Shown here piece after piece: positions 1 to 64,000 of a stretch of 64,000 bases of DNA. The number at the start of each line of letters is the position of its first letter. Position 1 is the first letter of the stretch. Source of the stretch: Psychroserpens sp. SPM9 (GTDB taxonomy: Bacteria > Bacteroidota > Bacteroidia > Flavobacteriales > Flavobacteriaceae); assembly GCF_025153525.1 (NCBI RefSeq), contig NZ_JANZNR010000007.1, positions 124,001 through 188,000 on the forward strand. Direction: 5' to 3'. The notes below the pieces were generated by a model. The model was not told the DNA's origin. It saw only the letters and a list, made by a program, of their open reading frames with translations, and did not search any database. Made by a program: the position numbers and the translations under genes.

Positions 1-590
1 ATTGTTTTCTGTGCGACAATATCGGTGTAATCTGCTGGATTTCCCGATTCATTTTCGTAAAATTCTTTTTGAATGCTGAGTTGTTTATTGGTCGTTTCTA
101 AACGTTGTTTTGCCAATTGCAAATTATCACGACTATTTAAAACCTGAAGGTAAGCCAGTGTAACATTGAGGATTAAATCTTGTTGTGCGGCTTCCCTTTC
201 CATTTCGGCAGCTAAAGTATTCAACCTGTTTTGCTTCGCGGTATTAATCAATCTGAAACCATTAAAAATAGTCGCGTCTAAATTTAGTCCTGCGTTTGAA
301 AAGGTGAACTCCTGATTTACAAAATCGTTTGTAAAAGGATCAATGCTTCGACCTGTGTTTACACCTAAATTAAAATTACCATTAATACTTGGCAAAAGAT
401 TTGCCTTAGATTGCTGAAAGTTGATTTTTTCAGTATGGGCGTTTAATCCTGAAGATTTAAAATCCAGATTATTAGCTAAAGCGATAGTAATACAATCATC
501 TAAAGAATAACTGTCTTTAGACTCTGTTTGTGAATAGCCCGTGCAGACGATTACTAAAAAGAAGAATTGTATCAAGTGTTTCTGAATCAT
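1..590 (-). CDS. TolC-family outer membrane efflux protein, N-terminal part
   Basis: The frame opens with ATG at 590 and runs off the left edge, giving the first 196 residues. Residues 1-20 form a hydrophobic signal peptide (MIQKHLIQFFFLVIVC...). After it come the amphipathic helices usual for outer membrane efflux proteins: an early SLDDCITIALANN segment, then Gln/Asn-rich helical stretches. A short AT-rich gap separates it from the ABC ATPase gene at 601-1278. It is the last visible gene of a minus-strand operon that starts with a HlyD-type adaptor at 10733, so it would supply the outer membrane channel of that exporter. The family call is from general sequence character; the C-terminal half is outside the window. 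The substrate is unknown. Confidence 0.85.
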   Translation of the reverse strand, partial: MIQKHLIQFFFLVIVCTGYSQTESKDSYSLDDCITIALANNLDFKSSGLNAHTEKINFQQSKANLLPSINGNFNLGVNTGRSIDPFTNDFVNQEFTFSNAGLNLDATIFNGFRLINTAKQNRLNTLAAEMEREAAQQDLILNVTLAYLQVLNSRDNLQLAKQRLETTNKQLSIQKEFYENESGNPADYTDIVAQKT

Positions 591-600
591 AATTTTAATG

Positions 601-1278
601 TTAGTCTTCGACAATCTTTCCGTCGAGTAGATTAATAATCCGCGAGCCATAAGCTGCATTAGCTTCTGAGTGTGTGGCTTGAATGATAGTGACTCCTTCA
701 CTGTTAAGTTTAGCAAACAAATCCATAATCTCAGTACTTTGCTTCGAATTGAGATTTCCAGTTGGCTCATCGGCTAATATTAGTTTTGGCTTTCCTATTA
801 ATGCCCTTGCTATACCTACTAATTGCTGTTGACCTCCACTCAATTGTATTGGAAATAAATCTTTTTTTCCGACGATATTAAAACGGTCCAGCATATCGCC
901 AACAAGTGCTTTACGTTCTGAAGACTTTACATTTTTATACAGCAATGGAGTTTCTATATTTTCCTGAACCGTCAATTCATCAATAAGATGATAAGCCTGA
1001 AATACAAAACCGATGTACTCTTTATAGAGTTTAGATCTGCTTTTTTCTTTCATGCTATGAACGGGCTCACCTAAAAAGGTATAACCACCATCGGTAAAAC
1101 TATCTAACATCCCAATACAATTGAGTAAGGTAGACTTTCCTGATCCAGACGGTCCCATTAAAGAAATAAACTCGCCTTCTTTAACTGTAAGATTTATGCT
1201 ATCTAAGAGTGCTACTTTTTTACTTCCAGATTGAACCTCGCGAGTTGCCTGACTTAATTTTAATAATGTGTTTGCCAT
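601..1278 (-). CDS. ABC transporter ATPase, LolD/MacB-type, with divergent signature and D-loop
   Basis: A 225-residue nucleotide-binding protein of the LolD/MacB class, which powers FtsX-type permeases. Walker A GPSGSGKST is at residues 42-50, the Q-loop Gln at 94, LSGGQ at 146-150, Walker B LILADE at 166-171 and the H-loop His at 203. Two positions depart from the family. The residue after QQQ in the signature is Leu instead of the usual Arg. The D-loop reads NLNS (175-178) instead of NLDS. The sister ATPase at 8773-9450 keeps both normal residues. It lies downstream of three permeases in the same operon, so the pair may form a heterodimer with one weakened site; that is inference. Catalytic Walker residues are intact, so it is not a dead gene. 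Confidence 0.93.
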   Translation of the reverse strand: MANTLLKLSQATREVQSGSKKVALLDSINLTVKEGEFISLMGPSGSGKSTLLNCIGMLDSFTDGGYTFLGEPVHSMKEKSRSKLYKEYIGFVFQAYHLIDELTVQENIETPLLYKNVKSSERKALVGDMLDRFNIVGKKDLFPIQLSGGQQQLVGIARALIGKPKLILADEPTGNLNSKQSTEIMDLFAKLNSEGVTIIQATHSEANAAYGSRIINLLDGKIVED

Positions 1279-1322
1279 GATTGTTTTATAGATCCTGAAA
1301 TAGGTTCTACATAAATTTTAAA

Positions 1323-3770
1323 TTATTCTGATCTTAATGAGTTTACCGGATTAGCATTTGCCGCTTGAAGTGTTTTAACACTAATCACCAGTAAAGCAAA
1401 GAAAATCATAGCAACACCACTGATTAAAAACACCCAAAAACTGATGCTTGTTTTATAAGCAAAATCTTGCAGCCAGCTATTAATACCATACCAGGCTATT
1501 GGAGACGCTATAATAAAAGCAATCGCAACTAAGACTAAAAACTCTTTACAAAGCAATGTGTTTATTTGCAATAGCGAAGCGCCTAATACTTTTCGAACAC
1601 CAATCTCTTTGACACGTCGGTTTGTAGTGTAAATCACCAAACCTAATAATCCTAAACAACTTATAAGGATAGATAAACCTGTAGACCAATTTAACAGTTT
1701 AGACACTTTCTTTTCGCGATTATAAAAACGCTGAATGGTTTCATCTAAGAACTCTAATCTATAATCATCGCCATCAACATAGACCTTTTTATAGGCCTTT
1801 TCTATTTTTGAAAGTGTTGCTTTTAAGTGTTCAGGGGATTCATTTTGAAAGGCGACATGTACGGCTTGAAACTGGGTAAATTCACTTTGATACCAATCGC
1901 CACGAAAAGCCATTGGTTTGATTTCAGTTTTTAAAGAACGTTGATGAAAATCGGCCATCACTCCAACGATAGGAATATATTCATCATTCATTAAAACTGA
2001 TTTCCCTATAGCTTCTTCAGGTGTTTTAAACCCGAGCTTCTTTCTAAATGTTTCATTAACAACTAGTTCTTTAACCGTATCATTTCGAATACTTCGACCC
2101 GCTAAAATTTCTAATTCGAATAACTCGGCGTAGTTTGTATCACCATGTATAAATTGTAATTCTGAATTAATTTCCTTTTGACCATCAGTATATGAAATGG
2201 TTGTACTATTTGTAGAACGTGAAGCCGGAGCATTACCACCAATACTAATTGCTTTAATTTCAGGAAGTGTACGTAATTCTTCTGCAAAGATTTCTTGTTT
2301 AGATACGCCACGTTCACCTCTTGGGCTGTAAACAGATGCAATGGCTTCGGTTTTAAATCCCATATCTTTACTCAACAAATAATTAATTTGCTTACCTACT
2401 AATAGGGTTGCTATGATAAAAATCTGTGCTATTGAAAATTGAAATACGGTTAAAAACTTCCGAAGCTTTACTTTTTTATCGCCAACAGCTAAATGATTTT
2501 TCAATACAGAAACAGCATTAAACTTAGATAAAACTAAAGCTGGATAAAATCCTGACAAAAAGGTAACCACCAACAATAAAACTATAACACTGACGACAAT
2601 TACTGGCGATTTAAAAAGTTCAAAATTGAGACCTTCAGGAACAAAATCGGAAAACACATGAATCAACCATTTAGTAAGCACTACAGATAAAATTGCGGAA
2701 ATAAGGACAAGTAAAAAGGTCTCTCCCATAAATTGTCCTATGAGTTGCTTTCTAGAACTTCCTAAAGTTTTACGAATTCCTATTTCTTTAGCCCGTTGTG
2801 ATGCCTGCGCAGTGTTTAAATTGATAAAATTAATACAGCCTAATAGCAATAAAAATAAAGCGACTAAAGCTAAATTTGTTAATAGCGATTTACTGGCTTG
2901 TCCTTTGCTCCAATCATAGATACCATACTTTTCATTAAAGTGAATATCTGCCAATGGTTGTAATGTAAATTTAGTTTCTTCCCCATACTTTTTAGAGCGT
3001 TCATCTTGATGCTCTTTGGCTAATTCATCAAATCGTTTTTGAACGGCATTTATATCTGCAGAAGCAGTCAGTTTTACAAAAAGCTGCGAACTAGAGTTTG
3101 TATTACTCCAATTTTTATTGAGAAACTGATCTCTTAGTCGGGTTTGTAAAAGTGTTGGATGCGACACAAATTCTTCAAAAACAAAATCGGTTCGGTCTTT
3201 AAAGTTTTCAACAACGCCTGTAACCGTAACATTAAGGGAGTCGTTATAAACCAGTACTTTTCCTATAACATCTGAAGGTGGTGTATTTGGAAAATAGTCT
3301 GCAGCTCTGCGTTCAGTTAAAATGACATTATTTGGATTTGCTAAAACATTGTTCGCATCACCAGCCAAAAACTTATACTTAAATATATCAAAGTAATTGG
3401 CGTCGGTAAAAATGACAAAATTTGGCCATTTAAATTCTGAATCATTAGCTTTGTTTTCAACCTTAGATGGTCTCTCTGTATAAAAGCCACTAACGGTTTC
3501 AAAATTTGAGTTTTCCTTTATAGCATCTTCTAGTGCTAATGTAATTCCTGGATTATGAAACACCCCTTCAGGGCTGCTAAAATCGGATACCACTCTGTAA
3601 ATTCGATCGCCATCCTTGTGAAAGGTATCAAATGTTGTATCGTAATAAATCATTAATCCGATAACAAATGATGCGCTCAAACCAATCGTTAGACCTATTA
3701 CATTGATGATTGAAAACACCTTGTGTTTCCTAATGTTTCTCCAGGCAATTTTGATATAATTTTTAAACAT
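1323..3770 (-). CDS. ABC transporter permease, duplicated FtsX/MacB type (permease 1)
   Basis: An 815-residue inner membrane protein of the Bacteroidota double-FtsX class. It begins MFKNYIKIAWRNI, followed by TM1 at about 20-42, a MacB-like periplasmic domain, and an FtsX core at about 290-410 with the motif RAKEIGIRKTLG. A central TM pair near 430-455, a second periplasmic domain and a second FtsX core (RRVKEIGVRKVLG) follow, ending NPVNSLRSE. Such proteins work by mechanotransmission with a LolD/MacB ATPase, an adaptor and TolC. It is the third of three consecutive paralogues in transcription order, 22 bp after permease 2. Substrate unknown; antimicrobial-compound export or lipoprotein handling are the usual guesses for the family. 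Confidence 0.92.
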   Translation of the reverse strand: MFKNYIKIAWRNIRKHKVFSIINVIGLTIGLSASFVIGLMIYYDTTFDTFHKDGDRIYRVVSDFSSPEGVFHNPGITLALEDAIKENSNFETVSGFYTERPSKVENKANDSEFKWPNFVIFTDANYFDIFKYKFLAGDANNVLANPNNVILTERRAADYFPNTPPSDVIGKVLVYNDSLNVTVTGVVENFKDRTDFVFEEFVSHPTLLQTRLRDQFLNKNWSNTNSSSQLFVKLTASADINAVQKRFDELAKEHQDERSKKYGEETKFTLQPLADIHFNEKYGIYDWSKGQASKSLLTNLALVALFLLLLGCINFINLNTAQASQRAKEIGIRKTLGSSRKQLIGQFMGETFLLVLISAILSVVLTKWLIHVFSDFVPEGLNFELFKSPVIVVSVIVLLLVVTFLSGFYPALVLSKFNAVSVLKNHLAVGDKKVKLRKFLTVFQFSIAQIFIIATLLVGKQINYLLSKDMGFKTEAIASVYSPRGERGVSKQEIFAEELRTLPEIKAISIGGNAPASRSTNSTTISYTDGQKEINSELQFIHGDTNYAELFELEILAGRSIRNDTVKELVVNETFRKKLGFKTPEEAIGKSVLMNDEYIPIVGVMADFHQRSLKTEIKPMAFRGDWYQSEFTQFQAVHVAFQNESPEHLKATLSKIEKAYKKVYVDGDDYRLEFLDETIQRFYNREKKVSKLLNWSTGLSILISCLGLLGLVIYTTNRRVKEIGVRKVLGASLLQINTLLCKEFLVLVAIAFIIASPIAWYGINSWLQDFAYKTSISFWVFLISGVAMIFFALLVISVKTLQAANANPVNSLRSE

Positions 3771-3792
3771 AACTGATGATTTTTTGATTGAT

Positions 3793-6210
3793 TTATTCTG
3801 TTCTAAGTGATTTCACCGGATTTGATGTCGCTGCTTTAATCGTTTTTCCAGCAATGGTGAGCATTGCAATTAGTACTGCAATACCGCCAGCAACAAGAAA
3901 TCTCCAAATATTTAAATCTATACGATAGGCATAATTTTGCAACCATTGATGCATTGCCCACCATGCAATTGGAGTGGCAACTACAAAAGCTATGACTACT
4001 AATTTCAGAAAATCTTTAGTGAGAAGAACTGTGATAGACGACACACTAGCTCCAACAATTTTGCGTACACCTATTTCTTTTCGTCGTTGGGCAACAATTA
4101 ATAATGACATAGCAAAAAGACCGATACAACTAAGAATAATCGCTAAAATAGAGCCACTACCAATCATAGTAGTCATGGTGCGTTCATTACGCAGAGTACG
4201 ATCTATATTTTCATTTAAGAAAGAGCCTTGAAATTCGGCATCGGGCTCAATGCTTTTCCATGCTGATTCTACAGCACTATAAGCTTGTTCTAAATTTTGA
4301 GGTGTTACTTTAACGTAAGCATTTCGTAAGTTCCAATTAGGAAGAGCAAATATGGTCATTGGAGCAATATGCTGATCGAGTTCTTGAAAATTGAAGTCCT
4401 CCACAACACCTACAACAGTATATACTGCATCATCCAAATCTATTTGTGAAGCCAAGATATCATCTTCATTTAGTAACTTCGCCATCGATTCGTTGATAAT
4501 AACGGATAAACTATCACTAGCGAGATTTTTTCTAAATGATCTTCCTTCGACTAAATTTATGTCTAATGTTTCAATATAATCTGCATCGACGACCAACATA
4601 TGCGTATCGACACCACGTCCTTTATACTCAAAGCCTAAAACACTTGTCGAGCGGGATCCGTCTTTACCAAGTCCTAAAATATTATTAGATGCTGTAACAC
4701 TCAAAACATTGACATTACCTTCAAGGTCATCTCGTAACAGTTGCAATGCTTGTTGGTCGTTACGTGTTCCGTTTAATGGAAAAGCAATCACCTGATCTTT
4801 ATTAAATCCTAAATCTTTGGTTCGCATAAATTCAACTTGATCCCAAAGCACAAGGGTGCCACCAATGAGTAAAATGGCGATACCAAATTGTAATACCATT
4901 AAACTATTTCGTAGGTGATTCTTTCCGTTGATTTCTAGTTTTCCTTTTAAACTTTGTAAGGTTCCGAGGCGACTCATCAATATAGCAGGATAACCTCCAG
5001 CGACCAAAGTGACTCCAAGAAAACTAACAACCAATACTAATAACCAGGAAGGTTCTAATAATGTGGATAGTGAAGCTCTGGTATTAAACAGCGTTTGAAA
5101 AGAAGGCAACAACAACTTGGCTACTAAAATCCCGAGGCCTGTTGATAATACAAATACTAAAATACTTTCTCCCCAAAACTGAAAAAACAATTGCTTGTTA
5201 TTAGCTCCAAGTGTTTTTCGCATGCCTATTTCACGTAGTCTCTGGTCACTTTTTGCAATGCTCATATTAACAAAATTCACACAGGCAATAAATAAAATTA
5301 AAATGGCTATACTCAAAACCAGATAAGGCATTGTGCGGCTAACAATTACTGGACCTTGGTTAAAATTTGCAAACCTAATATCTGCCAGTGGCAATAATTT
5401 TATTTGTCTGTAATCACCATCATTATTAGGTTGAAGACCATCGCGTTTAGCGTTGTCAATTTCGTTTTTATAATGTAATTGTGTAAAATCTTTTGTGCTT
5501 TTTTCAAACTGAGTAGGATTTATGCCTTCAGCTAGTTGCACATATACCTCATGATTTTCCACATCCCAACGCCCAATAGTTCTCTCATAAGCATGATAAC
5601 CTTGACTTTTAAAATTTAAGACTACATCAAACCCCAATGAACTTGTATCAGGAAAATCTTCAATGATTGCAGACACCTTAAACGGCACCATCTTTTCGTC
5701 TCTTAGAATTGAAACTGTTTGTCCGATGGCATTTTCATCACCAAATATACGTTTGGCTGCAAGTTTAGTCAAAGCAACCGAAGATTCTGAAGTTATTGGA
5801 TTTTGTTTATCGCCTTCAATTATAGAAAAACTAAACATGTCGAAAAAATCGGGATCCACATAAACACCACTCATATGCAGCTGTTTGTCCTGATGATTTA
5901 ACAACACTCCTGAACCGTTATAACGTGTGATTTTCTCTACACCTGTTGTTTCTTCTTTTAGGGCTGCAGCAAAAGGCTCTGATTTTGAATTATTAGCTTC
6001 AATACCGTTTGGAGAGCTATCTTCAGAATACACTTGATAAATATAATCTCCATGATCATGAAAACGATCAAAAGACAACTGATAAACGGCAAACATTGCC
6101 AATAAAATAGCAACACCAAATGCGGCTGTAAGACCAAGCACATTGAGTACTGTAAACGTTTTATTCTTCAAAAGATTTCTTACCGCTATTTTGAAATAAT
6201 TTTTAAACAT
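3793..6210 (-). CDS. ABC transporter permease, duplicated FtsX/MacB type (permease 2)
   Basis: An 805-residue paralogue of its two neighbours with the same plan: N-terminal MFKNYFKIAVRNL and one TM segment, a periplasmic MacB-like domain, an FtsX core with RLREIGMRKTLG, a central TM pair, a second periplasmic domain, and a second FtsX core with RRKEIGVRKIVG, ending NPVKSLRTE. The spacer to permease 3 (6211-6238) and the one to permease 1 (3771-3792) start with the same nine bases and share TGATTGAT, which points to tandem duplication of gene plus spacer. The encoded sequences are well diverged, so the duplication is not recent. It belongs to the adaptor-ATPase-permease-TolC operon. Confidence 0.92.
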   Translation of the reverse strand: MFKNYFKIAVRNLLKNKTFTVLNVLGLTAAFGVAILLAMFAVYQLSFDRFHDHGDYIYQVYSEDSSPNGIEANNSKSEPFAAALKEETTGVEKITRYNGSGVLLNHQDKQLHMSGVYVDPDFFDMFSFSIIEGDKQNPITSESSVALTKLAAKRIFGDENAIGQTVSILRDEKMVPFKVSAIIEDFPDTSSLGFDVVLNFKSQGYHAYERTIGRWDVENHEVYVQLAEGINPTQFEKSTKDFTQLHYKNEIDNAKRDGLQPNNDGDYRQIKLLPLADIRFANFNQGPVIVSRTMPYLVLSIAILILFIACVNFVNMSIAKSDQRLREIGMRKTLGANNKQLFFQFWGESILVFVLSTGLGILVAKLLLPSFQTLFNTRASLSTLLEPSWLLVLVVSFLGVTLVAGGYPAILMSRLGTLQSLKGKLEINGKNHLRNSLMVLQFGIAILLIGGTLVLWDQVEFMRTKDLGFNKDQVIAFPLNGTRNDQQALQLLRDDLEGNVNVLSVTASNNILGLGKDGSRSTSVLGFEYKGRGVDTHMLVVDADYIETLDINLVEGRSFRKNLASDSLSVIINESMAKLLNEDDILASQIDLDDAVYTVVGVVEDFNFQELDQHIAPMTIFALPNWNLRNAYVKVTPQNLEQAYSAVESAWKSIEPDAEFQGSFLNENIDRTLRNERTMTTMIGSGSILAIILSCIGLFAMSLLIVAQRRKEIGVRKIVGASVSSITVLLTKDFLKLVVIAFVVATPIAWWAMHQWLQNYAYRIDLNIWRFLVAGGIAVLIAMLTIAGKTIKAATSNPVKSLRTE

Positions 6211-6238
6211 AACTGATGCTTTTTGAGTGATTGATTGA

Positions 6239-8644
6239 CTATTCTGTTCTGAGTGATTTCACAGGATTCGATGTTGCTGCTTTAATTGCCTGAAAACTTA
6301 CCGTTATAAGTGTAATAAGTAATGCTCCAAAACAAGCTATGGCAAATACATCCCAAGAAATAGAGGTGCGATAACTAAACTTTTGCAACCACTGACTCAT
6401 AATATAATAAGCCAAAGGTGAAGCAATTAATAAGGCGATAACTACTAGAGTGATGAAGTCTTTTGACAGTAATAACCACAGTTGACTAATTGAAGCTCCC
6501 AGCACTTTTCGAACACCAATTTCTTTAGTACGTTGTTCGGCAACAAAAGATGCTAACCCAAAAAGACCAAGACAGCTTATAAAGATGGCTAAAAGCGTAA
6601 ATACTCTAGCTAAACTTGCGATTCGTTCTTCTGATCTAAACTTTCGTCCATATTCTTCATCTACAAATTGAAAATCAAATGGAGTATTCGGGAAATTCTT
6701 TTTAAAGACAGCTTCAATAATTTCCAAATTTTCACTGGTGCTTTTTTCTGGATTGAGTCTCACATTATAAAAATTACCATTGCTATTGGTGTCAAATACA
6801 TAAACAGATTGTTTTACTGGGCTATAAGGCGATTGCATAATAATGTCATCAATAACACCGATGATTTTTAAGGGCGGATTTTGATTTTCGATATCTGTAT
6901 CAGAATCTCTTAAATACTTCCCTACAGGATCTTTTATTCCCATATAGCTTACAGCTGTTTTATTCAGAATAACACCCAGAGAATCTGATGGAAAGTCTCT
7001 TGAAAATCCTCGACCTTCAATAATTTTCGCACCTAGAGTTTCAACAAATTCGTAGGATACTTCTGTATAGGCTAAATCTTCCTGAAACCCAACTGGTTTT
7101 CCGTCCCAAGTAAAACCCGATCTATTAGACCAAACAGCGGTTGTTGGACTACTTGTGGTGGCCATTTCCATAGCGCCATTAGAGGCTATAAACTGGCTTC
7201 GCATAAGATCGGCTTTCCCAAGAAACTCACTACTCATCACAGGAATTTGAATTAAGCCTTCCTTTTTATAACCTACAGGTCTGTCTTTACTAAACTGAAT
7301 TTGGTTCATAACAACCAATGTTCCAATAATTAAAGCAATAGATACCGTAAACTGAAGTACAACCAATATTTTTCGTGGTAAAGACGAATAACGACCTGCT
7401 TTAAAGGTGCCTTTTAGAACAGCAACCGGACTAAAAGAAGATAAATACAAAGCAGGATAGCTCCCAGCTAAAAATGCGGTTATGATTATAAAAATTAAAG
7501 AGGCTAGCCAAAACAGCGGATTTCCCCAAGGAAAGTCAATTGATTTACTTGCTAAATTATTAAAGCCGTCTAAAAACAGTAATACAATACCCAATGCAAA
7601 CACGTATGACAGCACCACAATTAAAAACGATTCACTTAAAAACTGAAAAATAAGTTGCCCACGCTGCGAACCAATAGATTTTCTAATACCTACTTCGGTT
7701 GCTCTTTTTTCGGAACGCGCTGTACTTAAATTCACAAAATTGATACAAGCCAGTAATAAAATAAATATACCAATGACTCCAAACAACCATACATTTTCTA
7801 TGCGACCGCCAGATTGCTTTCCATTTTCAAAGTCACTTCTCAAATACCAATCTTTCATTGGAAACAAGAAAATTTCAGGATTAAACTCAGCTAATTCTGG
7901 ACTTGCTTTTTCTTTGACATCAATAATTTTTGAGGTAACTGTGTCCATGCTTGTATTATCATTAATTTGAACAAACATTTGAAATGAGTTATTTCCCCAG
8001 GAAGTTCTTGCGTTTTCCAGCCATTCTTGTGTGGTCACATAATATTTCCAAGGGATGATGTATTCCATGTCACTAAAGCTATTATTCTCTGGAATATCTT
8101 TATAAACTGCAGTAACTATCAAATCATCTTCATTATTTACCTTAATGATTTTTCCAACCGCAGTATCAGATCCAAACAGTGTTTTTGCAGAAGATTCAGA
8201 TAACATAATTGAGTTGACCTCTTTTAAGCCTTCTTTAACTCCAGTTAGAATGTCAATATCTAACATGTCTATCGCGCCTTCTTGTAGGGCATTTCCTGTT
8301 CGGTAAATATTAGTTTCTCCAAATTTGAGATATCTAGGTTGCTCCCAAGAAGCCATAATAATATGTTTAAAATTATCATTGTGGTCTTGACGTAATGCAA
8401 ACTCTAAAGGCCTTGGTATTGCTGGTCCTGTAAAAACATCACCATTACTCGACTGATGCTGATAAACCTGCGCTATAGTGGCACTTTTTTTAAAGTGACT
8501 GTTATAACTTAGTTCATCTGCAACCCATAAGCCAATTAACATCGTTGCTGCCATACCTATAGCCAATCCTGAAATATTTATTAAGGAATAGACCTTGTTT
8601 TTAATCAGGTTTCTAAAGGCTATTTTGAAATAATTTTTAAACAT
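6239..8644 (-). CDS. ABC transporter permease, duplicated FtsX/MacB type (permease 3)
   Basis: An 801-residue double-FtsX permease, first of the three in transcription order. The N-terminus MFKNYFKIAFRNL and first TM are followed by a periplasmic domain, an FtsX core with RATEVGIRKSIG, a central TM pair, a second periplasmic domain and a last FtsX core with RTKEIGVRKVLG, ending NPVKSLRTE exactly like permease 2. A 128-bp gap with a strong inverted repeat (8682-8742) separates it from the upstream ATPase gene, while the other permease gaps are 22-28 bp. It probably pairs with the ATPase at 8773-9450 or forms a heterodimeric permease with its paralogues (inference). Confidence 0.92.
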   Translation of the reverse strand: MFKNYFKIAFRNLIKNKVYSLINISGLAIGMAATMLIGLWVADELSYNSHFKKSATIAQVYQHQSSNGDVFTGPAIPRPLEFALRQDHNDNFKHIIMASWEQPRYLKFGETNIYRTGNALQEGAIDMLDIDILTGVKEGLKEVNSIMLSESSAKTLFGSDTAVGKIIKVNNEDDLIVTAVYKDIPENNSFSDMEYIIPWKYYVTTQEWLENARTSWGNNSFQMFVQINDNTSMDTVTSKIIDVKEKASPELAEFNPEIFLFPMKDWYLRSDFENGKQSGGRIENVWLFGVIGIFILLLACINFVNLSTARSEKRATEVGIRKSIGSQRGQLIFQFLSESFLIVVLSYVFALGIVLLFLDGFNNLASKSIDFPWGNPLFWLASLIFIIITAFLAGSYPALYLSSFSPVAVLKGTFKAGRYSSLPRKILVVLQFTVSIALIIGTLVVMNQIQFSKDRPVGYKKEGLIQIPVMSSEFLGKADLMRSQFIASNGAMEMATTSSPTTAVWSNRSGFTWDGKPVGFQEDLAYTEVSYEFVETLGAKIIEGRGFSRDFPSDSLGVILNKTAVSYMGIKDPVGKYLRDSDTDIENQNPPLKIIGVIDDIIMQSPYSPVKQSVYVFDTNSNGNFYNVRLNPEKSTSENLEIIEAVFKKNFPNTPFDFQFVDEEYGRKFRSEERIASLARVFTLLAIFISCLGLFGLASFVAEQRTKEIGVRKVLGASISQLWLLLSKDFITLVVIALLIASPLAYYIMSQWLQKFSYRTSISWDVFAIACFGALLITLITVSFQAIKAATSNPVKSLRTE

Positions 8645-8681
8645 AATTTCTAAAGATTACTGTTCGTTTTTTGATTGGTTT

Positions 8682-8742
8682 GGCTTAAACACTTCAGTAT
8701 AAGTGATTGGTTAGTTGGTTTTATACTGAAGTGATACAAGCC
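8682..8742. repeat. long inverted repeat between ATPase and permease 3
   Basis: Perfect 13-bp arms CACTTCAGTATAA (8690-8702) and TTATACTGAAGTG (8721-8733) surround an 18-base loop. Outside a small internal loop the pairing resumes with GGCTT (8682-8686) and AAGCC (8738-8742). The transcribed strand has no U-run after it, so it does not look like an intrinsic terminator. It could be an mRNA-stabilising or processing hairpin that sets different levels of ATPase and permease, or a protein-binding dyad. Confidence 0.7.
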
Positions 8743-8772
8743 TGATTGATTGGTTATTGATTGATTGTTATT

Positions 8773-9450
8773 TTAAGCCAGAATATTTTCTGTTACTTTT
8801 TGTCCGTCTAACATCCTGATAATTCGATGACTATATTTTGCGTCGTGCTCACTGTGAGTTACCATGATAATGGTTGTCCCAGCTTCATTTAAATCGATGA
8901 GTAAGTCCATAACTTCATTGCCATTGGTGCTGTCTAAGTTTCCTGTAGGCTCATCGGCCAGAATTAATTTCGGATTATTCACAACAGCTCGTGCTACCGC
9001 CACACGTTGTTGTTGACCGCCAGATAATTGTTGCGGAAAATGATTTCTTCTATGCATAATTTGCATTTTTTCCAGGACAGCTTCGACTTGCTTTTTACGT
9101 TCGGCTGGTTTGACCCCTGTATAAATTAATGGCAATTCTACATTTTCAAAAACGGTTAATTCGTCGATAAGATTGAAGCTCTGAAACACAAAACCAATGT
9201 TGTGTTTACGTAATTCTGAACGTTTGCGTTCGTTATATCCTGAAACCTCTTCGCCATTAAACACAAAGCTTCCTCCATCTGGGTCATCTAATAATCCCAG
9301 AATGTTTAACAAGGTAGACTTACCACAACCGGATGGTCCCATGATAGCTACAAATTCGCCTTTTTTGACATCAAAAGACAACTTGTTTAAAGCAATCGTT
9401 TGAACCTCTTCTGTTCTGTAAAATTTCTCTAAGTCGGTAATTTGTATCAT
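8773..9450 (-). CDS. ABC transporter ATPase, LolD/MacB-type
   Basis: A 225-residue ATPase with canonical motifs: Walker A GPSGCGKST at 38-46, Q-loop Gln 90, signature LSGGQQQRV from 142, Walker B LILADE at 162-167, D-loop NLDS at 171-174 and H-loop His 199. It is the second gene of the operon, 32 bp after the adaptor, and precedes the three FtsX permeases. The family energises MacB/LolE-like permeases from the cytoplasm. All catalytic residues are present, in contrast to the altered paralogue at 601-1278. Confidence 0.95.
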   Translation of the reverse strand: MIQITDLEKFYRTEEVQTIALNKLSFDVKKGEFVAIMGPSGCGKSTLLNILGLLDDPDGGSFVFNGEEVSGYNERKRSELRKHNIGFVFQSFNLIDELTVFENVELPLIYTGVKPAERKKQVEAVLEKMQIMHRRNHFPQQLSGGQQQRVAVARAVVNNPKLILADEPTGNLDSTNGNEVMDLLIDLNEAGTTIIMVTHSEHDAKYSHRIIRMLDGQKVTENILA

Positions 9451-9482
9451 TGTTTTACTATTTTATTTTTTATTGATTGATT

Positions 9483-10733
9483 TTATTTCAAAATGAGTTC
9501 TTCGGTCTCCCCATAAGAATCGTAACTCGAAGTCACTACTTTATCACCTGGATTTAACCCTTCTAAAACTTCGTAATATTCTGTGTTTTGACTTCCTAAT
9601 CTGATATTAACTTTATAAGCACTATTGCCATCGTCGCTGACTTTAAAAATCCAGTTTCCACCTGTTTTTTGAAAAAACCCGCCTTTAGCAACTAACAGCG
9701 CTTCTTTTTCGGCACTTAATGCCACTCTAATTTGGAGGTTTTGACCGCGTCTAATCCCTTCTGGCACTTCACCTTCAAACTGCATATCCACCTGAAAACG
9801 ACCATTGTTCACTTGGGTAAATACTTTTTTAATTATCAAAGTATAGGTTTCATTATTGAGTGTTGCCGTACCAATTTGTCCGGTATAAATTCTAGAGATA
9901 TAATGCTCATCAATATCGACTCTAACCTTATAACCACTCAATACATCTACTTGTCCCAATCTGGTTCCTTTGGTAATTGATTGTCCGATTTCAGCATCTA
10001 AAGACGTGAGCTGACCATCTATTGGTGCTTTTACAACCAGGTCGCCAACCTTTTTTCTCATGAGTTCTAAGGCACTTTGCGTTCTCGAATAAGAACTTTG
10101 TGCTTGATTAACTTCAAGTTTTGTGGATATAGAATCTTCAGACAATACCTGTTTTGCAAGTTTCATACGTTCTTTTTGATAATCGTAATTATTTTTAGAC
10201 GATTCGTAGTCCATTCTTCCCACAGCTCCTTTTTCGTACAAACGCTTATTTAAATCGTAAACACGTTTGGCTTCAATCAAACTATTTTCGACATCGGTAA
10301 ATTGATTTTGCCTGTTAATGGTATTCTGACGTGCTGCATTTTGGGAGATTTGCATCTGAGTTAATAAATTATAGACTGATGTTTCCTGATTGATAAGACT
10401 CAACTCCAAATCGGTATTAGATAATCTTAAAATAGGCTCTCCTTTTTTCAGAATAGCGCCATCTTCAACAAACTTTTCTTCAACACGACCACCTTCTAAA
10501 GCGTCTAAGTAAATGGTTGTAATGGGTAAAACTATTCCGTTTACTGGGATATTCTCCTGAAATACGTTTTTACTAACCGTATTGATAGAAATTCGTTCTT
10601 TGTTGACATTCAATTTTGAACCGCCAGACGTTTGCATAATCACATAAATAATAAATGCCACAATAGCCAGAATTCCTAATCCGATTAATAGCTTTTGTGT
10701 TGAAATTTTTTTCTTTTGAATTGGTACGTCCAT
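9483..10733 (-). CDS. periplasmic adaptor (HlyD/MacA family) of the ABC efflux operon
   Basis: A 416-residue membrane-fusion protein. One TM helix at about 16-33 anchors it in the inner membrane. A lipoyl-like half-motif (VEEKFVEDGAILKKGEPILRL) begins near residue 79, then a long coiled-coil hairpin rich in Gln and Asn, the second lipoyl half (VVKAPIDGQLTSL), a beta-barrel and a membrane-proximal C-terminus. Such adaptors join an inner membrane transporter to TolC. It is the first gene of the operon, and the divergent regulator gene begins 207 bp away. A possible sigma-54 promoter lies about 30-45 bases before its start codon. Confidence 0.92.
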   Translation of the reverse strand: MDVPIQKKKISTQKLLIGLGILAIVAFIIYVIMQTSGGSKLNVNKERISINTVSKNVFQENIPVNGIVLPITTIYLDALEGGRVEEKFVEDGAILKKGEPILRLSNTDLELSLINQETSVYNLLTQMQISQNAARQNTINRQNQFTDVENSLIEAKRVYDLNKRLYEKGAVGRMDYESSKNNYDYQKERMKLAKQVLSEDSISTKLEVNQAQSSYSRTQSALELMRKKVGDLVVKAPIDGQLTSLDAEIGQSITKGTRLGQVDVLSGYKVRVDIDEHYISRIYTGQIGTATLNNETYTLIIKKVFTQVNNGRFQVDMQFEGEVPEGIRRGQNLQIRVALSAEKEALLVAKGGFFQKTGGNWIFKVSDDGNSAYKVNIRLGSQNTEYYEVLEGLNPGDKVVTSSYDSYGETEELILK

Positions 10734-10762
10734 TGTTATTTCATTAATTACAACTTAATTAT

Positions 10763-10779
10763 AGTGAAGATGATGCCAA
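10763..10779 (-). promoter_or_regulatory. possible sigma-54 promoter of the efflux operon (imperfect)
   Basis: Read on the minus strand this is TTGGCATCATCTTCACT. The -24 half TTGGCA is good and the spacing GG-N10 is right, but the -12 dinucleotide is AC instead of GC. It ends about 30 bases before the adaptor start codon. The neighbouring regulator is a sigma-54 activator, which is why I list it; sequence alone makes it a weak match. Confidence 0.35.
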
Positions 10780-10826
10780 ACCTACAATTACTTGTTTTAC
10801 AGTATTTTATAAATTTTACTAAAATT

Positions 10827-10874
10827 AAAAGTGTCCGTTTTTGATACACTTTATGTTCGATAATGCACACTTTT
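10827..10874. promoter_or_regulatory. enhancer-like repeats between efflux operon and its regulator
   Basis: AAAGTGT (10828-10834) and ACACTTT (10846-10852) form a dyad with an 11-base spacer, and a further copy ACACTTTT lies at 10867-10874. They fall roughly 75-120 bases upstream of the start site implied by the candidate -24/-12 element, the usual distance for binding sites of NtrC-family activators. Regulator binding is inferred. Confidence 0.45.
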
Positions 10875-10940
10875 AAGTCGGCTATTATTTTTGCTTTTCT
10901 AATTTTTTTAAGCTGAATATAAAATTGTAATATTGTATGG

Positions 10941-12293
10941 ATGGTATTAAAAGAAGCTCGAATATTAGTTATAGATGATGACGCAGATGTTTTAACTGCG
11001 CTACGCCTTTTACTGAAACCCTTAGTAAAAGACGTCGTCACTGAAAAAAACCCAAGCAATATCAGTGCTCAAATTGAAGGTTCGTCTTTTGATATTATTA
11101 TCTTGGATATGAACTTCAACGGACTCGTTAACACGGGTAATGAAGGTATCTTTTGGCTGAATAACATCCGGAAACAAAAACCAGAAACAGCTGTTATATT
11201 AATGACGGCTTATGCAGATATTGATCTAGCGATAAGAGGCCTAAAAGAAGGCGCTTCCGATTTTCTAGTGAAGCCCTGGAAGAATGAAAAAATCATTTCC
11301 ACCATTACAACAATATTGGGTCAAAAGTCTGCAAATGCTCCTAGCGCCTCACAACTCAACTCCAGCAGTATTGAAATTATAGGTGCCAGTGATGTTATGA
11401 ATGATGTTTTTGTAAAACTTAAAAAAGTGGCGCCAACTGATGCGAATGTTTTAATACTTGGCGAAAACGGAACTGGTAAAGACTTATTTGCGAGAGCGCT
11501 TCATAATCTTTCCAACAGAAAAAACAAACCATTTATAAAAGTAGATGTAGGTGCATTAACCTCTTCGCTGTTTGAAAGTGAATTATTTGGCTATAAAAAA
11601 GGAGCTTTTACAGATGCTCGAGAAGACCGAAAAGGACGTTTTGAAGCAGCCAATGGTGGCACCCTTTTTCTGGATGAAATTGGCAATATAAGTTTAGGGC
11701 AACAAGTGAGGTTACTTACGGTATTACAAAACCGACAAGTGACACCATTAGGTTCTAACGAATCAATTCCTATAGATATTAGATTAATTTGTGCTACTAA
11801 TATTGATCCTAAAGTACTGGCTGACGAAAAAAAATTCAGAAAAGATTTAATATACAGAATTAATACCGTAGATATTATTGTTCCGCCATTGAGAGATCGC
11901 GGAACAGATATCACAGAATTATCGAAACACTTCGTATCGTTATATGCCGAAAAGTATAATAAAAGTCCGTTTACTTTTGACTCTGGATTTATTTCAAAAT
12001 TAAAAAAGCACGATTTCCCTGGGAACGTTAGAGAACTTCAATATGTGCTAGAACGTGCCGTCATTATGACCGATGGCAGTGTTTTAAAACCTGATGATTT
12101 GGTGTTTTCATCCATCGAACGATCAAGAACCAAAACAGGTGTAGAAACTAGCAGTTTAAATTTAGATGATGTTGAAAAAAATGCCATTCTAACCGTTTTA
12201 GAAAAACACAAAGGAAATGTTTCTAAATCGGCAAAAGAACTAGGCATAACAAGAGCTGCGCTATACAGACGATTGGAGAAATATGAACTATAA
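10941..12293 (+). CDS. sigma-54-dependent response regulator, NtrC family
   Basis: A 450-residue protein with three parts. The receiver domain (about 6-125) has phospho-acceptor Asp56 (IIILDMN), MTAY at 88-91 and Lys111. The AAA+ domain (about 146-375) has Walker A GENGTGKD at 174-181 and Walker B TLFLDE at 241-246. A Fis-type helix-turn-helix lies at about 408-450. The sigma-54-contacting loop reads GAFTDA (221-226), not GAFTGA. Gene order and the 11-bp overlap with the kinase gene show a two-component pair, and the divergent position suggests it controls the efflux operon from 10733. Kinase signal and target promoter are inferred. Confidence 0.93.
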   Translation: MVLKEARILVIDDDADVLTALRLLLKPLVKDVVTEKNPSNISAQIEGSSFDIIILDMNFNGLVNTGNEGIFWLNNIRKQKPETAVILMTAYADIDLAIRGLKEGASDFLVKPWKNEKIISTITTILGQKSANAPSASQLNSSSIEIIGASDVMNDVFVKLKKVAPTDANVLILGENGTGKDLFARALHNLSNRKNKPFIKVDVGALTSSLFESELFGYKKGAFTDAREDRKGRFEAANGGTLFLDEIGNISLGQQVRLLTVLQNRQVTPLGSNESIPIDIRLICATNIDPKVLADEKKFRKDLIYRINTVDIIVPPLRDRGTDITELSKHFVSLYAEKYNKSPFTFDSGFISKLKKHDFPGNVRELQYVLERAVIMTDGSVLKPDDLVFSSIERSRTKTGVETSSLNLDDVEKNAILTVLEKHKGNVSKSAKELGITRAALYRRLEKYEL

Positions 12294-13626
12294 AAGTTAC
12301 ATTCTCAAACTCTTTTTTAGAGTGCTACTTCTCGTTGGAAGCATTTTAGGTCTGGTGTATTTTTTGTACAAAGACCAGTCAACTTATGCCATTCTTGCTG
12401 GGATTGTCTTGCTATATCTTATTCAAAACACCTACACTTTTGTAAAACGTCGCTTTCAGGCTATGGACGATTTTTTTGAAGCTGTAAAATACCGGGATTT
12501 TTCAAGATGGTTTCCCGAAGACAGAGGTCCTAAAGACATTCGGTTTTTATATACAGGATTTAATGAAATTAACCGAACGATAAAAGAAATTAACTCACAA
12601 AACCAGGCTCAATATGTTTACCTTCAGAAGATTTTAGAAATGGTAGACATTGGTATTATCGCCTATAATCTGGAAACTGGCGATGTGCTCTGGAGTAATG
12701 ACTCTTTTGCTGAAACTCTAGATGTCCCTTCTTTTAAGAATATTCGATTTATTGAAAATAGAAAACCAGAACTCTTTACAACGGTTTTTGAAACCTACCA
12801 CAGAGAACCAAATTCTATTTCGATAGCGCTTCAGAATGAACATATTAAAATCTTGATTTCTGATACCGTTTTTCAGGTAGAAGAAGATGCTTTTAAGCTT
12901 ATTGTGATTCAAAACATTGAAGATACGTTGAATAAAAACGAGTCAGAATCTTGGAAAAAATTACTCAGTGTGATGACGCATGAGATTATGAATTCTATTG
13001 CGCCTATTTCTTCGTTAGCAGACACACTTCAGCGAAATATACAACTAGCTTTAGAACAACCAAAAAATGACAATTTAGAATTAGAAGATCTTAATTCAGG
13101 AATTAAAACCATCAAAAATCGTAGTGAAGGACTTTTAAAATTTGCCAAAACGTACAGAAGCTTAAGCAAAGTAACGCAACTTCATTTGCAACGAACGAAA
13201 GTTTCCGATTTATTTGAAAACATACGGTTACTTATGGAGCCCTCCGTAAAAGCTAAAAATATTGCTATTGAATTTGACATTTTACCGCCCAAATTAGTAC
13301 TTGACATAGACACACATCTTATTGAACAAGTCTTAATTAATTTGATATTAAATGCTATTGATGCTTGTAAAAATGGGGCCGGTTCTAAGATTAAGGTTTT
13401 GGCTTCTCAAAAACCAAATAGAGATATTATGATTAAAGTAATTGATAATGGCTCTGGAATCCCACAAGACATTTTAGAGAACATATTTGTGCCTTTCTTT
13501 ACAAGCAAAACTACAGGAAGTGGTATTGGCTTGAGCCTTTGCAAACAAATTATGCTGCTTCATAAAGGCAAAATTATGGTAAAAAGTATTGAAGGTGAAG
13601 GTTCTGTTTTTAGTTTGATTTTTTAA
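12283..13626 (+). CDS. sensor histidine kinase, NtrB/NtrY-like
   Basis: A 447-residue membrane kinase. Two TM helices at about 8-28 and 34-52 leave almost no periplasmic loop, so it probably senses within the membrane or cytoplasm. A linker and a PAS-like region (about 110-215) follow. The H-box is SVMTHEIMNS with His233. The ATPase part has the N-box Asn357 (NLILNAIDA), DNGSGIP at 388-394 and GSGIGL at 412-417. Its start codon overlaps the end of the response regulator gene by 11 bp, which implies translational coupling. The pair resembles kinase/regulator sets found beside MacB-type transporters in Bacteroidota. The stimulus is unknown. Confidence 0.92.
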   Translation: MNYKSYILKLFFRVLLLVGSILGLVYFLYKDQSTYAILAGIVLLYLIQNTYTFVKRRFQAMDDFFEAVKYRDFSRWFPEDRGPKDIRFLYTGFNEINRTIKEINSQNQAQYVYLQKILEMVDIGIIAYNLETGDVLWSNDSFAETLDVPSFKNIRFIENRKPELFTTVFETYHREPNSISIALQNEHIKILISDTVFQVEEDAFKLIVIQNIEDTLNKNESESWKKLLSVMTHEIMNSIAPISSLADTLQRNIQLALEQPKNDNLELEDLNSGIKTIKNRSEGLLKFAKTYRSLSKVTQLHLQRTKVSDLFENIRLLMEPSVKAKNIAIEFDILPPKLVLDIDTHLIEQVLINLILNAIDACKNGAGSKIKVLASQKPNRDIMIKVIDNGSGIPQDILENIFVPFFTSKTTGSGIGLSLCKQIMLLHKGKIMVKSIEGEGSVFSLIF

Positions 13627-13730
13627 CTATCATTGATTTATTAGGAACTAAATGCTCCCGCAAACTTGTTGGACTTGTAGAAAACTTTTAAACCAAATTT
13701 TAAAAGTAAACGTTCTAAAATCTTATTCAT

Positions 13731-13760
13731 AAAAAAAAGCCAAACACTTTCGTATTTGGC
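13731..13760 (-). terminator. intrinsic terminator after tRNA-fMet
   Basis: On the minus strand GCCAAATA-CGAAAG-TGTTTGGC forms an 8-bp stem with one U-G wobble (13739-13760), followed by eight U residues (A-run 13731-13738 on the plus strand). It starts 7 bases after the tRNA discriminator base. Confidence 0.85.
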
Positions 13761-13766
13761 TTGTAG

Positions 13767-13839
<73 letters not shown>

Positions 13840-13910
13840 ATTTAATTCTAAATAATTGGCTTAGCTTTTAACTTTCGGCTCATAATACCAACTCAATCAT
13901 TTTAGGACTG

Positions 13911-13940
13911 CAAATATACAATGCTTTTTTATTTCTACAA
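13911..13940 (-). promoter_or_regulatory. Bacteroidota-type promoter of tRNA-fMet
   Basis: The minus strand carries TTG (13938-13940), a 19-base spacer and TATATTTG (13911-13918), an exact match to the Bacteroidota form TTG-N19-TAnnTTTG. Transcription would begin around 13905, leaving a leader of about 65 bases before the mature tRNA. I see no other gene in the 181 bases between the tRNA and the LRR gene. Confidence 0.75.
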
Positions 13941-13950
13941 TGATAATATT

Positions 13951-13987
13951 AAAAAAATAACTCTCAACATATAAAAAATGTTGAGAG
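13951..13987 (-). terminator. intrinsic terminator of the LRR gene
   Basis: CTCTCAACAT (13961-13970) and ATGTTGAGAG (13978-13987) form a 10-bp stem with a 7-base loop. The A-run at 13951-13957 becomes the U-run on the minus strand. It lies 33 bases after the LRR stop codon. Confidence 0.85.
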
Positions 13988-14020
13988 CTATTCACTAATT
14001 TAAAACTATATATGTGCTAA

Positions 14021-14932
14021 TTAATCATCATCTTCAGTATCAAGGGTAACTATAGTGCCTTGATTGTTCATGTTTACAAAATCGAATTGCTTTAAACTTG
14101 GAAGCTGCTCCTTTAATTGTACCAACTCGCCTTTAAAGTCATTGTTTCCGATAAGTAATACTTTTAAATTTGTAAGACTTGCCATTCCGTTAGGTAATGT
14201 TCCGTAGAATGCATTATCTGATAAGACCAACTCTTCTAATTGTGTTAAACTACAAATAGAGTTAGGCAAAGTTCCGAAGAAATTATTGTCAAAAACACTA
14301 ATCACTTTTAAGTCTTTTGCATTGGCAATAGTTGCTGGTAATTTTCCAGAAAACTTATTACTACTCAATAACATTTCACGTAAATTTACGAGGTTACCAA
14401 TCGTTGATGGCAATTCGCCCGTTAATTGATTATTGTATAACTCTAAAGTATTTAAGTTAGTTAATTGTCCGATACTCGAAGGAATCTCTCCCTGAATCGT
14501 ATTCATAAACAATTTTAAATATTGTAAAGACTCTAAGTCGCCAATCTCATTAGGTAATGGCGTATTCAACATATTGAAAGCCACATTTAAAGTTACTAAA
14601 GACTTTAAATTTTTAACGGTTGACGGAATCCCTCCTGTGATTTTATTTCTGAATAAATTGAGGTGCTTTAAATATACCAAATCACCAATAGATTCTGGAA
14701 GTTGTCCTCTTAGGTTATTGAATTCTAAATTAAGTTCAATGACTTTATCATCTTTTACAACAACACCATACCAGTTTTGTACTGGCGCATCTAAATCCCA
14801 GGTGGTTCTCCAAAGTGCACCATTTGTTGCATTGTAAAGATCTTTTAAAGCTTGTTTTTCTTTTGTTGAAACGCTACCGAAGGACAATAAGGTAACGAAG
14901 CATAACAATACTGTAAGTTTAGCGGTTTTCAT
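14021..14932 (-). CDS. secreted leucine-rich-repeat protein
   Basis: I choose ATG at 14932 (303 residues). It gives a clean signal peptide, MKTAKLTVLLCFVTLLSFGS, and a matching promoter lies at 14968-14998; an in-frame ATG at 15028 would bury that promoter. After a capping region with the typical TNGALWRTTWD motif come about eight plant-type leucine-rich repeats of 23-24 residues (LxxLxLxxNxLxGxLPxxIGxL). The C-terminus is acidic (TEDDD). I see no type IX sorting domain. Probably a periplasmic or surface binding protein; partner unknown. It stands alone between its promoter and terminator. Confidence 0.85.
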   Translation of the reverse strand: MKTAKLTVLLCFVTLLSFGSVSTKEKQALKDLYNATNGALWRTTWDLDAPVQNWYGVVVKDDKVIELNLEFNNLRGQLPESIGDLVYLKHLNLFRNKITGGIPSTVKNLKSLVTLNVAFNMLNTPLPNEIGDLESLQYLKLFMNTIQGEIPSSIGQLTNLNTLELYNNQLTGELPSTIGNLVNLREMLLSSNKFSGKLPATIANAKDLKVISVFDNNFFGTLPNSICSLTQLEELVLSDNAFYGTLPNGMASLTNLKVLLIGNNDFKGELVQLKEQLPSLKQFDFVNMNNQGTIVTLDTEDDD

Positions 14933-14967
14933 AATACTAGATTTGTTTTGGGCAACAATTTCTGATA

Positions 14968-14998
14968 CTAATGTACTAGAATATCGGTGATGTGACAA
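14968..14998 (-). promoter_or_regulatory. promoter of the LRR gene
   Basis: Minus strand TTG (14996-14998), 20-base spacer, TACATTAG (14968-14975), one base off the TAnnTTTG -7 form. It sits about 36 bases before the chosen start and supports that start. Confidence 0.5.
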
Positions 14999-15073
14999 TT
15001 TTTTTCGATGAAATGCATAACCGTTCATCGAATAATTTATTAAAATACTGATTTTTAGGTATTTACAAAAAGA

Positions 15074-15259
15074 CTACTGTTCTATGCTTTGAGCTAAAAA
15101 ACTTGTGATTTCTTGGTTTTCTGAAGAAATTTCAACCTGAATCGGATGGCAACACACTTCGCAATCTTCAATATATTTTTGATACGATTGCGATGTATCG
15201 ACTAACATTGAGATAGATTCCCAGCAATACGGACATTGGAAAAAGTGTTCTATCATCAC
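15074..15259 (-). CDS. CPXCG-motif small cysteine-rich protein
   Basis: A 61-residue protein with two CxxC-type pairs: CPYC at 9-12 and CEVC followed by another Cys near 33-37. This is the layout of a small zinc ribbon and matches the family named CPXCG motif-containing cysteine-rich protein. Met2 could equally be the start. It precedes (in minus-strand order it follows) the RND efflux operon by 15 bp, so it may be co-transcribed with it. No molecular role is established for the family as far as I know. Confidence 0.75.
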   Translation of the reverse strand: MMIEHFFQCPYCWESISMLVDTSQSYQKYIEDCEVCCHPIQVEISSENQEITSFLAQSIEQ

Positions 15260-15274
15260 CTGAAAATGACTTAA

Positions 15275-16612
15275 TTACAACTCAACATTTAACAATTCGC
15301 CACTTAGCTGAAGCACATTTATTTCGGCAAGCTTAGCATCGTATTTGGCTTGATTTCGACTTAATTCAGCATTTAATAAGTTAAGCTGTGCTTGTCTGAA
15401 TTCGATAGAAGTTACCTGACCAATTTTAAACTTTTCTTGTGTACGATCAAAGTTGTTTTTCGCCGTTTTAATATTATCCTCCTGAACCTGATAAATAATC
15501 AATTTATTTTGAAAATCATCCCAGGCATTATTAAAATCTCGTTCGATCTCAATAACCAATAAGTCCTTTTGAAGTTTCTGGTTTTCCAAATCGATTTTAG
15601 CATTTCGAATTCGGGTTAAGGTCGCTCCGCCATCAAATAAATCCCAAGTTAAATTGAGACCTCCCGACAAACCTGTATTGGTAGAAACGGCTACAAACGA
15701 CGCTGCATTATTATTATTTTTATTCCAGCCGTAAGAACCAATAAGACTAATTTGAGGTAAAAATTGCGCTGCTTTATTTTCTTTGATTCCAAACTGACTT
15801 ATAGCTATGTTCTTTTCGGCTTGAAGCAATGAAACATTGTTGGCTTTTGTCTTTTCTAGTAAATCGGCTTTATCTAACTGAAGTAAAAAACGCACCTCAG
15901 TGTTGACATCAAAATCATCAGACATTTGGTTACCCATAACCACATTTAAGTCGCGTTTCGTATTTTTTAATTGCTGTTTGATATTAATCAGATTGATGCT
16001 ATCATTATTAATGTCGACCTCGGCATTTAAGACTTCTAGTTTTGTGTTCTGACCATAATCAAACTGATATCCGGCACGTGTTAAACGATCTTTAGAAATG
16101 ACCATCGTTTCTTCTAAAGCATCGGTATTTTCTGAAAGTTGAGCGACTGTATAATAAATAGAAAACAACTGAACAATTGTAGTTTCTATGGTTTCACGAG
16201 CATCTAAAGCTGTTAATTGGTATTCTTCTTTCAAACGCTTGTAATTATACTTACGTCCTAATCCATCAAAAAGCACATAGTTTAAATTCACTGTGGCATT
16301 ATACCTGCTACTTTCGGCACCATTTAATACGGTCGTTTCACCGTTAGAAAATTCGGCTTCAGTGTTATCAACATTATACGTAGCACCAGCGTTTCCATTA
16401 AGTGTTGGCAAATATCCCGAATTCAAAATCCCGGCATTATTTTCGGCAACTTCAATAGCGTTATTAGCAATTTTGATTCCGAAGTTATGATCTAATGCCA
16501 GCTCAACAGCTTCTTCAGCAGACAGCACTTGCTGTGCGTTAGCATAGATTCCGAAGACCATTAAACTGCAAGTGATGTATAATTTAAGATTCATCTGTTT
16601 CGCTTTTCTCAT
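15275..16612 (-). CDS. TolC-family outer membrane channel of the RND operon
   Basis: A 445-residue outer membrane efflux protein. A signal peptide ends at YANAQQ near residue 27; Met7 (16594) is an alternative start that gives a shorter n-region. Two related halves of long amphipathic helices follow, each opening with an LALDHNFGI or LQAEKNIAI type segment, separated by beta-strands such as NLNYVLFDGLGRKYNYKRL and NLTWDLFDGGATLTRIRNA. It is the third gene of the operon adaptor-pump-channel, 7 bp after the pump gene, and would form the exit duct. Substrate unknown. Confidence 0.93.
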   Translation of the reverse strand: MRKAKQMNLKLYITCSLMVFGIYANAQQVLSAEEAVELALDHNFGIKIANNAIEVAENNAGILNSGYLPTLNGNAGATYNVDNTEAEFSNGETTVLNGAESSRYNATVNLNYVLFDGLGRKYNYKRLKEEYQLTALDARETIETTIVQLFSIYYTVAQLSENTDALEETMVISKDRLTRAGYQFDYGQNTKLEVLNAEVDINNDSINLINIKQQLKNTKRDLNVVMGNQMSDDFDVNTEVRFLLQLDKADLLEKTKANNVSLLQAEKNIAISQFGIKENKAAQFLPQISLIGSYGWNKNNNNAASFVAVSTNTGLSGGLNLTWDLFDGGATLTRIRNAKIDLENQKLQKDLLVIEIERDFNNAWDDFQNKLIIYQVQEDNIKTAKNNFDRTQEKFKIGQVTSIEFRQAQLNLLNAELSRNQAKYDAKLAEINVLQLSGELLNVEL

Positions 16613-16619
16613 GTGTTTC

Positions 16620-19600
16620 TTATCCTTTTTCCGCTTTAGTAGATGCCACTATTGGGTTTTCGTTTTGTTTATAATGCTTGGATTCGTTTTGTTCTTTAAT
16701 GGCACGTTCTACCTCTTCTTTGGTGACCTCTTTGTTAGTCCATAGCCATTTTACATTTTTCTTGATATCGTTACTGAATGATAAAAATAATGGTAAAACT
16801 AATAAGGTTAATATCGTAGCATAGCCAATTCCGAAAGAAATAGAAATAGCCATAGGTTTTAAAAACTGTGCTTGTCGACTCTTCTCTAAAAGTAAAGGCG
16901 CTAAACCTGCAATGGTGGTTAATGATGTTAAGAAAATGGCTCTAAAACGTGATTTTCCAGCTTCAGAAATTGCTAAATCAAACTTCATTCCTTCTCTCAG
17001 GTTGGTATTAAACTTACCAATAAGTACCAAACCATCGTTAACCATGATCCCGATAAGTGCAATAATTCCTAAGAGTGATAATACATTTACTGAAAAGTCC
17101 AGCAGCCAATGTCCCCAAGCTACAGCTGTCAAGCTAAATGGCACCAAGAGTATTAATAAAAGCGGCTGACTATAACTACGGAATGTAAAAGCAATCGTAA
17201 TGTAAATGAGTATTAAAATTGGAATTCCCGCTTTAGCCAACGAATCTGATAATTTTGTAGCTTCTCTGTTTTGACCTTCAAAAGACGCAGATATTGTTGG
17301 ATATTTAGATTGTAAATCGGGAATAGTATTGGTTCTAATATCGTCTAAAATATCGGTAGCACTCGAACTTGGATCCTTTAAATCTGCAGATATTCGAATT
17401 TCCCTTTGCCCTTCTAAATGGTTAATAGCAACATCCCCTCTTTCGATGGTATAGACCGCAATGTCTTTTAATGTGACGCGCTCTCCTGTAGGTGTCACTA
17501 TTCGCATATCGTCCAAATCATTTATGGATGCTCTATTGTTACGATCGTAACGCACCCAGACTCGAATTTCATCTTGACCTCTTTGAAAACGCTGTGCCTG
17601 TACACCAAAAAACCCAGAACGTACCTGTGTCATGACAGTTCTTAAATCTAAGCCTAAGAGATAAGCACTTTCTTTGAGTTGTAATCTGATCTCTTTGATT
17701 CCAGCAGGATCATTGTCTTCAACATCTTTTAGCAAGGTGTTTTCAGACAATACTTTTTTAAGTTCAAGTTTTGCAGCTTTTAATTCGTCAATATTATTTC
17801 CTAATAAGGCTACTGAAACCGGGCTTCCTCCAAAATTTCCTCCAGAGCCATAAATCAAACGTTCGGTTCCAACAATTGGCCCAACTAATTCTCTTAATCT
17901 ATTCGCTACCATTGATGATTTAATCTCATCTGGTCGTTCTTCTCCAGGCAACATATTGATGACCAATCTTGCACTAGAGCTACTGCTTAAACTCAGAATG
18001 GTATTCTCAAAAAGTTCTTTATCGGTGTCTTTTAAATATTTTTCAGTAAATTCTTGATTGAGTATAAATGATTTTTCTTCTATCATAGAAATAATAGAAT
18101 CGGTGATTTTTTCATTTGTTCCGTTGGGCATATCCAGTTCGATAGTCACACGATCACTAGCAATAGACGGAAATATAGTTACACCAATCACGCCACCACC
18201 AATAGACCCAAATGTTACTATTAATAAGGCCACAAAAATCCCTAACGACAAGACTTTAAACTTAAGAACGAAGTCTAAAACAGGCGCGTAAAACTTATCC
18301 CTTAAAAAACTCATAATTCGGTCACCAAAGGCATTAATCCCTCTCATTTTAGCAAAAAACTGCTTCTTTTTTGACGGATTATCATCGGGCTCTTGGGCTC
18401 TTAAAGCCTTAGAATGCGCTAAATGCGCAGGAAGAATAATTAAAGCTTCAACCAGAGAAACTACCAAAGTAAGAATAACAATGACCGATACTTCACCAAA
18501 AAATTCACCAATTCTGCTATCTAAAAACAGAAACAATGAAAACGCAAGTAAGGTCGTAACAATAGCAGACACTACAGGAGGAATAACTTCCATGGTGCCA
18601 TCAATTGCGGCATCAATTGGTGATTTCCCTTTTTCGTAATGCTGATAAATATTTTCGGCAATAACAATCCCATCATCAACGAGAATCCCAATGACGATAA
18701 TCATTCCAAACAGTGATAATACGTTTATAGTGACATCAAACTGACCTGCGAATATGAACATTCCAAGAAATGAAATTGGCAACCCAAAGGCCACCCAAAA
18801 AGCCAGTCTTGTATTTAAAAACAAAGACAAGAACAACAAAACGAGTATCATTCCAACGATAGCATTTTCGGTTAAAAGCTGGGTTCTTTGATTTAATGTT
18901 ATTGATAAATCTCTAACCACATCCAGCTTTATATTTTCATGCTTCTGGTTATAAGTTTCGATATAGGTTTTAACCTTTTCTGCGGAAGAAATTAAGTCTT
19001 CATTATTGGTACTTGTCACCGAAATATTTACAGACAAATCCTGATTAAAATAAGTAACGTTAGGTGTTTCAGAAAAACGATCTCTTACAACAGCAACATC
19101 TTTAAGTCGGATGGTTTTTCCGTCAGAGCTGGCACGAATAATTAAATTTGACAGTTCATCTCCATAATACGAACGATTGTTTGCACGAATTAAATATTCT
19201 TCAGCATCTGTTTTAATATTTCCACCAGTGACCAAAATGTTTGAAGCGCTAACAGCAGCAGCAACATCGCTAAAGGTTAGGTTATAAGCTAATAAACTCG
19301 TTTCGTTAACGGCAATTTCAATTTCTTCAGCAGGATAACCAGTCACTTCAACTTGAGAAATCCCATCAATAGCACGCAAATCGTTTTCTACTTGGCGTCC
19401 AATTTGTTTTAAAGTCGCCAAGGGTACATTTTTACCACTTAAAGCAAAAGAAATGGTTTCACGAACCGCTTCCTGTTTGGCTACAACCAAAGGCTCCATA
19501 CCTGTTGGAAAGGAAGGCACACGATCTACAGCATTCTTAACTTCCAGAAGCATAAAATCGATATTCTCTCCTTTTTCAATTTCGACGGTAATGGTACCAC

Positions 19601-19865
19601 TATTCTCTCTAGAGGTTGAGGTGACACGATCTATTCCTTTTAGTCCTTTGAGATTATCTTCAATTTGTAAAACAATACCTTCTTCAATTTCTTGAGGAGA
19701 GGCTCCAGGATAGGTGATACTAATGGTGATTATTTTAGAATCTACAAGCGGAAAAAACGAAGACTTAAGCGACTGATATCCTAAAATACCAAAAATGAAA
19801 AATGCTATGATAAATACATTTACCGCAACATGATATCTAATAAAATAAGCTATTAATTTCCTCAT
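16620..19865 (-). CDS. RND-family efflux pump, inner membrane subunit
   Basis: A 1081-residue pump of the AcrB/MexB-like (hydrophobe/amphiphile) class. TM1 at about 10-30 is followed by a periplasmic porter domain, a block of TM helices with DDGIVIAENI in TM4 (the two Asp that carry protons), a second porter domain and a second TM block with GIMVNDGLVLIGKFN. The signature GASPQEIEEGIVLQIED near residues 54-70 is typical. It uses the proton gradient to drive export through the adaptor (4 bp upstream) and the channel (7 bp downstream). The charged C-terminus (TKEEVERAIKEQ...) is longer than in many homologues. Drug or metabolite specificity cannot be read from sequence. Confidence 0.95.
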   Translation of the reverse strand: MRKLIAYFIRYHVAVNVFIIAFFIFGILGYQSLKSSFFPLVDSKIITISITYPGASPQEIEEGIVLQIEDNLKGLKGIDRVTSTSRENSGTITVEIEKGENIDFMLLEVKNAVDRVPSFPTGMEPLVVAKQEAVRETISFALSGKNVPLATLKQIGRQVENDLRAIDGISQVEVTGYPAEEIEIAVNETSLLAYNLTFSDVAAAVSASNILVTGGNIKTDAEEYLIRANNRSYYGDELSNLIIRASSDGKTIRLKDVAVVRDRFSETPNVTYFNQDLSVNISVTSTNNEDLISSAEKVKTYIETYNQKHENIKLDVVRDLSITLNQRTQLLTENAIVGMILVLLFLSLFLNTRLAFWVAFGLPISFLGMFIFAGQFDVTINVLSLFGMIIVIGILVDDGIVIAENIYQHYEKGKSPIDAAIDGTMEVIPPVVSAIVTTLLAFSLFLFLDSRIGEFFGEVSVIVILTLVVSLVEALIILPAHLAHSKALRAQEPDDNPSKKKQFFAKMRGINAFGDRIMSFLRDKFYAPVLDFVLKFKVLSLGIFVALLIVTFGSIGGGVIGVTIFPSIASDRVTIELDMPNGTNEKITDSIISMIEEKSFILNQEFTEKYLKDTDKELFENTILSLSSSSSARLVINMLPGEERPDEIKSSMVANRLRELVGPIVGTERLIYGSGGNFGGSPVSVALLGNNIDELKAAKLELKKVLSENTLLKDVEDNDPAGIKEIRLQLKESAYLLGLDLRTVMTQVRSGFFGVQAQRFQRGQDEIRVWVRYDRNNRASINDLDDMRIVTPTGERVTLKDIAVYTIERGDVAINHLEGQREIRISADLKDPSSSATDILDDIRTNTIPDLQSKYPTISASFEGQNREATKLSDSLAKAGIPILILIYITIAFTFRSYSQPLLLILLVPFSLTAVAWGHWLLDFSVNVLSLLGIIALIGIMVNDGLVLIGKFNTNLREGMKFDLAISEAGKSRFRAIFLTSLTTIAGLAPLLLEKSRQAQFLKPMAISISFGIGYATILTLLVLPLFLSFSNDIKKNVKWLWTNKEVTKEEVERAIKEQNESKHYKQNENPIVASTKAEKG

Positions 19866-19868
19866 TAT

Positions 19869-21032
19869 CTACTGCGCTTTTTTAGAATTTGCTTCAGCTG
19901 CTGAATTATTGTCCTCTTTGGTCGCTTCTTCAAAGGGTTTTACCAACATTCCAGCATAAGCGCCTGGTACTGGTTTTGCCAATATGATAGCACCATCTGG
20001 CACATTTTTTAAAACCACTTTTGTTTCAGAGAAATAGACTGGATTAACATCAATAACATCTAAGACACTATCTTTTACAACATAAACCTGTTTGCTTTCA
20101 AGCATGAGGTTTCTATCAATTTCAATGGCATCCGGTTCATTTTTAGCGTTTAAATTAGCTTCTAAATACATGCCTTCTTTAAGATGCTCATCTTTCACTT
20201 CAATAAAAGCTGTGATGGTTTGCGTCGTAGCATCTATACTTCCGTTTACACGAGAAATAACTCCAGAGTAGGTTTGTGTATCTTCTAAATCGTTTAAAAC
20301 CACAGATTCACCTACTTTTAACAGATTGGCATACTCTTTACTAAGAGCAACTTCCATTTCGTAAACCGTAGGATCTATAAATTCGCCTAATTTTTGTCCG
20401 CTTCTAATTAGCGAACCTTCTGTAGCTAATGCTTCGGTAAGTATCCCAGAAAAAGGCGCTCTGATATTATATTTTACCAAACGTTGTTCAAGATTTTTAA
20501 CCGTATAATAACTAGAAACAATTCCGCGACCTGTAATGAAATAATTTTCTTTTTCTGAAGTCATTTCAGGTAATTTGGGTGTTGTTTTGTTTAAATCGAA
20601 ACCATTTAGATAGGATTGCCATTTTTGAAACACCTCTGGAAAATCTAATTTTAAATCGGGCATTATCGCAGCGATAGAATTATAGAGGTTACTTTTTGCA
20701 GATTGTACACTGGCGTAATATTCTGAAGCATCAATGCGAATAAGCGTTTGACCTTCACGATACTCCTGACCAGGTTTAAACAAGGTGCTTCCCGATTTAA
20801 ATATCCCTTGAACTTCAGAATACAGTTCGACTCTTCGTTTGGCAACTAAACTTCCATTTGCAGGAATAACGATTGGAACTGTCGTGTTTTTAACCGTATC
20901 GACGAATACTGTTTTTATAACCTTCTCAGGTACTGGTTTTGGTTTGGTTTTGGTGTCTACAAGGTGTTTAGCAAAAAAGAAGGCACCTACAATAAGTAAG
21001 ACGCCTAAAATAGAAAGGATAATATTTCGCAT
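19869..21032 (-). CDS. RND efflux periplasmic adaptor
   Basis: A 387-residue membrane-fusion protein with one N-terminal TM helix (about 4-22). Lipoyl halves are at VQGIFKSGSTLFKPGQEYREGQTLIRI and NIRAPFSGILTEALATEGSLIRSGQKL, a short helical hairpin lies between them, and a beta-barrel domain follows. The C-terminal tail is Ala/Lys/Asn rich. First gene of the pump operon. Its upstream region carries a -7 element TACTTTTG at 21064-21071 on the minus strand, but I find no good TTG at the -33 position. Confidence 0.92.
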   Translation of the reverse strand: MRNIILSILGVLLIVGAFFFAKHLVDTKTKPKPVPEKVIKTVFVDTVKNTTVPIVIPANGSLVAKRRVELYSEVQGIFKSGSTLFKPGQEYREGQTLIRIDASEYYASVQSAKSNLYNSIAAIMPDLKLDFPEVFQKWQSYLNGFDLNKTTPKLPEMTSEKENYFITGRGIVSSYYTVKNLEQRLVKYNIRAPFSGILTEALATEGSLIRSGQKLGEFIDPTVYEMEVALSKEYANLLKVGESVVLNDLEDTQTYSGVISRVNGSIDATTQTITAFIEVKDEHLKEGMYLEANLNAKNEPDAIEIDRNLMLESKQVYVVKDSVLDVIDVNPVYFSETKVVLKNVPDGAIILAKPVPGAYAGMLVKPFEEATKEDNNSAAEANSKKAQ

Positions 21033-21063
21033 CGATTTGATCTGGTTAGGTTAACTTAGACCA

Positions 21064-21071
21064 CAAAAGTA
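21064..21071 (-). promoter_or_regulatory. -7 element for the RND operon
   Basis: TACTTTTG on the minus strand matches TAnnTTTG, 31 bases before the adaptor start. No TTG stands at the expected -33 distance, so this is a half-supported promoter. Confidence 0.35.
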
Positions 21072-21131
21072 TCGGTAAGTTTAGTTCAGAATTGTTAATT
21101 ATTCCTTAAAAAACGAAAACTAGTCTGTATT

Positions 21132-23039
21132 TCAGCTTAATGCGTCTAGTTCTATGGTTAAAGTTTCCCAGTCTTCCATTAATTGTTTGAGCTTTTCTTT
21201 TTTTTCTTTATAGCGATCAAAGAAGTTTTTATCGGCAACTACAGCATCATAATTTGTTGCAAGTTCGACATCATCTTCTTTAATATTTTTTTCTAGCTGA
21301 CTTATTTTAGACTCGATATTACTTAATTTATTATTGAGAGATTTTAGCTTTTTTTGATCTTCGTAAGATTGTTTATTGCTTTCTTTCGGACTTTCCTTAA
21401 CGACAGTTCGCTTTTCTACCTCTCGCAAATTTTCAACATTTCTTTGTTCTAAATAGAAATCGATATCGCCTAAATAGGCTTTTATTTTCTGGTCTTTAAA
21501 TTCGTAAACAACATTAGCTAAATCCTGTAAAAAATCCCGATCGTGGGAAACTAAAATAAGGGTACCTTCAAACTTTTTTAATGCTTCTTTAAGTACATTT
21601 TTAGATTTAATGTCTAAGTGATTGGTTGGCTCATCCATGACTAAAACATTAAGCGGCTGCAACATCAACTTTGCTAAAGCTAATCGGTTGCGTTCACCTC
21701 CCGAAAGGACTCGCACATACTTTTCGACCTCGTCACCTCTAAATAAAAACGAACCTAAAATATCTCTAACCTTGCTTCGGTTGCTTTCGTTTGCTGAATC
21801 AATCATCGTATCCAGAACGGTTTTACTTCCATCGAGATATTCGGCTTGATTTTGAGCAAAATATCCTATTTGTACATTATGGCCTAATTTAAGATCGCCC
21901 TGGTATTTGATCTCTCCTACGATAATTTTGGCTAAGGTCGATTTTCCTTGTCCGTTTTGCCCAACAAAAGCCGTTTTACTATCACGTTCAATCATCAAAT
22001 CGATATCAGATAAAACCTGATTGTTGTCATAACGTTTAGAAATATTATGCGCTTCGACCACAACTTTTCCAGGCGTGACTGATATGGGAAAATTTAAAGT
22101 CATCACACTGTTATCGTCTTCGTCAACTTCGATACGATCCATTCTATCGAGTTTTTTGATAAGTGATTGCGCCATGGTAGCTTTACTAGCCTTTGCTCTA
22201 AACTTTTCAATCAACTTTTCGGTTTGCTCAATTTGCTTTTGTTGATTTTTTTGCGAGGCTAACTGCTGTGCTTTAATTTCGTTTCTTAATACTAAAAACT
22301 TAGAATAAGGCTTCGGGTAATCGTAAATTCTTCCGAGGGAAATTTCTATGGTGCGATTGGTCACATTATCTAAAAACATTTTATCATGCGAAACAATAAC
22401 AACAGCTCCAGAATAGTTATTCAGGAAGCTTTCTAACCAGATGATCGATTCGATATCAAGATGGTTGGTTGGCTCATCTAAGAGTAAGATATCATTGTTT
22501 TGCAAAAGTAATTTTGCCAATTCGATTCGCATGCGCCAGCCTCCAGAAAAGGTGTCGGTTAATTTTGTAAAATCATCACGTTTAAACCCAAGACCTTGCA
22601 GTATTTTTTCGGTTTCGCCTTGATAATTATAACCGCCAATAATTTCGTATTGATGTTGAATATCATTGAGGTCGATCATCAATTGGTTATAACTTTCACT
22701 TTCGTAATCGGTACGTTCAGCCAGTTGCGTATTTACAAATTCCATTTTGGCTTCGAGCGATTTGATTTCTTCAAAAGCTTCATAAGACTCTTCAAGTACG
22801 GTTCTTCCGTAGACAAAATCAATATCTTGCTTTAAAAATCCAAAGCTCAAATTTTTATCTGCAGCTATTTGACCTGAATCGGGTTCTAACTCTTTCGATA
22901 AGATTTTGAGCAACGTTGATTTACCTGCTCCATTTTTTCCAATCAATCCAATACGATCACCAGGACTTAGTTTAAAGGTGATATCCTCGAAAAGATATTC
23001 GCCTTGAAATGATATGGATAAATTATGAATATTGAGCAT
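21132..23039 (-). CDS. ABC-F family ATPase (ribosome-associated type)
   Basis: I start at ATG 23039 (MLNIHNLSISF), giving 635 residues; an in-frame ATG at 23084 adds 15 residues that do not look conserved. Two ABC cassettes share one chain: Walker A GKNGAGKS near residue 34 and GQNGQGKS near 350, signatures FSGGWRMR and LSGGERNR, and Walker B LLLDEPTNHLD and LVMDEPTNHLD. An acidic linker with KATMAQSLIKKLDR joins them, and a coiled coil ends the protein. There are no membrane segments. ABC-F proteins act on ribosomes; this one looks like the Uup/YheS-type housekeeping members rather than a known antibiotic-resistance form. Confidence 0.92.
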   Translation of the reverse strand: MLNIHNLSISFQGEYLFEDITFKLSPGDRIGLIGKNGAGKSTLLKILSKELEPDSGQIAADKNLSFGFLKQDIDFVYGRTVLEESYEAFEEIKSLEAKMEFVNTQLAERTDYESESYNQLMIDLNDIQHQYEIIGGYNYQGETEKILQGLGFKRDDFTKLTDTFSGGWRMRIELAKLLLQNNDILLLDEPTNHLDIESIIWLESFLNNYSGAVVIVSHDKMFLDNVTNRTIEISLGRIYDYPKPYSKFLVLRNEIKAQQLASQKNQQKQIEQTEKLIEKFRAKASKATMAQSLIKKLDRMDRIEVDEDDNSVMTLNFPISVTPGKVVVEAHNISKRYDNNQVLSDIDLMIERDSKTAFVGQNGQGKSTLAKIIVGEIKYQGDLKLGHNVQIGYFAQNQAEYLDGSKTVLDTMIDSANESNRSKVRDILGSFLFRGDEVEKYVRVLSGGERNRLALAKLMLQPLNVLVMDEPTNHLDIKSKNVLKEALKKFEGTLILVSHDRDFLQDLANVVYEFKDQKIKAYLGDIDFYLEQRNVENLREVEKRTVVKESPKESNKQSYEDQKKLKSLNNKLSNIESKISQLEKNIKEDDVELATNYDAVVADKNFFDRYKEKKEKLKQLMEDWETLTIELDALS

Positions 23040-23057
23040 AGTTTTTTCAAATATTAG

Positions 23058-23079
23058 AATTGTAATAAACATTACAATT
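23058..23079. repeat. inverted repeat in the ABC-F/DUF983 divergent region
   Basis: AATTGTAAT (23058-23066), spacer AAAC, ATTACAATT (23071-23079): perfect 9-bp arms with a 4-base centre, about 20 bases before the ABC-F start. It could be an operator or a 5' leader hairpin of the ABC-F mRNA. Confidence 0.55.
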
Positions 23080-23090
23080 TTCAAGAATTA

Positions 23091-23122
23091 TACTAACAAA
23101 TAAATTAATTTTGCAGTTAGTA
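23091..23122 (+). promoter_or_regulatory. -7 element of the DUF983 gene inside an inverted repeat
   Basis: TAATTTTG at 23106-23113 matches TAnnTTTG exactly. It is enclosed by 7-bp arms TACTAAC (23091-23097) and GTTAGTA (23116-23122). No TTG stands at -33. A factor bound to the arms would cover the promoter. Confidence 0.4.
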
Positions 23123-23151
23123 AAAGCTACAAAAGTAAACAAATTTAAGTC

Positions 23152-23532
23152 ATGTTAAAAGGCACAAAAATTTACAGCATTTTCACTGGATCTTGTCCTA
23201 AATGTCATCAAGAATCTATGTATCAAACTAAAAATCCATATGTATTGAGTGATGTTTTAAAAATTAATGATCACTGTTCGCATTGTGAAACGCGTTATCG
23301 TTTAGAGCCATCATTTTTTTACGGTTCTATGTACGTTAGTTACGGTGTGGGTATTGCATTTGCAGTTGCGGCGTTTATCATTAGCTACGTCATGCTTGAA
23401 ACTTCATTATTAACGGCATTTCTATCAATTGTTGGGACATTGGTCATTTTAGGACCTATTATTATGCGCTTATCACGAAATATTTGGATTAACTTATTTA
23501 TGAGTTATGATAAGAGCTTAGTAAAAAAGTAG
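23152..23532 (+). CDS. DUF983 family zinc-ribbon membrane protein
   Basis: A 126-residue protein. The N-terminal part has two cysteine pairs, CPKC at 15-18 and CSHC near 42-45, a zinc-ribbon layout. The FFYGSMYVSYG motif and two TM helices at about 64-84 and 87-105 follow. This fits the DUF983 family of Bacteroidota and Alphaproteobacteria, whose function is not known. It is a single-gene unit, divergent from the ABC-F gene and convergent with the oxidoreductase gene 9 bp away. Confidence 0.88.
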   Translation: MLKGTKIYSIFTGSCPKCHQESMYQTKNPYVLSDVLKINDHCSHCETRYRLEPSFFYGSMYVSYGVGIAFAVAAFIISYVMLETSLLTAFLSIVGTLVILGPIIMRLSRNIWINLFMSYDKSLVKK

Positions 23533-23541
23533 TCGTTTCCA

Positions 23542-24600
23542 TTAGATTTTCTCTGTGACTTTAAATCGTTTTATATCAATTTCAGAATCAAGTGCGGTTC
23601 CGTTTTCAATATGATTAACTAGTTGCTGAGCAACATAGGGTGATATCATAACGCCGCGTGTTCCGAGACCATTTAACACATACATGTTTTTATAGGTATT
23701 ATGAACTCCAACCAGCGGTCTGCGGTCTTTAGTCGTTGGTCGAATTCCGGCAACTTGATGAATTACTTCAAAATCACATTTGATGATTTGCTTCACTTTA
23801 GCAACAAGTTCCGTTTTTGCACGCGAGGTAATCTGATACGATTTATCATCCCATTCGTAGGTTGCACCAACCCAAAACAAATTGTTCTCTAAAGGCACGA
23901 CAAACACAGACGACTTTAAAATAAAATCTATTTGTAATTCTGGCGCTTTGATGGTAAGCATTTCGCCTTTTGAACCGTTGAGAGGTAAGGTATTAAAATA
24001 TGGGTTTTTAGTAAGTCCGAAACCTTCTGCAAACACGATATGTTTGGCTTTTATTTCATTGTAAGTAATCCCATCTGCGGAATGCTCTAGTAGGTCATAT
24101 TGAAAGGCTTCTTGTAGTAAAGCATTTTCTTTCCGAAGGTATTCTTTATAAGACTTTACAAGAAGCGGTGTATTGATTCTGCCAGAATTTAAAACTTCTC
24201 CAAAACCGAATTCAGCATCAATACAAGCATTTGCATTCTTGATGAGCTTGGTAGATAAGAAGTTACTTAAAACGGGCTTATCGGAAGCTATAAACCATTC
24301 ATTTTGTTCTTCAACAGAAGTAAATCGTCTATAGACTGGTAGTTTATAATCAAGCTGAACCTTTAATCGTTTTTCTAAATCATGATATTTTGGCAATGCT
24401 AACTCTAATTGAGAAGCCGCATTCCAAACCTGAGAAAAACGTTTTAAAATCACAGGATTATACAAACCAGCAGCCACTGTAGAAGATTGCTGTGATTCAT
24501 TATCAAAGACCAGAAATGTTTTTTGTTTAAAGCGTAATTCCTCGCAAAAAGCAATCCCAGCCAATCCACAACCTACAATGATATAATCTACAGTTTTCAT
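23542..24600 (-). CDS. FAD-dependent oxidoreductase (DAO family)
   Basis: A 352-residue flavoprotein. The dinucleotide-binding motif GCGLAG is near residues 9-14, the AAGLYNPV motif sits near 43, and the C-terminal FAD contact GIRPTTKDRRPLVG and LNGLGTRGVMISP are near 290-320. This is the D-amino-acid/glycine oxidase-like fold, related to ThiO and to the C-terminal half of MnmC, which oxidises amine substrates and produces hydrogen peroxide. The substrate cannot be assigned. There is no signal peptide, so it is cytoplasmic. It stands alone, upstream of the terminator shared with gldN only by position. Confidence 0.85.
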   Translation of the reverse strand: MKTVDYIIVGCGLAGIAFCEELRFKQKTFLVFDNESQQSSTVAAGLYNPVILKRFSQVWNAASQLELALPKYHDLEKRLKVQLDYKLPVYRRFTSVEEQNEWFIASDKPVLSNFLSTKLIKNANACIDAEFGFGEVLNSGRINTPLLVKSYKEYLRKENALLQEAFQYDLLEHSADGITYNEIKAKHIVFAEGFGLTKNPYFNTLPLNGSKGEMLTIKAPELQIDFILKSSVFVVPLENNLFWVGATYEWDDKSYQITSRAKTELVAKVKQIIKCDFEVIHQVAGIRPTTKDRRPLVGVHNTYKNMYVLNGLGTRGVMISPYVAQQLVNHIENGTALDSEIDIKRFKVTEKI

Positions 24601-24650
24601 ACTAGCAAATGTACCATAAAAGATTAGTGTCTAAACAGGAATCAATAAAA

Positions 24651-24677
24651 AACGCTCACTAAAATTTAGTGAGCGTT
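24651..24677 (-). terminator. terminator of the gldKLMN operon
   Basis: A nearly perfect palindrome AACGCTCACTAAA-A-TTTAGTGAGCGTT spans 24651-24677, with an A-run before it and a T-run after it, so it can work on both strands. It lies 23 bases after the gldN stop codon. Confidence 0.9.
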
Positions 24678-24699
24678 TTTATTTTATTTGTGGTGGAGC

Positions 24700-25599
24700 T
24701 TAGTAAGCCCACATATCTTGTTCGAAGTTACGGATTTTATCTTTGATTCGATCAGATTCTAATAGTTGCATTAAGGCGTTATCAGCAACGTACTCCTTAA
24801 TTTCTCTATCTCCAAATACGTTTTCTTCTTTATACATATAACCATTAAAACGTCTTGAGTTTAACAAATGATCAAAGGTAATTGGCATCGCACTATTTTT
24901 ATTGTTAAATGCTTTCCCTTGGTGTAATACTTCTCTAGCTTCTGGATAGAATACCCAGAATAAAGCATTAGGTAATTTGTTAGTTTCATCGGTAGAATCA
25001 ATAAAGTTGATGTCTGGTGCCGCTGGTGCTATACCAAGAATTCTATACTTTAATTCTCCGTGACGTTTATCAAAATACCAAAGCCCTTTAATTAAGTAAG
25101 CACTTACATCAAATGCTTCAATATTTCTAGTAGTAATGTATTCAGGATCTACATAGCCATCAGCATTAAATTGGTCATAACCAATATCTAAAGTATCAAT
25201 TTTAGTGGTGATGTCTTTAAGTTCCTTTAAAGAACGTTTTTCATTAAAATAAGAATCATTATACACATTCTTTATTCTTCCATCTTTTACAGCTGCAATC
25301 AATGTATGATATAAAGAGCGTCTCTCTTTTCCGATATTATTAGTATCTACAGGAAAGTATAGAGGAAAGTTTACACGTTCGTCTAAAACTACTTTCTCCC
25401 ATGTTAACTTAGAAAATAGGATGTCTCTATCATCAACATAACCATATTCTAAAGGCTTATCATTATCTAAAGCCAATTGCGCTTCAGTTTTTTTGCCAAC
25501 CTCTTGCGGTGTTTTAGCATTCAAAATGTTTGCCTGAGCAGACATACTAAATGTGAACCCTACAGTGGCAATTATTGATAATAAAAATTTATAATTCAT
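24700..25599 (-). CDS. gldN: GldN, periplasmic ring component of the gliding/type IX secretion machinery
   Basis: A 299-residue protein with a signal peptide ending at SMSAQAN (about residue 22). It contains LYFPVDTNNIGKERRSLYHTLIAAVKDGRI, the region typical of GldN/PorN, and ends FEQDMWAY. GldN forms the periplasmic ring with GldK and contacts the GldL-GldM motor. It is the last gene of the minus-strand order gldK-gldL-gldM-gldN, 41 bp after gldM, and is followed by a strong terminator. Length and position match the family. Confidence 0.95.
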   Translation of the reverse strand: MNYKFLLSIIATVGFTFSMSAQANILNAKTPQEVGKKTEAQLALDNDKPLEYGYVDDRDILFSKLTWEKVVLDERVNFPLYFPVDTNNIGKERRSLYHTLIAAVKDGRIKNVYNDSYFNEKRSLKELKDITTKIDTLDIGYDQFNADGYVDPEYITTRNIEAFDVSAYLIKGLWYFDKRHGELKYRILGIAPAAPDINFIDSTDETNKLPNALFWVFYPEAREVLHQGKAFNNKNSAMPITFDHLLNSRRFNGYMYKEENVFGDREIKEYVADNALMQLLESDRIKDKIRNFEQDMWAY

Positions 25600-25640
25600 C
25601 TTTTTTAATTTTAAAATTTGGGTTTCTGTAATAGATGGTA

Positions 25641-27209
25641 TTAGTTAGCTAATTCTATAACAGCTGGTGTTGCAGGCTTAATTACTGGTCCACCATTGGT
25701 ACTTCTAGATTTGATATCAAAAATCTGAACCGTTGCACCACGTTTAGCTTTACGTAAAGCTGCCTTAGCAGCACCATTAAGTCTGTTACCAGAACACGAC
25801 ACTGAAGGTTGTCCAGGTACTTTAAACTTAAAGCTTGTTACTGTTAAAGGTAAATCGAAATCAAAGTCTTCTAATACCGCTTCAACTTTTCCAATCTCTA
25901 CATTATTTCTTGGTAATTTTCCTTCACTTGATCCAACTATTTTACCTGTTGGTTTTGGAATATCTTTAATTCTAAATACGGCTTTATCACTTACTTTAGA
26001 ACCATCATCAAGAGTTGCTGTTACATTAATAGTTACTTCACGTCCTGTAGAAGGCTTCATATTGTATTTACCCATACCAGATGCTCTAGAAAGACCTGCG
26101 CCACTAGCATTAACTTTATTGTCTGGTACACCAGCAAAAGAAATGGTCATAGGGTTAACAACACCACGGTAAACAACGTTCATTTTATCTGCAGAAATTG
26201 TTGCAGAGTTAGGACGAGGTACAACCACATAGTTTCCTTTAATTGGAATTTCAAGAGGTTTACCATCTTCCATAAAAGTAAACGTACCATCAATTTCATG
26301 TTCTCCAACACCACCAACGTTAAAATCTAAACGTGCAGCACCAGTAGAATCGATAGCTTCATTTAAATCGATAGACTGACCACCAATACTTAAACCTGTT
26401 GGAGGTACTTTAGCATACTTTCCAATAACTACTTTTCCTTGAAATTTTTCACCTGCAAAGAATGCAGATTTATCAGCTAAAATTATAGCTTTATATTTAT
26501 CTAAAGACACCGCATCAGTCAACACATTCCCTAAGTAATAGTTAATGATATTAGCTTCTGTTACTGCAACATCATTTTGAAATGCAGTTAATTTAGTAAA
26601 TGAAGCAATTGCAGGGAAACCTTTAAAATGGTAATCTAACCAATCTATTTCCTTGCCATCTTTATTTACAACTTTTTCAGTAGAGAATGTTTTATTGAAG
26701 TTTGCTAATACTTTTTGAGCTTTAACATCTTTTCCTAAAATATTACTAATTTCAGTTTTGTATTCTTCTATTTTAGCCATTACTTCTTTACCTTTTACAG
26801 TCAATTTATCTCCTGTAAACCAAGCTTCGTCTAAAATATCAGTCTTATCCATTGCTTCAAATGGCAATTTCCCTGTCTCAGTATCTATTTGATAATCCCC
26901 TTTTTTAAGAAGATCATTTTTTAACGTTTCAATATAATTGAAAAATTTCTCTGAAGCTGCACTTACTCGATTTGCTTTTTCAGCTGGAACCATAAATTCT
27001 TCTGGTTTCTCTTCTGATTTTTTCTCAAGATCAGCAAGTAACGCTTCGTTACGCTCATTTGTTAATTCGTTAGAATCAGCAAACTTTGCTTCCATTAAAC
27101 CGAAAGCCGATAATACTTCTTTCGACATGTTCATAGCCATCATTGCGATGAAGACTAAGTACATTAAGTTAATCATTTTCTGCCTTGCAGATAATTTTCC
27201 TCCTGCCAT
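25641..27209 (-). CDS. gldM: GldM, motor shaft protein of type IX secretion
   Basis: A 522-residue protein. The N-terminus MAGGKLSARQKMINLMYLV leads into the single TM helix (about 12-28), followed by a helical periplasmic domain (about 35-220) and beta-rich domains to the end. In the known family the TM helix sits inside the GldL ring and the long periplasmic part rotates to pass energy to the GldK-GldN ring. It lies 49 bp after gldL. The length is normal for the family and no defect is visible. Confidence 0.96.
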   Translation of the reverse strand: MAGGKLSARQKMINLMYLVFIAMMAMNMSKEVLSAFGLMEAKFADSNELTNERNEALLADLEKKSEEKPEEFMVPAEKANRVSAASEKFFNYIETLKNDLLKKGDYQIDTETGKLPFEAMDKTDILDEAWFTGDKLTVKGKEVMAKIEEYKTEISNILGKDVKAQKVLANFNKTFSTEKVVNKDGKEIDWLDYHFKGFPAIASFTKLTAFQNDVAVTEANIINYYLGNVLTDAVSLDKYKAIILADKSAFFAGEKFQGKVVIGKYAKVPPTGLSIGGQSIDLNEAIDSTGAARLDFNVGGVGEHEIDGTFTFMEDGKPLEIPIKGNYVVVPRPNSATISADKMNVVYRGVVNPMTISFAGVPDNKVNASGAGLSRASGMGKYNMKPSTGREVTINVTATLDDGSKVSDKAVFRIKDIPKPTGKIVGSSEGKLPRNNVEIGKVEAVLEDFDFDLPLTVTSFKFKVPGQPSVSCSGNRLNGAAKAALRKAKRGATVQIFDIKSRSTNGGPVIKPATPAVIELAN

Positions 27210-27258
27210 GTTAATTAGTTTTTAATGTTAATAAATTAATTATAGTTATAAAAACTAA

Positions 27259-27894
27259 TTAGTTTTTGTTCATTGCAGATAACATGCCACCGTAAACACC
27301 ATTTAATGATGATAAGTTAGATGCTAAAGCTTGCATTTGTTCTTTCAATTTTTCTGCATTTGAAACAGATTCTTCATTAATAGCAGCTTGACGGTTAGCA
27401 CTTTCCATTTGTACTTTATAAAGGCTATTTAATGATTCCATTTGAGCAGCAGCTAAAGACATTTCTTCGCTGTATTTCTTTTGAGCAGCCATAGCATCAA
27501 CCGTTGGGCTAATTCCTTTTGCAGCACCTTCAAAATTTTTGATGCTTGACCCTAAGCTAGCCATTAATTCACCATCAATTTTAGCTTCTTTAAGAAGGTT
27601 ATCTAACTTTTTAGATAATAATCCTTCAGCATCTTTTGGTTCTTCTTTTTTCAGTTTTTTACCTGATCCAGCTCCACCAGCTAATTCTGGGTATACTAAA
27701 GACCAATCTAATTCTGATTGTTGTCTTTCAAAAGCTGAATATGTAAATACCAAGGCTTCTACAATCATACCAATAGTTAAGATCAATGAACCATAAGGCC
27801 AGTGCTGAATTTTAAATAAAGCTCCAAGAATTACGATTGCTGCTCCAAGTCCGTAGACCATGTTTGTGATTGTGATGTTTCCTTTTTGTGCCAT
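27259..27894 (-). CDS. gldL: GldL, inner membrane motor protein of type IX secretion
   Basis: A 211-residue protein with two TM helices at about 11-27 and 35-55, then a cytoplasmic helical tail. The motif GALFKIQHWPYGSLILTIG joins the helices. Lys28 in TM1 and Glu46 in TM2 are charged membrane residues of the sort used for proton-driven motors; exact equivalence to studied residues would need alignment. It lies 74 bp after gldK. GldL-GldM form the ion-powered motor for secretion and gliding. Confidence 0.96.
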   Translation of the reverse strand: MAQKGNITITNMVYGLGAAIVILGALFKIQHWPYGSLILTIGMIVEALVFTYSAFERQQSELDWSLVYPELAGGAGSGKKLKKEEPKDAEGLLSKKLDNLLKEAKIDGELMASLGSSIKNFEGAAKGISPTVDAMAAQKKYSEEMSLAAAQMESLNSLYKVQMESANRQAAINEESVSNAEKLKEQMQALASNLSSLNGVYGGMLSAMNKN

Positions 27895-27968
27895 AATTTT
27901 GTTTTTTAGTTTTAAGTCAATGAAACTTAAGTAGATTAGTATTTATTTAGTTGAGTTAATATTTAAAT

Positions 27969-29339
27969 TTAGTTGGTAGCTGCGTTTTTAGTAACTTCTG
28001 TTCCCATGTAATCCTGAACAGTTCTGAAACCGATATAACTTCTTGCTGAATCGGCATACTCATAATCCCTAGAGCTTACCTGTAAGAAATATGCAACATC
28101 TTTCCAAGAACCACCACGTACTACTTTACGTGTATTCTCAGGGTTGTTTACATTTGGATTAAACGAAGCCATATATTCATAAGATGCAGCATCATAAGAT
28201 CCTTGTACCCATTCTGAAACGTTTCCGGCCATATTGTATAAGTTAAAATCGTTTGGCTCGTAGGCATCCGCTTCAACAGTATACAATGCTTGATCTGCGG
28301 CATAATCCCCTCGTAGAGGCTTAAAGTTAGCCATAAAGCATCCTCTGTCGTTTTTAGCATAAGGACCACCCCAAGGGAAAGTTGCACCCTGTAGACCACC
28401 TCTTGCTGCATATTCCCATTCTGCTTCCGAAGGTAATCTGTAAGAATTCACAAAGTGTCTTCCTTTAGATTTTCTGTAAGAATTATGATACAATGTTCGC
28501 CATTGGCAAAATGCCTTAGCTTGTTTCCATGAAACTCCAACCACTGGATAATCTCCATAAGCGTCGTGCCAGAAGTAATCATTGTGCATAGGCTCATTAT
28601 AAGAATATGAGAAATCTCTAATCCAAGCCGTTGTATCTGGATAGACCTCTACCTCTTCGGTAACGATAACATCTTTACGTCTTAAATTACGATCTTTTGC
28701 CGCTTTTTGAATGTCCATATAGGTGTATTGGAATTTAAATTTCTTTACATCCCAAGTACGTTGACCATTATACGACTCTTCAATTGGTAAATACATCGTA
28801 TCCATAACTTCAGCATAGTATTCATCTGGATAATCTGCTGTATCGAAAATCAAATCAACATCTTTGTTTAATTTTCTTCCTTCGTAGCCTGTAGGTCCGA
28901 GGCCACTATAGTTATTGTACATGTACTTTTCGTACACAGACATATTTTCTGGATCTGCATCATTAAAAGCAAACTCACCAATACCTCCATTTCCTGGAGT
29001 TTCACCGATTTCGTCGGCAAGGATTGCTAATTTTGTTCTCAATGTAGAATCTCTTACCCATTCTACAAACTGACGGTACTCACTATTAGTGATTTCCGTT
29101 TCGTCCATATAAAAGGCTCTTACTGTCACGGTTCGTGTTGGAGCATCTTGTACTCCAGCTAAATCGTCATCTGACTTACCCATAATAAATGCTCCTCCCG
29201 GAACAAGTGTCATACCATAAGGTTTTTCGGGGTGCCATTTCTTTCCTTTAACACCTACGAGTTGTCCTCTGTCACCAGAGTTACAACTGACCATTAGGGC
29301 TAAAACAGCTGTTAATAAAGCAAACTTCTTAATATTCAT
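27969..29339 (-). CDS. gldK: GldK, lipoprotein ring component of type IX secretion
   Basis: A 456-residue lipoprotein: the signal ends in MVSC with the lipid-bearing Cys19. The body is an FGE-sulfatase (SUMF1-like) fold, with GMTLVPGGAFIMGKS near the start, VVGVSWKQAKAFCQWR, RLPSEAEWEYAARGG and NMAGNVSEWVQGSY, and ends GFRTVQDYMG. In the family the fold is structural. It is the first gene of the operon, 70 bases downstream of a Bacteroidota-type promoter. Gliding itself needs further genes not in this window. Confidence 0.96.
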   Translation of the reverse strand: MNIKKFALLTAVLALMVSCNSGDRGQLVGVKGKKWHPEKPYGMTLVPGGAFIMGKSDDDLAGVQDAPTRTVTVRAFYMDETEITNSEYRQFVEWVRDSTLRTKLAILADEIGETPGNGGIGEFAFNDADPENMSVYEKYMYNNYSGLGPTGYEGRKLNKDVDLIFDTADYPDEYYAEVMDTMYLPIEESYNGQRTWDVKKFKFQYTYMDIQKAAKDRNLRRKDVIVTEEVEVYPDTTAWIRDFSYSYNEPMHNDYFWHDAYGDYPVVGVSWKQAKAFCQWRTLYHNSYRKSKGRHFVNSYRLPSEAEWEYAARGGLQGATFPWGGPYAKNDRGCFMANFKPLRGDYAADQALYTVEADAYEPNDFNLYNMAGNVSEWVQGSYDAASYEYMASFNPNVNNPENTRKVVRGGSWKDVAYFLQVSSRDYEYADSARSYIGFRTVQDYMGTEVTKNAATN

Positions 29340-29408
29340 AGAAACTCGAGGTTAAATTATTTAGTTGTAATTATATGTTAAATAGTGTCTTCATTTTTTT
29401 TAAGGCAG

Positions 29409-29439
29409 TAAACATATTTATATATTTTGTAAAAACCAA
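29409..29439 (-). promoter_or_regulatory. promoter of gldKLMN
   Basis: Minus strand TTG (29437-29439), 20-base spacer, TATGTTTA (29409-29416), one base off TAnnTTTG. Transcription would begin near 29402, a 5' leader of about 60 bases. No terminator is evident between the upstream gene and this promoter, so some read-through is possible. Confidence 0.6.
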
Positions 29440-29525
29440 CTTTTTTTAAATCTTTTTTGCACTTCATCCTTAAAAGTTAACATTTCGTCGATTAAAAAAG
29501 TGTTAAATATTATTCTATAAATATA

Positions 29526-30692
29526 CTAAATACTGTTCTTTTTATATGCTTTATACCATCTTTCTGGTATTTTTCCTTGGCTAGCCTCAACATAATCATC
29601 ATGCATGCAAGGTAATAACGTATGCTTTTTTAATTTATTATTAACATTTGGTAAAAAAGGAATCTCGATCCACCAACGTCCTGTTTTAATGCTTTTATAG
29701 AATATGAGTTCGTCATCTTCAATTAACACATTGAATTTCTGATAATTATCTTCATTCGTAAAATCATCATCATTTATTCTGCAATTAACACCTTCGACGA
29801 AATACCATATTATCTGGGCTATTAACATAGGAGTTGCCTCTAATTCATTGGTCGCTTTGTATTCATAGATACCAAAGGAAGACACCTTATTACTTATTCC
29901 AGCATATCGGGAAATAGCACAAATCTCTTTTCCATCAAAACCATTAGGAGAAAACTTTTGCTTGGCACCTACTTCTGCAGCTCTTACCGATTTTAAATCC
30001 ATCGTCACAATATGCGCATCTCTCATAACGGGTTCGACCTTATTAATATTGTGTGTCACTTCTCCCAATCGATAAGCTTCAAAATAAAGCTTCTCCATCA
30101 AGTCTATTTCTTCTTGCGAATTAAAATAGGTTTGATAACCGATAGCCGAGTAATTAAAAAGATTATAAGGTTGTTCTAAAATAATTTTTCCGAGGAAACT
30201 GTTATTTTTCATTTCTACGGAAGCATCCCCTAAATCAAAATTACTATCAACATTAACGATGTTCACCATAGGCGACATGGTGTCGTAAGCGCGATAATTG
30301 GCATAGGTAAGATCTTGACTTCCACCTATAATAATAGGAATGACTTTTTTTTCTATTAAAACAGAAATGATAGTTCGTAAGGCATAATAAGTATCCTCAA
30401 CAGTTGAACCTGCAGGAATATCACCTAAATCGGCAATTGAAGTATGCCAATTCCCAGGAAACAAAGAGTAAAACGAAGCTCTGATAGCATCAAAGCTTAG
30501 TTCTTCTCCCATATAGTTAACATCATTTCGGTTTTCTCTTACACCGATGATGGCTAATTTAACCTGGGTTAAATCTGGAATACCATTTTGTGTCGAATGA
30601 ATTTTTATTTTTTTCCCAAGCGCTTGTTCCGATAGTAGTTCATTATGAGCTAATACGGCATCAGAAACAGGAGACAAAAAATTAAAATTCAT
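29526..30692 (-). CDS. arginase/formimidoylglutamase-fold protein with missing metal ligands
   Basis: A 388-residue protein of the ureohydrolase fold. The three family motifs are recognisable but altered. GGDHS has become GGSQD (123-127, His to Gln). DAHxD has become DSNFD (149-153, His to Asn). The third motif, normally with two Asp, reads TMDLKSV (230-236), so Asp232 stays and the second ligand is Lys234. A working dimanganese centre is therefore unlikely. Annotation pipelines would probably call it formimidoylglutamase. It lies 5 bp after topA and just upstream of gldK, a linkage I recall from other flavobacteria. A structural or regulatory role is more likely than catalysis. Confidence 0.8.
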   Translation of the reverse strand: MNFNFLSPVSDAVLAHNELLSEQALGKKIKIHSTQNGIPDLTQVKLAIIGVRENRNDVNYMGEELSFDAIRASFYSLFPGNWHTSIADLGDIPAGSTVEDTYYALRTIISVLIEKKVIPIIIGGSQDLTYANYRAYDTMSPMVNIVNVDSNFDLGDASVEMKNNSFLGKIILEQPYNLFNYSAIGYQTYFNSQEEIDLMEKLYFEAYRLGEVTHNINKVEPVMRDAHIVTMDLKSVRAAEVGAKQKFSPNGFDGKEICAISRYAGISNKVSSFGIYEYKATNELEATPMLIAQIIWYFVEGVNCRINDDDFTNEDNYQKFNVLIEDDELIFYKSIKTGRWWIEIPFLPNVNNKLKKHTLLPCMHDDYVEASQGKIPERWYKAYKKNSI

Positions 30693-30697
30693 TAGTA

Positions 30698-33202
30698 TTA
30701 CTTTTTAGTAGTCGTTTTCTTTTTGGTGGTTTTTTTCTTTGCAGCAGCTTTCTTCTTAGGCGCTTTCGTTTCAATATGTGCCTGCGCTTCTTCTAATGTC
30801 ATATCAGACACGTCAACCGTTTTAGGTAATTCTACTTTGATTTTACCTTTAATAATATTGTGTCGTCCCCATCTGGCTTTCTCAACACGAATACCTTCGG
30901 CTTCCCAATGATGGATCAATTTATCTTTTTCTTTCTGAATTTTATCTTCAATCAATTCAACTATATCACTATCTGAAAGGTTATCCCAATCGTATTTTTT
31001 ATTGACGTTAATAAACATATTGTTCCATTTAATAAATGGTCCAAAACGTCCTTTTCCTTTTTGAACAGGTAATTCTTTATACGTATAGATTGGTGCATCA
31101 GCTTTTTGCTTCTCTTTGATAAGCGCAATGGCTTGATCCATTTCAACATCTAATGGATTGGTTCCTTTAGGTAGCGACACAAATTTCTTCCCAAACTTTA
31201 CATAAGGTCCAAAGCGTCCGTTATTAACTTCAATAGCTTCGCCTTCATAAGTTCCTAATTGCTTTGGAAGTTTAAAAAGCTCCATAGCTTCTTCATAGGT
31301 AATTGTAGTTAATTGCTGATCTGGAGACAAACTAGCAAATTGTGGTTTTTCTTCATCATCAACAGTTCCAATCTGCACCATAGGTCCGAATTTACCTAAA
31401 CGCACACTTACTTGTTTTCCTGTTTTGGGATCTTTTCCTAAAACACGTTCACCCGATTCGCGTTCGGCATTTTCCTGAACATCTTCCACTCGAGGATGAA
31501 AGCTCTTGTAGAAATCTTTCATCATTTTAGTCCAATCTTCTTTACCTTCAGCAATTTCATCAAAATCGGCTTCCACTTTTGCCGTAAAATTATAATCTAA
31601 AATACTTCCGAAGTGATTCACCAAGAAATCGGTTACAATCATACCAATATCGGTTGGCACGAGTTTTCCTTTATCGCTATTTACTTTTTCAGTAAGCGAC
31701 TTATCGGACACTTTTCCTTCTTGCAACAGTAATTGAGAATACTCACGCTCTTCACCTTCGTTAGAACCTTTCTCAACATAATTCCTATTTTGAATGGTAG
31801 AAATTGTAGGTGCATATGTAGATGGTCTACCAATACCTAATTCTTCTAATTGCTTTACTAAAGACGCTTCAGTATATCTATATGGTGCACGAGAAAAACG
31901 TTCGGTTGCGGTGATATAACTATTAAGTAAGGTTTCATTGACTTTCATTGCCGGCAACATTCCTTCTTGCTCTGTATCTTCGTCATCGGTACCTTCAAGG
32001 TAAACTTTTAGAAAACCTTCAAAAGTGATAACTTCTCCATTTGCAGAAAACAATTCACTATGTGTAGACGCTTCAATTTTAACATTGGTACGTTCCAGTT
32101 TAGCATCACTCATTTGAGACGCAATAGCTCGTTTCCAGATTAAATCGTATAAACGTGCTTGATCTCTTTCAACATCGGCGGAATGCAATTTGAAATCGGT
32201 AGGCCTAATCGCTTCGTGTGCTTCTTGAGCGCCTTTAGATTTTCCTTTATAGTTTCTAGGCTTACTAAATTCAGATCCATAAGCATCTTCAATTTCGGCC
32301 TGTGCTCCTTTTCTTGCTTCATCAGATAAGTTAACACTATCTGTTCTCATGTAGGTAATTAAACCTGCTTCATAAAGACGTTGCGCATTACTCATTGTTC
32401 TACTTACTGAAAAACCAAGTTTCCTTGACGCCTCTTGTTGTAAGGTAGAGGTTGTAAATGGTGCTGCTGGTGATTTTTTTGCAGGTTTCTTTTCTAAATC
32501 TGAAACTTTAAAATCAGCATTAGCATTAGACTCTAAAAATTGATGCGCTTCTTTTTTTGTCGCAAAGTTTTTAGGCAGCTTCGCCTTGAATGTTTGTCCG
32601 TCCTCATTAGAAAACTCAGCATCAATTCTGTACGACGCTTGAGGTTTAAAATCTATAATCTCGCGTTCGCGTTCAACAATGAGTCGAACAGAAACCGATT
32701 GTACGCGTCCTGCAGACAAACCACCTTTTACTTTTCTCCAAAGCACAGGAGATAATTCGTAACCTACAATACGATCTAAAACACGACGCGCTTGTTGTGC
32801 ATCGACTAAATCGTAATCGATACCTCTAGGATTTTCAATAGCTTTTTGAATGGCCGATTTGGTAATCTCATGAAATACAATACGCTTGGTTTTTTCTTTA
32901 TCCAAACCTAAAGTTTCAGCTAAGTGCCAAGCAATGGCTTCTCCTTCTCGATCCTCATCACTCGCTAACCAAACCATATCGGCTTTTTTTGCGAGTTCTT
33001 TAAGTTTTTTAACGACGTCTTTTTTATCTTTTGAAACTTGATATTTTGGTTTAAAATCTCCTTCAACATCAACTCCTAATTCTTTTGAAGGCAAATCAGC
33101 AATATGTCCAAAACTCGATTCTACTTTAAAATCTTTTCCAAGAAATTTTTCGATGGTTTTGGCTTTTGCTGGTGACTCTACAATGACTAAATTCTTCGGC
33201 AT
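30698..33202 (-). CDS. topA: DNA topoisomerase I
   Basis: An 834-residue type IA topoisomerase that relaxes negative supercoils. The Toprim domain has SDEDREGEA at 81-89, and the catalytic tyrosine is Tyr284 in LITYMRTDS. The C-terminus has no zinc-finger cysteines but carries repeated GRFGP modules (KLGKFGPMV, NGRFGPYVKFG, GKGRFGPFIKW) of the TopA C-terminal repeat type, then a Lys/Thr-rich basic tail. A -7 element TACATTTG lies at 33222-33229 on the minus strand. The next gene follows after 5 bp and is probably co-transcribed. Confidence 0.97.
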   Translation of the reverse strand: MPKNLVIVESPAKAKTIEKFLGKDFKVESSFGHIADLPSKELGVDVEGDFKPKYQVSKDKKDVVKKLKELAKKADMVWLASDEDREGEAIAWHLAETLGLDKEKTKRIVFHEITKSAIQKAIENPRGIDYDLVDAQQARRVLDRIVGYELSPVLWRKVKGGLSAGRVQSVSVRLIVEREREIIDFKPQASYRIDAEFSNEDGQTFKAKLPKNFATKKEAHQFLESNANADFKVSDLEKKPAKKSPAAPFTTSTLQQEASRKLGFSVSRTMSNAQRLYEAGLITYMRTDSVNLSDEARKGAQAEIEDAYGSEFSKPRNYKGKSKGAQEAHEAIRPTDFKLHSADVERDQARLYDLIWKRAIASQMSDAKLERTNVKIEASTHSELFSANGEVITFEGFLKVYLEGTDDEDTEQEGMLPAMKVNETLLNSYITATERFSRAPYRYTEASLVKQLEELGIGRPSTYAPTISTIQNRNYVEKGSNEGEEREYSQLLLQEGKVSDKSLTEKVNSDKGKLVPTDIGMIVTDFLVNHFGSILDYNFTAKVEADFDEIAEGKEDWTKMMKDFYKSFHPRVEDVQENAERESGERVLGKDPKTGKQVSVRLGKFGPMVQIGTVDDEEKPQFASLSPDQQLTTITYEEAMELFKLPKQLGTYEGEAIEVNNGRFGPYVKFGKKFVSLPKGTNPLDVEMDQAIALIKEKQKADAPIYTYKELPVQKGKGRFGPFIKWNNMFINVNKKYDWDNLSDSDIVELIEDKIQKEKDKLIHHWEAEGIRVEKARWGRHNIIKGKIKVELPKTVDVSDMTLEEAQAHIETKAPKKKAAAKKKTTKKKTTTKK

Positions 33203-33221
33203 ATATGATTTTTTGAGGCTA

Positions 33222-33229
33222 CAAATGTA
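33222..33229 (-). promoter_or_regulatory. -7 element of topA
   Basis: TACATTTG on the minus strand matches TAnnTTTG, 19 bases before the start codon. I see no TTG at -33. Confidence 0.35.
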
Positions 33230-33317
33230 TGTGAAAAAAAAGTTATCTTCCTAATTTTAGCACATTTCGATTGTATTTAATCTTAAAAACAAGTGCTTTC
33301 ATCTAGGGATTTGGCAT

Positions 33318-33342
33318 AAAAAAAGCCTGAAAATTTTCAGGC
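33318..33342 (-). terminator. terminator of the LVIVD lipoprotein operon
   Basis: The palindrome GCCTGAAAATTTTCAGGC (33325-33342) is followed on the minus strand by seven U residues (33318-33324). It lies 24 bases after the stop codon of the LVIVD gene. Confidence 0.88.
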
Positions 33343-33366
33343 AAATTTATAAATAAAAATGAATTT

Positions 33367-34581
33367 TTAATTGAGAATAAACGTACTTACTAAAGTAATT
33401 GTATTTTCAGTATCGTATTCATATTGATATAAAGCATTTTCAGAAATTACTAACAAGCGATCATTTAAAGGAATGATATCTGTTGCTTGCACTTCAGTAA
33501 AAGTGTCTAAAATTTGTAACTCTAAAGGATTGGTTTTATCAAATATTTTTAATCCCGATGAACCATCACAAACAAATAAATTATTCGCTTTAAAGCCTAA
33601 ACCATAAGGATTATCTAAAACATGTTGTGCCACTAATGTTGGATATAACTTATCACTCACATCAATAACTTCAAGAACACTTAACTCTTGCCCGCATTCA
33701 TTACCACCTCTTAACGTTAAATAAGCATAATCACCATCAACAACCACAGGATCACAACCTTCCCAATGTGAAAACTGAGATATATATTCTGGTGTTGCAG
33801 GATTTTCTATACTATGAATAAACATTCCGTTGGTGCCGCCTAGGTACAAATAACCATCAGCATGAAACATGGTTTCGATGTTCCATCCTGCGTAATCGGT
33901 ATGTACTAAATTGGGTTGTGAAAGGTTGGTTATATCAAAAACCGTCATTTCATTAATTCCCACAGTATACAGATAATCTTCAACAATTTGAAAACGTGCT
34001 AAGGAACCTCCAGTACCTGTACCACCAAAAAAGGTTTCAACTGTTGAATTGTCGGTAGTAAGCATAATTTCGCGCTCCATTTGAACAAGATCCCAACCTA
34101 CAATAATATCTGTATTAAAATTCATATTACTAAAATCGGAATATTCTGCTTCATTAGGAATTTGGTAATCATACACACTAAACACATCTTGCATGCGCTC
34201 TACTTCTTGTATATTAGTTATTTCTGAAATATCAAACACAACCAAATCTACAGCACTATCAGCATAGAGGTGATCATCTTTAATTGAAATATCTTCATTT
34301 CCAGGAACACTAATAAATGCAATAGTTTGAGGCGCAGATGGATTGCTATTATCTATCACATGAACACCTTTAAACTTTTCATTAATAAAAATATAATTTT
34401 GATAGGCATAAATTTTTCCCACATTGAAAATAGGTTTAGGCGCTTCAATAACCACCGAAGTTCTAAATTCTACTTTACTCATAGTTTGAGGAACAGCAAC
34501 TGTAACTGTTTCGGTTTTATTATCGTCATTATTACATGACCAAAAACAAATGACAATAAGAAGAAGTGTGAGTTTTTTCAT
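33367..34581 (-). CDS. LVIVD-repeat lipoprotein
   Basis: A 404-residue lipoprotein (signal ending CFWSC, Cys16). The body has about six repeats of the LVIVD type, each pairing a short strand such as YIFINEKFKGVHVIDNS, YLYLGGTNGMFIHSIE or NLFVCDGSSGLKIFDKT with a following NPxxP turn. These repeats form a beta-propeller-like surface. It is the last gene of a three-gene minus-strand unit and is followed by a strong terminator. Likely an exposed or periplasmic binding protein; partner unknown. Confidence 0.85.
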   Translation of the reverse strand: MKKLTLLLIVICFWSCNNDDNKTETVTVAVPQTMSKVEFRTSVVIEAPKPIFNVGKIYAYQNYIFINEKFKGVHVIDNSNPSAPQTIAFISVPGNEDISIKDDHLYADSAVDLVVFDISEITNIQEVERMQDVFSVYDYQIPNEAEYSDFSNMNFNTDIIVGWDLVQMEREIMLTTDNSTVETFFGGTGTGGSLARFQIVEDYLYTVGINEMTVFDITNLSQPNLVHTDYAGWNIETMFHADGYLYLGGTNGMFIHSIENPATPEYISQFSHWEGCDPVVVDGDYAYLTLRGGNECGQELSVLEVIDVSDKLYPTLVAQHVLDNPYGLGFKANNLFVCDGSSGLKIFDKTNPLELQILDTFTEVQATDIIPLNDRLLVISENALYQYEYDTENTITLVSTFILN

Positions 34582-34601
34582 GAGGATTGGATTTTAATTT
34601 A

Positions 34602-35048
34602 TCAATTGGAATAGCTATAAGTAACAGGTTCTGGAAACCCTTCAATATTTAAAATAATTTCATTACTTCCTTCAACTTGTAATGGTCTGACATCAAAAGT
34701 GCGTTCCTGACTAAACACAGCCAGGCAAGCTTCATTATTCGTAAAAGCTAGTTTTAAGAAGCGCTGTTCTGGCGATGATTCGGCAACAGCTCCAGAATCT
34801 ACCAATACCATACTCCATGTACTCCCATCACAGCCGCTTGCTGAAATCAATACCGTTAAGCATCCACCATCCATTATTGCATTAACAGGCGTGTAAGTAT
34901 CTGTTTCGGCAGACTCATAAAACCCGTTATCGACCACGACAATTTGATCGCAAAAGAATTCAACAGGACCATCATCCTCATCGCATTGTGTATTCATTAG
35001 CAATAGCATAAAACAAAAACAAGCAGCGATAATTTTAGTTAACTTCAT
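34602..35048 (-). CDS. small lipoprotein of unknown function
   Basis: A 148-residue protein with a lipoprotein signal ending in MNTQC (Cys22), followed by an acidic EDD stretch. The mature part is beta-rich with three further cysteines (two of them in CLTVLISASGCDG, perhaps a disulfide) and ends VTYSYSN. It lies 20 bp upstream of the LVIVD lipoprotein gene in the same operon, which suggests the two work together. I do not recognise a named family. Confidence 0.7.
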   Translation of the reverse strand: MKLTKIIAACFCFMLLLMNTQCDEDDGPVEFFCDQIVVVDNGFYESAETDTYTPVNAIMDGGCLTVLISASGCDGSTWSMVLVDSGAVAESSPEQRFLKLAFTNNEACLAVFSQERTFDVRPLQVEGSNEIILNIEGFPEPVTYSYSN

Positions 35049-35081
35049 TTAATAGATATTTCTATTTAGATGCAACTATCT

Positions 35082-35858
35082 TCAAATGGTTGCGTCAAAA
35101 TCTGGATTATTTCCAATTTGTTTTACTTCACCTTCCTCAAAACCAACCACTTCTTTGTAAACAAAATACAATGGTACCGCAGCAAAAGAAGCTGTGAAAA
35201 ATATTCCAATACCACATAATAACATACCAACCAATTGTGCCAAGAAACCAGCAACTAAAGTTAATCCAAAAGTGATAAACCATTTTTTATTGCCTAAATC
35301 AAAACTGGCTTTAATCAGGTTTGATCCTGAAATTTCAGGGTTAAAAGCATACATAACGACTAATAAATTAAGAGGTACCATCACATAAATAATAGGAAAT
35401 ACACATAGTAAAGTTGCCAGCATACTTATACCGAAAAAGGCTAAAGATAATTTGATGGTCTTGCTTAAATAAGGTTTACGCAGAAAATAGAAATAATCAT
35501 CATTAGCTATAATTCCTAAATCTTTTTGACGCATTATTCGATATAAACCTGCTTTAAGCCCAAAAGAAACCACCATCATGGCAAATATGAACAATAAATA
35601 GGCTACAAAAATAAAGATCATAGCTATAGGAGCTAAACCATCGTATGCACCAGGATTAGAAGCATCTGCAACACCAAAAATTATTAAAGGTATATAGATG
35701 ATAAAAATAAATGGAATCATAAAACCAAACATGATGAGTAACATGAGTAAGCCTTGAAGCCACATCTTTTTAAAGAGCTCGATACTGTCGTTAAAAATTT
35801 GGCCAAAGTCTAGTTGTTTGGCATTTTGAATCTTTTGTTGAATTTCTGCGAAAAGCAT
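35082..35858 (-). CDS. multi-pass membrane protein of unknown function
   Basis: A 258-residue protein. A cytoplasmic amphipathic start (FAEIQQKIQNAKQLDFGQIF) leads to about six hydrophobic helices at roughly 34-58, 75-105, 135-175 and 195-230. Similar proteins are common in Bacteroidota and are often mislabelled as a carotene monooxygenase; no such catalytic residues are visible. It is the first gene of a unit with the two lipoprotein genes (gaps 33 and 20 bp) and is divergent from miaB. Function unknown. Confidence 0.75.
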   Translation of the reverse strand: MLFAEIQQKIQNAKQLDFGQIFNDSIELFKKMWLQGLLMLLIMFGFMIPFIFIIYIPLIIFGVADASNPGAYDGLAPIAMIFIFVAYLLFIFAMMVVSFGLKAGLYRIMRQKDLGIIANDDYFYFLRKPYLSKTIKLSLAFFGISMLATLLCVFPIIYVMVPLNLLVVMYAFNPEISGSNLIKASFDLGNKKWFITFGLTLVAGFLAQLVGMLLCGIGIFFTASFAAVPLYFVYKEVVGFEEGEVKQIGNNPDFDATI

Positions 35859-35884
35859 AATAGTAGTTGATTATAGTTTAGTGC

Positions 35885-35915
35885 CCAAATTACGTGAAAT
35901 AAAACGCATCTACAA
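35885..35915 (-). promoter_or_regulatory. candidate promoter of the membrane-protein operon
   Basis: Minus strand TTG (35913-35915), 20-base spacer, TAATTTGG (35885-35892), one base off TAnnTTTG, 26 bases before the start codon. It lies close to the divergent miaB promoter. Confidence 0.4.
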
Positions 35916-35927
35916 AACTAAATCTAC

Positions 35928-35944
35928 TATGACATATTGTCATA
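35928..35944. promoter_or_regulatory. palindrome overlapping the miaB -33 element
   Basis: TATGACA-TAT-TGTCATA, perfect 7-bp arms with a 3-base centre. It covers the TTG (35937-35939) of the miaB promoter, so a bound protein would be placed to repress or control the miaB-activator unit. A related sequence, TGAAAGTTTGTCA, lies before groES. Confidence 0.6.
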
Positions 35945-35968
35945 ATACTTAAATTTATACTATCTTTG
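35937..35968 (+). promoter_or_regulatory. promoter of miaB and the sigma-54 activator gene
   Basis: TTG (35937-35939), 21-base spacer, TATCTTTG (35961-35968), an exact -7 match. The start site would be near 35975, about 30 bases before ATG 36004, which fits that start better than a TTG codon at 35977. Confidence 0.65.
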
Positions 35969-36003
35969 CATGCTTATTGACTGTACAATACTTTCAAAGA
36001 TTT

Positions 36004-37449
36004 ATGGAGAAAACAATTGACGAAAATAAACAAGGCGAAAGCCTTATTTTAGACCAAAAAGAAGGTAACACTCGAAAACTTTTTATCGAAAGTTATGGCT
36101 GTGCTATGAATTTTAGTGACAGTGAAATTGTAGCTTCAATCCTTTCTGAACAAGGATTTAATACCACGCAGACACTTGAAGATGCCGATTTGGTTTTAGT
36201 CAATACCTGTTCCATTAGAGATAAAGCCGAACAAACCGTTAGAAAACGTTTAGAAAAATACAATGCCGTAAAACGCATCAACCCTAAAATGAAAGTTGGT
36301 GTTTTAGGCTGTATGGCAGAACGCTTAAAAACCAAATTTCTTGAAGAAGAAAAAATCGTAGACCTCGTTGTAGGACCAGATGCTTATAAAGATTTACCTA
36401 ATCTATTAGCCGAAGTTGACGAAGGTCGGGATGCCATCAATGTTATTTTGTCAAAAGAAGAAACTTACGGAGATATCGCTCCTGTTAGACTTAACAGTAA
36501 TGGCGTTACTGCTTTTGTATCTATCACTCGTGGATGTGATAATATGTGCACCTTTTGCGTGGTCCCTTTTACTCGTGGTCGTGAACGTAGTCGTGATCCG
36601 CAAAGTATTATTGAAGAAGTTAATGATTTATGGAACAAAGGCTATAAAGAAATCACACTTTTAGGTCAAAATGTAGACAGCTATTTATGGTATGGTGGCG
36701 GACTCAAAAAAGATTTCGTTAAAGCCAGCGATATGCAAAAAGCGACAGCCATTAATTTTGCACAGCTTTTAGAATTATGCGCCAAAGCTCAGCCTAAAAT
36801 GCGTATTCGGTTTTCAACATCAAATCCTCAGGATTTAACTTTAGATGTTATCAAAACCATGGCCAAATTTGACAATATTTGCAAGCACATTCACTTGCCT
36901 GTTCAAAGCGGAAGTAATCGTATTTTAAAAGCAATGAATCGCCTGCACACACGCGAAGAATATTTTGAACTTATCGATAACATCAGAGCCATTCTTCCTG
37001 AATGCGCAATTAGTCAGGATTTAATTGCTGGTTTTCCTACAGAAACCGAAGAAGACCATCAAGATACCTTGAGTTTGATGGATTATGTGAAGTACAATTT
37101 TGGATATATGTTTACTTATTCTGAACGCCCCGGAACCATGGCAGAACGCAAATTGGAAGACGATATTCCTGAAGCTATAAAAAAACGTCGTTTAGCCGAA
37201 ATTGTCCAAAAACAACGAGAACACAGTGAAATTAGAACAAGAGACTATTTAAATACAACCGTTGAAGTGCTTATCGAGCGTGAGTCTAAAAAATCAGATC
37301 AGCAATGGTCTGGAAGAACGTCTCAAAATATTGTAGCTGTATTTCCTAAGGCGCATTATAAAGTTGGTGATTTAGTTAATGTTGATGTTAATGATTGTAC
37401 GAGTGCGACACTTATTGGTGAAGCTACTGGATATTCAAAAGATAATTAA
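36004..37449 (+). CDS. miaB: tRNA-2-methylthio-N6-isopentenyladenosine synthase MiaB
   Basis: I start at ATG 36004 (481 residues, MEKTIDENK); an in-frame TTG at 35977 would begin almost at the predicted transcription start. The N-terminal methylthiotransferase domain holds Cys33 ([12 protein letters not shown]), Cys69 ([11 protein letters not shown]) and Cys103 (LGCMAERLK), ligands of the auxiliary iron-sulfur cluster. The radical-SAM cluster motif is Cys178-Cys182-Cys185 ([10 protein letters not shown]). A TRAM domain ends the protein. The enzyme adds a methylthio group to i6A37 of tRNAs reading UNN codons. The activator gene starts 3 bp after the stop, so the two are one unit. Confidence 0.96.
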
Positions 37450-37452
37450 TAT

Positions 37453-38718
37453 ATGGAATCAATTCAAGCTATAAAACAACGTTTCGGAATTATAGGAAAC
37501 GACCCAAAACTCAATCGTGCTATCGAAAAAGCAATCCAGGTGGCACCTACTGATATTTCAGTATTGGTTACTGGTGAAAGTGGTGTTGGTAAAGAAAGTA
37601 TTCCTAAAATCATTCACCAGTTATCGCATCGTAAGCATGGTAAATACATCGCTGTTAACTGTGGTGCAATTCCAGAAGGCACCATCGACAGTGAATTATT
37701 TGGTCACGAAAAAGGCGCTTTTACTGGAGCCACGCAAACCCGAAGTGGTTATTTTGAGGTCGCGGATGGTGGTACCATTTTTTTAGATGAAGTTGGCGAA
37801 TTACCACTCACCACACAAGTCCGCTTACTACGTGTATTAGAAAATGGTGAATTCATCAAAGTGGGTTCTAGTAAGGTTCAAAAAACCAATGTAAGAATTG
37901 TTGCTGCAACAAACGTTAATATGTTTGAAGCCATTAAAAAGGAAAAATTTCGTGAAGATTTATATTACAGACTCAGTACTGTAGACATTAACATTCCGCC
38001 TCTTCGCGAACGAAAAGAAGACATTCATTTACTCTTCAGAAAGTTTGCAAGTGATTTTGCCTTAAAATATAAAATGCCAACCATCAAGCTTACAGACGAT
38101 GCGGTTAACGTTTTACAAAAGCATCGCTGGAACGGTAATATTCGTCAGTTGCGAAATGCTGCAGAACAGATTTCGGTCTTAGAACAAAACCGTACAATAA
38201 GCGCCACAACACTTCAAGGCTATTTACCAAGCGGAAGTAATAATTTACCAGCCGTCATAAACACCTCTAAATCGGAAAGCGATTTTAGCAACGAACGTGA
38301 AATTCTTTACAAAGTCCTTTTTGATATGAAAAGCGACCTCAACGACCTCAAAAAATTAACGATGGAGTTGATGAAAAGCGGCAATATTTCTGAAGTAGAA
38401 AAAGATAATGAAGGCTTAATTCAAAAAATATATGGCGAGTCTCAAAATAAAAGTCATTCCGAAGAATTTGAAGATTTAGAAATCTTAGCCATTCCAGAGC
38501 CAACTGAAGATACATTTGATCCCGACGATAAAAATCAAGATAAATATCATTTTGCTGAAGAAATTGAAGAGGAAGAAACCTTATCTTTACACGACAAGGA
38601 ACTCGAACTGATTAAAAAATCACTGGAACGTCACCAAGGCAAACGCAAATTAGCAGCTGCTGAATTAGGAATCAGCGAGCGTACACTCTATAGAAAAATT
38701 AAACAATTTGATTTATAA
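37453..38718 (+). CDS. sigma-54 activator without a sensor domain (PspF-like layout)
   Basis: A 421-residue enhancer-binding protein. The AAA+ domain starts almost at the N-terminus, with Walker A GESGVGKE at 41-48, an intact GAFTGA loop at 88-93, Walker B TIFLDE at 108-113 and the arginine-finger region FREDLYYRLS. An acidic low-similarity linker (about 270-380) leads to a Fis-type helix-turn-helix (about 385-421, LAAAELGISERTLYRKIKQF). With no receiver or ligand domain it must be controlled by expression level or a partner protein, as PspF is. It is coupled to miaB (3-bp gap). A candidate target, the groES promoter, lies 3.6 kb downstream; this link is inference. Confidence 0.93.
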   Translation: MESIQAIKQRFGIIGNDPKLNRAIEKAIQVAPTDISVLVTGESGVGKESIPKIIHQLSHRKHGKYIAVNCGAIPEGTIDSELFGHEKGAFTGATQTRSGYFEVADGGTIFLDEVGELPLTTQVRLLRVLENGEFIKVGSSKVQKTNVRIVAATNVNMFEAIKKEKFREDLYYRLSTVDINIPPLRERKEDIHLLFRKFASDFALKYKMPTIKLTDDAVNVLQKHRWNGNIRQLRNAAEQISVLEQNRTISATTLQGYLPSGSNNLPAVINTSKSESDFSNEREILYKVLFDMKSDLNDLKKLTMELMKSGNISEVEKDNEGLIQKIYGESQNKSHSEEFEDLEILAIPEPTEDTFDPDDKNQDKYHFAEEIEEEETLSLHDKELELIKKSLERHQGKRKLAAAELGISERTLYRKIKQFDL

Positions 38719-38764
38719 ACTAATTGTTTCATATATTTAAAGTGCTATTAATCTTAATTCTTAA

Positions 38765-40129
38765 ATGAAAAACTTACGCTTTTGTTTCGCTTTTATTACA
38801 TTATTAGCTATAATCTCATGTAGTGATAATGATGCTGATGAAGAAATAACTATAGAATCGCCTTCACTAAAAACAATTAATAGTGCTGATATAACTGATA
38901 ATGGTAATACATATCTAGGAGTTGATGATATTATAACTTATACCATTACTGTAAAAAACACGGGTGATGTCCTTATAAATGATATAGAAATTACTGCTAA
39001 TTTATCAGACCTTTCTGGAGCAGCTTTGAGTTTAGACATTGAGCCTACATTTATCAATGCAGATGCAGGAAGCATCTCAGGGATTTTACAAATTAATGAA
39101 ACAGCAACATATACTGCTGCTTATACAATAACACAAAATGATGTAGATGCTGGAGGCATAACAAATAGTATCACAGCTAGTGGCATAACCCCTCTTAACG
39201 TATCAGTAAATGATGTTAGTGATGATGGGATCGATGAAGATGGTAACACAACAGATGATCCAACTTCAACTATATTATCTAACGATGCGTTTGACCCAAC
39301 AATAATAGCAGAATATCACATAATTAATTCTGAAGGAAATCCAACCAACAAATATTTTTTTGATGCTGATGGTCGATTTGAAGAATTGCACACCTCAAGC
39401 ACTAAATACCTTTTCGCATACGATAATTCTGAAAAAATAATTAACATCACTACAACAGATATCGATGATGTTGTTATTGAATCTCAAGATGTAATTTATG
39501 ATTCTGAAGGTAGAATCACACAAATAGGCACTAGACATTTTGAATTTGTTGCAGATGAAAATTATTTTATAGAAACAGAAACCTATAGTATAGATGGACC
39601 ATACACTTATGAAGATGAGAATGGCGATATTATTGAAGAATATGAAATCTGGTATACTAAATATTATGGTTCTATTGGAAACTATGTTAATACACTATGT
39701 TATTATTCAAGTATCGAACAAACTAATACCACTACTGGCGAGTTTAATGAATACGGATATTGTACTAATTTTGAGTCTAATGATTATGTCAATAACGTTG
39801 GAAATATTTGTACCGATTCAGATTGTGTAGACTTTGGGTATGACAACACTATAAATCCTTTGATGGGATCAACAAACCTCATTAATGTTTATGGGTTTAT
39901 AAGATTATTTCCATTTGGTAGTCAACCATCGAAATTAAACATATTAATAAACGCAAATAATCTTACACTTATGGATTATTCCGATCCTAGTTATATTGTT
40001 TACTCGTATGAGTTTAATGGCAACAATTTGCCAGTTTCAGGAACCAGACAATATTTAGACGAAGTAGGCCCTGGAGAAGTGAATTTATATTCTAGATATT
40101 ACTACCAAGGCGATATCATTCCAGATTAA
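38765..40129 (+). CDS. putative lipoprotein with DUF11-like repeat
   Basis: A 454-residue protein with a lipoprotein signal ending IISC (Cys19) and an acidic start to the mature chain. Residues about 35-170 resemble the DUF11/DUF7507 type of adhesin-like domain (YTITVKNTGDVLINDIEI, then NETATYTAAYTITQNDVDAG). The C-terminal two thirds are rich in Tyr, Asp, Asn and Thr, with YDxxGR-like segments (YDSEGRITQIGTRHF) as in RHS/YD-type sheets. It lies between the sigma-54 activator gene and lptE, where I would expect no gene in related genomes, so it may be an inserted accessory gene. Probably surface-exposed; role unknown. Confidence 0.7.
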   Translation: MKNLRFCFAFITLLAIISCSDNDADEEITIESPSLKTINSADITDNGNTYLGVDDIITYTITVKNTGDVLINDIEITANLSDLSGAALSLDIEPTFINADAGSISGILQINETATYTAAYTITQNDVDAGGITNSITASGITPLNVSVNDVSDDGIDEDGNTTDDPTSTILSNDAFDPTIIAEYHIINSEGNPTNKYFFDADGRFEELHTSSTKYLFAYDNSEKIINITTTDIDDVVIESQDVIYDSEGRITQIGTRHFEFVADENYFIETETYSIDGPYTYEDENGDIIEEYEIWYTKYYGSIGNYVNTLCYYSSIEQTNTTTGEFNEYGYCTNFESNDYVNNVGNICTDSDCVDFGYDNTINPLMGSTNLINVYGFIRLFPFGSQPSKLNILINANNLTLMDYSDPSYIVYSYEFNGNNLPVSGTRQYLDEVGPGEVNLYSRYYYQGDIIPD

Positions 40130-40204
40130 ATAATTTTTGAAAATTTTATGACAATCAGGGATTTAAAAAGTTATTTTTGAAAGTGTAAAAATCACCTAAA
40201 ACAC

Positions 40205-40402
40205 ATGAAAGCAGTAGAAATATTTATGATTCGAAAATCGTTCGGAAGAAATAGTTCGGAAGCAATCAGAAAAGAAGCCGAAGACTTTGTTAACGAAAAA
40301 CATTACCAAGGCTATAGAGTCATCAATGTCGATTTTGATATCGCCGATAATGCGGGTTACATCTATGCTTTTATCACTATGAAACGCCCAAATACGTATT
40401 AA
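40205..40402 (+). CDS. small protein coupled to lptE
   Basis: A 65-residue protein, MKAVEIFMIRKSFG at the start and YAFITMKRPNTY at the end, predicted as alpha followed by beta strands, with no signal peptide. Its stop codon overlaps the lptE start by one base (TAATG), which suggests translational coupling and supports it as a real gene. An antisense frame over the same bases looks like a shadow. A -7-like TATTTTTG lies at 40172-40179. I do not recognise the family. Confidence 0.6.
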   Translation: MKAVEIFMIRKSFGRNSSEAIRKEAEDFVNEKHYQGYRVINVDFDIADNAGYIYAFITMKRPNTY

Positions 40403-40908
40403 TGAAAACATATACATATTTTATTTTAGTTCTCACTGCTCTTAGCTCTTTCAGCTGTGGTGTCACTTATTCATTTACAGGTGTTGATAATCTCAATGCT
40501 GAAACCTTTCAAGTGAATTACTTTCAGAATGCTGCTAATTTAGTCGAACCTGGTTTTGACCGCGATTTCACCTTAGCACTTCAAGAATTGATTACCAATC
40601 AAACCAGTTTAAATCTAACTACTTCTAATGGTGATTTAGTTTATGAGGGTGAAATTACAGAATATCGTATTTCTCCTACAACAGCGCAAGCCAACAGTAC
40701 AGCCGCACAAAATAGATTATCGGTAAGCGTTAATGTGCGCTTTTTTGATAAGAATAACCCAGACGAAGAATTTGAACAGCGGTTTTCATTTTTTTATGAT
40801 TACGCTGGAAGCCAATTATTACAAGGCTCTCAAAAAGACACAGCTCACGAAGCTATTTTTGAGCGTCTCACTCAAGATATTTTTAACGCCACCTTAGCAA
40901 AATGGTAG
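40402..40908 (+). CDS. lptE: LptE-like LPS-assembly lipoprotein
   Basis: A 168-residue lipoprotein with a signal ending LSSFSC (Cys19) and then GVTYSFTGV, the usual start of the Bacteroidota LptE family. The body has two helices and a beta-sheet, with ITEYRISPTTAQANSTAAQNRL and FYDYAGSQLL motifs. LptE plugs the LptD barrel that inserts lipopolysaccharide in the outer membrane. No lptD is in this window. The gene overlaps its upstream neighbour by one base and touches the next gene directly, so it is part of an operon running to secG. Confidence 0.85.
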   Translation: MKTYTYFILVLTALSSFSCGVTYSFTGVDNLNAETFQVNYFQNAANLVEPGFDRDFTLALQELITNQTSLNLTTSNGDLVYEGEITEYRISPTTAQANSTAAQNRLSVSVNVRFFDKNNPDEEFEQRFSFFYDYAGSQLLQGSQKDTAHEAIFERLTQDIFNATLAKW

Positions 40909-41880
40909 ATGGACACTAAAGATTTTGCATACTTATTACAAAACCCTCAGCACATCACCGATGCGCAAACCACCAATTTGCACAATCTCACCTTACGCTA
41001 CCCTTATTTTCAATCGGCAAGAGCATTATACCTTAAAGGACTAAAAAACAAAGAAAGTTTTTCATATAATCAAGAATTAAAAACCACAGCGGCTTATACC
41101 ACAGATCGTAGTATTTTGTTTGATTATATCACGTCGGAAGCTTTTAATCAGAATGAGATTTCACAAATCATTAAGCAAAATTCTGAACATCTTAAAGATA
41201 TTACTGTTCATGAAGTTGATGACATTTCAGTTAATAAAAGTGTAACCATCGACGATGCTTTAAAGCAACATATAAAAAATACCGAAGGCGTTCTAGACCC
41301 AGATTTATTCGAGCAAAAGGTAAAACCCGAAGAAGTGGCTCACTTTTTATCGTTGCCAAAAAACACACCCGAACAGGTGATTATCGACATCGATGCCAAG
41401 CATATTGAAAAAACACTTGAAGATAAGTTACAAATTGGCAAGCCTCTGGAGTTTGATAAAACGGAAACACATTCGTTTTCCGAATGGTTAAAAATTACAA
41501 GTTTTAAACCCATTGAACGAAGTGAAAATGAAACCAGTAGTGATTCTCAAAACGACAATACAAATGATGACACTAAGGTTTCCGAAGCAAAAAACAGTAT
41601 AGATAAGCATCAAAAATTTGAACTTATCGACCGTTTTTTAGAAAACAACCCAAAAATTGTGCCTTCAAAAGATACGCCTAAAGTCACTATTGATGTTACA
41701 GACAAAGTAGCTCATGATGGACTAATGACAGAGACTTTAGCCAGAATTTACCTGGAGCAAAACAACTATGAAAAGGCAATTCAATCTTATAAAATTTTAA
41801 GTTTGAAATATCCAGAAAAAAGTGGTTTCTTTGCAGACCAAATTAAAGCAGTAAAAGAATTACAACAAAATAACACATAG
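40909..41880 (+). CDS. conserved TPR-containing protein between lptE and secG
   Basis: A 323-residue soluble protein without a signal peptide. The N-terminal part (FAYLLQNPQHITDAQTTNL... FPYFQSARALYLKGLKN-like) is helical. The middle is acidic and Ser/Asn-rich (about 205-235), probably disordered. The C-terminus holds a TPR-like pair (MTETLARIYLEQNNYEKAIQ, SYKILSLKYPEKSGFFADQI). The start codon follows the lptE stop directly. Homologues sit at this place in other flavobacteria as far as I recall; role unknown, perhaps envelope assembly given its neighbours. Confidence 0.8.
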   Translation: MDTKDFAYLLQNPQHITDAQTTNLHNLTLRYPYFQSARALYLKGLKNKESFSYNQELKTTAAYTTDRSILFDYITSEAFNQNEISQIIKQNSEHLKDITVHEVDDISVNKSVTIDDALKQHIKNTEGVLDPDLFEQKVKPEEVAHFLSLPKNTPEQVIIDIDAKHIEKTLEDKLQIGKPLEFDKTETHSFSEWLKITSFKPIERSENETSSDSQNDNTNDDTKVSEAKNSIDKHQKFELIDRFLENNPKIVPSKDTPKVTIDVTDKVAHDGLMTETLARIYLEQNNYEKAIQSYKILSLKYPEKSGFFADQIKAVKELQQNNT

Positions 41881-41884
41881 ACAA

Positions 41885-42241
41885 ATGGATGCGTTTACTA
41901 TATTTTTAATCTTAATCGTACTAGTTTCATTTTTACTAGTCGTAGTCGTAATGGTACAAAACCCTAAAGGAGGAGGATTATCATCTTCTTTTGGAGGCGG
42001 TGGCACTCAACAATTAGGTGGTGTTAAAAAAACAACCGACTTCTTAGATAAGAGTACTTGGGCATTAGCAACCTTACTATTAGCATTAATTTTAGCATCT
42101 AACTTTGCCATTCCTGGAGCAGGAGGCAATTCAGAATCTAAAGTGATTAATGGTGATGAGCCAACATCAAATACACAAACTTTACCAGCAACAGATTCAT
42201 CTGCTGATGATATAGCGACACCAATTGATTCTACTAAATAA
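41885..42241 (+). CDS. secG: preprotein translocase subunit SecG
   Basis: A 118-residue membrane protein with two TM helices at about 2-24 and 57-76. Between them is the family loop VMVQNPKGGGLSSSFGGGG, and the KKTTDFLDKSTW motif follows. The C-terminal tail is Ser/Thr/Asp rich and longer than in E. coli. SecG is an accessory subunit of the SecYEG channel. It is the last gene of the unit, 4 bp after the TPR gene, and is followed by a strong terminator. Confidence 0.94.
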   Translation: MDAFTIFLILIVLVSFLLVVVVMVQNPKGGGLSSSFGGGGTQQLGGVKKTTDFLDKSTWALATLLLALILASNFAIPGAGGNSESKVINGDEPTSNTQTLPATDSSADDIATPIDSTK

Positions 42242-42260
42242 GAATTAATCAAATATATTT

Positions 42261-42293
42261 AAAATGCCAGCTTTTTAGTTGGCATTTTTTTTT
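42261..42293 (+). terminator. terminator after secG
   Basis: AAAATGCCAGC (42261-42271) pairs with GTTGGCATTTT (42278-42288) around the loop TTTTTA, with a T-run of nine bases in total. It separates the lptE-secG unit from groESL. Confidence 0.9.
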
Positions 42294-42316
42294 GCTACAC
42301 ATTCAGTCATGTAAGT

Positions 42317-42331
42317 CTGAAAGTTTGTCAG
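42317..42331. promoter_or_regulatory. dyad upstream of groES
   Basis: CTGAAAGTTTGTCAG contains TGAAA-GTT-TGTCA, a one-mismatch relative of the TGACA-N3-TGTCA palindrome before miaB. The same motif with two differences in 16 bases stands at 48964-48979. A second dyad, TTCAG-N10-CTGAA (42302-42321), overlaps it. It lies 12 bases before the -24 element. Confidence 0.45.
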
Positions 42332-42343
42332 TTAAAAAATAGG

Positions 42344-42360
42344 TGGCACATTTTTAGCAT
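42344..42360 (+). promoter_or_regulatory. candidate sigma-54 promoter of groES-groEL
   Basis: TGGCACATTTTTAGCAT has the full -24 half TGGCAC, GG and GC exactly ten bases apart and a TAGCA -12 half, one base from the TTGCA form. The start would be near 42370, giving a 39-base leader. I find no CIRCE repeat (TTAGCACTC type) and no TAnnTTTG element at a suitable place. Confidence 0.6.
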
Positions 42361-42374
42361 AACGCTTAAGCGTT
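42361..42374. repeat. 14-bp palindrome at the groES transcription start
   Basis: AACGCTTAAGCGTT is a perfect palindrome that spans the start site predicted from the -24/-12 element. It could be an operator for initial transcription or part of a 5'-end hairpin. Confidence 0.55.
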
Positions 42375-42408
42375 AACTTAAACATTAAATTTAAAAACTT
42401 TCATAACA

Positions 42409-42684
42409 ATGAGCTTAAACATTAAACCATTAGCAGACAGAGTTCTTATTGAACCTGTACAAGCTGAAACTAAAACAGCTTCAGGAATTATTATTCCAGA
42501 CAACGCTAAAGAAAAACCACAACAAGGAAAAGTTGTCGCTGTTGGTAAAGGCACAAAAGATGAACCTATGACTGTTAAATCTGGTGATACTGTTCTTTAT
42601 GGAAAGTACGCTGGGACAGAATTAAAATTAGAAGGTAAAGACTACCTCATCATGCGCGAAAGCGACATATTAGCAATTATCTAA
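42409..42684 (+). CDS. groES: co-chaperonin GroES
   Basis: A 91-residue Hsp10. It has the start [17 protein letters not shown], the mobile loop [22 protein letters not shown] that docks on GroEL, the roof-loop region and the end [14 protein letters not shown]. Seven copies cap the GroEL ring. It is the first gene of the groES-groEL pair with the candidate sigma-54 promoter upstream. Length is that of short family members. Confidence 0.97.
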
Positions 42685-42694
42685 AATTGCTTTT

Positions 42695-44422
<1,728 letters not shown>

Positions 44423-44489
44423 GCGATTAGCGATCGTTGGCAGTGAACTCACTGTTGCACAAAAAAACAGTAAGTACAATACAATTCAT

Positions 44490-44521
44490 AAAAGCCTTTG
44501 ATGAGAATCAAAGGCTTTTTG
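44490..44521 (+). terminator. terminator after groEL
   Basis: AAAAGCCTTTGAT and ATCAAAGGCTTTT form a 13-bp stem around a GAGA tetraloop, with a run of T at its end. Confidence 0.93.
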
Positions 44522-44542
44522 TTTATCCATTTTAAATATAAA

Positions 44543-44577
44543 ACCACCTCTTTTGGAGGTGGTACTTTTGTTTTTTC
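44543..44577. terminator. second hairpin after groEL
   Basis: ACCACCTC (44543-44550) and GAGGTGGT (44556-44563) form an 8-bp GC-rich stem with loop TTTTG. A T-rich tract follows on the plus strand; the minus-strand side also has some U residues, so it may end the small minus-strand ORF at 44616-44702. Confidence 0.6.
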
Positions 44578-44615
44578 TTAAATAAGAGGCTTATACAAAA
44601 TAAACCTGCCACAAA

Positions 44616-44702
44616 TTACTTCTTTTTTGGAGAAGCCTGTGGAGTCTTTTTCGGCATTGGTTTAGCCGATTTAGACGCACTTTTTGACTTTGTCTGTCCC
44701 AT
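44616..44702 (-). CDS. 28-residue lysine-rich mini-protein
   Basis: A short frame from ATG at 44702 to TAA at 44616. It begins MGQTKSKSASK and ends ASPKKK, with ten Lys, many Ser and four Pro, no Asp or Glu and no hydrophobic core. Such a composition suggests a nucleic-acid- or ribosome-binding peptide or a disordered tag. A GC-rich hairpin lies 53 bases after its stop. No clear promoter is seen. The lack of acidic residues and the clean start and stop argue for a gene, but the shortness leaves doubt. Confidence 0.5.
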   Translation of the reverse strand: MGQTKSKSASKSAKPMPKKTPQASPKKK

Positions 44703-44878
44703 AACTTTATTGTTTTAAAAGAACATACTAAAGGTAACTATAAAGCAGATTCGTGATATTTTCGTTGGCAAAAATTTAACTAAAACGCTTCAGAATTTTT
44801 AATCGGCCAATCTTCCTAATTATTGACTGTTAGATTTTATTATTTTAAATTTCTTAGCTTTATAAAAACTAGCCCATT
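44703..44878. other. non-coding stretch before the DUF6090-like gene
   Basis: AT-rich sequence in which I see no gene, no clear promoter match and no strong repeat. Confidence 0.5.
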
Positions 44879-45523
44879 ATGAAAAAGGAAATTCGTTATG
44901 CTTTAGGAGAGATACTTATTGTTATTGTTGGTATTTCTATCGCTTTCAGTATGAATAAGTGTGCCGATAACAAGAAAGACGAAACATTAAAACAACAATA
45001 TTTAGAAAATATCAAAAGTGATATAGAGATTGATAAAAACAACCTTGAATCTATTTCACAATCTATTGGCTCAAAAATCGAAGTCTTAAGAGAGGTCTTA
45101 CCATTAATAAATACTGATAGTCCTGAAAAGCGTTCTAAAATGAATACGATCTACAGTGTTTTTACCTCAACAGACTTTTTTCCAAAGGATGTCACCTACC
45201 AAACCATGATTAATTCTGGAGATTTTAAACTCATCGATGATTTTGATTTAAAAGCCGCCATAGAAACCCACTACGCTAATTATCAAATAATGCTGAAGGA
45301 TTACGAACGCTTAGACATTATCCATAAAGAATATTTAGGCAAATACATGATAGAGAACGCCGATTTTGACGCTATGCGACAAGGACAATTTGGTTATAGT
45401 AATGAAAAGCTTTTTAAGAACATATTACAAAGTATTAATGGTGCGCTCATGATAAAAAAAAATGCCACGAATCGTGGCATTAAAAACTGTGATAGTTTGT
45501 TATCTATTTTAAATACCTATTAG
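44879..45523 (+). CDS. DUF6090-like membrane-anchored protein
   Basis: A 214-residue protein. The N-terminus MKKEIRYALGEILIVIVGISIAF is the single TM segment in the GEIxxxxxGxxIA form typical of the DUF6090 family; the body is helical. The function of the family is not known to me. Its 3' end overlaps the convergent gene at 45520 by 4 bases, and codons 195-201 (Asn-Ala-Thr-Asn-Arg-Gly-Ile) also form the stem of that gene's terminator. Cys27 follows the TM segment. Confidence 0.72.
   Translation: MKKEIRYALGEILIVIVGISIAFSMNKCADNKKDETLKQQYLENIKSDIEIDKNNLESISQSIGSKIEVLREVLPLINTDSPEKRSKMNTIYSVFTSTDFFPKDVTYQTMINSGDFKLIDDFDLKAAIETHYANYQIMLKDYERLDIIHKEYLGKYMIENADFDAMRQGQFGYSNEKLFKNILQSINGALMIKKNATNRGIKNCDSLLSILNTY
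45452..45481 (-). terminator. terminator of the metal operon, inside the convergent gene
   Basis: AATGCCACGA-A-TCGTGGCATT (45461-45481) folds on the minus strand and is followed by nine U residues (A-run 45454-45462). It is 39 bases after the stop of the HMA protein gene and lies wholly inside the DUF6090-like coding sequence. Confidence 0.85.
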
Positions 45524-45873
45524 TTTTGATGATCACCCACGACGGCTTCATCTCGATATTTACAACAAGGATGAACAGAGTTATAAGCTTCATCTGTAGC
45601 TTTAACCTCTTTAGTATCGTGACCTACTGATGCAACTTTAGCACTGATTTTCTTTAAATCGGTCTTTCGTTCATCATAAATTAATTTGAGTTCATGTGTT
45701 TCAACATTCCAGATAGCAGACTTAACACCTTTGGTTCTAATCGCTGCTTTTTCTATGCGTTCTTTACACATTAAACACACACCATCAACTTCTATAGAAG
45801 CTCTGGCGTTTTTGTTTTGCGCGAAGGTTACTGTTGTTAATAATACAGCAACTAATAAAAGTACTTTTTTCAT
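45520..45873 (-). CDS. periplasmic HMA-domain protein
   Basis: A 117-residue protein with a signal peptide ending VTFAQN (about residue 19). A heavy-metal-associated fold follows with CLMC at 33-36, the metal-binding CxxC, and the IEKAAIRTKGVKSAIWNVET strand-helix pattern. Near the C-terminus VHPCCKYRD adds a Cys pair. It is the last gene of the metal operon, 87 bp after the TonB receptor. It would bind copper or a similar soft metal in the periplasm. The exact metal is not readable from sequence. Confidence 0.87.
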   Translation of the reverse strand: MKKVLLLVAVLLTTVTFAQNKNARASIEVDGVCLMCKERIEKAAIRTKGVKSAIWNVETHELKLIYDERKTDLKKISAKVASVGHDTKEVKATDEAYNSVHPCCKYRDEAVVGDHQN

Positions 45874-45960
45874 TGTTATTAAGTTTATTTGTCACTCTAA
45901 GCTAGCAAAAATCTAGTAATAAGATTTCTCATCACTTCGGAATGACCACATTATTTATAT

Positions 45961-48201
45961 TTATTTAATTTTAAATCGCAATCCTGCATAATACATACTT
46001 CCAAAAATCGGACCATAGACAAATGTTGTATCAAAATTAGGCCCAAAAGGATTATCTGCCCCTAAAATAGGATTATTTTGCCTCACATTTGTGATATTCT
46101 CACCTCCTAAATATACTTCAAATTTAGGAGAAAACACTTTAGTCACTTGGGCATTTAAAGTCCCAACAGTTGGAGATTCGTCTGGCAATCTAAAAGCTAT
46201 AGGATTAGAACTTGTTGATGCAAATCGTTGCTCGCTTAACCAGTTATAAGTGATATCGAATTTCCATAGTGATAAATTATCTTCTGTCACGTGTGTTTCA
46301 TACGATGCATTAGCAAAAAAACGATGCTTCGGAATTAATGGCTTTGTGTTTTTACCAGAACTATATTCGGTTTGCACATCATAAAATTTATAAGCTGTTC
46401 TAAAATCGAAATGTTCAAACACATTATAATTTAGTTCTACCTGAAAGCTATTAGCATAACTATCGCCTTCCAGATTATAAAAATTAACTTCCTGTGGGTT
46501 TTCCCAATCAACAACAACTTGATTTTGAAAATCGGTTCTGTAAAAATCAAATATGATGTCTGCTTTTCTTCCGAAGAGATTAAACCCTTGCAGATAAGAA
46601 ATACCGTAATTCCAAGCAATTTCAGGATCTAATCCGTAGATACGACCATCAGAATTTAAAATATTAATTGCTCGAGATGTGGCGAACATACTTTGATTTT
46701 CAGCAAAAATATTAGCACTGCGTTTACCTCTACCAATTGAGGCACGTAAAGCCGATTTTTCCCAAGGTGTATAACGTGCATGCAAACGAGGTGTAATAAA
46801 TTCACCTAATAAATTATGTGTGTCAAATCGCAATCCTGCAGTGACTGTTAATTTGTCTAAATCGTCATAAGCATACTCAAAAAAAGCGCCTGCTGAGCGT
46901 TCGCTACGTTCAAACGCTGTATCGATTACAAACTCGTCATAATGATCGTATGTAAAGCCCAAACCTGTTTTTATTTTATGTCTGGAATCGCTAATTATGG
47001 TATTGTAAATCACATTTGAATAAATACTATTGTGGTTAATGTCATAGGTATTTAAACCAAAATAGGAATCCTGGCTATGTGTACTAAAAGCAAACTGCAC
47101 TCCTAAACTTTGCCAAGGTACTTCTGGATTGACATACCCGAATTTAGCAGAGACTTCAAAACGCTCGGTATCAATCTCACTTCCCCAAGCATTAGTGGTG
47201 AGACGATCGGTATCTGGATCAAAATCTAATTCCCCAGACTGCTTACTATCGTTAAGGTAACGCACATTAATAAAACTTACCAAGCCTTTTTCCGGATTGG
47301 TATATTGCCAGCGGTTCATCACATTAATTTGATTATACAAAGGCATGTCTAAAAAGCCATCATCATTTATATCGTGCTTTTGTTGATGCGTATTCCCATG
47401 TAGGTAAATTCCCGTGTTCCATCTATCACTCACTTTGGTATTAAAATGTGTGTTTAGCTCTAATCGTTCACTACTTGCTGCATATAAATTCAAGAAGAAT
47501 TTATCATCGGTTGTTGGCTTTTGAAGTTCGGCATTGATTTGTCCGGCAATACTTTCAAAGCCATTTACAACACTGCCAGCGCCTTTAGTGATTTGAATAC
47601 TTTCAACCCAGGTTCCAGGAATAAAACTGAGTCCGAAAGCCTGAGAAGCTCCTCTTATCGACGGAATGTTTTCTGTGGTAATTAAGATATACTTACTTGT
47701 TAATCCCAGCATTTTTATTTGCCGTGTTCCGGTAACCGCATCAGAGAAATTCACATCAATTGATGGATTGGTTTCAAAGCTTTCAGACAAATTACAGCAG
47801 GCCGCTTTAAGCAATTCGGCACTACTTATCGTTGATATGTTTTGCGAACTTAAATACGATCTCGTAGTCGCTTGTTTTCGTGCAATTAAAGTAATTTCGT
47901 CGAGATCACTCGTCGCCTCGAGCATATGTTTAATGTATCTAGGCTTCGTAACGGTAAGCGTATCGGTTTTAAAACCAACAAAACTTATCACTAGTTTGGT
48001 ATAACTCGGTTGGTAGGGTATGCTAAATTTTCCGTCAATATCTGTAACAGCACCAACCGAAGTGTCTAACCAAAATACGTTAGCACCAGCGAGCGGGAAA
48101 ATTTTGTTATCTGAACTTGCTTCGGTGACAATCCCTTCTATCATTTCTTGAGAAAAGGAAAGCACTGGTAGCAATAATATTATATATAAAATTTGTTTCA
48201 T
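45961..48201 (-). CDS. TonB-dependent receptor, metal-linked
   Basis: A 746-residue outer membrane receptor. A signal peptide ends near residue 18 (LSFSQE). A carboxypeptidase-like beta-sandwich (about 20-95, with AGANVFWLDTSVGAVTDIDG) precedes the plug, which has LLKAACCNLSESFETNPS (Cys135-Cys136 side by side) and then GTRQIKMLGL. The barrel ends FGSMYYAGLRFKIK. The CC-containing plug and the HMA neighbours on both sides point to uptake of a soft metal or metal complex, probably copper. It begins 1 bp after the HMA-MauE gene. Confidence 0.9.
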   Translation of the reverse strand: MKQILYIILLLPVLSFSQEMIEGIVTEASSDNKIFPLAGANVFWLDTSVGAVTDIDGKFSIPYQPSYTKLVISFVGFKTDTLTVTKPRYIKHMLEATSDLDEITLIARKQATTRSYLSSQNISTISSAELLKAACCNLSESFETNPSIDVNFSDAVTGTRQIKMLGLTSKYILITTENIPSIRGASQAFGLSFIPGTWVESIQITKGAGSVVNGFESIAGQINAELQKPTTDDKFFLNLYAASSERLELNTHFNTKVSDRWNTGIYLHGNTHQQKHDINDDGFLDMPLYNQINVMNRWQYTNPEKGLVSFINVRYLNDSKQSGELDFDPDTDRLTTNAWGSEIDTERFEVSAKFGYVNPEVPWQSLGVQFAFSTHSQDSYFGLNTYDINHNSIYSNVIYNTIISDSRHKIKTGLGFTYDHYDEFVIDTAFERSERSAGAFFEYAYDDLDKLTVTAGLRFDTHNLLGEFITPRLHARYTPWEKSALRASIGRGKRSANIFAENQSMFATSRAINILNSDGRIYGLDPEIAWNYGISYLQGFNLFGRKADIIFDFYRTDFQNQVVVDWENPQEVNFYNLEGDSYANSFQVELNYNVFEHFDFRTAYKFYDVQTEYSSGKNTKPLIPKHRFFANASYETHVTEDNLSLWKFDITYNWLSEQRFASTSSNPIAFRLPDESPTVGTLNAQVTKVFSPKFEVYLGGENITNVRQNNPILGADNPFGPNFDTTFVYGPIFGSMYYAGLRFKIK

Positions 48202-48202
48202 T

Positions 48203-48934
48203 TTAATTGTAGGTTTTTATAAGCATAATGACTGCCATAATAATCATCACCGTATTTTCGATAAAGGTTGCTTTGGTCATGGGAAGCTTTAAAGCGGTTC
48301 CTAAGCAAGCGCACTGAATCGATTTTTTATCTAATAAGGTTTTGGTAACACCAAAGGTTGTTATACCTAACACAACTAAAGTGGCAATTAAGGCTAACGG
48401 AATTTGAATCCGCATTAAAAATAACAAGCCTAAAGTCACTTCAATGAATGGATAAATCCAGCCATATGCTGGAATAGCTTTAGCTAACGGATCATACATT
48501 TTAAAACTCTCTGGAAAGCCTTTTAAATCGAGTAGTTTAAAAAAGCTAAACACGATGTAAAATAAGCCCATAAAATCGAGCATAAATGCTTCTAAATTCC
48601 ACGGATTTATATGCAGTAAAACCGAAGCTACAATCAGGTATCCAAATATGAGAAATAGAGGAAACAACTGTAACAACTCACTTTTATTAGCTTCGTTTGT
48701 ATGAGACACTGAAGCAAATACATTGGTGTGTTTCTTTTCTGAAATCGTGTATTTTTCTGGTAAAGCCTGTTGTAAAACTGCTTCTGAAACATGCTCAGAC
48801 ATTGTCAGCTTTGCTTCAGATTGCTCTAAATCAACCGCTACAGTTTCAATATTGTCAACCTTTGATAAGGCTTGTTCTACCGAAGACTTGCATCCATTAC
48901 AAGTCATCCCTGTAATTGTATATGTATGTGTCAT
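48203..48934 (-). CDS. HMA domain fused to MauE/DoxX-like membrane domain
   Basis: A 243-residue fusion. The N-terminal HMA domain has MTCNGC (Cys12, Cys15). After a linker, about four TM helices (about 90-108, 118-135, 160-200, 225-243) form a MauE/DoxX-like domain. The Cys-Ala-Cys motif at 208-210 (SIQCACLG) is a thiol pair typical of MauE-like proteins, which act in disulfide or metal chemistry. It lies 1 bp before the TonB receptor gene. Probably accepts metal from the receptor at the inner membrane (inference). Confidence 0.85.
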   Translation of the reverse strand: MTHTYTITGMTCNGCKSSVEQALSKVDNIETVAVDLEQSEAKLTMSEHVSEAVLQQALPEKYTISEKKHTNVFASVSHTNEANKSELLQLFPLFLIFGYLIVASVLLHINPWNLEAFMLDFMGLFYIVFSFFKLLDLKGFPESFKMYDPLAKAIPAYGWIYPFIEVTLGLLFLMRIQIPLALIATLVVLGITTFGVTKTLLDKKSIQCACLGTALKLPMTKATFIENTVMIIMAVIMLIKTYN

Positions 48935-48960
48935 TATGTTTGTTTTGATATAATACGTTT

Positions 48961-48981
48961 AGACTGAAAGTCTATCAGTCT
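48961..48981. promoter_or_regulatory. operator-like repeats before the HMA-MauE gene
   Basis: AGACTGA and TCAGTCT (48961-48967, 48975-48981) are perfect 7-bp arms, and AGACT-GAA-AGTCT (48961-48973) is a second overlapping dyad. CTGAAAGTCTATCAGT within it matches 14 of 16 bases of the dyad before groES. There is no U-run on the minus strand, so it is not a terminator. Confidence 0.5.
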
Positions 48982-49005
48982 TAAAATTTTAAAAAATCGT
49001 ATCTA

Positions 49006-49419
49006 TCAAATGAGGTATACTTGATCGCGCACATGAATATCTGCAATCAAGTTGGGAGGTGTATAATGTTTATGAGGAATATTCTGTTTTGGAAGCACTT
49101 CAAAAAGCCCATTAAAACTCAAAACATAAGCAAACAAAAACTGTTGTTGTTCAAACTCTAAATCATCAATAGTCTTAACCGTCAATTCGTTTTGACCTTC
49201 AACAATATCCAGAATATCTTTACAACAAGACTTTTTTATTTCTTCCTGATGCTCAGATTCGAAAGCATCTGGTCCACATTTTTCCGTAGAACTAAATACG
49301 GCAACATCAATTAAAACGTCACCACAAAAATGTTTTTCAACAGTAAAAGATACTGTAGACAATAGCAATAAAATTGCCATAGTCACCGAACTCATTTTAT
49401 GTAACACTTGTTTTAACAT
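49006..49419 (-). CDS. HYC_CC_PP family secreted protein
   Basis: A 137-residue protein with an N-terminal hydrophobic segment (about 10-27), then EKHFCGD (the H-Y/F-C motif), KKSCCKD (the CC motif near 90) and YTPPN (the PP motif near 122). These spaced motifs define the HYC_CC_PP family of Bacteroidota. It is the first gene of the metal cluster, with 71 bp before the HMA-MauE gene. The conserved Cys and His suggest metal binding; function not established. Confidence 0.85.
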   Translation of the reverse strand: MLKQVLHKMSSVTMAILLLLSTVSFTVEKHFCGDVLIDVAVFSSTEKCGPDAFESEHQEEIKKSCCKDILDIVEGQNELTVKTIDDLEFEQQQFLFAYVLSFNGLFEVLPKQNIPHKHYTPPNLIADIHVRDQVYLI

Positions 49420-49477
49420 GTCACAAAGTTATAAAAAAAGCGCTTAATTCTTAAGTTTTCACTTTTGATTAACAGTT

Positions 49478-49906
49478 TTACTGTTTCAGTTTATAATAGT
49501 AAAATGCTGGAAGTAACAGCAATAGAAAGATAGGCTGAATCAAGAATCGTCTAAAATTAAAAAACAAATAGTAGTCCTCTTGTCGTGGTTTAATTACAAA
49601 ATATAAAAAGAAGAGTATCAAAATCACATAAGCAATCCCATAAATCACTGTAGAAAATTTCACGATTGATCTATCCTGAAAAAACACATAAATTATACCT
49701 AATGAGATAACCGTATTTAAGAAGTATCGCAAAGATGTAAAGAGTGTTAGTTTCATAATTTCGCGATTGGGAAAATCCATATGCAAATAATCACTCTTAA
49801 AAAACAAGATGTAAGGATCGTAAAACAATTCGTCTTCAAAAACCCGAATCAACACTAAGAGTCCGAAGAGTACAAAAAGCCATATGTAGCGTATAGATTT
49901 AGACAT
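49478..49906 (-). CDS. exosortase F-associated membrane protein
   Basis: A 142-residue membrane protein with about four TM helices. The EDELFYDPYILFFKSDYLH segment after TM1 matches the small family found next to xrtF. It overlaps the end of the xrtF gene by 8 bp, so the two are translated as a unit. Its role in protein sorting is unknown. No other exosortase partner is seen in the window. Confidence 0.85.
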   Translation of the reverse strand: MSKSIRYIWLFVLFGLLVLIRVFEDELFYDPYILFFKSDYLHMDFPNREIMKLTLFTSLRYFLNTVISLGIIYVFFQDRSIVKFSTVIYGIAYVILILFFLYFVIKPRQEDYYLFFNFRRFLIQPIFLLLLLPAFYYYKLKQ

Positions 49907-50450
49907 TTGCTTTTTTCTTTTTTGAAAATCGGTTCACCCAAAACATCCATAATAGAAAAACCATTCCGTAAATTATTAATGGAAAAATCACTGTATGTAA
50001 AATTTCACGTCGCCACGGATAATTATACAAACCTATAGACAATATGGCTATTCGTAATAAATTAACCGAGTAAATTAACACACTACCCGATAGGAGATAC
50101 AAAAATGCAGGCTTGAATTTATCAGCAAAAGCAATAATAAATGATATAAAAAGAATAATTACACTTATAGAATTACAACCTTCTACAACTCTAGCTACAA
50201 ATTTTCCGTTGACTAATAATTTCATTGAAGGCTCATTGGGATGTGCTTTAATTTCAGCATTATAACCAAAGGTATCAATGAGTAATTCGCTTTGTTGCGC
50301 TACAAGATTGGTCAAATAATCGGGATAGTATTTAGAGCCATCAGACACATCTAGATACAACTTATAAGCAACGGTCAAAACGACATATACTATGAGAAAG
50401 GTTAGTATAAATTTTACGACCGATTTATATTTTAAAAGAAGTGCTTTCAT
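49899..50450 (-). CDS. xrtF: exosortase XrtF
   Basis: A 183-residue polytopic membrane protein. The three catalytic positions of exosortases are present: Cys92 in VVEGCNSIS, Arg133 in VNLLRIA and His152 in EILHTVIF. XrtF is the Bacteroidota variant. Exosortases cleave C-terminal sorting signals of exported proteins at the inner membrane. No substrate with a clear exosortase sorting tail is encoded in this window. The gene starts 74 bp from the divergent GAF-domain gene. Confidence 0.9.
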   Translation of the reverse strand: MKALLLKYKSVVKFILTFLIVYVVLTVAYKLYLDVSDGSKYYPDYLTNLVAQQSELLIDTFGYNAEIKAHPNEPSMKLLVNGKFVARVVEGCNSISVIILFISFIIAFADKFKPAFLYLLSGSVLIYSVNLLRIAILSIGLYNYPWRREILHTVIFPLIIYGMVFLLWMFWVNRFSKKKKANV

Positions 50451-50524
50451 TCAAAGTTAAAATTATATAAAATGAATCTAGTAATGACACTTTTTGAATA
50501 CTTTTACCAAAATTTTTAAAACAT

Positions 50525-50980
50525 ATGACCTTCGAAACCCTTAAATCTCAAGTTGAAACTATCGTCTCTAATACCAGTAAGACGATTGACCAGCGTTTAT
50601 TAGCTATTTGTGAACTTCTTGAAAATCATATCGATTACTACAATTGGGTTGGTTTCTATTTTAAAAATGGCGATAAAAATGAGCTAAAGTTAGGACCTTA
50701 TGTTGGCGAGCCTACCGACCATACAATTATTCCCTTCGGAAAAGGAATTTGCGGACAAGTAGCTGTTTCTAATGAAAATTTTGTCGTTCCAGATGTTGCT
50801 GCACAAGACAATTACATTGCCTGTAGTATCACAGTAAAAGCTGAAATTGTGATTCCTATTTTTGTGAATGGCGAAAATATAGGGCAAATTGATATCGATT
50901 CAAATACTCCAGATCCTTTTACTTCGGAAGATGAACGTTTCTTGGAGTTTGTTTGTAAGAAGGTTTCTGAAATTCTCTAA
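50525..50980 (+). CDS. GAF-domain free methionine-R-sulfoxide reductase
   Basis: A 151-residue single GAF domain. It has YYNWVGFYF near 38-46, LGPYVGEP near 56, IPFGKGICGQ with Cys76, and YIACSITVKAEIVIPIF with Cys100, followed by IGQIDIDSNTPDPF. These match the fRMsr (YebR) family, in which a Cys of the GxCG motif and the ACS Cys form the redox pair. The third Cys of the E. coli enzyme is not present. It reduces free methionine-R-sulfoxide and helps against oxidative stress. Cytoplasmic; monocistronic. Confidence 0.88.
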   Translation: MTFETLKSQVETIVSNTSKTIDQRLLAICELLENHIDYYNWVGFYFKNGDKNELKLGPYVGEPTDHTIIPFGKGICGQVAVSNENFVVPDVAAQDNYIACSITVKAEIVIPIFVNGENIGQIDIDSNTPDPFTSEDERFLEFVCKKVSEIL

Positions 50981-51045
50981 ATTAAGCTCATAATAAACAT
51001 CAAATCAAGGTATTTTAAACAGAATACTTTGACGATTGCCTGATG

Positions 51046-52293
51046 TTACATTCCTGTTCGAATCGCTTCAACAGGATCTAGCTTAGAGGCTGAAATCGCT
51101 GGAATAACACCCGAAAGCAATCCGATAAGCGTAGATAAAGAGAAGCCCAGAAATATATTATAAAAGGACAAAATAAAGGTAAAATCTAAAGCCATCGTGG
51201 CAATTAAGGAGACGATCCAAACCATTATAATTCCGATTAATCCTCCTAGCACAGATAAAATTACAGCTTCAAACAAAAACTGAAATAATATAAATTTGTT
51301 CTTAGCACCTAGTGATTTTTGAATCCCGATAAGATTGGTTCGCTCTCTCACACTTACAAACATAATATTTGCAATTCCGAAGCCTCCAACAAGCAATGAA
51401 AAGCCACTTATAATCCATCCGATCATATTTAATGTTGCGATAATACCATCGATAAACTGCGTAAAACCAGAGATTTTATTGATGAAAAAATTATCAGGCT
51501 CATCGGCTTTTAAACCTCGATAAGCTCTGTATTTTTGTTTCAATACCTGCTCAAAAGCGCCAACATCAACATCTTTTTCTGGTTTGATAATAATTGCACC
51601 CGGAATCCCATCTGAACCTCCATTTTGAAAACGACGTACAAAATTGGCAGGTACATAGGCGTTTTCATCGGGCGAATCACCTAATCCAGCACCTACTTTT
51701 TTTAAGACCCCTATCACTGTTAATTTTCGTCCGTAAGCACGTACCGTTTTACCAATAGGATTCAAGTTTCCAAAGAGATTTTCAGCTGTTGCGTTTCCCA
51801 AGACCATCACATTTGATCCAGAATTAGATTCAGATTCTGTATAAAACCGACCTTCCTCTATTTTCATGTTTTCAATATCATAAATCCCGTGAGACACTGG
51901 TGTAATATTAACACCTGTGACTGTTGTTCCTTCAAATTTGATATTTTCACCGCCTCCAAAAATCACATAGGCTATCGCATTAATATCGGGGACATTTCGC
52001 TGTATAAATTCGTAATCATCATGCTCCGTTTGCGGAAAATTTTCACGTTGCCAACGCGGCACTTCAGTTGGGCCAAAAGAATACTTCGTTAAATACATCG
52101 TGTTTTTGTCTAAACCACTCAATTGATCTTTAATACTTTGATCTAATGAATCGACGGCTGCTAAGACGGCAATAATGGAAAAGATACCTATGGTTATCCC
52201 CAAAAGTGACAAAAAAGTTCGTAATTTATTATTGCGTAATGCATTGATAGCAAACGAAAAACTTTCCTTAAATAACCTCAGATAAACAAGCAT
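51046..52293 (-). CDS. MacB/FtsX-type ABC permease without a neighbouring ATPase
   Basis: A 415-residue permease. The N-terminal cytoplasmic helix (LFKESFSFAINALRNNKLRTFLSLLGI) leads to TM1 near 32-50, a periplasmic MacB domain (about 55-270) and three TM helices in an FtsX core (about 288-405) with RTNLIGIQKSLG. It ends DPVEAIRTGM. No ATPase gene adjoins it, so it must borrow one from elsewhere. It is one gene between fRMsr and purH and belongs to the lipoprotein/macrolide exporter superfamily. Substrate unknown. Confidence 0.9.
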   Translation of the reverse strand: MLVYLRLFKESFSFAINALRNNKLRTFLSLLGITIGIFSIIAVLAAVDSLDQSIKDQLSGLDKNTMYLTKYSFGPTEVPRWQRENFPQTEHDDYEFIQRNVPDINAIAYVIFGGGENIKFEGTTVTGVNITPVSHGIYDIENMKIEEGRFYTESESNSGSNVMVLGNATAENLFGNLNPIGKTVRAYGRKLTVIGVLKKVGAGLGDSPDENAYVPANFVRRFQNGGSDGIPGAIIIKPEKDVDVGAFEQVLKQKYRAYRGLKADEPDNFFINKISGFTQFIDGIIATLNMIGWIISGFSLLVGGFGIANIMFVSVRERTNLIGIQKSLGAKNKFILFQFLFEAVILSVLGGLIGIIMVWIVSLIATMALDFTFILSFYNIFLGFSLSTLIGLLSGVIPAISASKLDPVEAIRTGM

Positions 52294-52470
52294 ATGATGG
52301 GTTTAGTTGACTCGAATTATAAAGATAGGACGTTTTCAACAATTTATTGTTACAAAAAACTTAAATAAACTGCGTTTTGGGCTTAAAAGAACTCTTGATA
52401 TTACGTATTTTTGGGCTTTAATTTTCACAACACAATTTCTTCGAAAGAAATACAACGACAACAACTCAAA

Positions 52471-54003
52471 ATGGACAACAACAAAACAATTAAATCGGCA
52501 TTAATTTCAGTATTTAGTAAAGACGGATTAGAACCAATCGTCAAACAACTCAACGCACAAAATGTAACGATTTATTCTACTGGTGGCACTGAAAAATTCA
52601 TTAAAGATCTAGGCATTGATGTTGTGCCTGTTGAAGACGTCACCTCCTATCCTTCAATTCTTGGCGGACGCGTAAAAACTTTACATCCAAAAGTATTTGG
52701 CGGCATTCTAAATCGCCAGAGCAATGAAAGTGATGTTGCTGAATTAGCAGATTTTGACATCCCACAAATCGACTTGGTAATTGTCGACTTATATCCTTTT
52801 GAAAAAACGGTAGCTTCTGGAGCTTCTAACCAAGATATTATTGAAAAAATTGATATTGGTGGCATCTCACTTATTAGAGCTGCTGCTAAAAATTATGCCG
52901 ATGTAATTTGTGTGTCTTCTGTAGCGGATTATGCTGAATTTTTGGATCTGTTAACCTCTAAAAACGGAGACACTTCCGAAGCCGACAGAAAATTATTTGC
53001 TGCCAAAGCGTTTAATGTGTCTTCGCATTACGATTCGGCGATTTTCAATTATTTTAATGCCGACCATAGCATTCCTTCGCTTAAAATTAGTGAAACCAAT
53101 GGTCAGGTATTACGCTATGGTGAGAATCCGCATCAGCGTGGATTTTTCTTCGGAAATTTTGACGACATCTTTACAAAACTTCACGGAAAAGAACTGAGTT
53201 ATAATAATCTTTTAGATGTTGATGCTGCCGTAAACCTTATGAATGAGTTTAAAGGTGAAGCCCCAACATTTGCTATTTTAAAACACAATAATGCTTGTGG
53301 TTTTGCACAACGTGATACGATTCATCAAGCTTATGTTGATGCGCTTGCAGGTGATCCGGTTTCAGCCTTTGGTGGTATTTTAATTGCTAATACTGAAATT
53401 GATAAAGCTACAGCCGAAAAAATCCACACCTTATTTTGTGAAGTGGTCATTGCGCCTTCTTTTTCTGATGAAGCTTTAGACATTTTAAAAGGAAAGAAAA
53501 ATCGAATTCTTCTTATCCTTAAAGACACTGAATTTTCAAAAACGACTGTAAGAACATGTTTAAATGGTGTTTTAGTTCAAGACAAAGACCATAAAACAGA
53601 CAGCATAAGTGATCTAATACATGCGACTAACAGCACACCATCTCAAAACGAATTAGACGATTTAATATTTGCTTCAAAAATTTGCAAGCATACCAAATCT
53701 AACACTATTGTGTTGGCTAAAAACAAGCAATTGTGTGCCAGCGGAACAGGGCAAACCAGTCGCGTCGACGCTCTTAACCAAGCGATTCATAAAGCTCAGT
53801 CTTTTAAATTTGACTTAAAAGGAGCAGTAATGGCTAGTGATGCCTTTTTTCCGTTTCCAGACTGTGTAGAGATTGCAGACCAGGCGGGAATCACAGCAGT
53901 GATTCAACCAGGAGGCTCAATTAAAGACCAATTAACTATTGACTATTGTAATGCGAACAATATTGCAATGGTTATGACAGGAACGCGTCATTTTAAGCAT
54001 TAA
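52471..54003 (+). CDS. purH: bifunctional purine synthesis enzyme PurH
   Basis: I start at ATG 52471 (510 residues, MDNNKTIKSALISV); an upstream in-frame ATG at 52411 adds 20 residues unlike the family. The N-terminal MGS-like IMP cyclohydrolase domain (about 8-145) has STGGT and KTLHPKVFGGIL. The C-terminal AICAR transformylase domain has KHNNACGFAQ, DPVSAFGGI and CKHTKSNTIVLAK. It carries out the last two steps of IMP synthesis. A second -7-like TATTTTTG lies at 52406-52413 but no TTG stands at a normal distance. Confidence 0.95.
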   Translation: MDNNKTIKSALISVFSKDGLEPIVKQLNAQNVTIYSTGGTEKFIKDLGIDVVPVEDVTSYPSILGGRVKTLHPKVFGGILNRQSNESDVAELADFDIPQIDLVIVDLYPFEKTVASGASNQDIIEKIDIGGISLIRAAAKNYADVICVSSVADYAEFLDLLTSKNGDTSEADRKLFAAKAFNVSSHYDSAIFNYFNADHSIPSLKISETNGQVLRYGENPHQRGFFFGNFDDIFTKLHGKELSYNNLLDVDAAVNLMNEFKGEAPTFAILKHNNACGFAQRDTIHQAYVDALAGDPVSAFGGILIANTEIDKATAEKIHTLFCEVVIAPSFSDEALDILKGKKNRILLILKDTEFSKTTVRTCLNGVLVQDKDHKTDSISDLIHATNSTPSQNELDDLIFASKICKHTKSNTIVLAKNKQLCASGTGQTSRVDALNQAIHKAQSFKFDLKGAVMASDAFFPFPDCVEIADQAGITAVIQPGGSIKDQLTIDYCNANNIAMVMTGTRHFKH

Positions 54004-54219
54004 TTAGCTGATAAAAAAAGGAAGCTTGTTAATTGAGATTAATTCGGCTTTAAAAAACATCCAAAAACAAAAAGCAAACGTTTAACTATAAAAAGTTAAG
54101 CACTTAGCTTTCATATAAATTGAAATACAAATAAACTATAAATATTTAGTAAGTTTTATTACATTTACAACACGCCAAAAAAATTGTACAATAACACCCT
54201 CATAATATTAGAATAACGA

Positions 54220-55248
54220 ATGGGATTTTTTGATTTCTTAACCGAAGAAATAGCCATAGATTTAGGAACCGCAAATACACTTATTATTCACAACGACAAA
54301 GTTGTTGTTGATAGTCCATCAATAGTTGCAAGAGATAGAATTTCTGGTAAAATCATTGCCGTTGGAAAAGAAGCCAACATGATGCAAGGAAAAACGCATG
54401 AAAATATCAAAACCATTAGGCCCTTGAAAGATGGAGTCATTGCCGATTTTGATGCTTCTGAGCAAATGATAAGCATGTTTATTAAAAATATTCCTGCTCT
54501 AAAAAAGAAATTATTCACACCTGCACTTCGTATGGTCGTTTGTATTCCTTCAGGAATTACTGAAGTAGAAATGCGTGCTGTAAAAGAATCTTGTGAGCGT
54601 GTTAACGGTAAAGAAGTTTATCTTATTCACGAGCCTATGGCAGCTGCTATTGGTATTGGTATTGATATCATGCAACCTAAAGGAAACATGATTGTTGATA
54701 TTGGAGGTGGAACAACCGAAATTGCCGTGATTGCCCTTGGCGGAATTGTTTGTGACAAATCAGTTAAAGTAGCTGGAGATGTATTTACAAACGATATTAT
54801 ATACTACATGCGTACGCAACACAACTTGTATGTTGGTGATCGCACTGCTGAAAAAATAAAAATTCAAATTGGTGCTGCAACGGAAGATTTAGATTTACCA
54901 CCAGAAGAAATGAGTGTTCAAGGACGTGATCTATTAACAGGAAAACCAAAGCAGGTTCAAATATCTTATCGTGAAATTGCTAAAGCTTTAGACAAATCTA
55001 TTCTAAGGATTGAAGATTCTGTTATGGAAACGCTTTCTCAAACGCCTCCTGAATTAGCTGCCGATATCTACAACACTGGTATTTATTTAGCAGGTGGTGG
55101 TTCGATGTTAAGAGGTTTAGATAAACGTTTGTCTCAAAAAACCGATCTTCCAGTGTATATTGCTGAAGATCCATTAAGAGCTGTTGTTAGAGGTACGGGA
55201 ATAACACTTAAAAACCTTCCAAAATATAAAAGTGTTTTGATTAAATAA
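54220..55248 (+). CDS. mreB: rod-shape determining protein MreB
   Basis: A 342-residue bacterial actin. The ATP-binding phosphate loops are IAIDLGTANTLI near residue 12 and MIVDIGGGTTEIAVIALGG near 157, and the adenosine part has LAGGGSMLRGLD near 287. MreB filaments position the elongation machinery. It is the first gene of the operon mreB-mreC-mreD-PBP2-rodA. Before it is a 216-bp AT-rich leader from purH in which I find no exact promoter match. Confidence 0.97.
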   Translation: MGFFDFLTEEIAIDLGTANTLIIHNDKVVVDSPSIVARDRISGKIIAVGKEANMMQGKTHENIKTIRPLKDGVIADFDASEQMISMFIKNIPALKKKLFTPALRMVVCIPSGITEVEMRAVKESCERVNGKEVYLIHEPMAAAIGIGIDIMQPKGNMIVDIGGGTTEIAVIALGGIVCDKSVKVAGDVFTNDIIYYMRTQHNLYVGDRTAEKIKIQIGAATEDLDLPPEEMSVQGRDLLTGKPKQVQISYREIAKALDKSILRIEDSVMETLSQTPPELAADIYNTGIYLAGGGSMLRGLDKRLSQKTDLPVYIAEDPLRAVVRGTGITLKNLPKYKSVLIK

Positions 55249-55267
55249 TTGAGAATACCAACTTAGC

Positions 55268-56104
55268 ATGCAACAAATTATAAACTTTGTCATTAGAAAC
55301 AAAACCTTCCTTTTGTTTCTGCTGTTGTTTATACTTTCATTAGCACTTACTATTCAATCTCACTCTTACCATAAAAGTAAGTTTATTAATTCTGCTAATT
55401 TTTTAACTGGTGGAATTTATGAAAGCGCCAATAGTATTACTGATTATTTTGGACTCAGAGAGCAAAACAAAATTTTAATAGAAGAAAATAGCCGCCTACG
55501 CTCCAAAGTTTTAAATAGTACAGATTCTACAACAACTGCCAACTCAAATGTAGACAGTATTTCGTATCATGGAACCTATAAAATTTTAACTGCTAAGATT
55601 ATAAATAATAACTATTCATCTTCTAAAAACTACCTCACCATTAACAAAGGTGAAAAACATGGTCTCAAAGAAGATTTAGGTGTTATGACCTCAAAAGGTA
55701 TTGTAGGTATTATTGATAATACATCTAATGGCTACGCTCGAGTGCTTTCAATATTAAACACTAAAAGTAGAATAAATGCGCAGCTAAAATTATCAAATCA
55801 TATTGGCTCCTTGGTTTGGGATGGCAAAACTTCTGCAAATACGGTTCAGTTAATTGATATTTCCAAATTCGCACCTGTAAGGGAAGGCGATACTATTGTA
55901 ACAGGCGGACAATCGACAATTTTCCCTCAAGGGATTCCTATAGGAACTATTGAAAACTTTATATTAGACATTAGTGGAGACACTTATACTGTAAACATCA
56001 AACTGTTTAATGATATGACCAACTTAAAGCATGTCTACATCATTGAGAATTTAGATGCTGAAGAAATCAAACAACTAGAAAATCCAGTTGATGAACAGTC
56101 TTAA
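55268..56104 (+). CDS. mreC: rod-shape determining protein MreC
   Basis: A 278-residue bitopic protein. One TM helix (about 10-28) is followed by a coiled coil (LREQNKILIEENSRLRSKV) and a periplasmic beta domain with LTINKGEKHGLKEDLGVMTSKGIVGII and QLIDISKFAPVREGDTIVTGGQS. MreC links MreB in the cytoplasm to the penicillin-binding protein outside. It overlaps mreD by 17 bp, so translation of the two is coupled. Confidence 0.95.
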   Translation: MQQIINFVIRNKTFLLFLLLFILSLALTIQSHSYHKSKFINSANFLTGGIYESANSITDYFGLREQNKILIEENSRLRSKVLNSTDSTTTANSNVDSISYHGTYKILTAKIINNNYSSSKNYLTINKGEKHGLKEDLGVMTSKGIVGIIDNTSNGYARVLSILNTKSRINAQLKLSNHIGSLVWDGKTSANTVQLIDISKFAPVREGDTIVTGGQSTIFPQGIPIGTIENFILDISGDTYTVNIKLFNDMTNLKHVYIIENLDAEEIKQLENPVDEQS

Positions 56105-56597
56105 CTTTAATAGTATCATTAGGTTTGTCTTGTTAATATTAGTCCAGGCACTCCTTTTTAACCACATCAATTTTATGGGGTATATCAATCCGTATCCCTA
56201 CCTTTTATTCATTTTATTATTTCCAATAAATAATAATAGAACGCTCTTTATATTTATGAGTTTTATGTTGGGTTGGTTTGTGGATTTATTTTCAGATTCT
56301 GGTGGTGTTCATGCTGCTGGTTGCGTTACTATAGCGTTTATAAGACCTGCGGTTTTAAAGTTTGCCTTCGGAATGATTTACGAACATCAAACCATAAAAT
56401 TTAATAATACCGAATTTGGCAACCGACTCATCTATTTCTCTATATTAGTTTTCATTCATCATTTCATTATGTTTACACTAGAAATTTTTAACATTTCTAA
56501 CATAATTTTAATTCTTCAGAAGACGTTATTTTCAAGTATTTTTACTATACTACTTTGTGTATTAATTTCGGTACTTTTTAGTAACAAACAACGATGA
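56088..56597 (+). CDS. mreD: rod-shape determining protein MreD
   Basis: A 169-residue membrane protein with about five TM helices and short loops, normal for MreD. It overlaps mreC upstream by 17 bp and the PBP2 gene downstream by 4 bp. The family is part of the elongasome; its exact action is not settled. Sequence similarity of MreD proteins is low, so context carries much of the call. Confidence 0.9.
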   Translation: MMNSLNFNSIIRFVLLILVQALLFNHINFMGYINPYPYLLFILLFPINNNRTLFIFMSFMLGWFVDLFSDSGGVHAAGCVTIAFIRPAVLKFAFGMIYEHQTIKFNNTEFGNRLIYFSILVFIHHFIMFTLEIFNISNIILILQKTLFSSIFTILLCVLISVLFSNKQR

Positions 56598-58546
56598 GAA
56601 AACTTCTACTATTATTAACTGTAATTACTGTAGGACTCCTATTTATTGCTCGCTTATTTTATTTGCAAGTTTATAAAAAAGAAGCCTATAGCTTATTTGA
56701 AGACTCAGCAATCCGAACAGTCTACGATTACCCGAAACGCGGTTATGTCTATGATAGAAATGGTAAACTATTAGTTGCTAATCAACCATCGTATGATGTC
56801 ATGATTATACCAAGAGAAGTCAAACCTCTCGATACATTAGAGTTTTGCAAGCTTTTAAAAATTACCAAAGAAGATTTTATAAAAAAATACCATAGAGCCA
56901 ATAACTATTCGCCGCGATTACCGTCTCCTTTTGTACCTCAATTATCAAAAAAAGATTATGCCGTACTTCAGGAAAAAATGCGAAAATTTGAAGGGTTTTA
57001 TATTCAAAAACGATCGCTTCGAGATTACCAAACGACCATTGGCGCTAATGTTTTAGGAGATATAGGAGAAGTGAATCAACGCATTATCGAAAAACAGCCC
57101 TATTATAAAATGGGTGATCTTATTGGTAACCAGGGCGTAGAAAAATCGTATGAAGATGTATTACGTGGTGTAAAAGGCATCAAGTTTATTCAAAAAGACC
57201 GATTCAACAAAAATATTGGTCCCTACAAAAACGGCCGTTTTGATACCTTACCGCAACCCGGTAAAGATATCAAAATCACCATTGATTCTGAATTACAGCA
57301 ATATGGTGAATTATTAATGACTAACAAGCGTGGTGGTATTGTTGCTATCGATCCGTCTAATGGTGAAATTTTAGCTTTAGTATCTGGCCCAAGTTATAAT
57401 CCTAACTTATTAGTAGGTCGGGATCGTTCTAAAAATTTCACGAAACTTTATCGCGACAGTATCGCCAAGCCTTTGTTTGATAGGGGCTTACAGGCACAAT
57501 ATGCTCCTGGATCGCCGTTTAAAGTTGTTAATGCACTTATCGCTTTACAAGAAGATGTGATGTCTCCTGAAGAAAAAGTCTCTTGTAGAATGGGATATTA
57601 TTACGGAAGCCGAAAACTTACAGGATGTCACCATCACAAGAGTCCGGTTGACATGAACGCTGGTATTGCACAATCTTGCAATGCGTATTTTGTGACTGCG
57701 TATCGTAAAATAATCGATAAATATGACGATGCTGGTAATGGTATGAACATTTGGGCCAAGCACGCTAAGAGCTTCGGCCTCGGTAATTATTTAGGCTACG
57801 ATTTACCTGTAGGCCAGAAAGGACGAATTCCCGACGGAGATTATTATGACAAAGCTTATGGAAACAATCGTTGGGGTTCAACTTACATTGTATCTAACGC
57901 CATTGGTCAAGGAGAAGTTGAAGCCACTCCAATACAGTTAGCAAATATGGTTGCAGCCATTGGAAATCGCGGTTATTATTACACACCTCATATCATAAAA
58001 GACATTGAAGGTGATACCATTCCGAAGAAATACACCACCAAAAGGCAAACTACGATAGACAAACGTCATTTTGAGCCTGTGATAGAAGGCATGTTTGACG
58101 TATACAATAAAGGTACCGCATCAACACTTCGGATTCCTGGAATTGATATCTGCGGAAAAACGGGAACTGCCGAGAATTTTGTTAGAATAGATAGTGTTTA
58201 TACCCAATTAACAGACCATTCTATTTTTGTAGCATTTGCACCAAAAGACAACCCAAAAATTGCCATTGCTGTATTTGTTGAGAATGGCTACTGGGGAAGT
58301 CGTTTTGCTGGTCGGATGGCAAGTTTAATGATTGAAAAATACATCAAAGGGGAAATCACTCGTACCGATATGGAACACTGGATTTTAACGCATAGTTTAG
58401 AGAACGAATATGCGAAACCTTATTCTGGAGAACCTTTTAAAATTAATGGAGAGACAACGCTTCAAGTAGTTGATAAAGTGCAACCTAAAAAAGATGACGA
58501 TGTCAATAATTCTATAAATATAGATCCAAATAAGCCCCAATTTTAA
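56594..58546 (+). CDS. mrdA: penicillin-binding protein 2 (elongasome transpeptidase)
   Basis: A 650-residue class B PBP. One TM helix at about 3-23 is followed by the pedestal domain with RGYVYDRNGKLLVANQPSYDV and a transpeptidase domain. The active-site serine is Ser307 in the SPFK motif (307-310), SCN is at 361-363 and KTG at 522-524. It cross-links peptidoglycan during cell elongation together with RodA, whose gene starts 2 bp later. The SxxK motif is preceded by the expected APG. Target of beta-lactams such as mecillinam in the family. Confidence 0.95.
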   Translation: MRKLLLLLTVITVGLLFIARLFYLQVYKKEAYSLFEDSAIRTVYDYPKRGYVYDRNGKLLVANQPSYDVMIIPREVKPLDTLEFCKLLKITKEDFIKKYHRANNYSPRLPSPFVPQLSKKDYAVLQEKMRKFEGFYIQKRSLRDYQTTIGANVLGDIGEVNQRIIEKQPYYKMGDLIGNQGVEKSYEDVLRGVKGIKFIQKDRFNKNIGPYKNGRFDTLPQPGKDIKITIDSELQQYGELLMTNKRGGIVAIDPSNGEILALVSGPSYNPNLLVGRDRSKNFTKLYRDSIAKPLFDRGLQAQYAPGSPFKVVNALIALQEDVMSPEEKVSCRMGYYYGSRKLTGCHHHKSPVDMNAGIAQSCNAYFVTAYRKIIDKYDDAGNGMNIWAKHAKSFGLGNYLGYDLPVGQKGRIPDGDYYDKAYGNNRWGSTYIVSNAIGQGEVEATPIQLANMVAAIGNRGYYYTPHIIKDIEGDTIPKKYTTKRQTTIDKRHFEPVIEGMFDVYNKGTASTLRIPGIDICGKTGTAENFVRIDSVYTQLTDHSIFVAFAPKDNPKIAIAVFVENGYWGSRFAGRMASLMIEKYIKGEITRTDMEHWILTHSLENEYAKPYSGEPFKINGETTLQVVDKVQPKKDDDVNNSINIDPNKPQF

Positions 58547-58548
58547 GT

Positions 58549-59829
58549 ATGAATAGAGAAAATCATAGAGGTTTTAGATTTGATTGGATTACTATTGTAT
58601 TATTTCTACTCTTAGTTGGTTTTGGCTGGTTAAATATTATGTCGGCATCTCATATTGGAGAGATTGAGAGCTATTTTGACATGAGTCAATTGTATGGTAA
58701 ACATGCTGTTTTTATCGGACTCACATTTGTTATAATTGTATTGATATTATCGGTTGAAGCCAAGTTTTACGAACGGTTTGCGAGTATCATTTATATTGTT
58801 GCAATGCTAGCGCTTGTAGGTTTATTTATCTTCGGAAAAGACGTCAATGGGGCCAGATCCTGGTATGGTATTGGCAGTATGACTCTTCAGCCCAGTGAAT
58901 TTGCCAAGTTTGCAACAGCTTTAGCCGTCGCTAAATACATGAGTGACCTGCAAACCAATATGAACACGCTTAAAGACCAATTAAAAGCCGTTGGAATTAT
59001 TATTGTTCCTGCAATTTTAATCTTACTTCAAAATGATGCAGGAAGCACCTTAGTGTATGCGTCATTCTTTTTTGTGTTTTATAGAGAAGGTCTACAACAA
59101 ATCTATTTAGCCATAGCACTGTCTGCTATCATATTGGCTGTATTAGCATTAAAATTTGGCATCTTAATAACGGCTATTGTTGCTACTTTAGTGATTGCTG
59201 GGTTTTATGTTTTCCGAAGAAAAAAACGCGCTTCTATCCTTCAATCGATTTTAATATTATTGGTTTGTGTATCATTTTCGGCAGGTGTTCGTATGTTTTT
59301 TGATCATGTTTTAAAACCTCATCAGCAAAATAGAATTAGTTTATGGCTGCGTTTAGAAAAAGACCCTATAAAACTTGAGAAAATGAAGCAAGAAGAAGCT
59401 TATAACCTCATCCAGTCTGAACAAGCGATCAGTTCTGGTGGATGGACTGGCAAAGGTTTTATGCAAGGCACCAGAACAACAGGAAAGTTTGTACCAGAAC
59501 AAGAAACAGACTATATTTTTAGTACTGTTGGAGAAGAATGGGGATTTTTAGGAAGCACCTTGGTTGTACTGCTATTTATGGGCTTAATTATTAGAGTGCT
59601 CTTTTTGGCCGAATCGCAAAAATCACAGTTTAGTCGGATATATGGCTATGGCGTTGCTTCGATATTGTTTATTCACTTTACGATTAATACCGGAATGGTG
59701 ATGGGGTTAATTCCAACCGTAGGTATACCACTACCCTTTTTTAGTTATGGAGGTTCCGGACTCTGGGGATTTACAATACTACTCTTTATTTTTATTAAGC
59801 TAGACAGTAATAAAATTAACGAATGGTAA
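58549..59829 (+). CDS. rodA: rod-shape determining glycosyltransferase RodA
   Basis: A 426-residue SEDS protein with about ten TM helices. The first helix follows an arginine-rich start (RENHRGFRFDWITI). GARSWYGIGSMTLQPSEFAKFA near residue 100 and FFSYGGSGLWGF near the end are SEDS signatures. It polymerises glycan strands and works with PBP2. It is the last gene of the mre operon and is followed by a terminator shared with the convergent valS. Confidence 0.95.
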   Translation: MNRENHRGFRFDWITIVLFLLLVGFGWLNIMSASHIGEIESYFDMSQLYGKHAVFIGLTFVIIVLILSVEAKFYERFASIIYIVAMLALVGLFIFGKDVNGARSWYGIGSMTLQPSEFAKFATALAVAKYMSDLQTNMNTLKDQLKAVGIIIVPAILILLQNDAGSTLVYASFFFVFYREGLQQIYLAIALSAIILAVLALKFGILITAIVATLVIAGFYVFRRKKRASILQSILILLVCVSFSAGVRMFFDHVLKPHQQNRISLWLRLEKDPIKLEKMKQEEAYNLIQSEQAISSGGWTGKGFMQGTRTTGKFVPEQETDYIFSTVGEEWGFLGSTLVVLLFMGLIIRVLFLAESQKSQFSRIYGYGVASILFIHFTINTGMVMGLIPTVGIPLPFFSYGGSGLWGFTILLFIFIKLDSNKINEW

Positions 59830-59845
59830 CAAATGGTAACAAAAA

Positions 59846-59876
59846 GAAAGACCATCGATTAACAATGGTCTTTTTA
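59846..59876. terminator. bidirectional terminator between rodA and valS
   Basis: AAAGACCAT (59847-59855) and ATGGTCTTT (59864-59872) form a 9-bp stem with an 8-base loop, T-run on the plus side and A-rich on the other. It lies 18 bases after rodA and 22 after valS in their own directions. Confidence 0.88.
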
Positions 59877-59897
59877 ACTATAGCTTCTTAAAATATC

Positions 59898-62528
59898 TTA
59901 TTTCAAACTCGCTAAGCTCGATTTTAAAGTCTCAATTTTAGCCAAAGCGTCTGCTTCTTTTTTCTTTTCTGAAGCCACGACTTGTTCTGGAGCACCAGCA
60001 ACAAAGCGTTCGTTGGACAATTTCTTTTGAACCGATTTTAGAAACCCTTCGGTATAATTTAACTCGTCCGTCAGCTTTTTTATTTCGGCATCAACGTCAA
60101 TACTGCCTTCCATTGGAATAAAATACTCATTAGACTTTACACGATAGGTTAAAGCCCCTTCTACAGGTTCATTTACATAATCGAAACGTTCTAAATGACC
60201 TAACTTAACAATAACCTCATCAAAAGTTGGTGCGACATTTTCATTATTAACTACCGAAAACCCAATAGCATCCTTAAACGCAATATTCTTTTGTTTTCTA
60301 ATATTTCTAATGCCTGAAATTACTTCTGAAGCAAAATCAAACTCAGTTATCAAATGCGCTTGAATAGGTTTAGACTCTGGCCATTTAGCAACAATTAAAG
60401 CTTCATTTGAAGAACGCTCTTCTATTCTTTGCCAAATATCTTCAGTAATAAACGGCATAAATGGATGCACAATTTTTAAATTTTCTTCAAAAATTGACAT
60501 TACTTTTTTATAGGTTTTAGAATCTATAGGTTGCTGGTAAGCGGGTTTAACCATTTCGAGCATCCAACCACAAAAATCATCGTAAATTAATTTGTAAATC
60601 ACCATCAAGGCATCACTCAGTCTGTATTTACTAAAATGATCTTCAATTTCGATCAATGCAGCCTGAAACTTAGACTCATACCATTCTAAAGCAATTTTAC
60701 TAGAATCAGGTTGCTCCATATCTTGAACCTCCCAAAGCGTCGTTAAGTAAAAAGCACTCCAAATTTTATTAGCAAAGCCTCTACCTTGCTGGCAAAGTGC
60801 TTCGTCAAACATTAGGTCATTTCCAGCTGCCGAACTTAATAATAATCCAACCCGAACACCATCGGCACCATAATCTTCTATTAATTTTAAAGCATCAGGA
60901 GAATTCCCAAGAGATTTAGACATTTTTCGGCGTTGTTTATCTCTAACCAATCCCGTGAGATATACATTTTCAAAAGGCCTTTCGTCTTTATATTCATAAC
61001 CTGCAATGATCATACGTGCGACCCAGAAAAATAAAATATCTGGTCCGGTTACTAAATCATTTGTTGGATAATAATACTTGATTTCTTCATTCTCGGGGTT
61101 TCTAATACCATCAAACACACTGATTGGCCATAACCACGAACTAAACCAAGTATCTAAAGCATCTGTATCTTGGGTTAAATCTTGAGTCGTTAAGTTGGAA
61201 TTACCCGTTTTAGCTATCGCTAACTTTAAGGCTTCATCTTCAGTTTCGGCAACAACAAAATCTTCTTTTCCATCGCCATAAAAATAGGCTGGGATTTGTT
61301 GGCCCCATAATAACTGTCGTGAGATATTCCAATCACGAATGTTCTCCATCCAGTGTCTGTATGTGTTTTCAAACTTCTTCGGAAACAATTTCACATCCCC
61401 TGTTTTTAAAACGGCGTCAATAGCAGGCTGCGCTAAATCTTCCATTTTTAAGAACCATTGATCACTCAAACGTGGTTCTATAACAGCTTTGGTACGTTCT
61501 GAAGTTCCTACTTTATTAATATGCGTTTCGGTTTTAACCAAAATCCCCTGGTCTTCCAATTCTTTTGCCAGCGCTTTTCTTACCGCAAAACGATCTTGAC
61601 CTTCGTAGTGCATTCCGAAGCTATTTAAGGTGGCATCATCGTTGAAGATATCGACGACTTCAAGCTGATGCTTATCGCCTAAAACTTTATCATTTTCATC
61701 ATGAGCAGGTGTGACTTTAAGGCAACCTGTTCCAAATTCGATATCGACATAGGCGTCTTCAATAATAGGAATCACTCTTCCGCAGATAGGAACAATAGCT
61801 TTTTTCCCTTTTAAATGTGAAAAACGTTCATCATCTGGATTGATACAAATGGCGGTATCACCAAAAATAGTTTCTGGTCGTGTGGTTGCAATGGTTAATT
61901 TCTCATCACTCCCTTCAACTTGATATTCTAAATAATAGAGTAATCCTTGTTTCTCAACATGTATAACCTCTTCATCAGACAGTGTTGTTTTAGCCTCAGG
62001 GTCCCAGTTCACCATACGGAAGCCTCTGTAAATTAAACCTTTGTTATACAAATCAACAAACACTTTAATTACGGCTTCAGACATGTCATCATCCATCGTA
62101 AACTTGGTACGGTCCCAATCACAGGAACAACCCAATTTTTTTAATTGTTCTAAAATGACACCACCATACTCGTCGGTCCACTCCCAAGCATGTTTAAGAA
62201 ACTCATCTCTACTCAAATCATTTTTATCAATACCTTGAGCTTTCAGTTTTGCAACAACTTTTGCTTCGGTAGCAATTGAAGCATGATCTGTTCCAGGAAC
62301 CCAGCATGCATTTTTACCTAAGAGACGTGCACGCCTAATAAGTACATCTTGAATGGTATTGTTGAGCATATGACCCATATGTAAAACGCCGGTAACATTT
62401 GGTGGCGGAATCACAATAGTATAAGGCTCTCTCTCATCTGGAGTTGAGTGAAAATAATTGTGTTTCATCCAATAGTCGTACCATTTACTTTCTACAGATT
62501 GAGATGAATATTTTGACGGAATGTCCAT
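59898..62528 (-). CDS. valS: valyl-tRNA synthetase
   Basis: I start at ATG 62528 ([17 protein letters not shown], 876 residues). An in-frame ATG at 62561 is unlikely, since a -7 element TACTTTTG (62559-62566) lies over it. The HIGH-type motif is HMGH in [13 protein letters not shown] near residue 40, and KMSKS is in [13 protein letters not shown] near 535. An editing domain (CP1) lies between. The C-terminus is an antiparallel coiled coil (about 800-876), as in bacterial ValRS. It charges tRNA-Val and removes mischarged Thr. Confidence 0.97.
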
Positions 62529-62558
62529 GCTTTGGTATTGTTTTTGCTTTATAACAGA

Positions 62559-62566
62559 CAAAAGTA
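62559..62566 (-). promoter_or_regulatory. -7 element of valS
   Basis: TACTTTTG on the minus strand matches TAnnTTTG, 30 bases before the chosen start. No TTG is found at -33. Confidence 0.4.
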
Positions 62567-62659
62567 CTTATATTTCTTTTTTTGCGAAATGAATACAAGA
62601 AATAATGACGACTAAAATTGTAATTAATGTTAATTATAAGGTCATACAGCTAATTTATT

Positions 62660-62689
62660 TTGCCAAATCGTAAAAAGTAAGTAGTTTTG
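62660..62689 (+). promoter_or_regulatory. promoter of the DUF1573 gene
   Basis: TTG (62660-62662), 19-base spacer, TAGTTTTG (62682-62689), an exact Bacteroidota-type match. The 5' leader would be only about 17 bases. Confidence 0.7.
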
Positions 62690-62712
62690 ATAGTATCAAT
62701 TTAAAAATTTAA

Positions 62713-63141
62713 ATGATGAAAAATTTAGTAATAATTTTATGTGTAGCCTTTTTAAGCATTGGAGCTTATGCCCAAGAAAAAGTAGCGAAAATTGAATTTA
62801 AAACCGATGTTATAGATTATGGTACCATTGAAAAAGGTGCTGATGGTGTAAGAGTATTTGAATTTACCAATACAGGCAACGCACCATTAATCATTTCTAA
62901 TGCCAAGTCAACTTGTGGTTGTACAGTTCCTAAATGGCCTAAAGAACCAATTATGCCAGGAGAAACAGGTGAAATAAAAGTAAAATATGACACTAAACGA
63001 GTGAATCCTATTAGAAAAACAATAACCGTGACTTCTAATGCTGAAACGCCAAGCGTAGCGTTAAAAATTAAAGGTTTGGTTGTGGATTCTAGTAAGGCAA
63101 GTGTTTTAGAAAAGAAAGACAAAAGTGTGATGGAGCAATAA
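62713..63141 (+). CDS. DUF1573 secreted protein
   Basis: A 142-residue protein with a signal peptide ending GAYAQE (about residue 20; Met2 could also be the start). A single Ig-like DUF1573 domain follows, with VIDYGTIEKGADGVRVFEFTN, the CGC-type KSTCGCTVPKWP and GEIKVKYDTKRVNPI. The family is common in Bacteroidota, and its role is not clear; the fold suggests a periplasmic binding or structural part. It stands alone with its own promoter and terminator. Confidence 0.88.
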   Translation: MMKNLVIILCVAFLSIGAYAQEKVAKIEFKTDVIDYGTIEKGADGVRVFEFTNTGNAPLIISNAKSTCGCTVPKWPKEPIMPGETGEIKVKYDTKRVNPIRKTITVTSNAETPSVALKIKGLVVDSSKASVLEKKDKSVMEQ

Positions 63142-63164
63142 TACACTCTATTTCTTATAATTAC

Positions 63165-63194
63165 AAAGAACTCTCTAATTAGGGAGTTCTTTTT
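63165..63194. terminator. bidirectional terminator at the DUF1573/retropepsin junction
   Basis: AAAGAACTC (63165-63173) and GAGTTCTTT (63184-63192) pair, with three more pairs inside one of them U-G, and T-runs on both sides. On the minus strand the stem overlaps the stop codon and last codons of the retropepsin gene. Confidence 0.85.
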
Positions 63195-64000
63195 GTTTAA
63201 AGACATCTTCAAGTTTAAACTCAAAATTCATTATTTGCTTATTGCGCTCTATTTTAAGTCTGATGGACTTTCCAGGACTATTTCTAAAATAGCTAATAAC
63301 ATCTTGAAGTTTTAATAAGTGTGCTTCTTTCCCATTAATACTTACTATAATATCATCTACTTGTAGACCTGCTTTTTCTGCTACGGAATTTTCTCTGATT
63401 AAAACAATGGTATAAGCTGGTTTTAATTTAAATTGATATGATTGAGAAAAATTTATAGACACTTTGTCTTTGCTAGCTTGACCGTAAGAATCTAAAATTT
63501 CGTTTTTGCTTGCAAGCTCTTTTACAACCCGCAACCCTAATTGCTCTACGACTATCCCGCTTCTATTGTAATGAAAATCTGCCTTAAAATTAGAGTTCTT
63601 TTTTAAGGTGATTTTAGAATTTTCATAATCAACAATAAGATTAAAACGTCTTAACACTTCGGCCCCTAAACTTCCATTTCTATCTTTAATTTTACGTGCA
63701 AAACTAATGGATGTCGAATCAGGAAAAGCAACGTTCACTGCATTTAATTCAAAGCTTTTAAGCTTCACTGATTTTACAACAGATCTGTTGCCATGCACGT
63801 TTCCGCTTAAACCTCGGCCTAAAAAATCATGAAAGTAATTATAGTACTCTGTTGTAATACCTAAGCTATCATTTTCAAATAACCACAATGCATCACTGCT
63901 TCCTGTATCTATTAAAAGTTTCACTGGAATGAGCTTTTCATCCAGCTTAACATCGACATCGATATAGGGTTTATTATTAAAAAAAGACAAGTTAAAGGTT
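63175..64000 (-). CDS. retropepsin-like aspartate protease with PDZ domain, N-terminus missing
   Basis: The frame is open to the right edge, so the start and probably a signal peptide lie outside; at least 275 residues are visible. The motif LLIDTGSSDALWL carries the aspartate-protease DTGS active site. A second half (LGAEVLRRFNLIVDYENSKITLKK) follows, as in clan AA single-domain enzymes that work as dimers. The C-terminus is a PDZ domain with NSVAEKAGLQVDDIIVSINGKEA. Family members are secreted or periplasmic. Substrate unknown. An internal TTG at 63990 is not the start. Confidence 0.85.
   Translation of the reverse strand, partial: TFNLSFFNNKPYIDVDVKLDEKLIPVKLLIDTGSSDALWLFENDSLGITTEYYNYFHDFLGRGLSGNVHGNRSVVKSVKLKSFELNAVNVAFPDSTSISFARKIKDRNGSLGAEVLRRFNLIVDYENSKITLKKNSNFKADFHYNRSGIVVEQLGLRVVKELASKNEILDSYGQASKDKVSINFSQSYQFKLKPAYTIVLIRENSVAEKAGLQVDDIIVSINGKEAHLLKLQDVISYFRNSPGKSIRLKIERNKQIMNFEFKLEDVFKQKELPN

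Follow-up and report, generated by a model that had tools for sequence, protein, structure and literature searches.

The locus described here raises the question of what drives the transcription of the chaperonin genes groES and groEL in the Flavobacteriaceae, and of which protein activates it. The window, by which is meant the whole 64-kb stretch of DNA that was analysed, comes from a 3.8-Mb Flavobacteriaceae genome and carries on its forward strand groES (Cpn10; 42409-42684; Pfam PF00166, NCBIfam GroES) and groEL (Cpn60; 42785-44422; Pfam PF00118, TIGR02348), with a sigma-54 activator (37453-38718) encoded approximately 4 kb upstream. A miaB-like radical SAM gene (35977-37449), which is a conserved neighbour, ends 3 bp before the activator, while lptE, a gene without a Pfam match, and secG (together 40402-42241) are kept between the activator and groES, and an intrinsic terminator (42261-42288) sets secG apart from the groES promoter; all of these features lie on the forward strand. 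The order miaB-activator-lptE-gene-secG-groES-groEL is retained in nearly all of the 80 loci, mostly from Flavobacteriaceae, that were collected by a GroES scan. In most of these relatives the activator and lptE are nearly adjacent, whereas in this genome an extra gene, encoding a DUF7507 lipoprotein-like product (38765-40129), stands between them.

The candidate promoter is the sigma-54 -24/-12 element TGGCACATTTTTAGC (42344-42358, forward strand), which lies 65 bp before the ATG of groES at 42409 and is identified by its sequence and its conservation in relatives. The earlier note had placed a site with GG-N10-GC spacing upstream of groES, and its coordinates are right: TGGCACATTTTTAGCAT occupies 42344-42360, with the GG at 42345-42346 and the GC at 42357-42358. 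The geometry of sigma-54 promoters predicts a forward-strand transcription start at 42370 (±1), 12 nt past the C of the -12 element. A perfect 16-bp palindrome, TAACGCTTAAGCGTTA (42360-42375), overlaps the predicted start from -10 to +6. Its symmetry is kept by paired changes (AACGC/GCGTT, AATGC/GCATT, TACGC/GCGTA) in close relatives only, other loci being without the palindrome. It may be an operator or a hairpin, but for an mRNA hairpin to form transcription would have to begin upstream of 42360, in conflict with sigma-54 geometry.

The bare -24/-12 motif is, on its own, no better than chance, and its significance comes from conservation. Matches to TGGCAC-N5-TTGCA with at most three mismatches number 159 in the window against 135 expected, there are only two with at most one mismatch, and a genome-wide search for TGGCAY-N4-TTNGC returns 12 matches compared to 7 for a reversed control. 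Across the related loci, on the other hand, the element is found upstream of 76 of 80 groES genes, which is the comparison of Flavobacteriaceae upstream regions that the earlier note had called for, while upstream of the neighbouring genes its frequency ranges from 0 to 7% (miaB 0/23, activator 5/71, lptE 0/58, the gene after lptE 4/57, secG 0/70, groEL 3/80). When the set is counted as 81 groES regions, 77 carry the element, compared to about 1 in 81 shuffled groES regions. A second groES copy in one genome (locus L221 of G041, G041:C18:14603-14869) is without a sigma-54 promoter.

The form in which the element is conserved differs from the TGGCAC-N5-TTGCA pattern that had been proposed for comparison: the -24/-12 element as such is kept, but the -12 half in the relatives is G(A/C) and not TTGCA. 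The lineage consensus for groES is TGGCAYAATTTCTGA, that is, GG-N10-G(A/C) with a relaxed -12; 99% of the groES upstream regions anchored on TGGCA have the G of the -12 half, and GG-N10-G is nearly invariant. The single mismatch reported for the -12 half of the window's site is therefore real when measured against TTGCA and is normal for the lineage. The genome also encodes RpoN (PF04552 match at G000:C22:141098-141574, E 1.3e-52). Start mapping in F. psychrophilum has shown that groESL, lon, dnaK, grpE-dnaJ, htpG, clpB and other genes carry a motif, SM4, which was assigned to sigma-54 (PMC9723704). Conservation and this published mapping together give strong support to the suggestion that groESL is controlled by sigma-54, and the promoters of the present work resemble those with SM4 in family, in genes and in -24/-12 type.

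The alternative heat-shock controls that were looked for are not in evidence. In agreement with the earlier report of no CIRCE element, a scan of the 64-kb window for TTAGCACTC-N9-GAGTGCTAA gave no match at up to three mismatches, and hrcA was found in 0 of 20 genomes, this one included, while the control gave a signal in 7 of 14. The sigma factors listed for F. psychrophilum are only sigma-A, sigma-54 and ECF (PMC9723704). The proposed control would share the target genes groESL and dnaK with HrcA/CIRCE and sigma-32 control, but would differ from both in being positive control through sigma-54 rather than repression or the use of an alternative sigma-70-type factor.

The activator encoded at 37453-38718 had been described as having an intact GAFTGA loop and no sensor domain, and the domain matches bear this out. 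Its AAA+ domain (PF00158, E 1.4e-67), with Walker A GESGVGKE and the loop GAFTGA, starts at residue 13 and is followed by an AAA lid domain (PF25601) and by a Fis-type helix-turn-helix (HTH) at the C terminus (PF02954, residues 382-419); no REC, GAF or PAS domain was found, which places the protein in the sensorless class. In an alignment of 72 orthologs the recognition-helix region ELGISERTLYRKIK is invariant or nearly so, and a conserved, helix-like linker, EREILYKVLFDMKxDLxxLKxxT, lies between the AAA+ domain and the HTH. The architecture is that of the PspF-type sensorless activators, with an N-terminal AAA+ domain, no sensor domain, GAFTGA and a C-terminal Fis-type HTH. The protein nevertheless differs from PspF in its conserved linker helix, in its proposed chaperone regulon and in its score, since none of the NCBIfam equivalogs is matched above cut-off and the PspF model TIGR02974 gives 270.3 of the 443.6 bits required. 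PspF itself is under the control of PspA, which acts in trans. Because the window's activator has no sensor domain, its control must act in trans or through its expression; that chaperones exert this control through the linker segment is a guess.

A candidate binding site for this activator precedes the promoter. The proposed operator, TGAAA-GTT-TGTCA (42318-42330, forward strand), has a right arm that starts 18 bp before TGGCA, and among the 78 anchored groES loci a TGNCA, mostly TGTCAG, stands before TGGCA in 74, at 17 bp in 68 and at 18 bp in 6. Similar inverted repeats of the TGACA-N3-TGTCA type precede the -24 elements of groES, dnaK and clpB in this genome, and that of htpG in a weaker form: dnaK has TGACATCATGTCATATTTTTTGTCATGGCATAATGATTG, a perfect TGACA-N3-TGTCA (0 mismatches) with its TGTCA 17 bp before TGGCA, clpB has operators 27 and 59 bp before TGGTAAGGTTATTG, and htpG has TGTCA-GTT-TGTCA, with the left arm off consensus, 17 bp from TGGTA. 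The strict pattern TGTCAG-N8-14-TGGCAYA occurs in the genome only at groES and at one intragenic position, and a looser phased pattern gives 20 matches compared to 9 for the control, the recognisable intergenic chaperone matches being those at dnaK and htpG. The operator was defined after the sequences had been viewed, and a match of at least 8/10 occurs in 3-6% of shuffled regions. The dnaK match is weak in about half of the genomes that have a single activator, and in the 600-kb genomes the arms of the groES repeat are swapped (TGTCA-TAA-TGACA).

The distances between operator and TGGCA cluster at 17-18, 27-29, 37-39, 47-49 and 58-59 bp. For a period of 10.5 bp, and with every promoter included whose operator scored 8/10 or better, the Rayleigh R is 0.89, a statistic that is inflated by related sequences, which make the counts in general overstate independence; it is 0.75-0.81 for distinct operator/distance pairs and 0.75 for such pairs from single-activator genomes only. 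Steps of whole turns are to be expected if the bound protein and the polymerase lie on one side of the helix. Operators placed close to the -24 element and in helical phase with it would distinguish this arrangement from the distant enhancer of the PspF type. In Flavobacterium, Zobellia and Muricauda-type loci (for example L039, L045 and L084) a second TGTCA/TGACA occurs about 48 bp before TGGCA. It lies upstream of the first site by three helical turns and within the hairpin loop of the secG terminator, where sequence is apparently common to terminator and operator.

Three other explanations must be weighed against these data. That the site is a chance match, with groESL controlled in some other way, would suit the near-chance frequency of the bare motif in the window and the genome, but it is contradicted by the conservation of the site, nearly without exception, at the same place throughout the family as well as in reduced genomes, and can hardly be entertained. 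If a housekeeping or ECF sigma factor drove groESL, then TGTCA...TGGCAYAAT would have to be read as a -35/-10-like promoter or as a repressor site, and the gap of 17-18 bp between TGTCA and TGGCA in most Flavobacteriaceae is indeed near the spacing of -35 and -10 elements. The distance from TGTCA to TGGCA, however, changes in steps of whole turns (27, 38, 48) with the -24/-12 element kept in place, GG-N10-G is nearly invariant, the sigma-A -7 box (TAnnTTTG) is at chance upstream of groES (7/81 compared to 6.5 expected), and the mapped groES start of F. psychrophilum was assigned to the sigma-54 motif (PMC9723704), all of which makes this explanation very improbable.

The remaining alternative accepts sigma-54 but has it drive groESL through a response-regulator activator, such as that of locus L002, while the orphan activator serves other genes. 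This genome has four PF00158 activators, of which three are response regulators and only the window's is sensorless; two of the three have altered loops (GAFTSA, GAFTDA) and two lie beside histidine kinases, but L002, which adjoins a histidine kinase, has an intact GAFTGA, and the authors of the F. psychrophilum study, which found three PF00158 proteins and left the activators open, suggested that several activators share sigma-54 promoters (PMC9723704). Genomes without response-regulator activators, however, keep rpoN, an ortholog of the window's activator and a groES promoter with its operator, and we regard the alternative as unlikely. At least one activator is present in 194 of 196 genomes of the order (E 1e-40), and in G062, one of the two without, groES lies at a contig edge, where the upstream activator has probably been cut off. 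Of the genomes of the order with exactly one activator, 32 were tested, and in 31 of them it is an ortholog of the window's protein, 58-71% identical; rpoN is kept in 27 of the 28 that were checked, and 25 of these 27, among them genomes of about 600 kb and one of 345 kb, keep a strict groES -24/-12 element, the other two, G051 (CGGCACAATTTATGA) and G034, having degenerate ones. Single-activator genomes keep ELGISERTLYRKIK, some with LK for IK at the end of the segment, and some have the loop GSFTGA, in which the threonine is kept. The exception, G199 (about 300 kb), has a 37% activator-like hit, no rpoN and no groES promoter; factor, activator and promoter have apparently been lost together. 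As to the response regulators themselves, the window contains one (10941-12293; REC-AAA-HTH, with GAFTDA for GAFTGA), which has a histidine kinase gene next to it and a gene for a secretion-type membrane-fusion protein beside it, and the GAFTSA activator (L001, G000:C38:90426-90926) lacks a recognisable HTH at the C terminus of its 387-aa frame.

The reading we prefer is that groESL has a sigma-54 promoter on which the window's activator and its operator act, and that the same pair also serves dnaK, clpB and probably htpG; we give this reading, which is built on comparison of sequences, a probability of roughly 0.83. The link between the activator and the groESL promoter, which the earlier note had put forward as possible from proximity, is supported by the single-activator genomes, the shared operator, the phasing and the synteny, and we infer it on these grounds. 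In the proposed mechanism, one sigma-54 promoter would serve for all transcription of groES-groEL; the activator would bind the inverted repeat of the TGACA-N3-TGTCA type as a dimer, and in oligomers, on the side of the helix that also presents the -24 element, and ATP hydrolysis would open the sigma-54 RNA polymerase complex by way of the GAFTGA loop. With dnaK, clpB and probably htpG run by the same activator and operator, the protein would act as the heat-shock activator in the Flavobacteriales, where it would stand in for sigma-32 and HrcA/CIRCE, and its activity would be set in trans, perhaps via the conserved linker helix.

The reduced genomes of the order show how far the system may persist. 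Nine of the tested genomes come from the smallest family; seven have about 600 kb and two about 300 kb, sizes that would fit Blattabacterium and other insect symbionts. One of them, G027, has 344,793 bp and a G+C content of 22.5%, and in the 299 kb that were scanned a perfect TGACA-N3-TGTCA occurs twice, once within a gene and once at groES, where TGACATTATGTCA, the only intergenic copy, stands 28 bp before TGGCATATTTTTGG. In the same genome an intergenic sigma-54-like site, TGGCATAACTATTG, precedes a lon-like gene, so called by its N-terminal sequence. The Walczuchella genome paper considered the retention of RpoN in such symbionts unusual and tentatively proposed a connection with nitrogen (PMC3971599). 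The comparisons made here suggest instead that reduced symbionts retain RpoN for chaperone transcription.

Sigma-54 control of flavobacterial groESL is already published and is not new, and a 2025 survey found chaperones to be enriched in the predicted sigma-54 regulons of Bacteroidota (PMC12316311). What appear to be new are the activator, its operator and the reason for which the pair persists in tiny insect symbionts, for whereas the F. psychrophilum work on SM4 assigned neither activator nor operator, an activator, an operator and a phasing rule are proposed here, and the activator question that was left open in publications thereby becomes testable.

A wider interpretation, which is tentative and somewhat less probable than its denial, is that sigma-54 and this one activator are essential throughout the Flavobacteriales, since no further promoter can be recognised for groESL, and form a dedicated heat-shock system. 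Even genomes near 300 kb would retain this system for the sake of GroESL, and perhaps of Lon, and free chaperones would restrain the activator via its conserved linker helix. Sigma-54 is usually dispensable in bacteria, and literature searches on whether rpoN is essential in Bacteroidota gave no usable result. Should groESL rely solely on sigma-54, then sigma-54 would be expected to be essential in Flavobacteriales. An answer is also proposed to the question of why RpoN is retained in extremely reduced insect symbionts: RpoN and a single activator may persist there in order to transcribe groESL, and perhaps lon.
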